This document shows positions 1 to 33,435 of a stretch of 33,435 nt of DNA, piece after piece. This DNA comes from an uncultured Flavobacteriales bacterium. Its GTDB lineage: Bacteria; Bacteroidota; Bacteroidia; Flavobacteriales_E; Vicingaceae. Made by a program: the position numbers and the translations under genes. The notes below the pieces were generated by a model. That model did not search any database. It was given only the letters and a program-made list of their open reading frames with translations, and was not told the origin of the DNA. The stretch covers positions 1-33,435 of the forward strand of contig CAJWVX010000017.1 of assembly GCA_913048175.1 (NCBI GenBank), read 5' to 3'. Each line of letters starts with the position of its first letter. Position 1 is the stretch's first letter.

Positions 1-377
1 CTTGTTCTACCGTATAGTTCATAAAGGATTCTCCATCGTATTTACTAACTCCGCCCCCTTGTGTAGCAAACCATATATTACCTTTACTATCGCAAATAGA
101 ACTTTTATGTCCCCAACTGATTCCATCCATAGCCAAGCCATCATAACTATTATAAGTTGTAAAGTTGCTTTTTCCTTGGGCTATGTTGGGGGCAAAGATG
201 TGTACTTTAGGTTGACCTACTTTCTTTTTTTTAGGCAAGAGTACATTTGCCAATTGAGTTTTTTTTGGTTGTAAAGTATCGTGAAGCTCTGATAATAAAG
301 TTGTTTTTTGAGCACAAAGCTGCACAACAAATAGTTGCATCAGCAATATAATTACTATACACTTTAGTATCTTCATT
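1..377 (-). CDS. Two-component-regulator propeller protein, N-terminal part (runs off the left edge)
   Basis: The frame reads leftward from the ATG at 375-377 and is open to the window edge, giving about 125 residues. The N-terminus has a hydrophobic signal-peptide-like stretch (VIILLMQLFVVQLCAQ), so export is likely. Near residue 80-120 it reads SICDSKGNIWFATQGGGVSK followed by YDG, the classic motif of the Reg_prop beta-propeller repeat (two-component regulator propeller). Family members are usually periplasmic sensor domains joined to a histidine kinase, an AraC-type regulator or a SpoIIE phosphatase. The output domain lies outside the window, so its role cannot be named. It is divergent from aroC, with 78 bp between the start codons. 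The repeat family is clear; the full architecture is unknown. Confidence 0.82.
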
Positions 378-455
378 AATTAATTATTAGGTTTAAACTG
401 CTCCTAAATTAGTTAAAAATAATAGTAATTTAGCCTTAGTTTTAACAAGATAATA

Positions 456-1541
456 ATGGCGGGGAACACTTTCGGAACAATTTTTAAAATCACTACGTTT
501 GGCGAATCTCACGGAGAAGCAATTGGCGGTGTAATTGATGGTTGTCCTGCTGGATTAAAGTTAGATTTAGAGTTTGTTCAAAACGAATTAGCTAAACGTA
601 AGCCAGGGCAATCTAAAATTGTTACCCAACGTAAAGAGGAGGACGAAGTAGAAATACTTTCTGGAGTTTTTGAAGGAGTGACTACAGGAACATCTATTGG
701 TTTCATTATTAAAAACACCAATCAAAAATCTAAAGACTACTCTCATATACAAGATAAATTTAGACCATCACACGCTGATTATACTTACGAAACCAAATAC
801 GGAGTAAGAGATTATAGAGGTGGCGGAAGAAGCTCTGCCAGAGAAACAGCTTGTAGAGTTGTTGGTGGAGCATTTGCTAAACTCGTGCTAAAACATTACG
901 GTATTAAAGTAGATGCTTATGTTTCTCAAGTTGGAGATTTAAAAGTGATCAAGCATTATTCTGAATTAGATTTATCAACTACCTACAACAATGCCGTTCG
1001 TTGTCCGGATGAGCATTTAGCAGAACTAATGTTTAAATCCATTGATAAAATCAGAAAAGAAGGAGATACTATTGGAGGTATTGTAAGCTGCGTTATATCT
1101 GGAACACCTGTTGGATTAGGAGAACCAGTTTTTGATCGTTTAGAAGCTGATTTAGCTAAAGCAATGTTAAGTATTAACGCAACAAAAGGTTTTGAAATAG
1201 GTTCTGGCTTTGATGGAATTACTCAAAAGGGTTCGGAACATAATGATGCGTTTTACATTGACAATAAAAACGTTAAAACAAGAACAAATAAGTCTGGTGG
1301 AGTACAAGGAGGAATTAGCAATGGAGAAGATATTTTCTTTAACGTAGCTTTTAAACCTGTAGCAACCATCATGCAAAAGCAAAACACCGTAAACAACGCT
1401 GGTGAAGAAGTAGAAATTACAGGAAGAGGAAGACATGACCCTTGCGTTTTACCAAGAGCTACAGTAATTGTAGAAAGTATGGCAGCATTGGTTATTGTAG
1501 ATCATTATTTAAGAAATAGAACTGCTCAATTAAATAATTAA
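456..1541 (+). CDS. aroC: Chorismate synthase
   Basis: Converts 5-enolpyruvylshikimate-3-phosphate to chorismate, the last step of the shikimate pathway, using reduced FMN; cytoplasmic. The 361-residue length is normal for the family. Visible signatures are [10 protein letters not shown] near residue 16, [18 protein letters not shown] near residue 122-140, and [11 protein letters not shown] near residue 325. The ATG start gives the family-typical N-terminus ([19 protein letters not shown]). No clear Shine-Dalgarno sequence precedes it, as is usual in Bacteroidota. A TAATTTAGC at 426-434 resembles a -7 element with one mismatch. It stands alone: the upstream gene is divergent and the next gene starts 103 bp downstream. 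The assignment is secure. Confidence 0.98.
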
Positions 1542-1644
1542 TTAATCTAATAATATTAAAATTATCATCTGATACTTCATATTACCATTTCCATCAAAAA
1601 AACTTTATAACTTTATAAACTTTTACCTTTACAAACTAACTTAA

Positions 1645-2949
1645 ATGAAAAAATTAGCATTACACTGGAAAATATTAATGGGAATGGTACTTGGAGTATT
1701 AGTTGCCCTTGCCTTAATTCAATTCTCTTGGGGTGCTGAATTTATTAAAGATTGGATTAAGCCTTTCGGAAAAATGTTTATCAATGCTTTAAAATTGATA
1801 GCTGTTCCTTTAATCTTAGCTTCTTTAATTAAAGGAGTTTCTGATTTAAAGGATATTTCTAAGCTTTCTAAAATGGGCGGAAGAACTATTCTAACTTATA
1901 TCATTACTACTGTATTTGCAGTTTCTATTGGTTTAGTTGTTGTAAACGTTATACAACCAGGTAAAAGTATTTCTATAGAAACAAGAACTCAATTATTGGA
2001 AGATTATAAAGGTGATGCTGAAAAAAGACAAGTTGCAGCATCAGCTCAAAAAGAAACAGGTCCTTTACAAGCTTTACAAGATTTAGTACCTAGCAATATA
2101 GTTTCTGCTGCTGGAGATAATGGAAACATGCTTCAAATCATTGTATTTGCTATTTTCTTTGGAGTTGGATTAATTCTAATTCCTGCAGACAAAGCCAAAC
2201 CAGTAAAAGGATTTTTTGATGGTTTTAATGAGGTTATTTTAAAGTTAATTGATTTAATAATGTTAGCGGCACCTTATGGTGTATTTGCTTTATTGGCCGC
2301 TTTGGTAGCAGAATCCCCAAGCCTTGATTTATTTCAAGCCTTATTATGGTACGCCTTTTCAGTTGTACTAGGATTAGCTTTAATGATTGGTATTTATGCG
2401 TTAATTGTAAAAGTTTTTACTAAAAAATCACCAAGCTTTTTCTTTAAAGGAATTGCCCCTGCCCAACTTTTAGCTTTCTCTACAAGTTCTAGTGCTGCGA
2501 CCTTACCTGTTACGATGGAACGCGTTGAAGAACACTTAGGTGTTGAAGAAGAAGTTGCCAGTTTTGTTTTACCAATTGGTGCAACTATTAATATGGATGG
2601 AACAAGTCTTTACCAAGCAGTTGCTGCAGTATTTATTGCTCAAGCTTTTGGAATGGACCTAACCATTGGAGCACAATTAGGCATAATTGTAACAGCTACC
2701 CTAGCCTCTATTGGCTCGGCTGCTGTTCCTGGAGCAGGAATGGTTATGTTAGTTATTGTTTTAGGTCAGGCTGGCATACCAGAAGCTGGATTAGCACTTA
2801 TTTTTGCAATTGATAGACCTTTAGATATGTGTAGAACTACAGTTAATGTTACTGGAGATGCTGCAGTATCTATGTTGATAGCAAAATCAGTTGGCAAATT
2901 AAGAGATCCAAAGCCTAAGAATTGGGATGATAATTACTTAGAGAGCTAA
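1645..2949 (+). CDS. Dicarboxylate/amino acid:cation symporter (DAACS family, GltP/DctA-like)
   Basis: Inner-membrane secondary transporter that couples uptake of glutamate/aspartate or C4-dicarboxylates to Na+ or H+. Its 434 residues fit the family. Diagnostic motifs are the serine-rich re-entrant loop AFSTSSSAATLPVT (about residues 278-291), NMDGTSLYQ (about 316-324) in TM7, and DRPLDMCRTTVNVTGDA (about 392-408) near the end. The conserved Arg in the last motif (DMCRT) is often linked to acidic amino-acid substrates, but I would not fix the substrate from that. A longer-than-usual polar loop with charged residues lies near residues 112-145. The gene is monocistronic by spacing. It is followed by a palindrome-rich intergenic region with a terminator-like hairpin. 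Confidence 0.95.
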   Translation: MKKLALHWKILMGMVLGVLVALALIQFSWGAEFIKDWIKPFGKMFINALKLIAVPLILASLIKGVSDLKDISKLSKMGGRTILTYIITTVFAVSIGLVVVNVIQPGKSISIETRTQLLEDYKGDAEKRQVAASAQKETGPLQALQDLVPSNIVSAAGDNGNMLQIIVFAIFFGVGLILIPADKAKPVKGFFDGFNEVILKLIDLIMLAAPYGVFALLAALVAESPSLDLFQALLWYAFSVVLGLALMIGIYALIVKVFTKKSPSFFFKGIAPAQLLAFSTSSSAATLPVTMERVEEHLGVEEEVASFVLPIGATINMDGTSLYQAVAAVFIAQAFGMDLTIGAQLGIIVTATLASIGSAAVPGAGMVMLVIVLGQAGIPEAGLALIFAIDRPLDMCRTTVNVTGDAAVSMLIAKSVGKLRDPKPKNWDDNYLES

Positions 2950-2996
2950 GATCGCTTCGCTTTGAGAAAAAAGAGATAAGACTTATTAGTTCGGAA

Positions 2997-3101
2997 CGTC
3001 ATTGCGAAAATTATAAACGTTAGAGTTTTAATTTGAAGCAATCTCTTCTTTAAAATGAGATTGCTTCTTCACTCCTCTCAATTTGGTTCATCACAATGAC
3101 G
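2997..3101. repeat. Degenerate extragenic palindromic element with nested inverted repeats
   Basis: Outer arms CGTCATTG (2997-3004) and CAATGACG (3094-3101) are perfect complements. Inner arms GAAGCAATCTC (3035-3045) and GAGATTGCTTC (3057-3067) are an 11-bp perfect inverted repeat with an 11-nt loop. The nested design resembles the CGTCATTGCGA...GCAATCTC...GAGATTGC...CAATGACG elements I recall from intergenic regions of many bacterial genomes, including flavobacteria. This copy has diverged spacers. The inverted repeats are directly visible; the family assignment is from memory. Confidence 0.7.
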
Positions 3102-3123
3102 CATTACACTCTTTTTTTGCGTT

Positions 3124-3150
3124 AAGGATGGAAACGACATCCTTTTTTTT
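3124..3150 (+). terminator. Rho-independent terminator-like hairpin
   Basis: Stem AAGGATG (3124-3130) and CATCCTT (3138-3144) with loop GAAACGA, running into eight Ts at 3143-3150. It could end transcription from the symporter gene, although it sits about 175 bp beyond that stop codon. The same hairpin may be one arm of the larger element at 3119-3250. Confidence 0.6.
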
Positions 3151-3160
3151 ATTCAACTAA

Positions 3161-3207
3161 AATCCTCCAAGGTTTATTTGGATTGGCTAAATAAACCTTG
3201 GAGGATT
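3161..3207. repeat. 19-bp perfect inverted repeat
   Basis: The left arm at 3161-3179 starts AATCCTCCAAGG, and the right arm at 3189-3207 ends CCTTGGAGGATT. They are exact complements around a 9-nt centre (GGATTGGCT) that could close further by G-U and G-C pairs. This is the strongest short palindrome in the window and would form a very stable hairpin on either strand. It is not followed by a T-run, so it is not a canonical terminator. Confidence 0.9.
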
Positions 3208-3428
3208 GATAACTTGAAAAAAAGATATAGAGAACAGCCTTTAAAAACGCCCAAAACAATTATAACTAAACAATCGGGTTTATACAATATCAACCACTTT
3301 AATCAACCCTTAAGGGAAGAAAAAAATAGATATTAATGTTTATTAACAGCACAATAAATCCGTTAAAGTTTTGTTATTTTTAATTTCTGTAAATCAGAAC
3401 TAATACAACACATATTATACAATATATC

Positions 3429-6260
3429 ATGGTCAAAAAAATTCTTAAGTACTTCGGATTCACCCTTTTATTCTTAATTGCTTTAATTATACTACTTCCT
3501 ATTATTTTTAAAGGAAAAATTGTTGATCTCGTAAAAGAAGAAGCAAACAACAACTTAAATGCAAAAGTAGACTTTGGTGATTTTGGATTGAGCTTAATTA
3601 CTACGTTCCCAAACTTTGAATTTTCTATTGATAATGTTAAGGTTGATGGAGTTGATAAATTTGAAGGAACTCAATTAGCAAGCATTGGAAACCTTACACT
3701 TAAAGTAGATTTAATGAGTGTTATTAATGGTGATGAAATTAAAATGAAGACTTTAAGCATTTCTGACCTTACTGCTAATGCAATAGTTTTAGCTGACACT
3801 TCTGCTAACTGGGATGTTGCTAAAACAACTGATGAAGTTGAAGAAGTTGTTGTTGAAGAAGTAGATGCTGAACCATCGGCCTTTAAATTAGCTTTAAAAG
3901 ATTTATCTATTACTAACGCTAACATTACTTACGTTGATGAAACAATGGGTTTAGCAACAAGTATTAAAAACTTTAACTTCCATTTATCTGGAGATATGAC
4001 AGAGGATGTAACTGATTTGATTACAACCACTACAATTGAAGCCATTGATTTAGAAATGGAAAATGTTAAATACTTAAATCAAACAAAAATTGAAGTTGAT
4101 GCAACAATTAAAGCAGATTTAGCTAATAGTAAATACACTTTTACAGAAAATGAATTTAGAATTAATGAATTGATTTTAAACTTAGATGGTTGGTTAGCAC
4201 TATTTGAGGATAAGGATGACATAGATATGGATATTAAATTTGGTGCTAAAAAAACTGAATTTAAAACCTTATTATCTTTAGTTCCTGCTGTTTATATGAC
4301 CGATTTTGCTTCTGTTAAAACTGCCGGAAAAGTACAACTAGATGGTTATGCTAAAGGAATTTATAAAGAAACTTCTTTACCTGCTTTTGGTTTAGATTTA
4401 TTGGTTTCTGATGCAATGTTTAAATATCCTGATTTACCTAAAACGGTAAACAACATTAATATTGACTTACACATTGACAATCCTGGAGGAAGCGAAGACA
4501 ACACTTTTGTAAACCTTAAGAGATTCCACATGGAAGTGGCAGGAAACCCAATTGATATGCACATGCAGGTTAGGACTCCTGTTTCTGATGCTGATATTGA
4601 TGGTGGAATTAAAGCTAAATTCAACTTAGCATCTCTTAAGGATGTTGTACCCATGGAAACTGGTGATGAGATGAATGGAGACATTACTGCTGATATTACT
4701 CTAAAAGGAAAGGTTTCTGCTTTAGAGGAAGAACGTTATGAAGATTTTGATGCTCAAGGACAATTAGCAATTATGAATATGGATTACAAAAGTGATTCCC
4801 TACCCTACGATGTTTTGTTAAAGCAAATGGTATTAAATTTTTCTCCACAGTTTGTTGAGTTAGCTGCTTTCGAATCTCGAATCGGAAAATCTGATATAAG
4901 CGCTAATGGTAAAATGGAAAACTTTATTGCTTATGCTTTTGCTGATGATGAAGCTTTAAAGGGCCGATTTAACTTAAACTCTAACTTATTAGATTTAAAT
5001 GAGTTTATGGAAGAAGAAACTGAAGTTGTTGCAACTACTGAAGGAACAGTAACAGTTGATGAAGAACCATTAAGTGTTATTGAAGTACCTAAAAACATAG
5101 ATTTTGTATTGGCTTCATCTTTAAACAAAGTGGTTTATGATAATATGGATATAGACAATATTAAAGGTGAATTAGTAGTTAGAGATCAGAAAGTAAGTAT
5201 GAATGACTTGGCAATGAACCTGCTTGACGGGAGTATGGTAATGAATGGTTATTATGAAACTACGAATCCAAAATCTCCTGGATTTAATTATGATTTAGCA
5301 ATTAATAATTTTAATGTTCAAACAGTGGTAACCACTTTTAATACCATTGAAACAATGGCGCCTTATGCTAAAAATATGAAAGGAAGCTTTAATACTTCCT
5401 TAATAGTTAATGGAGTTTTAGATCATGAAATGATGCCTGATTTAAACACCTTAACTGGTGGTGGTGATATGGTAACTAAAAGCATAAAAGTTGAAGGACT
5501 TAAATCTTTAGATAAATTAGCAAGTGCTTTGAAGAATGATAAACTGAATAAGTTAGAATTAAAGGATGCTCACATAAAATACAGCTTTAAAGACGGTAGA
5601 GTTTACACAGAGCCTTTTGACATTGAAATGGGACCTGTAACCGGAACCATGTCTGGTTCTAATGGTTTTGATCAAACATTAGATAATCTAATGACTTTAA
5701 AAGTACCAAGTTCAGAATTAGGTGCTGGTGATGCGATGAACCAATTAAATGGTCAGGCTGGTAAATTAGGGATGGACTTAAAAGCTGCTGAGCACGTAAT
5801 GGTAGACGTTACTATTAAAGGAACTGTAGATGACCCTAAAGTTGGAATTAACTTAAAAGATGCAGTTGGCAACATTGTTGATGATGTTAAGAAACAAGTG
5901 ATAGAAAAAGTTAAAGAAAAAGTAGAAGAAGTTAAAGAAGATTTAAAAGGTAAAGCAAAAGAACAAGCAGATAAATTATTAGCTGAAGCTCAAAAACAAG
6001 CTAATAAAGTTAAGAATGAAGCTGAAAAAGCTGCTGATAAAGTAAGAGCTGAAGCAAAAAAACAAGTTGATTCTTTAAAAAATAAAGGTGGAAACTTTCT
6101 AGAGAAAAAAGCCAATGAGTTAGCGGCAAAACAAACTATAAAGCAAGGTGAAAAACAAGCTAAAAATGTTGAAGCTGAAGGAAATAAACAGGCGAATACA
6201 ATAATGAGTAAAGCTCAAAAGGAAGCTGACAAGTTAATGACTGAAGTTGATAAGAAGTAA
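3429..6260 (+). CDS. AsmA-family envelope protein with C-terminal amphipathic helical tail
   Basis: A 943-residue protein with one N-terminal membrane anchor (about residues 9-27, FGFTLLFLIALIILL). A long beta-rich body of the AsmA/DUF748 kind follows, including an early GDFGLSLITTFPNFEFSIDN segment near residue 50 and a repeated pattern of short strands. AsmA-like proteins anchor in the inner membrane, project into the periplasm, and have been linked to outer-membrane lipid homeostasis. Residues about 820-943 differ: they are highly charged, Ala/Lys/Glu-rich, with heptad or 11-mer-like repeats such as KAKEQADKLLAEAQKQANKV, predicting a long amphipathic helix or coiled coil. That tail is not part of the usual AsmA domain. 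The next gene starts 8 bp after the stop, so the two are probably co-transcribed. The family call is good; the tail's role is unknown. Confidence 0.85.
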   Translation: MVKKILKYFGFTLLFLIALIILLPIIFKGKIVDLVKEEANNNLNAKVDFGDFGLSLITTFPNFEFSIDNVKVDGVDKFEGTQLASIGNLTLKVDLMSVINGDEIKMKTLSISDLTANAIVLADTSANWDVAKTTDEVEEVVVEEVDAEPSAFKLALKDLSITNANITYVDETMGLATSIKNFNFHLSGDMTEDVTDLITTTTIEAIDLEMENVKYLNQTKIEVDATIKADLANSKYTFTENEFRINELILNLDGWLALFEDKDDIDMDIKFGAKKTEFKTLLSLVPAVYMTDFASVKTAGKVQLDGYAKGIYKETSLPAFGLDLLVSDAMFKYPDLPKTVNNINIDLHIDNPGGSEDNTFVNLKRFHMEVAGNPIDMHMQVRTPVSDADIDGGIKAKFNLASLKDVVPMETGDEMNGDITADITLKGKVSALEEERYEDFDAQGQLAIMNMDYKSDSLPYDVLLKQMVLNFSPQFVELAAFESRIGKSDISANGKMENFIAYAFADDEALKGRFNLNSNLLDLNEFMEEETEVVATTEGTVTVDEEPLSVIEVPKNIDFVLASSLNKVVYDNMDIDNIKGELVVRDQKVSMNDLAMNLLDGSMVMNGYYETTNPKSPGFNYDLAINNFNVQTVVTTFNTIETMAPYAKNMKGSFNTSLIVNGVLDHEMMPDLNTLTGGGDMVTKSIKVEGLKSLDKLASALKNDKLNKLELKDAHIKYSFKDGRVYTEPFDIEMGPVTGTMSGSNGFDQTLDNLMTLKVPSSELGAGDAMNQLNGQAGKLGMDLKAAEHVMVDVTIKGTVDDPKVGINLKDAVGNIVDDVKKQVIEKVKEKVEEVKEDLKGKAKEQADKLLAEAQKQANKVKNEAEKAADKVRAEAKKQVDSLKNKGGNFLEKKANELAAKQTIKQGEKQAKNVEAEGNKQANTIMSKAQKEADKLMTEVDKK

Positions 6261-6268
6261 AAGGTAAA

Positions 6269-8269
6269 TTGAAAAATTATAACATTCTCATATTAATTGT
6301 ATTCCTCTCTATTAGCAGTTTTGCTCAAGAAGAGAACTGCCCTGAACCTAATAAAAAAGCGGTTAAACTATTTAATGCAGCAAAAGGTGGGAATTATAGA
6401 GAAAAGAAAACCTTGATTCTTGAAGCTTTAAAGAAGGATCCAAACTATTTAGATGCTTATGATGAATTAGCTGAAATGAGTGCTAAAAAAGCAGATAATG
6501 CTTATAACGCTGGAGACAGTAGAGGAATGCAGCAACATGACAACCAAAAAGTTAGATACTGGAAGCAGATTTTTAAAATTTGTCCTGACTACCGAAATTT
6601 TTATCATACTAAAAAGTTAGGTAACTACTATTTTGGACAACGAAAATTTGAGGCTTCAAAAAAGTATTTTCAAACAATAATAGCTTCCCCTAATGCATAT
6701 AAAAAAGATGAGCGTTATGCTTATGCAAGATTTCAAGATGTAGAAACATATGTAAACTTGGTAAAAGACAGTGTACCTTTTTCACCCGTTAAGGTTGAAG
6801 GGCCATCTACTGGTCACGATGAATATTTACCAATGCTATCGCCAGATAATAGATACCTATACTTTACACGTAAAATGCCTGATGAAACTAAACAGGCTTA
6901 TAATGGTGGCTATAAAGAGCAGTTTGTTAAAAGCAGAAGAGTTGGCCCTAAATTTAGTGGAGGAATACCTATGCCTGCTCCTTTTAACTTAGGAAAATTT
7001 CAGGGAGGAGTTTCTATATCAGTAAACAACAAGTTATTATTTATCACTATTGTTGATGTTATTCCATACAGAGGAAAAGAGAGAGCTGGTTTTGGGCAAA
7101 TGTTTGATAATGCGGATATCTTTTATTCTGAAATAAAAAATGGAAAATGGTCAAAACTACAATCTATAGGAAGTAACATTAACACTCCCACTACTTGGGA
7201 AGCTCAACCTTCTATATCTTCAGATAACAAAACATTGTACTTTACAAGAGTTACCAATGTTTTTGGTGGTGATATGGATATTTACAAATCTGAAAGACAG
7301 CCTGACGGAAGTTGGGGAGATCCAATTAATTTAGGCGCTCCAATTAACACTCCTGGTGATGAGAAATCACCATTTATGCACTCTGATAGCTACACACTTT
7401 ACTTTTCTTCTAACTACCATATTGGTATGGGAGGTTATGATATTTTCTACTCTAAGATGGATGGCAAGTCTAAAGGATTTACAAAACCTAAAAATATTGG
7501 CAACCCTATTAATACTCCAAAAGATGAACATGGTTTTATTGTAAGTAGAGATGGTGATAAAGCTTATTACGGTTCTAATGATAAAGGAAAAGACTTAAAC
7601 ATTTTTTCTTTTGAACTGTATGAAGAAGCAAGACCTAAAGCTGTTGCATTTGTTAATGGAGGGATTAAAAACAATTTAGGAGAAGTTCCGGAAGGAGCTC
7701 AAGTATTATTAAAAAATACATCAACTAACGAAGAAGTTGAAGCTGTAATTGATCAAGAAACTGGTGATTATGTTGCTGTAATTACTGTAGAAAAAGATCA
7801 GGATGTTTTATTAACTGCAAAAAAGAAAGGTTTTGCTTTTAGTTCTCAATTAATTTCATCTGATCAAATTGTTGTTGGTAAATCCGTTAAAACTGAAAAA
7901 GTAGAAATTAAACCTATTGAGGTTGGAGAAGCTTATCGAATTAACGATATTAATTTTGCATCTAACTCTTATGAAATTACACCAAGAATTTTATTAGTAT
8001 TAAATGAGTTTATTGACTTCTTAACAACAAACGATAATCTTAAAGTTGCTATAAACGGTTACACAGATAATGTAGGTGATCCAAAAAATAATCTTGAGTT
8101 ATCTCAAAACAGAGCCAAGGCTGTTTATGATTATTTGTTAATAGAAGATGTTGAAGCATCTAGATTAACCTTTAAAGGTTATGGCGAAAAAAACCCTGCA
8201 ACATCTAACAAAACAGAAGCTGGCAGAAAGAAAAACAGACGTACTGAGTTTGTTATTTTGAGTAAGTAG
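6269..8269 (+). CDS. PD40 beta-propeller / OmpA-like peptidoglycan-binding protein
   Basis: A 666-residue envelope protein. It has a signal peptide (ILILIVFLSISSFAQ), a TPR-like helical segment (about 30-150), and a WD40-like PD40 propeller (about 180-455) with repeats such as SSDNKTLYFTR and GGYDIFYSKMDG. A small carboxypeptidase-regulatory-like beta domain follows (about 465-545), then a C-terminal OmpA domain (about 555-666) with GYTDNVGD, LSQNRAKAVYDYL and NRRTEF. OmpA domains bind peptidoglycan, so the protein probably links the outer membrane to the wall. The start is TTG at 6269: no ATG in this frame fits, and TTG places the signal peptide correctly. It begins 8 bp after the AsmA-like gene, suggesting an operon. 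The propeller ligand or partner is unknown. Confidence 0.93.
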   Translation: MKNYNILILIVFLSISSFAQEENCPEPNKKAVKLFNAAKGGNYREKKTLILEALKKDPNYLDAYDELAEMSAKKADNAYNAGDSRGMQQHDNQKVRYWKQIFKICPDYRNFYHTKKLGNYYFGQRKFEASKKYFQTIIASPNAYKKDERYAYARFQDVETYVNLVKDSVPFSPVKVEGPSTGHDEYLPMLSPDNRYLYFTRKMPDETKQAYNGGYKEQFVKSRRVGPKFSGGIPMPAPFNLGKFQGGVSISVNNKLLFITIVDVIPYRGKERAGFGQMFDNADIFYSEIKNGKWSKLQSIGSNINTPTTWEAQPSISSDNKTLYFTRVTNVFGGDMDIYKSERQPDGSWGDPINLGAPINTPGDEKSPFMHSDSYTLYFSSNYHIGMGGYDIFYSKMDGKSKGFTKPKNIGNPINTPKDEHGFIVSRDGDKAYYGSNDKGKDLNIFSFELYEEARPKAVAFVNGGIKNNLGEVPEGAQVLLKNTSTNEEVEAVIDQETGDYVAVITVEKDQDVLLTAKKKGFAFSSQLISSDQIVVGKSVKTEKVEIKPIEVGEAYRINDINFASNSYEITPRILLVLNEFIDFLTTNDNLKVAINGYTDNVGDPKNNLELSQNRAKAVYDYLLIEDVEASRLTFKGYGEKNPATSNKTEAGRKKNRRTEFVILSK

Positions 8270-8288
8270 TATTTTAGAAACTCTTTAG

Positions 8289-8900
8289 CAATGGAATGAA
8301 AAATATGATGTCTGGTCATTTATAACCGATTTTATGTTTCTTTTCGTTGTATTAGTTTTTATTGGAGCCAAATACTTTTAGTCCTTCTCTTAATTATATA
8401 TACGTCTCTAATGCTACTATTCGTTAATCTCCTAATTTACCTTGAGACTAAAGATAGTTTAAGAATGTTTGTATTTGTTTTAGCATATCCTTTCTTTCTA
8501 TTACCAGTTATGGCCATGTATTTGTCTTTACACAAGTTTGTAGAAAGAATCAACATGGAATACATAATTAATGTAGACTCTAGTCAAATAGTGAATACAT
8601 ACTAACTTTCATATTAGTTTCGATCGCATTAAATAATTATACGGTATTTAGCGATAGTTTAGACAGGATTAAAAAACTTATACCAGCCAATTTATAAAAC
8701 ACTTCTTCCTTAAAAATATTTTATTATTGCTACCATCTTACTATTAGTTGTGGAATACTATTATTTTAATACAACGAAATTTATTACTTTAATGGTATGA
8801 AAAAGGCTACTTAGAATCTGGAATAAGAAGTAAGGAGAAGTATTTTAGATTTAGTAAAGTTTCAATTTTAGGAATACAAATTCACGCTCAAAATATTTAG
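8289..8900 (+). pseudogene. Decayed membrane-protein gene (several frameshifts)
   Basis: No intact gene fits 8270-8967, but coding-like pieces succeed one another in shifting frames. Frame A (8289-8378) reads WSFITDFMFLFVVLVFIGAK. It passes by a -1 shift near 8375 into frame B (to the stop at 8603), which gives hydrophobic text such as MLLFVNLLIYLETKDSLRMF and FVFVLAYPFFLLPVMAMYLS. Frame C (8605-8694) reads TFILVSIALNNYTVFSDSLD. The final frame (8793-8900) reads WYEKGYLESGIRSKEKYFRF and ends in TAG. Joined, they would encode a multi-spanning membrane protein of roughly 200 residues. I do not recognise the family, and no intact start is visible. Alternatively, frame B alone (8411-8605, 64 residues) is a real small membrane protein, which I think is less likely. 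Confidence 0.5.
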
Positions 8901-8967
8901 ATTAAACTAATTATCAAAATATCCGTAATCAATTAGTATTGTAATTTTACAGCAACTTAAAACACGA

Positions 8968-9888
8968 ATGAAAAACATACTAGCCAAGATATTTTATCCA
9001 GTAATAGCAATTGCCTCACTTCTAGGTTTAATAAATAGTCCTCTAGCTCTATTTTCTGGTATCCTTTTCGCTTTCTTTTTTACTTCACCACTTAAAAAGT
9101 TTAGCCATAAACTGATTCATTATCTTCTTAAATTTTCTATAATTGGTTTAGGTTTTGGAATGCTAATTAAGGAAACCCTTACTACAAGTGCTAATAGTTT
9201 AAGTTTAACCTTCTTGTCTATTACTTTGACAATAGGATTAGGATTACTTTTAACTCGCTTATTAAAAATAGACCTCAAGCTAGGTTACCTCATTACATCA
9301 GGAACTTCAATTTGCGGGGGAAGTGCAATTGCAGCGATTTCATCCGTAATAAAGGCAAACGGTAAAACCATAAGTATTGCTTTAGGAGTTGTTTTCCTCT
9401 TAAACGCAATTGCCTTATTTACATTCCCTGTAATTGGACATTGGTTAGAATTAACCCAACATGATTTTGGCCTTTGGTGTGCAATTGCTATACACGATAC
9501 AAGTTCTGTAGTAGGAGCTGCTTTAAATTATGGTGATGAGGCTTTAAAAATTGCGACAACAGTAAAACTTTCAAGAACTTTATGGATTATACCATTGTCT
9601 ATTTTTTCCTTATTCGTTTTTAAAACTAAAGGGCAAAAAATTAAAATGCCTTACTTCATATTGTTATTTATTGCAGCAATAATTATAAATAGCTTTCACC
9701 TAATACCATTAACAATTACAAGCGTAATAGTTTTAATCTCAAAAAGGTTATTAGTACTTACCTTATTTATTGTTGGTACAACAATTTCATTTAAGGATTT
9801 AAAGTCAACAGGAATAAAACCAATACTCCTTGCAATCTTCTTATGGGTATTTATTTCAGTTTTCTCGTTGGTTTACATTACTTATTAG
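8968..9888 (+). CDS. YeiH/UPF0324-family membrane protein (putative sulfate exporter family)
   Basis: A 306-residue polytopic inner-membrane protein of about 9-10 hydrophobic segments, a little short for the family. The motif GTSICGGSAIAAISSVIKAN (about residues 112-131) and the later IHDTSSVVGAALNYGDEAL segment are hallmarks of the YeiH/Cons_hypoth698 family. Databases often label members putative sulfate exporters, but the substrate has little direct support. A sulfur gene cluster lies about 5 kb downstream on the other strand, which fits but does not prove a sulfur-related role. It converges on nupC with 24 bp between stop codons and no obvious terminator. The ATG start opens straight into a hydrophobic segment. 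Confidence 0.9.
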   Translation: MKNILAKIFYPVIAIASLLGLINSPLALFSGILFAFFFTSPLKKFSHKLIHYLLKFSIIGLGFGMLIKETLTTSANSLSLTFLSITLTIGLGLLLTRLLKIDLKLGYLITSGTSICGGSAIAAISSVIKANGKTISIALGVVFLLNAIALFTFPVIGHWLELTQHDFGLWCAIAIHDTSSVVGAALNYGDEALKIATTVKLSRTLWIIPLSIFSLFVFKTKGQKIKMPYFILLFIAAIIINSFHLIPLTITSVIVLISKRLLVLTLFIVGTTISFKDLKSTGIKPILLAIFLWVFISVFSLVYITY

Positions 9889-9912
9889 GGAAGAATATAT
9901 CTCCTAAAAAAA

Positions 9913-11220
9913 TTAAAGTAACATCCCAACAATTACTGCAGTAAGCAAAGAAGCCAAAGTACCACCTAACAACGCTAAAAAACCAAACTTTGCTAATGTG
10001 GTTTTTTTATCTGGAGCTAATGCCCCTATTCCGCCAATTTGTATACCTATAGAAGCAAAATTGGCAAAGCCACATAAAAAATATGTGGCCATTACGATAG
10101 ATTTTTCTTCATGAAACAATCCAGCTGTTTTCATTTCACCTAAAGAGCCATAGGCCAAGAACTCATTAAGTATAGTTTTTTCACCCAATAACTGCCCTAC
10201 TAAAAACATATCCTCTTTACAAACCCCCATCAGCCAAACTATTGGAGCTCCAATATACCCAAATACTAGTTCAAAAGACAACTCTTTAAAACTCGTGTTA
10301 GCTGCGATAATTTCATTTAAACTTGACCAATCTCCAACCTTAAATAATAAGTAGTTACCCATTGTCATTAAAGCAGTAAATACTAATAACATTCCTCCTA
10401 CATTAACAGCCAAACGAATTCCATCAGAAGTTCCATTTGTTATTGCTTCTAAAGCATTTGCTCCAATTTTATCATTTGATATCACTAAATTCTCATCAAT
10501 ATCTTCCGTTTCTGGAACCAGCATTTTTGCTGCAACAATAGCAGCTGGTGCTGACATAACAGATGCTGCCAGTAAGTGCTTCGCAAATTTTACTCGCTCT
10601 ATAGGATCATCTCCTCCTAAAAAACCAATGTAAGCTGCTAAAACGCCTCCTGCTATTGTTGCCATTCCTCCACTCATCAAACACATCATTTCTGAGTTGG
10701 TCATTTTATTTAAGTAAGGCTTAACTAATAAAGGAGCTTCAGTTTGTCCTAAAAATATATTACCTGCTGCAGCCAAACTTTCTGCTCCTGACAACTTCAT
10801 GGCTTTTTTCATTAACCAAGCAAAGGCAAAAACTATTTTTTGAAGAATGCCCCAATAATAGAATAAACTAGTTAATGCAGAAAAGAAAATCACAGTCGGT
10901 AGTACCATTATGGCAAAATTGATTAATGGAGATTCAATCTCACCAGAAACGTAACTACCAAAAAGAAACATAGTTCCTGCTTGGGTAAAGCTAATTACCT
11001 TTTCGAATACTCTACCAACAAAATCAAAACCGTTAGCAACAAAATCAACCTTTAAAACTAGAATTGCAAAAACTAATTGAATTAACAACCCTTTAGCTAC
11101 CAACACCCAATCAATCTTATTTCTATTTCTACTAAAAATCCAAGCAAGAAGAACTAAAGTTGCCATTCCTATAGCACCACGATATATTGAAGTAAAACTA
11201 ATGGCTAATAATGTTGTCAT
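9913..11220 (-). CDS. nupC: Concentrative nucleoside transporter (CNT/NupC family)
   Basis: A 435-residue inner-membrane Na+- or H+-coupled nucleoside importer. The body has the CNT core, with GQTEAPLLVKPYL (about residues 158-170) followed by MTNSEMMCLMSGGMATIAGG and, later, GVCKEDMFLVGQLLGEKTI. The GQTE and EMM-GG-T-AG motifs form the nucleoside-binding hairpins in this family. Length and roughly ten membrane segments are normal. It is last in the minus-strand group etfB-etfA-bifunctional nuclease-nupC, 142 bp after the nuclease gene. From memory this gene order recurs in Flavobacteriia, where thymidylate and folate genes often follow; here the convergent yeiH-like gene follows instead. Confidence 0.95.
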   Translation of the reverse strand: MTTLLAISFTSIYRGAIGMATLVLLAWIFSRNRNKIDWVLVAKGLLIQLVFAILVLKVDFVANGFDFVGRVFEKVISFTQAGTMFLFGSYVSGEIESPLINFAIMVLPTVIFFSALTSLFYYWGILQKIVFAFAWLMKKAMKLSGAESLAAAGNIFLGQTEAPLLVKPYLNKMTNSEMMCLMSGGMATIAGGVLAAYIGFLGGDDPIERVKFAKHLLAASVMSAPAAIVAAKMLVPETEDIDENLVISNDKIGANALEAITNGTSDGIRLAVNVGGMLLVFTALMTMGNYLLFKVGDWSSLNEIIAANTSFKELSFELVFGYIGAPIVWLMGVCKEDMFLVGQLLGEKTILNEFLAYGSLGEMKTAGLFHEEKSIVMATYFLCGFANFASIGIQIGGIGALAPDKKTTLAKFGFLALLGGTLASLLTAVIVGMLL

Positions 11221-11362
11221 AAATTATACAATTAGGACAACAAGATATTAATTTTTAAGGGATTATTAAACTTTATTAATAGGTTGTAACAACTTGAAAA
11301 TAAGAGAGCATCGCTATTTCAATTCTTTCATTATCAAGAAAAATATTTGGATAATAAAATAA

Positions 11363-11986
11363 TTAATTAGCGTTACGCTTATCTAACTCTTCCTTAATTT
11401 TTGATGCCTCTTCATAGTTTTCACTTTCTATAGAATCCTGTAAACGCTTATTTAACTCATCTAAAGTTAAATCATCATAGCTTAATGATTTTGGCTCGTC
11501 AAATCCAACTGATTCTAACTCATCCTCAATAGAGTCTAACTCTTTTCCTAAAGAATCTTCTTCCTCCTGAGATTCATCTAAAATAATTCCTGCACTCGCC
11601 AAAATAAATTCATGTGTGTAAATTGGACACTTAAATCTTACTGCTAAAGCAATAGCATCTGAAGTTCTTGTGTCAACTTCTATTATTTCACCTTCTTTTT
11701 CTGATAGAAGTTTAGCATAAAAAATACCTTCAACCAAATTATAGATAACTATTTCTTTTACAGAAATATTATAGACATCAGCAAAACTCTTAAACAGATC
11801 ATGTGTTAAAGGCCTGCTAGGAGTCATAGATTCTAACTCAATAGCAATTGCTTGAGCTTCAAAACCACCAATAATAATTGGCAACCTTCTTTTAGCTCCT
11901 CCTTTTTCTCCCAAAACTAAAGCGTAAGCTCCAGTTTGTGTTTGACTGTAAGAAAGTCCTATTATCTCTAACTCTATTTTATCCAT
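11363..11986 (-). CDS. Bifunctional nuclease (DUF151) family protein with C-terminal UVR motif
   Basis: About 207 residues. The N-terminal BFN/DUF151 domain starts MDKIELEIIGLSYSQTQTGA and contains GGAKRRLPIIIGGFEAQAIA and DTRTSDAIALAVR, typical of the family. Homologues have been described as nucleases acting on DNA and RNA, but the bacterial role is not settled. The last 35 residues (LDELNKRLQDSIESENYEEA and on) match the UvrB/UvrC interaction motif, a common Bacteroidota fusion. A TTG two codons upstream (11992) is in frame, but the ATG at 11986 gives the conserved start and is preferred. It follows etfA by 75 bp, with a hairpin between them. Confidence 0.92.
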   Translation of the reverse strand: MDKIELEIIGLSYSQTQTGAYALVLGEKGGAKRRLPIIIGGFEAQAIAIELESMTPSRPLTHDLFKSFADVYNISVKEIVIYNLVEGIFYAKLLSEKEGEIIEVDTRTSDAIALAVRFKCPIYTHEFILASAGIILDESQEEEDSLGKELDSIEDELESVGFDEPKSLSYDDLTLDELNKRLQDSIESENYEEASKIKEELDKRNAN

Positions 11987-11998
11987 AAACAAATAATA

Positions 11999-12026
11999 AC
12001 GCCATCCTAAAAATTTAGGATGACGT
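11999..12026. repeat. Inverted repeat between etfA and the nuclease gene
   Basis: CATCCTAA (12003-12010) and TTAGGATG (12015-12022) pair around AAAT, and flanking ACG/CGT can add three pairs after a mismatch. On the minus strand there is no good T-run after it, so it is a weak terminator at best. It could attenuate transcription between etfA and the downstream nuclease gene or stabilise the etfBA message. Confidence 0.6.
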
Positions 12027-12061
12027 ATAAATTTAAGAAATTAAATTCCTTTTATATATTT

Positions 12062-13009
12062 TTAAGCTTTTAATTGCTTAATCGCTTCTAACATTTTAGG
12101 CAATACTTCAAAAGCATCTCCAACTATTCCGTAATCCGCAGCCTTAAAGAAAGGTGCTTCTGAATCAGTATTTATAACAACAATAACTTTACTTCCGTTA
12201 ACTCCAGCTAAATGCTGTATTGCTCCAGAAATACCTGCTGCAATATATAAGTTTGGTCTAATTGCAATACCTGTTTGCCCAACATGCTCATGGTGAGGTC
12301 TCCAACCAATATCAGATACTGGACGAGAACAAGCCGTAGCTGCTCCCAATTCTTTTGCTAAATCTTCAACTATCCCCCAGTTTTCAGGTCCTTTTAAACC
12401 TCTTCCTGCAGAAACAACAATATCAGCTTCTGTTAAAGATAATTCTGTAGATTCTTTCTTTATTTCTTTAACTGTAATTCCTGTGCTTGGAATTTCTGTA
12501 GAAAAAGCGACTACTTCTGCAGATCCACCTGTTTCTACTTTATCTAAAGAATTGGGTAAAACAGAAATAATTTTAGTTGCTGTTGTAATTTCTATTTCAG
12601 CAAAAGCTTTACCAGAAAAAACTGCTTTTTTAACAACATTACCATTTGGTAATGCAATTGCACCTGTTACTAAACCAGCATCTAATTTTGCTGACAATCT
12701 TGGCGCTACAGATTTACCTGAATAATCGTGAGTAAATACGATTGTATCTGCACCTGTTTCTGTTACTGCGGCTGCAACAACGTGAGCTATTTTTTGTGGA
12801 TCGAAATTATCTAATTCAGTATCTGCAACATGCAATACTTTTGATATTCCGTAATTTCCTAATTCTTCTAATCCTGAAGCAGAACCTGCTACAATAGCAA
12901 TTGCATCTGTTCCTGCAGCTTTGGCCAATTGACCACCGTAATTCGCAGCTTCAAAAGCATTTTTAGTTAATGCTCCGTTACTTGAATCTGTATATATTAA
13001 AACTGACAT
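12062..13009 (-). CDS. etfA: Electron transfer flavoprotein alpha subunit
   Basis: The FAD-binding subunit of the EtfAB heterodimer, which takes electrons from acyl-CoA and related dehydrogenases and passes them to the quinone pool. At 315 residues it is a normal length. The C-terminal FAD domain is clear: VVSAGRGLKGPENW (about residues 199-212), then ACSRPVSDIGW, GQTGIAIRPNLYIAAGISGA and INTDSEAPFFKAADYGIVGD. The N-terminal half is the adenine-nucleotide-hydrolase-like fold. It lies 72 bp downstream of etfB on the same strand, so the two subunits are co-encoded. No acyl-CoA dehydrogenase is in the window. Confidence 0.97.
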   Translation of the reverse strand: MSVLIYTDSSNGALTKNAFEAANYGGQLAKAAGTDAIAIVAGSASGLEELGNYGISKVLHVADTELDNFDPQKIAHVVAAAVTETGADTIVFTHDYSGKSVAPRLSAKLDAGLVTGAIALPNGNVVKKAVFSGKAFAEIEITTATKIISVLPNSLDKVETGGSAEVVAFSTEIPSTGITVKEIKKESTELSLTEADIVVSAGRGLKGPENWGIVEDLAKELGAATACSRPVSDIGWRPHHEHVGQTGIAIRPNLYIAAGISGAIQHLAGVNGSKVIVVINTDSEAPFFKAADYGIVGDAFEVLPKMLEAIKQLKA

Positions 13010-13081
13010 AGTTTTTGATTGTTTTAATTAACAATGTAATAATTACACATTGCTATATTTTAAAATTTTTATATTATTTAA

Positions 13082-13816
13082 TTAAATTGCTTTAGCTTCG
13101 TTATGTAATAACGCTACTAACTCTTCAGCTGTATCTACATATTTACATCCTGATTTTTCAGGAGGCAATGTAAACCCTTTTATAGAAGTTGCTGCTGTTG
13201 CTTCTGAAGAAGGAACAACAGTTAAAGGCTTACTTCTTGCAGCCATAATTCCTCTCATATTTGGGATACGTGGTTCAGCCATTCCTTTGGCTGCACTTAA
13301 TACAAATGGAGTATTCACTTCAATAATCTCAACACCACCTTCAATCTCTCTTTCAATAGTCGCTATATTTCCGTTCATATCTAATTTAGAAGCTAAAGAA
13401 ATATAAGGAGAATCCAATAACTCCGAAACCATACCTGCGATCTGAGAGCCATTATAATCAATCGTTTCTTTACCAGCTAAAATGATATCAAAACCTTGCT
13501 CTTTAGCATAGTTTGAAATTTGTTTAGCTACATATAATGCATCAGTTGTTTCTGCATCAATACGAACTGCGTTATCTGCTCCAATTGCCAATGCTTTTCT
13601 AATAATTGGATCACTATCTGCTGCTCCAACATTTAAAACAGTTACAGATCCACCATTTGCTTCTTTCAATTCTAATCCTCTTACTAAAGCATACCACTCA
13701 TCATAAGGGTTTACGATGAATTGTACTCCTTCTTCATCAAATTTTGTATCACCATCAGTAAATGCAATTTTTGCAGTGGTATCTGGGGCTTTACTTATAC
13801 ATACTAATATTTTCAT
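13082..13816 (-). CDS. etfB: Electron transfer flavoprotein beta subunit
   Basis: The AMP-binding partner of EtfA. It has 244 residues, starts MKILVCISKAPDTTAKIAF, and contains the NPYDEWYALVRGLELKE and ADNAVRID stretches seen in EtfB. DIILAGKETIDYNGSQIAGM (about residues 115-134) is the conserved ETF-beta signature region. It is the first gene of the minus-strand cluster, preceded by a 528-bp gene-poor gap containing a candidate promoter. The pair probably serves fatty- or amino-acid oxidation. Confidence 0.97.
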   Translation of the reverse strand: MKILVCISKAPDTTAKIAFTDGDTKFDEEGVQFIVNPYDEWYALVRGLELKEANGGSVTVLNVGAADSDPIIRKALAIGADNAVRIDAETTDALYVAKQISNYAKEQGFDIILAGKETIDYNGSQIAGMVSELLDSPYISLASKLDMNGNIATIEREIEGGVEIIEVNTPFVLSAAKGMAEPRIPNMRGIMAARSKPLTVVPSSEATAATSIKGFTLPPEKSGCKYVDTAEELVALLHNEAKAI

Positions 13817-13854
13817 ATCTAAATTATTATATTAAGTTACCATAAATTCAGCAA

Positions 13855-13862
13855 CAAAATTA
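13855..13862 (-). promoter_or_regulatory. Candidate -7 element for etfBA
   Basis: On the minus strand this reads TAATTTTG, an exact match to the Bacteroidota -7 consensus TAnnTTTG, about 39 nt before the etfB start. No TTG was found at the ideal -33 distance, so support is partial. Confidence 0.45.
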
Positions 13863-14081
13863 ATGAAAATCCATTGAATAAAAATAGGATTCTATGTATA
13901 GATATAAACTTTTTTAAGTTATTTAATTTAATTTAATTGTTCGCTATTCATGCGCTTAAAACTAAAGTTTTAACATCAATACAATTAGGTGGTTATTTAA
14001 TTTATTCTTTTAAATCTCCTTTTAATTTTATCCTGATTTTATCCAAAATAATAGCTAAATATTCTACCTAATTTAGTATAA

Positions 14082-14243
14082 CTTCTTAGAGGGTATATTT
14101 TAACTTTTTTTACTAAAGTTAGAGATTATCCATTGCTAGAAAAAGCACTATTTATATGCTATTTCTTAATAGCAGGAATAGTATATAAAATGTATAAAGA
14201 AGAATTTTCTACTAAATTTAATAAAATATTCATTGATTATTAA
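14082..14243 (+). pseudogene. Short coding relic in the etfB-cysN gap
   Basis: The 13817-14344 gap is very AT-rich and holds no intact gene. One stretch stays open for 53 codons with protein-like text (LLEKALFICYFLIAGIVYKM, then YKEEFSTKFNKIF) and ends at TAA 14241-14243, but it has no plausible upstream start and is preceded by an in-frame stop at 14079. I read it as the 3' remnant of a lost membrane-protein gene. It could equally be chance in AT-rich DNA. I do not recognise a family. Apart from this and the etfB promoter I see nothing in the gap. Confidence 0.25.
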
Positions 14244-14344
14244 TGCTAATTAATATCTCTTAATTAAATCATTGGCAGCAACAATCAAAATTTTAATGCC
14301 CTATAAATAAGAGGTTATTTTTTTAACTACTATTTTTTTACTTA

Positions 14345-15592
14345 TTACTGAATAAAACCAGCTCCGACAGTATTATTAGAGTGTGAATCAATCAAAATAA
14401 ATGATCCATTTGTTCTATGATTTTTAAATTGATCATAAAATATTGGCTTATTTAATTTAAACGTTACAGATGCAATCTCATTTATTCTTAATTCAGAAAT
14501 ATCTTCATCAATACCAGAGTAATCTGGTTCAATTTTATGATGGATATTATCCACTTTTGCTAAGACCTTATTTATACCATGTTGGATGGTGTATTTATTT
14601 CCATGTCTCATTTTCTCTGAATCCATCCAGGATACAGTAGCCGTTAACTCTTTTTCAATAGTTGGAAGCTCATACTGCTTCACAATCATATCTCCACGAC
14701 TAACATTAATGTTATCCTCTAAGGTAATAGTAACTGAAGATCGCCTTGATGCTGTTTCATACTTTTCATCATAGAAAAGAATCTCCTTAATTTTTGATTT
14801 AGTTTGAGATGGTAAAACAACAATATCATCCCCTACACTTAAATCACCACCATAAACTTTACCAGCATAGCCTCTAAAATCATGAAACTCATCTATTTTT
14901 GGTCTTACCACATATTGTACAGGAAACCTTGACGAACCAGTATGATATATATCTTTAGTATCAATTGCCTCTATGTGTTCTAATAAAGTATCTCCAAAAT
15001 ACCAAGGTGTATTTTCTGATTTATTAACCACATTATCTCCTTGTAAAGCACTTACAGGAATAAACGTTATTAGTTGTTCTTTGTAATCTCTTTTAGCCAT
15101 TAATTGCTCAAAATCAGATTTAATGGAATTGTATTTCTCTTCAGAAAAATCAACTAAATCCATTTTATTAATTGCCACAACAACATTCTTTATCCTTAAT
15201 AAATTATTGATAAAGAAGTGACGATTGGTTTGTTCAATAACTCCTTTACGTGCATCAATTAATATAATTGCTGTTTGTGATGTTGATGCTCCTGTAACCA
15301 TGTTTCTTGTATACTCTAAATGGCCTGGAGTATCTGCAATAATGTAACTTCTCTTTAGAGTAGAAAAGTAAATATGTGCAACATCAATTGTAATTCCTTG
15401 TTCTCTTTCTGCAACCAAACCATCAGTAGCTAAAGAGAAATCTAAGTAATCATATCCTTTCTGTTTACTCGTTTTTTCTATTGCTTCTAATTTATCTGTT
15501 GTTAATGATTTAGTATCATAAAGCAATCTCCCAATAAGGGTACTTTTTCCATCATCAACACTTCCTGCGGTTGCTATTTTTAAAACTTCCAT
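14345..15592 (-). CDS. cysN: Sulfate adenylyltransferase subunit 1 (GTPase subunit)
   Basis: The regulatory GTPase of ATP sulfurylase, which with CysD makes adenosine 5'-phosphosulfate (APS) from ATP and sulfate. The 415 residues carry the elongation-factor-like G motifs: AGSVDDGKST (9-18), EREQGITIDVAH (about 62-73), DTPGH (about 90-94) and NKMD (about 142-145). Beta-barrel domains follow. The protein ends after these domains, so there is no fused APS kinase (CysC) as in the CysNC form. It is last in the DUF2061-cysH-cysD-cysN operon, 78 bp after cysD. Confidence 0.97.
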   Translation of the reverse strand: MEVLKIATAGSVDDGKSTLIGRLLYDTKSLTTDKLEAIEKTSKQKGYDYLDFSLATDGLVAEREQGITIDVAHIYFSTLKRSYIIADTPGHLEYTRNMVTGASTSQTAIILIDARKGVIEQTNRHFFINNLLRIKNVVVAINKMDLVDFSEEKYNSIKSDFEQLMAKRDYKEQLITFIPVSALQGDNVVNKSENTPWYFGDTLLEHIEAIDTKDIYHTGSSRFPVQYVVRPKIDEFHDFRGYAGKVYGGDLSVGDDIVVLPSQTKSKIKEILFYDEKYETASRRSSVTITLEDNINVSRGDMIVKQYELPTIEKELTATVSWMDSEKMRHGNKYTIQHGINKVLAKVDNIHHKIEPDYSGIDEDISELRINEIASVTFKLNKPIFYDQFKNHRTNGSFILIDSHSNNTVGAGFIQ

Positions 15593-15670
15593 AATCTTGT
15601 TTTAACCCTACTTTTAATAAAATTGAGTTTACTCGTTCGTATAATTTGTATTTATTAATCTGATACTTTT

Positions 15671-16576
15671 CTAAAAGTATCCCTGTTGCTTTCGCTTTTC
15701 CATTGCTGCTTCAGAACGTTTATCATCTATTCTTGCTCCTCTTTCAGAAATGGTAGATTCTTTTATCTCTTGAACAACAGTATCAATATCTGAAGCTCCA
15801 GAAAGCACAGCTGCCGTACAACTCATATCTCCAACAGTCCTAAACCGAACCAATCTTTCTTCTACTGTTTCATCTACATCTCTATAAACTATCTCATCAT
15901 CGTTAGACCAAATCAATCCATCTCTTAAAAATGTTTTTCTTAGGTGAGCAAAATATATTGATGGAATTTCAATATCTTCCTTTTGAATATAAGACCAAAC
16001 ATCTAATTCTGTCCAATTAGAAATTGGAAAAACACGTACATTTTGTCCTAACTCAATTTGTCCGTTTAGCATATCAAATAATTCCGGACGCTGATTCTTT
16101 TCATCCCATTGTCCAAAATCATCTCTCACAGAGAAAATACGTTCTTTAGCTCTGGCCTTTTCCTCATCCCTTCTTGCTCCACCGATACAGGCATCAAACT
16201 TAAATTCTTCAATAGCATCTAAAAGTGTGGTAGTTTGTAAAGCGTTTCTGCTTGAGTATTTTCCAACTTCTTCTTTTACTTTTCCTTGGTTAATAGAATC
16301 TTGAACATCTCTAACTATCAATTCTAATCCTAACTCTTTTACTAATTTATCTCTAAAGGCAATTGTTTCAGGAAAATTATGTCCGGTATCAATATGCATT
16401 AATGGAAAAGGAATTTTTGCCGGATAAAATGCTTTTTGAGCTAATCTTACTAAGGTTATCGAATCCTTTCCTCCAGAAAATAATAGAACTGGTTTTTCGA
16501 ACTGAGCAGCTACTTCTCTTAAAATGTAAATAGCTTCGTTCTCTAATGGGTTTATATCTAATGTATTCTTATGCAT
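15671..16576 (-). CDS. cysD: Sulfate adenylyltransferase subunit 2
   Basis: The catalytic N-type ATP-pyrophosphatase subunit of ATP sulfurylase. The 301 residues fit the family. The PP-loop LLFSGGKDSITLVRLAQKAF is at about residues 31-50, with MHIDTGHNFPETIAFRD and GGARRDEEKARAKERIFS following. FPISNWTELDVWSYI and the C-terminal RTVGDMSCTAAV and EKRKQQGYF are also typical CysD segments. It sits between cysH (95 bp upstream) and cysN on the same strand. Confidence 0.98.
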   Translation of the reverse strand: MHKNTLDINPLENEAIYILREVAAQFEKPVLLFSGGKDSITLVRLAQKAFYPAKIPFPLMHIDTGHNFPETIAFRDKLVKELGLELIVRDVQDSINQGKVKEEVGKYSSRNALQTTTLLDAIEEFKFDACIGGARRDEEKARAKERIFSVRDDFGQWDEKNQRPELFDMLNGQIELGQNVRVFPISNWTELDVWSYIQKEDIEIPSIYFAHLRKTFLRDGLIWSNDDEIVYRDVDETVEERLVRFRTVGDMSCTAAVLSGASDIDTVVQEIKESTISERGARIDDKRSEAAMEKRKQQGYF

Positions 16577-16671
16577 GTGTCTTTATTATTTTTTTGTTTG
16601 TCATATGGAACTCGTTAAAAGTCATTCTCTTAAATGAATAGCTTTACTTTACTCGTTTCATGTCTTAATTT

Positions 16672-17298
16672 TTAAGCGTGTAATCCACACTCTCTGTTTT
16701 CTAATTGTTTTGTTGGATCAAAGTATTTAAACTCATTCGGTATCTTATTTTCTTCTAAATAGATATCCAAATCTTCATCTGACCAATAATAAAATGGACT
16801 CACTTTAAGTATTCCATCTTTTCCCAGTGACAGAATATCAATAGTATCTCTAAAAGCCGTTTGTCCTTTTCTTAAATTGGTAAACCAAACATCAGGTTTA
16901 TGATGTTTCAATGCGCGCTTAAATGGCTCTAACTTTACCTGTTCTGTAAACAACTTATGTTTTGGATCATCAAGATTAGGAATTCCTAAAACTACATCTC
17001 GATAAGCTTTAGTCTGTTTTGGTAAATATATATCCATGTTCAAACCAAACCTTTCAATCAAATCTTCGGCATGTCTGTAAGTATTTGGAGTATTATAACC
17101 TGTATCACACCAAATAACATCGATAGAACTATACATACATGAAACCAAATGTAAAATAGCTCCAGCATATGGCCTAAAATTGGTAGTTACAATTGGTTTT
17201 TTAGCTTGTAATAAAGCCCAATTAACAATCTCTTCTGGAGACTTACTTCTTAATTCTGTATTGATTTTATCAATGTCCATTTTATTGAATTTTAACAT
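16672..17298 (-). CDS. cysH: Phosphoadenylyl-/adenylyl-sulfate reductase
   Basis: Reduces activated sulfate (PAPS or APS) to sulfite using thioredoxin. I chose the ATG at 17298 (MLKFNKMDID), giving 208 residues. A longer frame from 17337 would overlap the upstream DUF2061 gene by 38 bp. The catalytic motif RECGLH is at the extreme C-terminus, and WFTNLRKGQTAFRDT is the substrate-loop region. The paired Cys motifs (CC and CxxC) that hold a 4Fe-4S cluster in plant-type APS reductases are absent. That favours the cluster-free PAPS-type enzyme, although some cluster-free homologues reduce APS. It starts one base after the DUF2061 stop, so coupling is tight. Confidence 0.94.
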   Translation of the reverse strand: MLKFNKMDIDKINTELRSKSPEEIVNWALLQAKKPIVTTNFRPYAGAILHLVSCMYSSIDVIWCDTGYNTPNTYRHAEDLIERFGLNMDIYLPKQTKAYRDVVLGIPNLDDPKHKLFTEQVKLEPFKRALKHHKPDVWFTNLRKGQTAFRDTIDILSLGKDGILKVSPFYYWSDEDLDIYLEENKIPNEFKYFDPTKQLENRECGLHA

Positions 17299-17299
17299 C

Positions 17300-17554
17300 T
17301 TATTTACCCCATTTAATTTTATTCCAAGCTCTTTCATGAAAAAAGTACAGCCCCATTTTAGTAACTAACTCTATCAAACCGATAGAAAACGCTAACTCTA
17401 ATGTTCCAGTTATTAACCAAGAGATTAAGATTGTATCTAATGTTCCTATTAGCCTCCAGCTAATTGTCTTTGCTATACTTCTCTTTAAACCTTCCTCAGA
17501 TTCTAAAGAATTTTCCTTCTGTAATTTGTTAATTATTACGCTATTTAATATCAT
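17300..17554 (-). CDS. DUF2061 small membrane protein
   Basis: Eighty-four residues. The C-terminal 60 match DUF2061: AKTISWRLIGTLDTILISWL, then a second hydrophobic segment (LAFSIGLIELVTKMGLYFF), ending HERAWNKIKWGK. Two membrane spans are expected. Function is not established, but DUF2061 genes are often found with cysH/cysD/cysN in Bacteroidota, which suggests a role in sulfate uptake or reduction. It is the first gene of the cys operon, and its stop lies one base before the cysH start. A palindrome at 17607-17627, upstream, is a candidate operator. Confidence 0.9.
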   Translation of the reverse strand: MILNSVIINKLQKENSLESEEGLKRSIAKTISWRLIGTLDTILISWLITGTLELAFSIGLIELVTKMGLYFFHERAWNKIKWGK

Positions 17555-17606
17555 ACCTCTATCATTAATCCTATTACCCTATCGGCTTAGTAGATTAATT
17601 GGTAAA

Positions 17607-17627
17607 AGTATTTATCTTATCAATACT
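17607..17627 (-). promoter_or_regulatory. Candidate operator of the cys operon
   Basis: AGTATT (17607-17612) and AATACT (17622-17627) form a perfect 6-bp inverted repeat with a 9-nt spacer, centred about 63 bp upstream of the DUF2061 start. On the minus strand its right arm runs into TACTTTTA, a near match to the -7 consensus TAnnTTTG, so a bound protein would block the promoter. The neighbouring Rrf2 regulator is the obvious candidate. The repeat is seen; regulation is inferred. Confidence 0.4.
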
Positions 17628-17648
17628 ATTCGTGAAAAATTAAAGAAA

Positions 17649-18059
17649 TTATAATATTAGATCTGCAAGGGAGGTATTGTTAAAGATTTGAAGAGAACTA
17701 TCCCTTACTTCTATCATTAATTTGTGAACTGAACAAGCATTTTCATTCGGACAATCATCACATTTTTCATAAAAATTAAGACTTACACAAGGTATCATGG
17801 CAATTGGCCCTTCCAAAACTCTCATAACACTAGACATTGCAACGTCATTAGGGTTTTTAATCAGATAATACCCTCCACCCTTTCCTTTTTTTGATCCTAA
17901 AACTCCGTCCTTCTTAAGAGTTAACAAAATACTCTCTAAATACTTTTTAGAAATATTTTCACTTTTAGCAATAGTTGAAATTTGTACAGGTTTTTTGTTC
18001 TCTTGTCTTGCAATGAAAGTAAGTGCTTTTAAACCGTATTTTGTTTTTTTGGACAGCAT
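17649..18059 (-). CDS. Rrf2-family transcriptional regulator
   Basis: A 136-residue winged-helix regulator. It starts MLSKKTKYGLKALTFIARQE, contains the recognition-helix region ISKKYLESILLTLKKDGVLG and the wing SKKGKGGGYYLIKNP, and ends with a Cys cluster (CVSLNFYEKCDDCPNENAC). Rrf2 proteins include IscR, which binds Fe-S clusters through three Cys, NsrR and CymR. Four cysteines here could ligate a cluster or act as a redox switch. It is 94 bp upstream of the DUF2061-cysHDN operon on the same strand, so control of sulfate assimilation, as with CymR, is a reasonable inference. An inverted repeat in its own promoter suggests autoregulation. Confidence 0.93.
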   Translation of the reverse strand: MLSKKTKYGLKALTFIARQENKKPVQISTIAKSENISKKYLESILLTLKKDGVLGSKKGKGGGYYLIKNPNDVAMSSVMRVLEGPIAMIPCVSLNFYEKCDDCPNENACSVHKLMIEVRDSSLQIFNNTSLADLIL

Positions 18060-18063
18060 TGAT

Positions 18064-18098
18064 CAAAGTTACATTAATTTATGAATGTAATCTGTCAA
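18064..18098 (-). promoter_or_regulatory. Promoter and inverted-repeat operator of the Rrf2 gene
   Basis: On the minus strand TAACTTTG (18071-18064) matches the -7 consensus exactly and ends 4 nt before the start codon, so the message would be nearly leaderless. A TTG (18098-18096, within GTTGACA) lies 24 nt upstream, slightly more than ideal. Between and overlapping them is TTACATT (18069-18075)/AATGTAA (18084-18090), a perfect 7-bp inverted repeat with an 8-nt spacer. Confidence 0.5.
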
Positions 18099-18135
18099 CT
18101 AAAATTAAACAATATAATAAAAAATCACAAAAAAA

Positions 18136-18351
18136 TTAATTCAACTGAACCTGAACTTCAGGGCATTTTACTTCTCCATACTGACAGTGAACACAACATA
18201 GATCATCATTTACCTGAACAATTTCTTCACAACTAGCACATTCATAAATGTGCATTTTTTCGGTAGTGCTCATCTCTAATGTTTCTTTAGAACCGCACTC
18301 CGGACAAGTTAATTTGTTGCTAAATAGTACTTCTAAAACGATATCATTCAT
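18136..18351 (-). CDS. GDCCVxC-type small cysteine-rich protein
   Basis: Seventy-one residues with a CPECGS zinc-ribbon-like knuckle near residue 16, a second YECASC pair near 36, and DDLCCVHCQYGEVKCPEVQ near the C-terminus. This layout matches the small (seleno)protein family named for a GDCCVxC motif, usually followed by SYG and CPP; here GD is replaced by DL. The function of the family is unknown; metal binding or redox chemistry is likely from the eight cysteines. It lies 76 bp upstream of the Rrf2 gene on the same strand. No in-frame UGA is needed, so this member is a plain Cys form. Confidence 0.75.
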   Translation of the reverse strand: MNDIVLEVLFSNKLTCPECGSKETLEMSTTEKMHIYECASCEEIVQVNDDLCCVHCQYGEVKCPEVQVQLN

Positions 18352-18449
18352 AGCCCAACTGTTTTAAATTAGTAATTCAATACTATGAATTTAAGATAAA
18401 AAGTAATTTAAATATTTCGTTGAGTTTATAGTTATTAACACCAGAAATG

Positions 18450-19973
18450 TTAATCAACTACAAAGTGAGGCCCTAAACTTTGCATCAATTTACGTTCGTA
18501 ATCCTCTTGTAGCCACTTTAAATAATTGTCAGTGCTTTTACAAATAGAATAAGAATACAATCTAATACGGTAAGCAATCTGATCAGTTAATAGATCTGCC
18601 AATACACGAGCATCCATAATATCCTCACTGTTCTCAACACACATTTTAATATGCTGAGCTAAAGATTGATCTAAAACAACTTTAGATCTTTCCCCATCTT
18701 TTATAGATTGCTTGTAAACCTCTTGAACGTTAAATTCAATATTACCTGATTTAGGAAATTGAGCCCTAACATCTGCTGGCATTTTATATTTGAAGTTTCT
18801 TTCTATTTCTGCATCTTGAATAATGTTTTCTAAATAAAAATCTGGAACTCTAAAAATTTCATGCCAATCCATTTTACCATTCCAAGGACCAAAACGGGCA
18901 ACGTTATTTCCTAAATCAAGAATAGTAAAATTCTTTTTATGAGGTAATACACGCGAACCTCGTCCAATCATTTGAAAATATAAAGTCAATGATTTTGTTG
19001 CTCTATTTAAAATAATTGTCTCAACAGTTGGCTCATCAAACCCTGTAGTTAAAATTCCTACCGAAGTTAAAATAGCATTTGGAGTAACTTTAAACCACTC
19101 TAAAATCTCCTTTCTTTCTACAGGAGAATTTTTGTTATCTAAATGCTTAATTGTATAACCAGCTTTAGTAAATGAATCATAAACCCCTAAAGAGGTATTA
19201 ATACCACTATTAAAAATAAGTACCTTTTTACCTTTTGAGTTTTCCTCGTAAGCATGAATAAGCTTTTCCAACATTGGGTCATCACCGTACAGTAAATCAG
19301 ATGAGCGAACTGTATAATCTCCATTAGCCCCTATCTTTAAAGAACTCAAACCAACATCATAACAATAAGTAGTTGGAGATGATAAGAAACCATTATCAAT
19401 TAAATAACCGATAGACTCTCCAACGATTAACTCATTGTAGTTTTGATACATTGGTAATTTAACATTAGAACTTAAAGGTGTTGCTGTAACACCTAAAATT
19501 ACACAATTCTCAAAATAATGAAACAGTTTTCTAAAAGAGTTAAAGTGAGCTTCATCAACAATTATCATCCCAATGTTATTTATATCAATCATTTCATCTT
19601 GTAAACGATTGTTCAAGGTTTCTACCATTGCAACAAAGCAGGTATAATCTCCCTGATCGGGTAATTGTTTTATTTTACTATTAATGATTTTGTTTTTTAC
19701 ATCAAACCCATTTAACATCGAAGAAGTTTGTTCACACAACTCAATTCTGTGAGTTAAGATTAAAACTTTCTTATTAGTTGTTTCAATATACCTTTTCGCT
19801 ATTTCAGAAAAAATAACTGTTTTACCACCACCAGTGGGTAATTGGTACAATAAGTTATAATTGGAAGCATTATTTTCTAAGGTCGAAAAAATTTTATCCA
19901 TCCCTCTTTTTTGATAATCATAGAGTACTTTTTTTTCAATTTTAGGTAATACTTCTTCTACTTTTTCTGACAT
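18450..19973 (-). CDS. DEAD/DEAH-box superfamily 2 helicase
   Basis: A 507-residue SF2 helicase. Motifs in order are the Q-motif-like YQKRGMDKI (about 20-28), Walker A LPTGGGKTVIF (45-55), LTHRIELCEQ (about 73-82), DEAH (140-143), GVTATPL in motif III, TTGFDEPTVETIILNRATKS (about 306-326) and QMIGRGSRVLP (about 335-345) in motif VI. The layout is closest to the SSL2/RAD25-type helicases found widely in bacteria as stand-alone proteins. There is no nuclease or specificity subunit beside it, so I see no reason to call it part of a restriction system. A strong promoter precedes it. Substrate is unknown. Confidence 0.93.
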   Translation of the reverse strand: MSEKVEEVLPKIEKKVLYDYQKRGMDKIFSTLENNASNYNLLYQLPTGGGKTVIFSEIAKRYIETTNKKVLILTHRIELCEQTSSMLNGFDVKNKIINSKIKQLPDQGDYTCFVAMVETLNNRLQDEMIDINNIGMIIVDEAHFNSFRKLFHYFENCVILGVTATPLSSNVKLPMYQNYNELIVGESIGYLIDNGFLSSPTTYCYDVGLSSLKIGANGDYTVRSSDLLYGDDPMLEKLIHAYEENSKGKKVLIFNSGINTSLGVYDSFTKAGYTIKHLDNKNSPVERKEILEWFKVTPNAILTSVGILTTGFDEPTVETIILNRATKSLTLYFQMIGRGSRVLPHKKNFTILDLGNNVARFGPWNGKMDWHEIFRVPDFYLENIIQDAEIERNFKYKMPADVRAQFPKSGNIEFNVQEVYKQSIKDGERSKVVLDQSLAQHIKMCVENSEDIMDARVLADLLTDQIAYRIRLYSYSICKSTDNYLKWLQEDYERKLMQSLGPHFVVD

Positions 19974-19994
19974 ATATCTTAAAAAATTAGGGTT

Positions 19995-20025
19995 GCAAAT
20001 TTAGACATAATTAAGACTTAAACAA
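19995..20025 (-). promoter_or_regulatory. Promoter of the SF2 helicase gene
   Basis: On the minus strand TTG (20025-20023), a 19-nt spacer, then TAAATTTGC (20003-19995), which matches the Bacteroidota consensus TTG-N19-TAnnTTTGC at every fixed position. It ends 21 nt before the start codon. This is the best promoter match I found in the window. Confidence 0.75.
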
Positions 20026-20048
20026 GTTTTAAATCTTGACTTTATCAC

Positions 20049-20104
20049 AAAAAAACGGCTAACTGCGTTTAATACAAAGTAAATCGCATTTAAAAGCAGC
20101 TAAC
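20049..20104 (-). terminator. Terminator of the AIM24-family gene
   Basis: On the minus strand GTTAGCTGC (20104-20096) pairs with GCAGTTAGC (20066-20058) through nine pairs including two G-U. Five more A-T pairs follow inside, and then a run of seven Ts (20055-20049). It sits 18 bp after the stop of the AIM24-family gene and would separate it from the helicase transcript. Confidence 0.6.
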
Positions 20105-20121
20105 AAGTACATTAAACGAAC

Positions 20122-20920
20122 CTAAAATCTATTATCCCCATTTATCAAACCGCCTAATCCCCCTAAAACACTTCCTTCGCCTTTTTGTTTACCACCATAA
20201 TTAGGTGCAGAAGCCATTACTCTATCAGCTAATCTACTAAATGGTAAGGATTGTATCCATACTTTTCCTGGTCCAGATATTTGTGCAAAGAAAACTCCTT
20301 CACCTCCAAATAAGGTGTTTTTAATGCCGCCAACAAACTTAATATCATAATGCACATCTTTGGTAAATGCTACCAAACATCCAGTATCAATTTTAAGTGA
20401 TTCTCCAGGCTGTAAAGTCTTTTCTATAATCGTTCCACCAGCATGAACAAAGGCCATTCCGTCACCTTCTAATTTTTGCATTATAAATCCTTCACCTCCA
20501 AAGAAGCCTACACCTAATTTTTTCTGAAATTCAATTCCAATTGAAACACCTTTAGCAGCACACAAAAAAGCATCTTTTTGGCAAACAATTTTATTCCCAT
20601 ACTGAGTTAAATCCATTGCTACAATCTTTCCTGGATATGGCAGCAAAAGAAGCGTGCTTTTTTCCTTCTCCCATATTAGTATAAGCAGTCATAAATAAAC
20701 TTTCTCCTGTTAATAAACGTTTACCGGCAGAGAATATTTTACTTATTACACCCTCACTCTCCTTACTACTATCTCCAAAAATGGTATTCATTTCTATGGT
20801 ACTGTCCATATACATTAAACTACCTGCTTCAGCAATTACTGTTTCTTGAGGATCTAATTCAACCTCTACACATTGCATATCATCTCCAATAATTTTGTAA
20901 TCTATTTCGTGTGCACTCAT
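20122..20920 (-). pseudogene. AIM24/TIGR00266-family gene with a single frameshift
   Basis: Two overlapping frames together make one protein. The first, from the ATG at 20920, reads MSAHEIDYKIIGDDMQCVEV to GKKHASFAA. The second continues from [17 protein letters not shown] to the stop at 20122. In intact relatives FA(A) is followed directly by PYPGK, so the break is near 20639-20646 and equals a net +1 (or -2). The joined length of about 265 residues is right for the family, and the remainder shows no other damage. Glycine-rich segments ([38 protein letters not shown]) are typical. Function is poorly known; the yeast relative AIM24 is mitochondrial. A second-frame start at 20646 would be TTG. 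It could be a recent mutation, a sequencing error or, less likely, programmed frameshifting. Confidence 0.85.
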
Positions 20921-20923
20921 AAC

Positions 20924-21385
20924 TTACTTTTCTAAATTTTTAAATATTTCTTGAAACTCTTCCCAAAACTTATGTACTCCAACCATTTTTTTTTCAAAAA
21001 ATTGAAAGGTTTTCTGCCAATCTTCTCTTTTGTAAACAGATACATTATTTAGCTCGCAATAAATTGAACTTGCAGGCTGGCTAAAGTTATTAAAGCTTTC
21101 TTTTTCCCAAATTAAATCTTCTCCAACTCTTCCTCCAATTACACCTTTCAATTCTAAAAATTGATCATAAAATAATTCTCTAATACCATCATCTGAATGT
21201 TGTATTTCAATAGAAAACCTAGCTTTTTTAGGCGTTATGTCTAATCTAAAAAAAACATCTTTTACATTAGATCGATAATTAACCCATTTAACTCTACCCA
21301 TTCTTTGATTATACTTTTTCATGTACAATCCAAAGGCATTCCAGAAATCTGCGTTAAATTGTTTTTTTTCGTTTTTGCTAAACAT
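20924..21385 (-). CDS. DUF4268 domain protein
   Basis: A 153-residue protein matching DUF4268: ADFWNAFGLYMKKY near the start, a basic VKWVNYRSNVKDVFFRLDIT stretch, ARFSIEIQHSDDGIRELFYD, and a C-terminal aromatic helix (MVGVHKFWEEFQEIF). DUF4268 also occurs as a C-terminal domain of proteins near restriction or nuclease-like modules, but here it stands alone and no such partner is present. Function is unknown. It precedes the AIM24-family gene by 3 bp, so they are probably co-transcribed. Confidence 0.85.
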   Translation of the reverse strand: MFSKNEKKQFNADFWNAFGLYMKKYNQRMGRVKWVNYRSNVKDVFFRLDITPKKARFSIEIQHSDDGIRELFYDQFLELKGVIGGRVGEDLIWEKESFNNFSQPASSIYCELNNVSVYKREDWQKTFQFFEKKMVGVHKFWEEFQEIFKNLEK

Positions 21386-21390
21386 ACTTA

Positions 21391-21398
21391 CAAATATA
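21391..21398 (-). promoter_or_regulatory. Candidate -7 element of the DUF4268 gene
   Basis: On the minus strand this reads TATATTTG, an exact TAnnTTTG match only 5 nt before the start codon, implying a leaderless transcript. No TTG is seen at the -33 position, so support is partial. Confidence 0.4.
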
Positions 21399-21415
21399 GT
21401 GATGAGAATTGAGTA

Positions 21416-21446
21416 TTGGGTGGTGAGTTATAAAATGTTATTTTTG
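21416..21446 (+). promoter_or_regulatory. Promoter of the exonuclease III gene
   Basis: TTG (21416-21418), a 20-nt spacer and TATTTTTG (21439-21446) match the Bacteroidota consensus. It ends 23 nt before the start codon. The -33 part lies inside a short GAG/TATTGGG-type degenerate repeat. Confidence 0.6.
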
Positions 21447-21469
21447 AATTTTAACATTAGAATAATATT

Positions 21470-22237
21470 ATGAAATTAATTTCTTGGAATTTAAACGGAA
21501 TAAGAGCGGTAGCTAAAAAAGGATTATTTGAGAAAATTGAAGATATGAATCCTGATATCATTTGTTTTCAAGAAACAAAGGCTCAAGATGATCAGGTAGC
21601 AGAAACGTTAGAAGGTTTAGAAGGTTACTTCTCCTACTCTAATTCCGCTATTAAGAAAGGATATTCTGGAACAGCTATTCTTTCGAAAAAAGAACCTATC
21701 AATGTAAGTTCTGATATAGGAATTGAAGAACATGATCAGGAAGGAAGAGTCATTACGGCAGAATTTGAAAACTTTTATTTTACAAGCGTTTACACTCCAA
21801 ACTCTAAAGGAGATTTATCTCGTTTAGATGATAGACAAAATTTTGATGCTGCTTTTTTGGTTTACTTAAAAGAGTTAGAAAAAAAGAAACCAGTAATAGT
21901 TTGTGGTGATTTTAATGTTGCACACAAAGCAATAGATTTAGCAAGACCAAAACCAAATTACAATAAAAGTGCTGGTTTTATGCAAGAAGAAATTGATGGA
22001 ATGGACAATTTTGTTGAAGCTGGATTATTGGATACGTTTAGACATCTCCATCCAGAAAAAACAGAAGCTTACAGTTGGTGGAGTTATCGTGGTGGAGCTA
22101 GAGATAGAAATATTGGCTGGAGGATTGATTACTTCTTGGTAAGTAAATCAGTTATAGAAAATGTAAAAACAGCAAGTATTTTATCTGATGTTCATGGTTC
22201 CGATCATTGTCCTGTTGAGATTGATATTAAATTCTAA
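21470..22237 (+). CDS. xth: Exodeoxyribonuclease III (AP endonuclease)
   Basis: A base-excision-repair enzyme that cleaves abasic sites and removes 3'-blocking groups and nucleotides; cytoplasmic. The 255 residues are normal for the ExoIII/APE1 family. Catalytic motifs are visible: KLISWNLNGIRAVAKKG (2-18, with the Asn), DIICFQETKAQ (about 30-40, Mg2+-binding Glu), SVYTPNSKGD (about 107-116, catalytic Tyr), CGDFNVAHKAIDLARPKPN (about 145-163), NIGWRIDYFLVS and the C-terminal GSDHCPV with catalytic Asp-His. Single-gene transcript from its own promoter. Confidence 0.97.
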   Translation: MKLISWNLNGIRAVAKKGLFEKIEDMNPDIICFQETKAQDDQVAETLEGLEGYFSYSNSAIKKGYSGTAILSKKEPINVSSDIGIEEHDQEGRVITAEFENFYFTSVYTPNSKGDLSRLDDRQNFDAAFLVYLKELEKKKPVIVCGDFNVAHKAIDLARPKPNYNKSAGFMQEEIDGMDNFVEAGLLDTFRHLHPEKTEAYSWWSYRGGARDRNIGWRIDYFLVSKSVIENVKTASILSDVHGSDHCPVEIDIKF

Positions 22238-22288
22238 TGCACATTATAATTCAACTAAGCTAAGCTCAAACTGATCCATAGAAACTCT

Positions 22289-24343
22289 TTAAACTCTAAC
22301 ACCCATTACGCAAATATCATCCAATTGTTCCATCCCCATTTTCCATTCTCTCATGGTTTTATCTATATGAGAGATTTGGGCATCCATACTTTCATCCTGA
22401 ATAGATAAAAACATCCTTTTAAATGGTTTGTACATAAATTTCTTCCCTTTTGGTCCCCCAAATTGATCTGCGTATCCATCCGAAAATAGATATAACGTAT
22501 CATCCTTTTTTAATTGAATAGAATGAGTTTTATATTTTGTCTTATTACTCCCTCCTCCTGTAGCCATTTTATCGGATTTTATTTCATAAAATATTGATTG
22601 ATCATTATCTAATATACAATCTCTTCCCCCTATTAAATTCTCTTTATTTCTTAAAAGATATAAAGGGTTATTAGCTCCAGAATACTCTAAAGTATTTGTA
22701 GCTTTATCTATAGAACAAATACAAATATCCATGCCATCCTTTACAGATGATATTTCATCATCTAAAAAAAAATTTCCGCCTAAATGTTTATTTACCAACA
22801 CATTAAGCTCATCTAATATTTCTCCTGTTGAATATATTTTCAAATCATCTACAATCTTATTTAAAGAATTTACTCCAATAATACTCATAAATGCACCAGG
22901 AACACCATGACCTGTGCAATCTATCACAGAAAAGAAAATCTTATCTCCAACTTCTTTAATCCAATAAAAATCTCCACTCACAATATCTTTTGGTTTATAA
23001 TAAATAAACGATTCAAAATGATTTTTCAATAAACCTTCTTCTGGAAGAATAGCATTCTGAATCCTTAAAGCATAGTTAATACTATCTGTAATATCGTTGT
23101 TTTTCTCTACGATAATAGAGTGTTGAGCAGTAATTTCTTCATTTTTTGAGTTTAACAGCCTATTCGTTTTTTTCTTTTCATTTAAGCTGTAAAAAACATA
23201 AGCTACTACAAGTAAGGAAATTAAAAGCCCTAACACTAACATTAACTGCATTGATGACTTACTGCTAATCTCAGCCTTATCCAACTTCTGCTCTGTTAAT
23301 AGTAATCTATTTTCTGAGTCCTTCTTTTCTGTTTCATATTTTGTTTGCATTTCAGCAATTGCATTAGCATTCTCCTGATTATACAGCGTATCTTTCCAAT
23401 TCGTATAAAGTTGTAAATATTCTATTGCTTTATCTTTATCTCCCATTTGCTCATAACTTTCAGCTAAACCAGAATATGCCAGCATAATATTATATGTAGA
23501 TTTTAATTCTTTTGCAATCTCTAATGACTTATTATTGTATTCTACTGCTTTTTCATTTTGATTCATTTTGATATAAACATCCGCAATATTTAAATAATCG
23601 GCTTCTAACCCTGCTTTATTATTCAATTTAAAATCAATATCAATTGCCAACATATGGTATTTAATCGATTCCTCATATTTTTTAATATTATTTAGTCCGA
23701 CAGCCCTATTACCATATAAATTACCTAGCATTGAAAGATCATCTAACGTATCTACTATCTCAAAGGCCTTATCATAATACCTCATTCCATTATCATAATC
23801 TCCCGAAAAAAAGTAGTTAGCTGAAATACTAATATAGCTTATAGCAACAGATTCCATGTCTCCTGCTGCCTTATCCAATACAATTCCTTTTTTAAGGTAT
23901 AAATTACTTTTATTAATATTACCCATATAATCATACACAAGACTTAAATTATAAAAAGCATTAGACATCCTTATCGTATCTTGTATTTCTTCAGCAACTT
24001 TAATACTTAACAATAAGTGTTTCAATGCATTCTCATAATCATCTAATAAAAGATAACCTGCCCCAACATTATTTTCACTTTGTGAAATACAATACTTAAC
24101 CTTTTTATTTACAGGTTTAATCATATAAGAAGCCTCCAAAGCTTCCTCAGCATAAGCTAAAGCTTTCTTGTAATCCGATATATATTGTTCATTAAACAAA
24201 CTGTTTAAAAGTTCTATTTTATTAAATTTATTTACTTCATTTTCTAATTCATTTTTCAAACTATCAATAGCTTGATTTTCAGCAGAGAGGCTCTGAAAAA
24301 GTATTAAAAAAAGAGAAAATAGAATGATTTTTTTTTTCATCAT
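22289..24343 (-). CDS. TPR-sensor SpoIIE-type serine phosphatase
   Basis: A 684-residue signalling protein. A signal peptide (KKIILFSLFLILFQSLSA) leads into six or more TPR repeats (about 55-320), for example YGNRAVGLNNIKKYEESIKY. A coiled-coil linker follows, then one membrane span (about 360-385, MLVLGLLISLLVVAYVFY), a second linker and a cytoplasmic PP2C-like SpoIIE domain (about 430-684). The phosphatase domain shows DIVSGDFYWI, VIDCTGHGVPGAFMSIIGVN, FSDGYADQFGG and a C-terminal QLDDICVMGVRV, which carry the metal-binding Asp residues. Such proteins sense something in the periplasm and dephosphorylate an anti-sigma-factor antagonist or similar target; neither signal nor target is visible. 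It is convergent with xth and divergent from the small gene at 24412. Confidence 0.94.
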   Translation of the reverse strand: MMKKKIILFSLFLILFQSLSAENQAIDSLKNELENEVNKFNKIELLNSLFNEQYISDYKKALAYAEEALEASYMIKPVNKKVKYCISQSENNVGAGYLLLDDYENALKHLLLSIKVAEEIQDTIRMSNAFYNLSLVYDYMGNINKSNLYLKKGIVLDKAAGDMESVAISYISISANYFFSGDYDNGMRYYDKAFEIVDTLDDLSMLGNLYGNRAVGLNNIKKYEESIKYHMLAIDIDFKLNNKAGLEADYLNIADVYIKMNQNEKAVEYNNKSLEIAKELKSTYNIMLAYSGLAESYEQMGDKDKAIEYLQLYTNWKDTLYNQENANAIAEMQTKYETEKKDSENRLLLTEQKLDKAEISSKSSMQLMLVLGLLISLLVVAYVFYSLNEKKKTNRLLNSKNEEITAQHSIIVEKNNDITDSINYALRIQNAILPEEGLLKNHFESFIYYKPKDIVSGDFYWIKEVGDKIFFSVIDCTGHGVPGAFMSIIGVNSLNKIVDDLKIYSTGEILDELNVLVNKHLGGNFFLDDEISSVKDGMDICICSIDKATNTLEYSGANNPLYLLRNKENLIGGRDCILDNDQSIFYEIKSDKMATGGGSNKTKYKTHSIQLKKDDTLYLFSDGYADQFGGPKGKKFMYKPFKRMFLSIQDESMDAQISHIDKTMREWKMGMEQLDDICVMGVRV

Positions 24344-24411
24344 AAGCTTAAAAATAACATTTTTCTAATCAAATTAACTATATTTATTGATTAACAATAA
24401 AATTTATAAAT

Positions 24412-24726
24412 ATGGCTCAAGTAAAAAAAAAAGGTATTAAAACTAAAGTTAAACGTACTATTGAAATACTTCCTGAAGTTGAATCAACTTTAAATCAAAT
24501 TGAAAAATTAGCTATTGATACTCCATCAACTGCTGAGATTGTTATTTCTTACAAAATGGTTAACGGAGAACTTACTAAAGATGAGTATAATACTGGTGGA
24601 GAATTGAGTGCTGACCAAAAAAAACTAGGACAAATAATGTATGGATCCGTAGTTGATTCATTTAGAGAATTAAAAGATGGAAAGGTTACCGTTAAATTCT
24701 CATCAAAATATGAGTTGATAAACTAA
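24412..24726 (+). CDS. Small uncharacterised protein
   Basis: A 104-residue protein with an ATG start and no signal peptide or membrane span. The N-terminus is very basic (MAQVKKKGIKTKVKRTIEIL) and the remainder is mixed charged and polar, with a GGELSADQKKLGQIMYGS segment and a strand-rich end (DGKVTVKFSSKYELIN). I do not recognise a family. The basic start could bind nucleic acid, but that is only a suggestion. Codon use resembles its neighbours and a strong terminator follows 17 bp after the stop, so it looks like a real expressed gene. It is divergent from the SpoIIE gene, with 68 bp between them. Confidence 0.8.
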   Translation: MAQVKKKGIKTKVKRTIEILPEVESTLNQIEKLAIDTPSTAEIVISYKMVNGELTKDEYNTGGELSADQKKLGQIMYGSVVDSFRELKDGKVTVKFSSKYELIN

Positions 24727-24743
24727 TTTATTTTTTCGCTTAA

Positions 24744-24777
24744 AAAAAGAGGCTTATCAACTGATAAGCCTCTTTTT
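24744..24777. terminator. Bidirectional Rho-independent terminator
   Basis: A 15-bp perfect stem: the left arm 24744-24758 contains GAGGCTTATC, the loop is AACT, and the right arm 24763-24777 contains GATAAGCCTC and ends in T5. A-runs and T-runs flank both sides, so it can end transcription of the small plus-strand gene and of the minus-strand aminotransferase gene. Confidence 0.92.
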
Positions 24778-24790
24778 ATATACTATTTTT

Positions 24791-26032
24791 TTAAGCTTTA
24801 AACGCTGCAATAGTTTTTGTGATAATAGATACACAGTCTAATAATTGTTCCTCATTTATAACTAAAGGTGGAGCAAAACGAATGATATTACCATGTGTTG
24901 GTTTAGCTAATAAACCGTTATCTCTTAACTTCATACAAATATCCCAAGCGGTAGAGCTATCTTCTGTATCGTTAATTACAATAGCATTTAACAATCCTTT
25001 TCCTCTAACAAGAGTAATCATATCGTTATCAAAAGCTCTTAGTTCTTTTCTAAATATTTTTCCTAATCTATATGCATTTTCAGAAAGATTTTCATCTATT
25101 ACTACTTCTAGTGCAGCTTGTGCTACTTTACAAGCAAGAGGATTACCCCCAAAAGTAGAACCATGCTCACCTGGTTGAATACAAAGCATAATTTCATCAT
25201 CAGCTAATACGGCAGATACAGGGAAAACTCCTCCAGAAATAGCTTTACCAAGAATTAATAAATCTGGTCTAGCATCTTCATAATCACAGGCAAGCATCTT
25301 ACCTGTTCGGGCAATACCAGTTTGGACTTCATCAGCAATAAATAAAACATTATATTTATTACACAATTTCCTTACACCTGCCAAATAACCTTCATCAGGA
25401 ACAACTACTCCAGCTTCTCCTTGAATTGGTTCAACCATAAAAGCACAAACATTAAAGTCTTTAAGCTCTGTCTCTAGTGCTTCAAGATCGTTATATGGTA
25501 TTAAATCATATCCGGGCATAAAAGGACCAAAACCTTCATAAGAAGAAGGATCGTCAGAACTAGAAATTGCCGCAAGTGTTCTTCCCCAAAAATTTCCCTT
25601 GGCAAAAATAATTCTAGCTTTATTTTTTTCAATACCTTTTTTCATATAACCCCATTTTCGGGCTAATTTATTAGCAGTTTCCCCACCTTCAACTCCAGTA
25701 TTCATTGGTAAAACCTTGTCATAACCAAAAAGTTTAGTTACAAACTCTTCATATTGACCTAATACATCATTATGGAATGCACGAGAAGTAAGCGTTAAAG
25801 TATCAGCTTGTTTTTTAAGTGCAGCTACAATTTTAGGATGACAATGCCCCTGATTTACTGCAGAGTAAGAAGATAAAAAATCATAATATTTTTTACCATC
25901 TACATCCCATACAAAAACACCTTCTCCTTTACTTAAAACAACTGGTAATGGGTGGTAATTATGAGCACCGTACTTGTTTTCTAAATCCATCGCTTCTTGC
26001 GATGTTAATTTCTCTGTAATAGTTGTTTCCAT
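24791..26032 (-). CDS. rocD: Ornithine aminotransferase
   Basis: A PLP-dependent class-III aminotransferase that moves the delta-amino group of ornithine to 2-oxoglutarate, giving glutamate-5-semialdehyde in arginine/proline catabolism. I chose the ATG at 26032 ([15 protein letters not shown]), giving 413 residues. An in-frame ATG at 26065 adds [11 protein letters not shown], which looks unlike the family. Family marks include [20 protein letters not shown] near the start, [45 protein letters not shown] with the PLP-binding Lys, and [12 protein letters not shown]. It converges on a shared terminator and is probably monocistronic. Confidence 0.96.
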
Positions 26033-26150
26033 AATTTTTGTTTCTAAATAAAAAATGAAACTCATTCCGGAGAGTTGTACATCCTTTCCTCATTAGATTT
26101 GGAGAGAAATCATCCAAAAGCAAAATTAGGTAAAACAAACTAAATATTAG

Positions 26151-26159
26151 TAATTTTGC
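26151..26159 (+). promoter_or_regulatory. Candidate -7 element of the kinase-methyltransferase operon
   Basis: TAATTTTGC matches TAnnTTTGC exactly and ends 22 nt before the kinase start codon. A good TTG is not seen at -33 (a TTA is 22 nt upstream), so this rests on the -7 match and position. Confidence 0.5.
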
Positions 26160-26181
26160 ATACTAAATTATTAATCTCAAC

Positions 26182-27177
26182 ATGGAAATAGAAGCGAAAC
26201 AGGACTTGCTTGATAAGCGATTATTTATGAACATGGTTAGCAACAATTGGCTCGCTATTGTATTTGCTAATATGAATAATATTATTGAATATGTTAACCC
26301 CGCAGCATGTCGTCTATATGGTTATAAAGAGTCTGAATTAATAGGCAAAACAACTGATATATTTAATAGCAACCTATCCCACAACACAGATGACATTATA
26401 AAAAGTATTAAAGAACAAGGATATTGGTTTGGAGAAATTATTCAACAAACAAAAAATAAAGTAAACTTTGATTCTTTACTTTCTGTTCAGTTAATTATGG
26501 ATGAAGAAGGCAACCCTATAGGATTTGCATCTAACAGTAAAGACATTTCTATTGAGTTAGAAAACGAGAGAACATTAAAAAAAATTATTGCAGAAAAGGA
26601 GCTTTTAATCAAAGAGCTACATCACAGAGTTAAAAATAATCTTTCTATTATTAAAGGAATAATCAGTTTACAAAATCACGAAATTTTAGATACTAATGGG
26701 CAGCAATTGGTTTCCGATTTCAAAAACCGTATTGATGCAGTAGCAACACTTCACAACACGCTTTATGATCCAGAAAACTTAGATAATTTAGATTTTAAGC
26801 CATTTATAAATGATTTGTGTGGAGGTTTAAAAAGATCTTATGGCATTTCTGGCATGGAAATTCATATTTCTATAGACATGGAAAGCTATTCTATTGAAAT
26901 ATCTAAAGCAACGCCACTATGTTTAATTATTAATGAGGTTTTAACAAACTCATTTAAACACGCTTTTTCACAAAATGAACAAGGCGCATTACATATCAGT
27001 TTAGATAAAGAAAATGCAACAATAACAATACAAGATAATGGACCTGGTTTTGATTCAGAAAATATTAATGAAAATTCATTAGGAATATCTCTTATCAAAG
27101 ACCTAACCGACCAGATTGATGCCACATTTAAGTATGAAAATACTAATGGATCAAAATTTACAATTCAACTAACATAA
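26182..27177 (+). CDS. PAS-domain sensor histidine kinase (HisKA_2 type)
   Basis: A 331-residue kinase without a membrane span. A PAS domain (about 10-130) contains NIIEYVNPAACRLYGYKESE and ends with GFASNSKDISIELENERTLK. The HisKA_2 dimerisation helix has ELHHRVKNNLSIIKGIISLQ, with the phospho-acceptor His near residue 147-148. A HATPase domain follows, with NEVLTNSFKHAF (N box) and IQDNGPGFD (G1), ending FTIQLT. This subtype often lacks a nearby response regulator, and none is seen here. PAS suggests a cytoplasmic ligand or redox signal. The methyltransferase gene begins 3 bp after the stop, so the two are co-transcribed. Confidence 0.95.
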   Translation: MEIEAKQDLLDKRLFMNMVSNNWLAIVFANMNNIIEYVNPAACRLYGYKESELIGKTTDIFNSNLSHNTDDIIKSIKEQGYWFGEIIQQTKNKVNFDSLLSVQLIMDEEGNPIGFASNSKDISIELENERTLKKIIAEKELLIKELHHRVKNNLSIIKGIISLQNHEILDTNGQQLVSDFKNRIDAVATLHNTLYDPENLDNLDFKPFINDLCGGLKRSYGISGMEIHISIDMESYSIEISKATPLCLIINEVLTNSFKHAFSQNEQGALHISLDKENATITIQDNGPGFDSENINENSLGISLIKDLTDQIDATFKYENTNGSKFTIQLT

Positions 27178-27180
27178 TTC

Positions 27181-28617
27181 ATGAGCAAAAGTACATTCAA
27201 AAAAAACCAAGTAGTAGAGTTAGAAATAGTTGATGCTGCTTATGGAGGAAAAGGGATTGCAAAGATTCCTACTGATCAAGGAGACTACATAATGTTTGTA
27301 CCCAATACAATAAAAGGGCAAAAAGTTACAGGAAGAGTTGTAAAACGAAAAAACAATTATGCTGAATGTAAATTGGTTGATGTTTTAGAAAGATCTAAAG
27401 ATGAAGTTGAACTTCCTTACCAACCTATTTCTGGAGCTCCTTTTGCCCGTTTACCTATTGAAATTCAAGCAGAACAAAAAAAAATTCAAACGCTAGATCA
27501 ATACACTCGTATTGGAAAAGTGGAAGATATTGATACTATTTTTGATGAGTACATTCAATCTCCTTTAACATGGCACTATAGAAACAAAATGGAATATTCA
27601 TTTAGTGCTATTGGTCATAACTTAGAAACGAATGAAGAGTATGATGGGTTTGCTTTTGGTTTTAAACGAAGAGGAACTTGGTGGAAAGTCGAAAACCTAG
27701 ATAAAGATAGCGGTTTATTTGATGCAGAATTTGAAAATAAGTTAAAAGAAATAAGACAGTTTTGTGAAAATTCCGGTTTAGCAGCTTGGCATCCACCACA
27801 GAAAGTAGGTTTCTTTAGATATTTAGTTGTTAGAAAAAGTTTCTTAACTAATCAGTTCCTAATTAAGTTAGTTACAAGTAGTGATGGAATGGAAAACTTT
27901 AAATTTGATGAATTCACGAGCCTTGTAAAAGATCTTTTGGGTGATAGAGTTGCAGGTTTACTTCATACGATTAATGATGATATTGGAGACAATGCCCAAA
28001 CTAGACATGGACATGAAACTATTCTTTTTGGAGAAAACACCATTAAAGAAGAGTTACTCGGAATGACTTTTGAAATTAGTATGCAAAGCTTTTTTCAGAC
28101 CAATCCAAAATCTGCTGAACTTCTTTATACCAAGGCCATTGATTATGTATTTGATGATAACAACATAGATGATTCTGTTGTTTTAGATTTGTTTTGTGGT
28201 ACAGGAACTATAGGTCAATTAGTTGCTTCTAAAACAAACAGTAAAGTTATTGGGGTTGATATTGTTGAAGAAGCAATTGAGAATGCTAAAGAGAATGCAA
28301 AAACAAACAACATCGAAAACGTAGAATTCTATGCCGCAGATGTCAATAAGTTTCTAATTGAGTTTCCTGAATATCAAAACAAAATAGGAACAATAATATT
28401 AGATCCTCCACGAGCAGGAATATCTAAAAAAGCACTAAACCGAGTTGTTGAACTTGGAGCTAAACAAATTGTTTATGTAAGTTGTAATCCATCTACACAA
28501 GCAAGAGATATGGAGGTTTTGTTTGAAGCAAATTATGAGTTAAAGAAGATTAGTTTGGTTGATCAATTCCCTCATACAGCACATATTGAAGCCGTTGCTT
28601 TGTTTACGAAAAAATAG
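27181..28617 (+). CDS. rlmD: 23S rRNA (uracil-5-)-methyltransferase RlmD/RumA-like
   Basis: A SAM-dependent RNA m5U methyltransferase of 478 residues. An N-terminal TRAM domain (about 6-68, starting VVELEIVDAAYGGKGIAKI) precedes a linker, the SAM motif LDLFCGTGTIGQLVA (about 338-352), ILDPPRAGISKKALN (about 403-417) and VYVSCNPSTQARDMEVL with the catalytic Cys near 435. In E. coli RumA the linker holds four Cys that bind a 4Fe-4S cluster. Here that region (PISGAPFARLPIEIQAEQKK, about 82-101) has no cysteines, so the cluster is absent. The exact target uridine is therefore unsure, since the family includes RlmC, RlmD and TrmA relatives. It is joined to the upstream PAS kinase by a 3-bp gap. 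Confidence 0.9.
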   Translation: MSKSTFKKNQVVELEIVDAAYGGKGIAKIPTDQGDYIMFVPNTIKGQKVTGRVVKRKNNYAECKLVDVLERSKDEVELPYQPISGAPFARLPIEIQAEQKKIQTLDQYTRIGKVEDIDTIFDEYIQSPLTWHYRNKMEYSFSAIGHNLETNEEYDGFAFGFKRRGTWWKVENLDKDSGLFDAEFENKLKEIRQFCENSGLAAWHPPQKVGFFRYLVVRKSFLTNQFLIKLVTSSDGMENFKFDEFTSLVKDLLGDRVAGLLHTINDDIGDNAQTRHGHETILFGENTIKEELLGMTFEISMQSFFQTNPKSAELLYTKAIDYVFDDNNIDDSVVLDLFCGTGTIGQLVASKTNSKVIGVDIVEEAIENAKENAKTNNIENVEFYAADVNKFLIEFPEYQNKIGTIILDPPRAGISKKALNRVVELGAKQIVYVSCNPSTQARDMEVLFEANYELKKISLVDQFPHTAHIEAVALFTKK

Positions 28618-28635
28618 TTTATAGTATTTGGCTTC

Positions 28636-28688
28636 TTGTGTTTAGTCGGATTTCCTTGATGATACTAGACACAAAAGACTAAACACAA
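28636..28688. repeat. Degenerate repeat of a TTTTGTGT(T/C)TAGT unit, partly inverted
   Basis: TTGTGTTTAGTC (28636-28647) is matched in reverse complement by GACTAAACACAA (28677-28688), a 12-bp perfect inverted repeat. Between them, ACTAGACACAAAA is a third, diverged copy in the same orientation as the second. The 83-bp gap holding it (28618-28700) lies between the methyltransferase and tsaC-like genes. The hairpin lacks a T-run, so it is not a standard terminator. Confidence 0.7.
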
Positions 28689-28700
28689 AATACGAATCAG

Positions 28701-29261
28701 ATGAAAGAAGAAATCCAAAAATGCATTGAAGTATTAAAAGCTGGAGGAATCATCCTTTACCCTTCCGATACTGTGTGGGGAATTGGGTGTGACGCAACCA
28801 ACAAAGAAGCTGTTCAAAAAATCTATGATTTAAAAAAAAGAACCGATTCTAAAAGTCTTATCGTTATTGTAGCAAATGATAGAATGCTTAATTATCATGT
28901 TAAAGATGTGCCTGAATTAGCTTGGGATATTATTGATATTGCTAGTAAACCAACAACAATCATTTATCAAGATGGTAAAAACTTAGCCGAAAATGTAATG
29001 CCAGAAGATAATACAATTGCTATACGAATGATAAAAGAAGGTTTTTCTCATCAAATGGCTTTTAATTTCAGAAAGCCAATTGTTTCTACATCTGCTAATA
29101 TTAGTGGATCTCCAACTCCAACTAAATTTAATGAAATTTCAAAAGAAATTAAAGATGGTGTAGATTTTATTGTAAATAAATCGTTTGACTCAGGCAACAG
29201 AAAACCGTCATCTTTAATGAAACTAGGTATAAATGGTGATATAGAAATCCTAAGAAAGTAA
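28701..29261 (+). CDS. tsaC: L-threonylcarbamoyladenylate synthase (YrdC/Sua5 type)
   Basis: Makes threonylcarbamoyl-AMP from threonine, bicarbonate and ATP for the t6A modification of ANN-decoding tRNAs. It has 186 residues, the single-domain YrdC/TsaC form without the Sua5 C-terminal extension. Motifs seen are AGGIILYPSDTVWGIGCDAT (about 14-33), KIYDLKKRTDSKSLIVIV, PGPTT-like KPTTIIYQDG, IAIRM and VSTSANISGSPTPTKFNEI (about 133-151). It is 83 bp after rlmD with a repeat between, so co-transcription is uncertain. An island of pseudogenes follows it. Confidence 0.95.
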   Translation: MKEEIQKCIEVLKAGGIILYPSDTVWGIGCDATNKEAVQKIYDLKKRTDSKSLIVIVANDRMLNYHVKDVPELAWDIIDIASKPTTIIYQDGKNLAENVMPEDNTIAIRMIKEGFSHQMAFNFRKPIVSTSANISGSPTPTKFNEISKEIKDGVDFIVNKSFDSGNRKPSSLMKLGINGDIEILRK

Positions 29262-29444
29262 TATTTCGATCATAGAGTGTACTTCAACCATACTTATTAA
29301 TCCATTTGTCAGTTTTATTAGAACACTGTACTATTTTTTGTATTTACGAGAGCTAATCTAAGTATAAATACTTCTGTTAAATATATTTTTAACTGCCTAT
29401 TTCCTGATAAATATACTTGTGATGTTTTAATAACAGAGACCCTT

Positions 29445-31195
29445 ATGATTAAAAAAAGTCAAATCCTCCTCTTACTTTTTATACTTATTACTACTAAAAT
29501 TCAAGCAGCCAAACGTTATTTGATTACTGGCACTTCAAGTAACTGGAACGATATAACAAATTAGTCGACTACTAATGGAGGAGCGGATGGAGCTTCAGTT
29601 CCTTTAGTTACCAATGATGTATTTTTTTACTAATAATGGTTTAACAAATTGTGTATTTGATATTGCTACAACAATCAACTCAATAAATATAGCCGCTACC
29701 TATTCAGGAATAATTGATATTAATGGAAAATCATTTAATATTATTGGATCAACTAACAATGAATTTGCTGGAGGAATAATTAATGATACTCCAAGAACAA
29801 GCTCCATAACCATAAACTCTACTGCTAGAACAAGATTTTCAGGAACTACTTTTGGAGCTATTGTTAATGCATCATCTTCAAGATTATATTTAAACGGAAG
29901 TATTTTTAATGGAGCATGTACTTTCACAAAAAATGGAGGAGGAAATGAATCTAGCACTGGATTTAATACTTTCAATTCAACTATCTCATTAACCAATTCT
30001 TGAACTTCGTACTTTTTATTAGGAAATACTAACCCTGACACTTTTAATGACGAATTAACGATTAATAATACTGCAACAAGTTTAATTTACATAGCACATA
30101 ATAGTTCTGGAAATCAATTTAATGGAAATATAATTCTAAATCCAACCTTAGGAACTGGAATAAGATTCGGTTAAGGAGTTAGCTGTACAAATACTTTAGC
30201 AGCAATCAAAACAATTTCTATTGGAGTTAGTGGGTTCTCTTCAGAAACGTTAAGAATAAGAAGATTCACACAAACTGGAGCTACAGCTCAAGCAATTAAT
30301 TTAACAGGATCTTCCACTCTCTATTTAGAATAAAATTCTACTTGGAATGGAAATATAAACTTTGACGCACCAAGAGTTTTAGTTCGTCAAAACACATTTA
30401 ATGGCACCCTTAAACTAACAAATTCAGGTGCTGGAAATGATGGTAGTTATGGAGGTAATACATTTGCTTCAACAGTACCAATAATAAATAATGTAACTAG
30501 TATAATATATTTTGCACAAACAAATCCTGATACTTTTAATGGAGATTTAACTTTAATTGTAAGTAACACAGGAAGATTATACATGGCAAATATAGCTTCA
30601 GATGATAATTCAGTTGGTGGAAACACTTTTACAATGAATGCCGATTTTACAAATAGCGGTAGTGGTTATTTAAGATTAGGAAATGGAAACTTTGATACTT
30701 ATTCAGTTAATGTTACTTTAAAAAATACTGGTTCTCGACATATATATATTGCATACAATGGTTCAGACCATTCAGTTGCTAGAGACTTTAATACTTCAAA
30801 TTCTGGCACAGGAACTTCAGGTATCAATATCGATTCTGGTAATACTTCTACCTATCCATTAATGGTAATATAACTTTAACTCAAAATGGTACAGAAAATA
30901 CATTATATACTTATTTAGGTGATCAAGGTAATATTACAGCTAACGGAACAGTTACTATAGTTAATTTAGGAACAGGAACCACTTCTGATATGAGAGTAGC
31001 TAATAATATGAACTCTGCTGTTACTATTTTTGGAGCAACTTCAATTACAAACAATAATACAGCTCTTACAACCAATAGAATTTATGCTGGTTAAAATGGT
31101 GATATAACTTTTAACGGTACATTGGATTAAATTAACAATGCTGGCTCCAATAATTCTGAAATCTATTGTAATAACAGAGCTAATAGTACTAATTT
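29445..31195 (+). pseudogene. Degenerate secreted beta-strand-repeat surface protein gene
   Basis: The start ATG (29445) opens a signal peptide (SQILLLLFILITTKIQAAK) and RYLITGTSSNWNDITN, then a TAG (29562-29564) where relatives have Trp, followed by STTNGGADGASVP. An extra T in the T7 run near 29623-29629 shifts the frame. The new frame stays protein-like to about 30860 but carries TGA (30001), TAA (30172) and TAA (30331). A lost base near 30857-30862 shifts it again, and TAA follows at 31092 and 31128. The text is Asn/Thr/Gly-rich with repeats such as NPDTFNGDLTL and GGNTFTMNADFTNSGSGYLR, typical of large exported Bacteroidota surface proteins. The C-terminus, including any sorting domain, is missing; the frame runs into an IS remnant. 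The 183 bp upstream (29262-29444) hold no gene. Confidence 0.88.
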
Positions 31196-32337
31196 GTACA
31201 ATCAAAATATTCTATACTTGCATTAATACTTCTATTTTCAAAGAAGTTTAAGATATTGTCTTTGTTATAATTAATTGAATTTATAGCTCTATATAAAATA
31301 GCTCTATTTTTAATTCTATAGTCTTTTCAATCCAATTATTTAATTGGATTTCTACTCTTTCTTTGGTCGTTTTTTTATAGATATTTCTTAGTTAAAGACA
31401 ATGTTCATAAGCCTTTTTTTAATTCTGTAAATTACTGAAATAAAATAGTCGATCTTATCGTTTATTTTTGTGTAAAGTTCATTTTTTGCTAAAAAAATCT
31501 ACTTATTACTAATAATTGTTTGAGTGTAACCTCAAACAATTTTAGTTTAAATCGTGCTACATTTTATTTTACTTTTTTTATAACTTCATTTTCCTGATCT
31601 ATAGCCTTCCATATAAACTATACTCTTAAATATTGAACAAAATCTAAAACAAGTTTTACAACATAAAATCTGTAACTAACTATTTGAGTATTAAAAAAAG
31701 ATTTAATAGCTGCTTTGTTCCTCTAATACTTGTTATTAAACTTCCTCACTCTATCTTAGCTTCGTTATTGTTAAAATAAGTATACAATTCTCCTTGAGGT
31801 AAGCTTGCTTCCTCTAAACTAAGATACTCACCCATATTAGCACTAAAATATAGATACGCTTCTGAATGCTCTTTTTGACCTCTGTTCTCAAATTCGCTAA
31901 AGTCTTTTTTTTTAATAACAACTTATTTAAATAGCCTTTATAACATAATAACTATCGATATTAATTACCGAACCTATTCGATCTCTAGCTGTACCTTTAA
32001 AAAAATCAGAAATCTCTTTGGTTAATTTAGAGCCTTCAGATACAAAAGAGTAGACCTTTTTCATTGTTATTTTAGGATTACTCTTCTTGCAGCAAACCCT
32101 GTTTTGTATAAATAAATAAAGTGACTTTTCCCTTAATGGAAAATATTGAACACGTTTAGAGGGGTGAAAGCCTTTTGATTCCTATTCTGAAAAAAGATAA
32201 CCCTAAGGGAGCTGATTGTTCTCTTCTAAATGAACTTCTAATATATGCTCTTTTTTAAAAATATCACATAATTCTAAAGCGTCTCTTTGGGTAAAATAAA
32301 GAAACTTATATTCATATTCTTGGACTAATTTAATAAC
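31196..32337 (-). mobile_element. Decayed insertion sequence, ISAon1-like (two-ORF transposase)
   Basis: The minus strand gives fragments that align in order with the two-part transposase I know from Bacteroidota ISAon1-type elements. N-terminal protein remnant (about 32337-31930): HILEVHLEENNQLP, ESKGFHPSKRVQYFPLREKS, then MKKVYSFVSEGSKLTKEISD. Transposase remnant (about 31915-31196): QKEHSEAYLYFSANMGEYLS followed by LEEASLPQGELYTYFNN, then YRFYVVKLVLDFVQYLRV, WKAIDQENEVIKK, and finally NILNFFENRSINASIEYF. Multiple stops and frameshifts separate the pieces, and catalytic-type Asp residues appear changed (LEEAS for a usual DE; YRFYV for DRFHV). It ends just inside ENRSINAS..., so the transposase 3' end and that terminal repeat are lost. 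No terminal inverted repeats or target duplication were found. Family naming is from memory; the decay is direct. Confidence 0.8.
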
Positions 32338-32408
32338 CTAAATCTAACCTATTTATTTTACTACCTAAATTTAACATGTTAGCCATTACAATTCACCATT
32401 TATTAGTT

Positions 32409-32417
32409 TAACTTTGC
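32409..32417 (+). promoter_or_regulatory. Candidate -7 element of thrS
   Basis: TAACTTTGC matches TAnnTTTGC exactly and ends 18 nt before the thrS start codon. A TTA rather than TTG lies 20 nt upstream, so the -33 part is weak. It lies outside the decayed IS, so thrS keeps its own promoter. Confidence 0.55.
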
Positions 32418-32435
32418 TTTCAAAATTTTGAATAG

Positions 32436-33435
32436 ATGATTAAGATAACATTACCCGATGGCGCTGTAAAAGAACTTCCAAAAGGAAGTACTCCTATGGA
32501 TGTTGCCAAAAGTATTAGTGAAGGATTTGCAAGAAATGTAATTTCTGCAAAAGTTAACGACAATACTGTTGAAGTAACAACTCCTATTACCACCGATGCA
32601 AATGTTACCTTGTATACATTTAATGACACAGATGGAAAGAAAGCTTTTTGGCATTCTTCTGCTCATATTTTAGCCCAAGCGTTAGAAAAATTATATCCTG
32701 GTGTTAAATTAACTATTGGGCCAGCTATTGAAAATGGTTTTTACTATGATGTAGATACTGGAGAAGAAACAATTCATGAAGCTGATTTTAAAAAAATTGA
32801 AGATAAGTTTTTAGAGTTGGCTCGTCAAAAAGTTGATTTTAGTTTAAGAGATGTTTCTAAAGCTGATGCCTTAGCTAAATATAAAGCTGAAGGAAACGAA
32901 TATAAAGTTGAATTAATAGAAAACTTAGCTGACGGAGAAATTACTTTCTGTGACCATTCAGATTTCACTGATTTATGTAGAGGTGGACACATTCCTAATA
33001 CAGGCATTGTTAAAGCTTTTAAGGTAATGAGTGTTGCTGGAGCATACTGGAGAGCAGATCAAACAAAAAATCAATTAGTTCGTGTATATGGAATTAGTTT
33101 TCCAAAACAAAAACTACTTACTGAATATTTAGAACTTTTAGAAGAAGCTAAAAAACGTGATCACAGAAAACTAGGTAAAGAGTTAGGATTATTTGCTTTT
33201 TCTCAAAAAGTTGGTCATGGTTTACCATTATGGCTACCTGCTGGAGCAATGCTAAGAGAGCGTTTAGAACAATTCTTAAAGAAAGCACAACTTAAAGCTG
33301 GATATTTACCGGTTATTACTCCTCATATTGGGAATAAAGAACTTTATGTTTGTTCAGGTCATTACGAAAAATATGGCGCAGATTCATTTCAACCAATATT
33401 AACTCCACACGAAGGTGAAGAGTTTTTATTGAAAC
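32436..33435 (+). CDS. thrS: Threonine-tRNA ligase, N-terminal part (runs off the right edge)
   Basis: Charges tRNA-Thr with threonine. The first 333 codons, from the ATG at 32436, are in the window, and the family is usually about 640 residues. The TGS domain (about 1-60, MIKITLPDGAVKELPKGSTP) is followed by the editing domain with the zinc-type HSSAHILAQALEKLYPG motif (about 73-89), IENGFYYD, and CDHSDFTDLCRGGHIPNTG with the second Cys/His set. The catalytic domain then begins with DHRKLGKELGLFAFSQKVGH and GLPLWLPAGAMLRERLEQFL. The usual VCSGHYEKYG is also present. It is the first intact gene after the degenerate island. Confidence 0.98.
   Translation, partial: MIKITLPDGAVKELPKGSTPMDVAKSISEGFARNVISAKVNDNTVEVTTPITTDANVTLYTFNDTDGKKAFWHSSAHILAQALEKLYPGVKLTIGPAIENGFYYDVDTGEETIHEADFKKIEDKFLELARQKVDFSLRDVSKADALAKYKAEGNEYKVELIENLADGEITFCDHSDFTDLCRGGHIPNTGIVKAFKVMSVAGAYWRADQTKNQLVRVYGISFPKQKLLTEYLELLEEAKKRDHRKLGKELGLFAFSQKVGHGLPLWLPAGAMLRERLEQFLKKAQLKAGYLPVITPHIGNKELYVCSGHYEKYGADSFQPILTPHEGEEFLLK

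Follow-up and report, generated by a model that had tools for sequence, protein, structure and literature searches.

A divergent Flavo-1 element with an exchanged inner stem, flanked by genes for a dicarboxylate symporter and a presumed AsmA-like protein, in a Flavobacteriales bacterium

The intergenic segment at 3117-3253 of the window (the whole 33,435-nt stretch of DNA that was analysed) is almost certainly a member of the Flavo-1 family (Rfam RF01705). A permissive Rfam scan placed RF01705 on 3114-3248 with 35.1 bits (E = 2.8e-6), on the same strand and over the full length of the model (positions 1-76 of 76). Because this score falls below the curated gathering cut-off of 42 bits, a default Rfam scan of the window reported nothing. 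We gathered Flavo-1 copies by search and built two models, R1 from 24 same-genus copies and R2 from 78 copies in the records of other genomes; the copies of the window's own genome were excluded from R2. R2 gave a single match in the window, at 3117-3253 (59.4 bits, E = 1.2e-15); since R1, to which the window copy was already known, served to collect and align its sequences, R2 is independent in its sequences and not in its method. The preliminary description of this DNA had proposed a structured element with homologues elsewhere, and the matches in other genomes bear this out. Its suggestion of an undescribed RNA class does not hold, as Flavo-1 was published in 2010 (PMC2864571). A match to Streptococcus Srn266 (40.6 bits, cut-off 63) covers the element partially, runs outside it and was taken as chance.

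The window copy is a divergent Flavo-1 with an exchanged inner stem. It resembles RF01705 in core sequence, arm-to-arm pairing, strand and phylum, but differs in its sub-cut-off score, in an apex of about 66 nt where the Rfam model has a short loop, and in a reduced side stem. Divergent members such as this one escape the default Rfam cut-off. The element overlaps no gene and lies between a sodium:dicarboxylate symporter gene and a 943-aa ORF (Table 1). The ORF had no match in a Pfam search; we take it to be a large AsmA-like gene. The preliminary description had stacked a hairpin with a T-run, a perfect stem-loop and a tract with bases pairing back to the start within 132 bp, and every one of these features is present with exact coordinates. 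The segment folds with -50.6 kcal/mol, compared with -23.8 (sd 3.4) in 200 dinucleotide shuffles, none of which folded as well (z = -7.8). Immediately upstream, at 2999-3105, the element is preceded by an imperfect inverted repeat (TCATTGCGA..GAAGCAATCTC..GAGATTGCTTC..CACAATGA).

Table 1. Coordinates of the Flavo-1 element, its parts and the neighbouring genes in the window
Feature	Position	Strand	Basis or remark
Sodium:dicarboxylate symporter gene, left neighbour	1645..2949	+	
Whole Flavo-1 element (TT + P1 ... P1 + CCA)	3117..3253	+	Model R2 match; RF01705 match 3114-3248
P1 outer helix, 5' strand GCGTT	3119..3123	+	Complement AACGC 3246-3250; compensatory changes in relatives
P2 left arm: AGG, A.G mismatch, TG, GAA, AC, GAC, ATC, C	3125..3142	+	Alignment A1, pair counts
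AGG of the left arm, pairing with CCT	3125..3127 / 3238..3240		
Alternative local hairpin GGATG / CATCC	3126..3142	+	Sequence (3126-3130 with 3138-3142); conserved, without covariation of its own
T-run (eight T), left side of inner P2 helix	3143..3150	+	Pairs with A-run
Variable P2 apex, about 66 nt, with 19-bp perfect stem	3151..3216	+	Sequence, fold; other own-genome copies differ
19-bp perfect Watson-Crick stem in apex	3161..3179 / 3189..3207		Lengthened by one G.U and one G-C pair
CTCCAAGGTTTAT...ATAAACCTTGGAG palindrome within apex	3165..3203	.	Similar palindrome in or near copies of other loci
AAAAAAAGATATAG tract	3217..3230		
A-run + P2 right arm (AAAAAAAGATATAGAGAACAGCC)	3217..3239	+	Alignment A1, Flavo-1 consensus; one broken pair (A.A)
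Side stem P3 position, here shrunk to TTTAAA	3240..3245	+	P3 12-60 nt, folded in many relatives
P1 outer helix, 3' strand AACGC, then CCCAAAA	3246..3250	+	Complement counts; conservation ends sharply
943-aa ORF, right neighbour	3429..6260	+	

Comparison of the copies points to a three-way junction made up of an outer stem (P1), a main stem with a variable apex (P2) and a side stem (P3). The two P2 arms pair in short helices with purine-rich internal loops between them. Double-sided changes occur in 12 of 18 arm pairs among the 24 same-genus copies (alignment A1) and in 15 of 18 among the 78 other-genus copies (alignment A2). No shuffle among 500 reached either value, and the signal was lost when the partner was slid by one base. 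A1 is the cleaner test because it was aligned by sequence alone, whereas A2 was fitted to the structure. The Rfam consensus leaves P1 and P3 unpaired or absent, unlike the fold found in the relatives here.

The outer helix shows the compensatory changes that the preliminary description had predicted. Among 103 elements starting with GCGTT, 99 carry AACGC and none carries CACGC, and 52 of 71 elements with a different P1 carry its own complement. The T-run and A-run likewise change together (TAAAAT with ATTTTA in L051, TTTAAT with ATTTAAA in L042). In contrast, no separate covariation was seen in related copies for the local GGAT/ATCC hairpin. The GGATG-CATCC hairpin with T-run of the preliminary description thus exists in the window, but the conserved partner of the T-run is the A-run. 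Imperfect pairs are more often G.U than A.C (27 versus 7 in A2, 10 versus 3 in A1), which identifies the + strand as the folding strand. The P3 site lies between the right arm and P1, and among the 97 such regions that reach 12 nt, 63 form a better fold than 95% of shuffles do. In the L164 copy, folding by energy alone returns exactly the inferred three-way junction. The ends of the element are sharp, with conservation stopping at TT|GCGTT and AACGC|CCAAA.

Two structural variants were seen among the copies. Copies from the marine Flavobacteriales bins JALTUD and JALWSJ have a long P3 hairpin, about 60 nt in length, whose sequence is mostly unrelated between copies (L098, L127, L131, L137, L141, L179, L184, L187, L190, L197). 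The inner P2 helix also has a subtype, with GGAAAGCCCACAG...CGAGGACTTG instead of GGCATCCTTTT...AAAAGATATA, that is found in both bacteria and phages (L044, L048, L138:321-410, L164:381-471, L256, L239, L454).

The apex of P2 varies far more than its arms. The shortest apex has 0 nt and the longest 98 nt, with a median of 20, and among the 88 apices that reach 20 nt, 43 form a better fold than 95% of shuffles do. Other copies in the window's own genome carry 5-80 nt of unrelated sequence at this position. A palindrome of the type TCGA-n-GCTCA recurs in eleven apices, and its signature was counted 12 times over 4.3 kb of apex sequence, compared with 4 times over 94 kb of flanks. We treat this enrichment as a lead, because the signature was picked after some apices had been inspected and a signature-free BLAST test of apex repeats against other loci was not significant (12/57 versus 7-11/57). 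A palindrome similar to the CTCCAAGG palindrome of the window lies in the apex of a Flavo-1 copy from another genome (L053), and similar ones lie within 150 nt of copies at L061 and L081.

Five orthologous loci that different species have in common show nearly constant arms, diverged flanks and a different apex. One pair has a TCGA-type palindrome versus the CTCCAAGG palindrome (L036/L053), another has apices of 8 nt versus 33 nt (L037/L045), and a third has 5 nt versus 61 nt (L014/L054). Judged from these alignments, the comparison shows that the arms have been kept while the apex was exchanged, in line with the constant frame around a variable central stem that had been proposed for the window segment. 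Three orthologous pairs have replaced GT..AC by AC..GT, so that two compensated pairs changed together, and this double compensation cannot be produced by inversion. Gene conversion between Flavo-1 copies is a possible source of the changes at orthologous loci. Retention with compensatory changes at five loci suggests that the element does something where it sits; a purely selfish element would have no need of such a role.

We compared the locus of the window with that of four same-genus relatives in which the symporter gene and the next gene are adjacent. The spacing between these genes is 96-158 nt in the relatives versus 482 nt here, and Flavo-1 is missing from that intergenic region in all four. 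On the evidence of these sequences, Flavo-1 has been gained at this locus in this lineage. The inverted repeat at 2999-3105 is also missing from the shorter regions of the four relatives. We found no base-exact empty site, and around the own-genome copies no target-site duplication was visible, with no such empty site for comparison.

Flavo-1 copies are dispersed and patchy. The genome of the window has about nine further copies, four of them above the cut-off of 42. Within the family, 22 of 46 genomes contain Flavo-1. Under strict filters, 37 of 296 sampled genomes of the phylum have matches, with up to 16 per genome. Relatives were found in records of Flavobacteriales, Sphingobacteriales, Cytophagales and Bacteroidales, and a search of plasmid records gave no match. 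Orientation relative to neighbouring genes was (+,+) at 19, (-,-) at 20, (-,+) at 16 and (+,-) at 8 of 63 loci, a pattern that resembles other intergenic regions and in which none is preferred. Dedicated promoters of the Bacteroidota type were no more frequent upstream of Flavo-1 than expected.

Certain copies sit beside rRNA or phage genes in a fixed orientation. In three genomes, Flavo-1 lies 96-330 nt behind a 5S rRNA gene, on the same strand in all five cases, so these elements are copied along with the rRNA operon. The loci (L542, L545, L546, L553, L554) include several rRNA operons of one genome. Among tailed-phage contigs from IMG/VR, about 19 distinct terminase genes have Flavo-1 directly at their 3' end and always on the opposite strand. 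These large-subunit loci are L219, L224, L225, L220, L253, L254, L247, L242, L256 and L241, with further ones at L239, L303, L245, L252, L233, L383, L454, L407 and L456. The flanked terminases are 24-60% identical to each other and have intact ATPase motifs; an alignment of 14 of them was too diverse as a query, and sub-alignments were used instead. Unbiased searches that began from terminases covered 160 loci, and at only 10 of them could R1 detect a Flavo-1; many of the other loci inspected have an ordinary hairpin terminator in its place. The terminase link is thus one of position and orientation, and Flavo-1 is not a constant phage part. By our reading, a cos-like motif often follows the terminase-side copies. 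In the single-stranded DNA microvirus OM869667.1, Flavo-1 lies between the last small gene and the replication gene; this Flavo-1-like copy (L217:4295-4395), upstream of the replication gene, has an altered inner helix.

Flavo-1 was originally described as a likely RNA that is not cis-regulatory, and no function was assigned to it (Weinberg et al. 2010, PMC2864571). Matches in Flavobacterium psychrophilum were reported indistinctly in sense and antisense, many of them outside transcribed regions, with no functional clue (PMC9723704). A 2022 review lists Flavo-1 among the most abundant small RNA families of bacteria and does not give its function (PMC9029176). In the open-access literature we found no description of P1 or P3, of the exchange of apices, or of copies in phages and behind rRNA genes. 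The revised P1, P3 and apex, together with the orthologous loci and these contexts, make Flavo-1 function testable at defined loci.

We compared Flavo-1 to known mobile and folded DNA elements. Like REP/BIME and MITE sequences, it is short, dispersed, intergenic, palindromic, multi-copy, patchy and gene-less, and it occurs in either orientation. It differs from them in its long three-way fold with conserved internal loops and in its compensatory changes at fixed loci. It also lacks the GTAG foot (GT[AG]G is absent at the foot of the hairpin, and most copies have the 5' end TTGCGTT), has no Y1 gene nearby, and no target duplication was seen. Integron attC sites share with Flavo-1 a constant paired frame, a variable terminal structure and a folded single strand. 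However, Flavo-1 has GTT at the 5' side and AAC at the 3' side, the reverse of attC, and its copies are isolated, without cassette arrays. The attC boxes 5' RYYYAAC and 3' GTTRRRY are absent on either strand, where Flavo-1 has GTTARGG 5' and AAC 3'.

We propose that Flavo-1 is a dispersed REP-like element that acts as a folded single strand, a mobile mechanism to which we give slightly less than an even chance. The joint explanation, in which the identity as Flavo-1 is combined with this mechanism, is in our estimate evenly poised and the best account of the whole. Flavo-1 would have inserted between the symporter gene and the AsmA-like gene in this lineage. Sequence comparison shows a + strand made for folding back on itself into P1, a long P2 whose internal loops are rich in GA and whose apex varies and, in most relatives, a variable P3. 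The folded single strand, be it RNA or DNA, would be recognized by a putative protein at P1 and at the P2 internal loops. The apex and P3 would be tolerated and dispensable spacers and could serve as a landing place for other dispersed palindromes. The element would spread like a REP or MITE, as a non-autonomous unit, and would also be carried along by phages and larger mobile elements; it may be kept once inserted because the fold still does something. A mobile, non-autonomous element is favored by the dispersal without regard to gene orientation, the sharp ends, the recent gain, the subfamilies specific to lineages and the copies in phages. A recognized fold is favored by the conserved internal loops and by the covariation seen within fixed loci. 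The fixed antisense orientation beside terminases is left unaccounted for by the mobile folded strand and counts against it. Still more tentatively, and with some doubt, Flavo-1 might represent a new sort of mobile unit, a three-way-junction strand with fixed P1 and GA-loop arms, two of three stems exchangeable and a putative protein recognizer, common to chromosomes, rRNA operon ends and phages.

A mobilizing enzyme could come from the Y1 (RAYT) transposases, with Flavo-1 as their cognate REP. This is a very unlikely arrangement, even though REPs are also dispersed imperfect hairpins and the Bacteroidetes-specific subclass 2.6 has atypical REPs, structures that flank its genes and are copied elsewhere in the genome (PMC6006769). 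We tested 40 Y1 genes (208 kb) and found no Flavo-1 within about 3 kb of any of them, and the GTAG foot is absent. Y1 gene presence tracks Flavo-1 weakly (16 of 22 genomes with Flavo-1 versus 10 of 24 without). Y1 transposases were therefore rejected as the mobilizer on the basis of these loci, and no other mobilizing enzyme was found. That the segment consists of chance palindromes, or of nested repeats that are unrelated and share no common element, has a negligible probability. The region does hold a second inverted repeat (2999-3105), and the four relatives lack both, but the R2 model from other genomes (E about 1e-15) refutes this explanation and the fold z-score of -7.8 argues against it as well.

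Alternatively, Flavo-1 may act as RNA: transcription through it would yield a genuine small RNA or a cis-acting module, which would bind a protein through its internal loops, and its dispersal would be incidental. We consider this possible and on the unlikely side. Arm-to-arm covariation, the one-strand G.U preference, the compensatory changes at orthologous loci and the five sense positions behind 5S rRNA all favor an RNA, as does the classification by Rfam and the discovery paper as a likely RNA that is not cis-regulatory (PMC2864571). The missing promoter excess and the lack of a preferred gene orientation speak against it, as do the F. psychrophilum matches in sense or antisense, many outside transcribed regions (PMC9723704). 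A terminator in which the GGATG/CATCC hairpin and T-run stop + strand transcription is improbable. The window does have a 7-bp hairpin (AAGGATG/CATCCTT) followed by a T run. However, this local hairpin lacks covariation, the T-run is swapped for TAAAAT and similar sequences where the A-run co-changes, orientation to the upstream gene is random, and beside phage terminase genes the element is always antisense. The choice left by the preliminary description between a structured RNA and a mobile palindromic element was a fair wording for the segment.

Some copies belong to larger repeated surroundings. In several copies from JALTUD and JALWSJ, the repeat reaches about 100 nt beyond Flavo-1 on its upstream side. 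Near the ends of one viral contig, two Flavo-1 copies lie in opposite orientation about 8.5 kb apart (L238:441-538 and 9041-9140). At eight loci (L063, L064, L065, L067, L070, L072, L083, L084), Flavo-1 forms the end of a block that measures about 320 bp and contains several palindromes. This block is common to several genera, lies in places beside cargo-like genes and could be one terminus of an integrative element.
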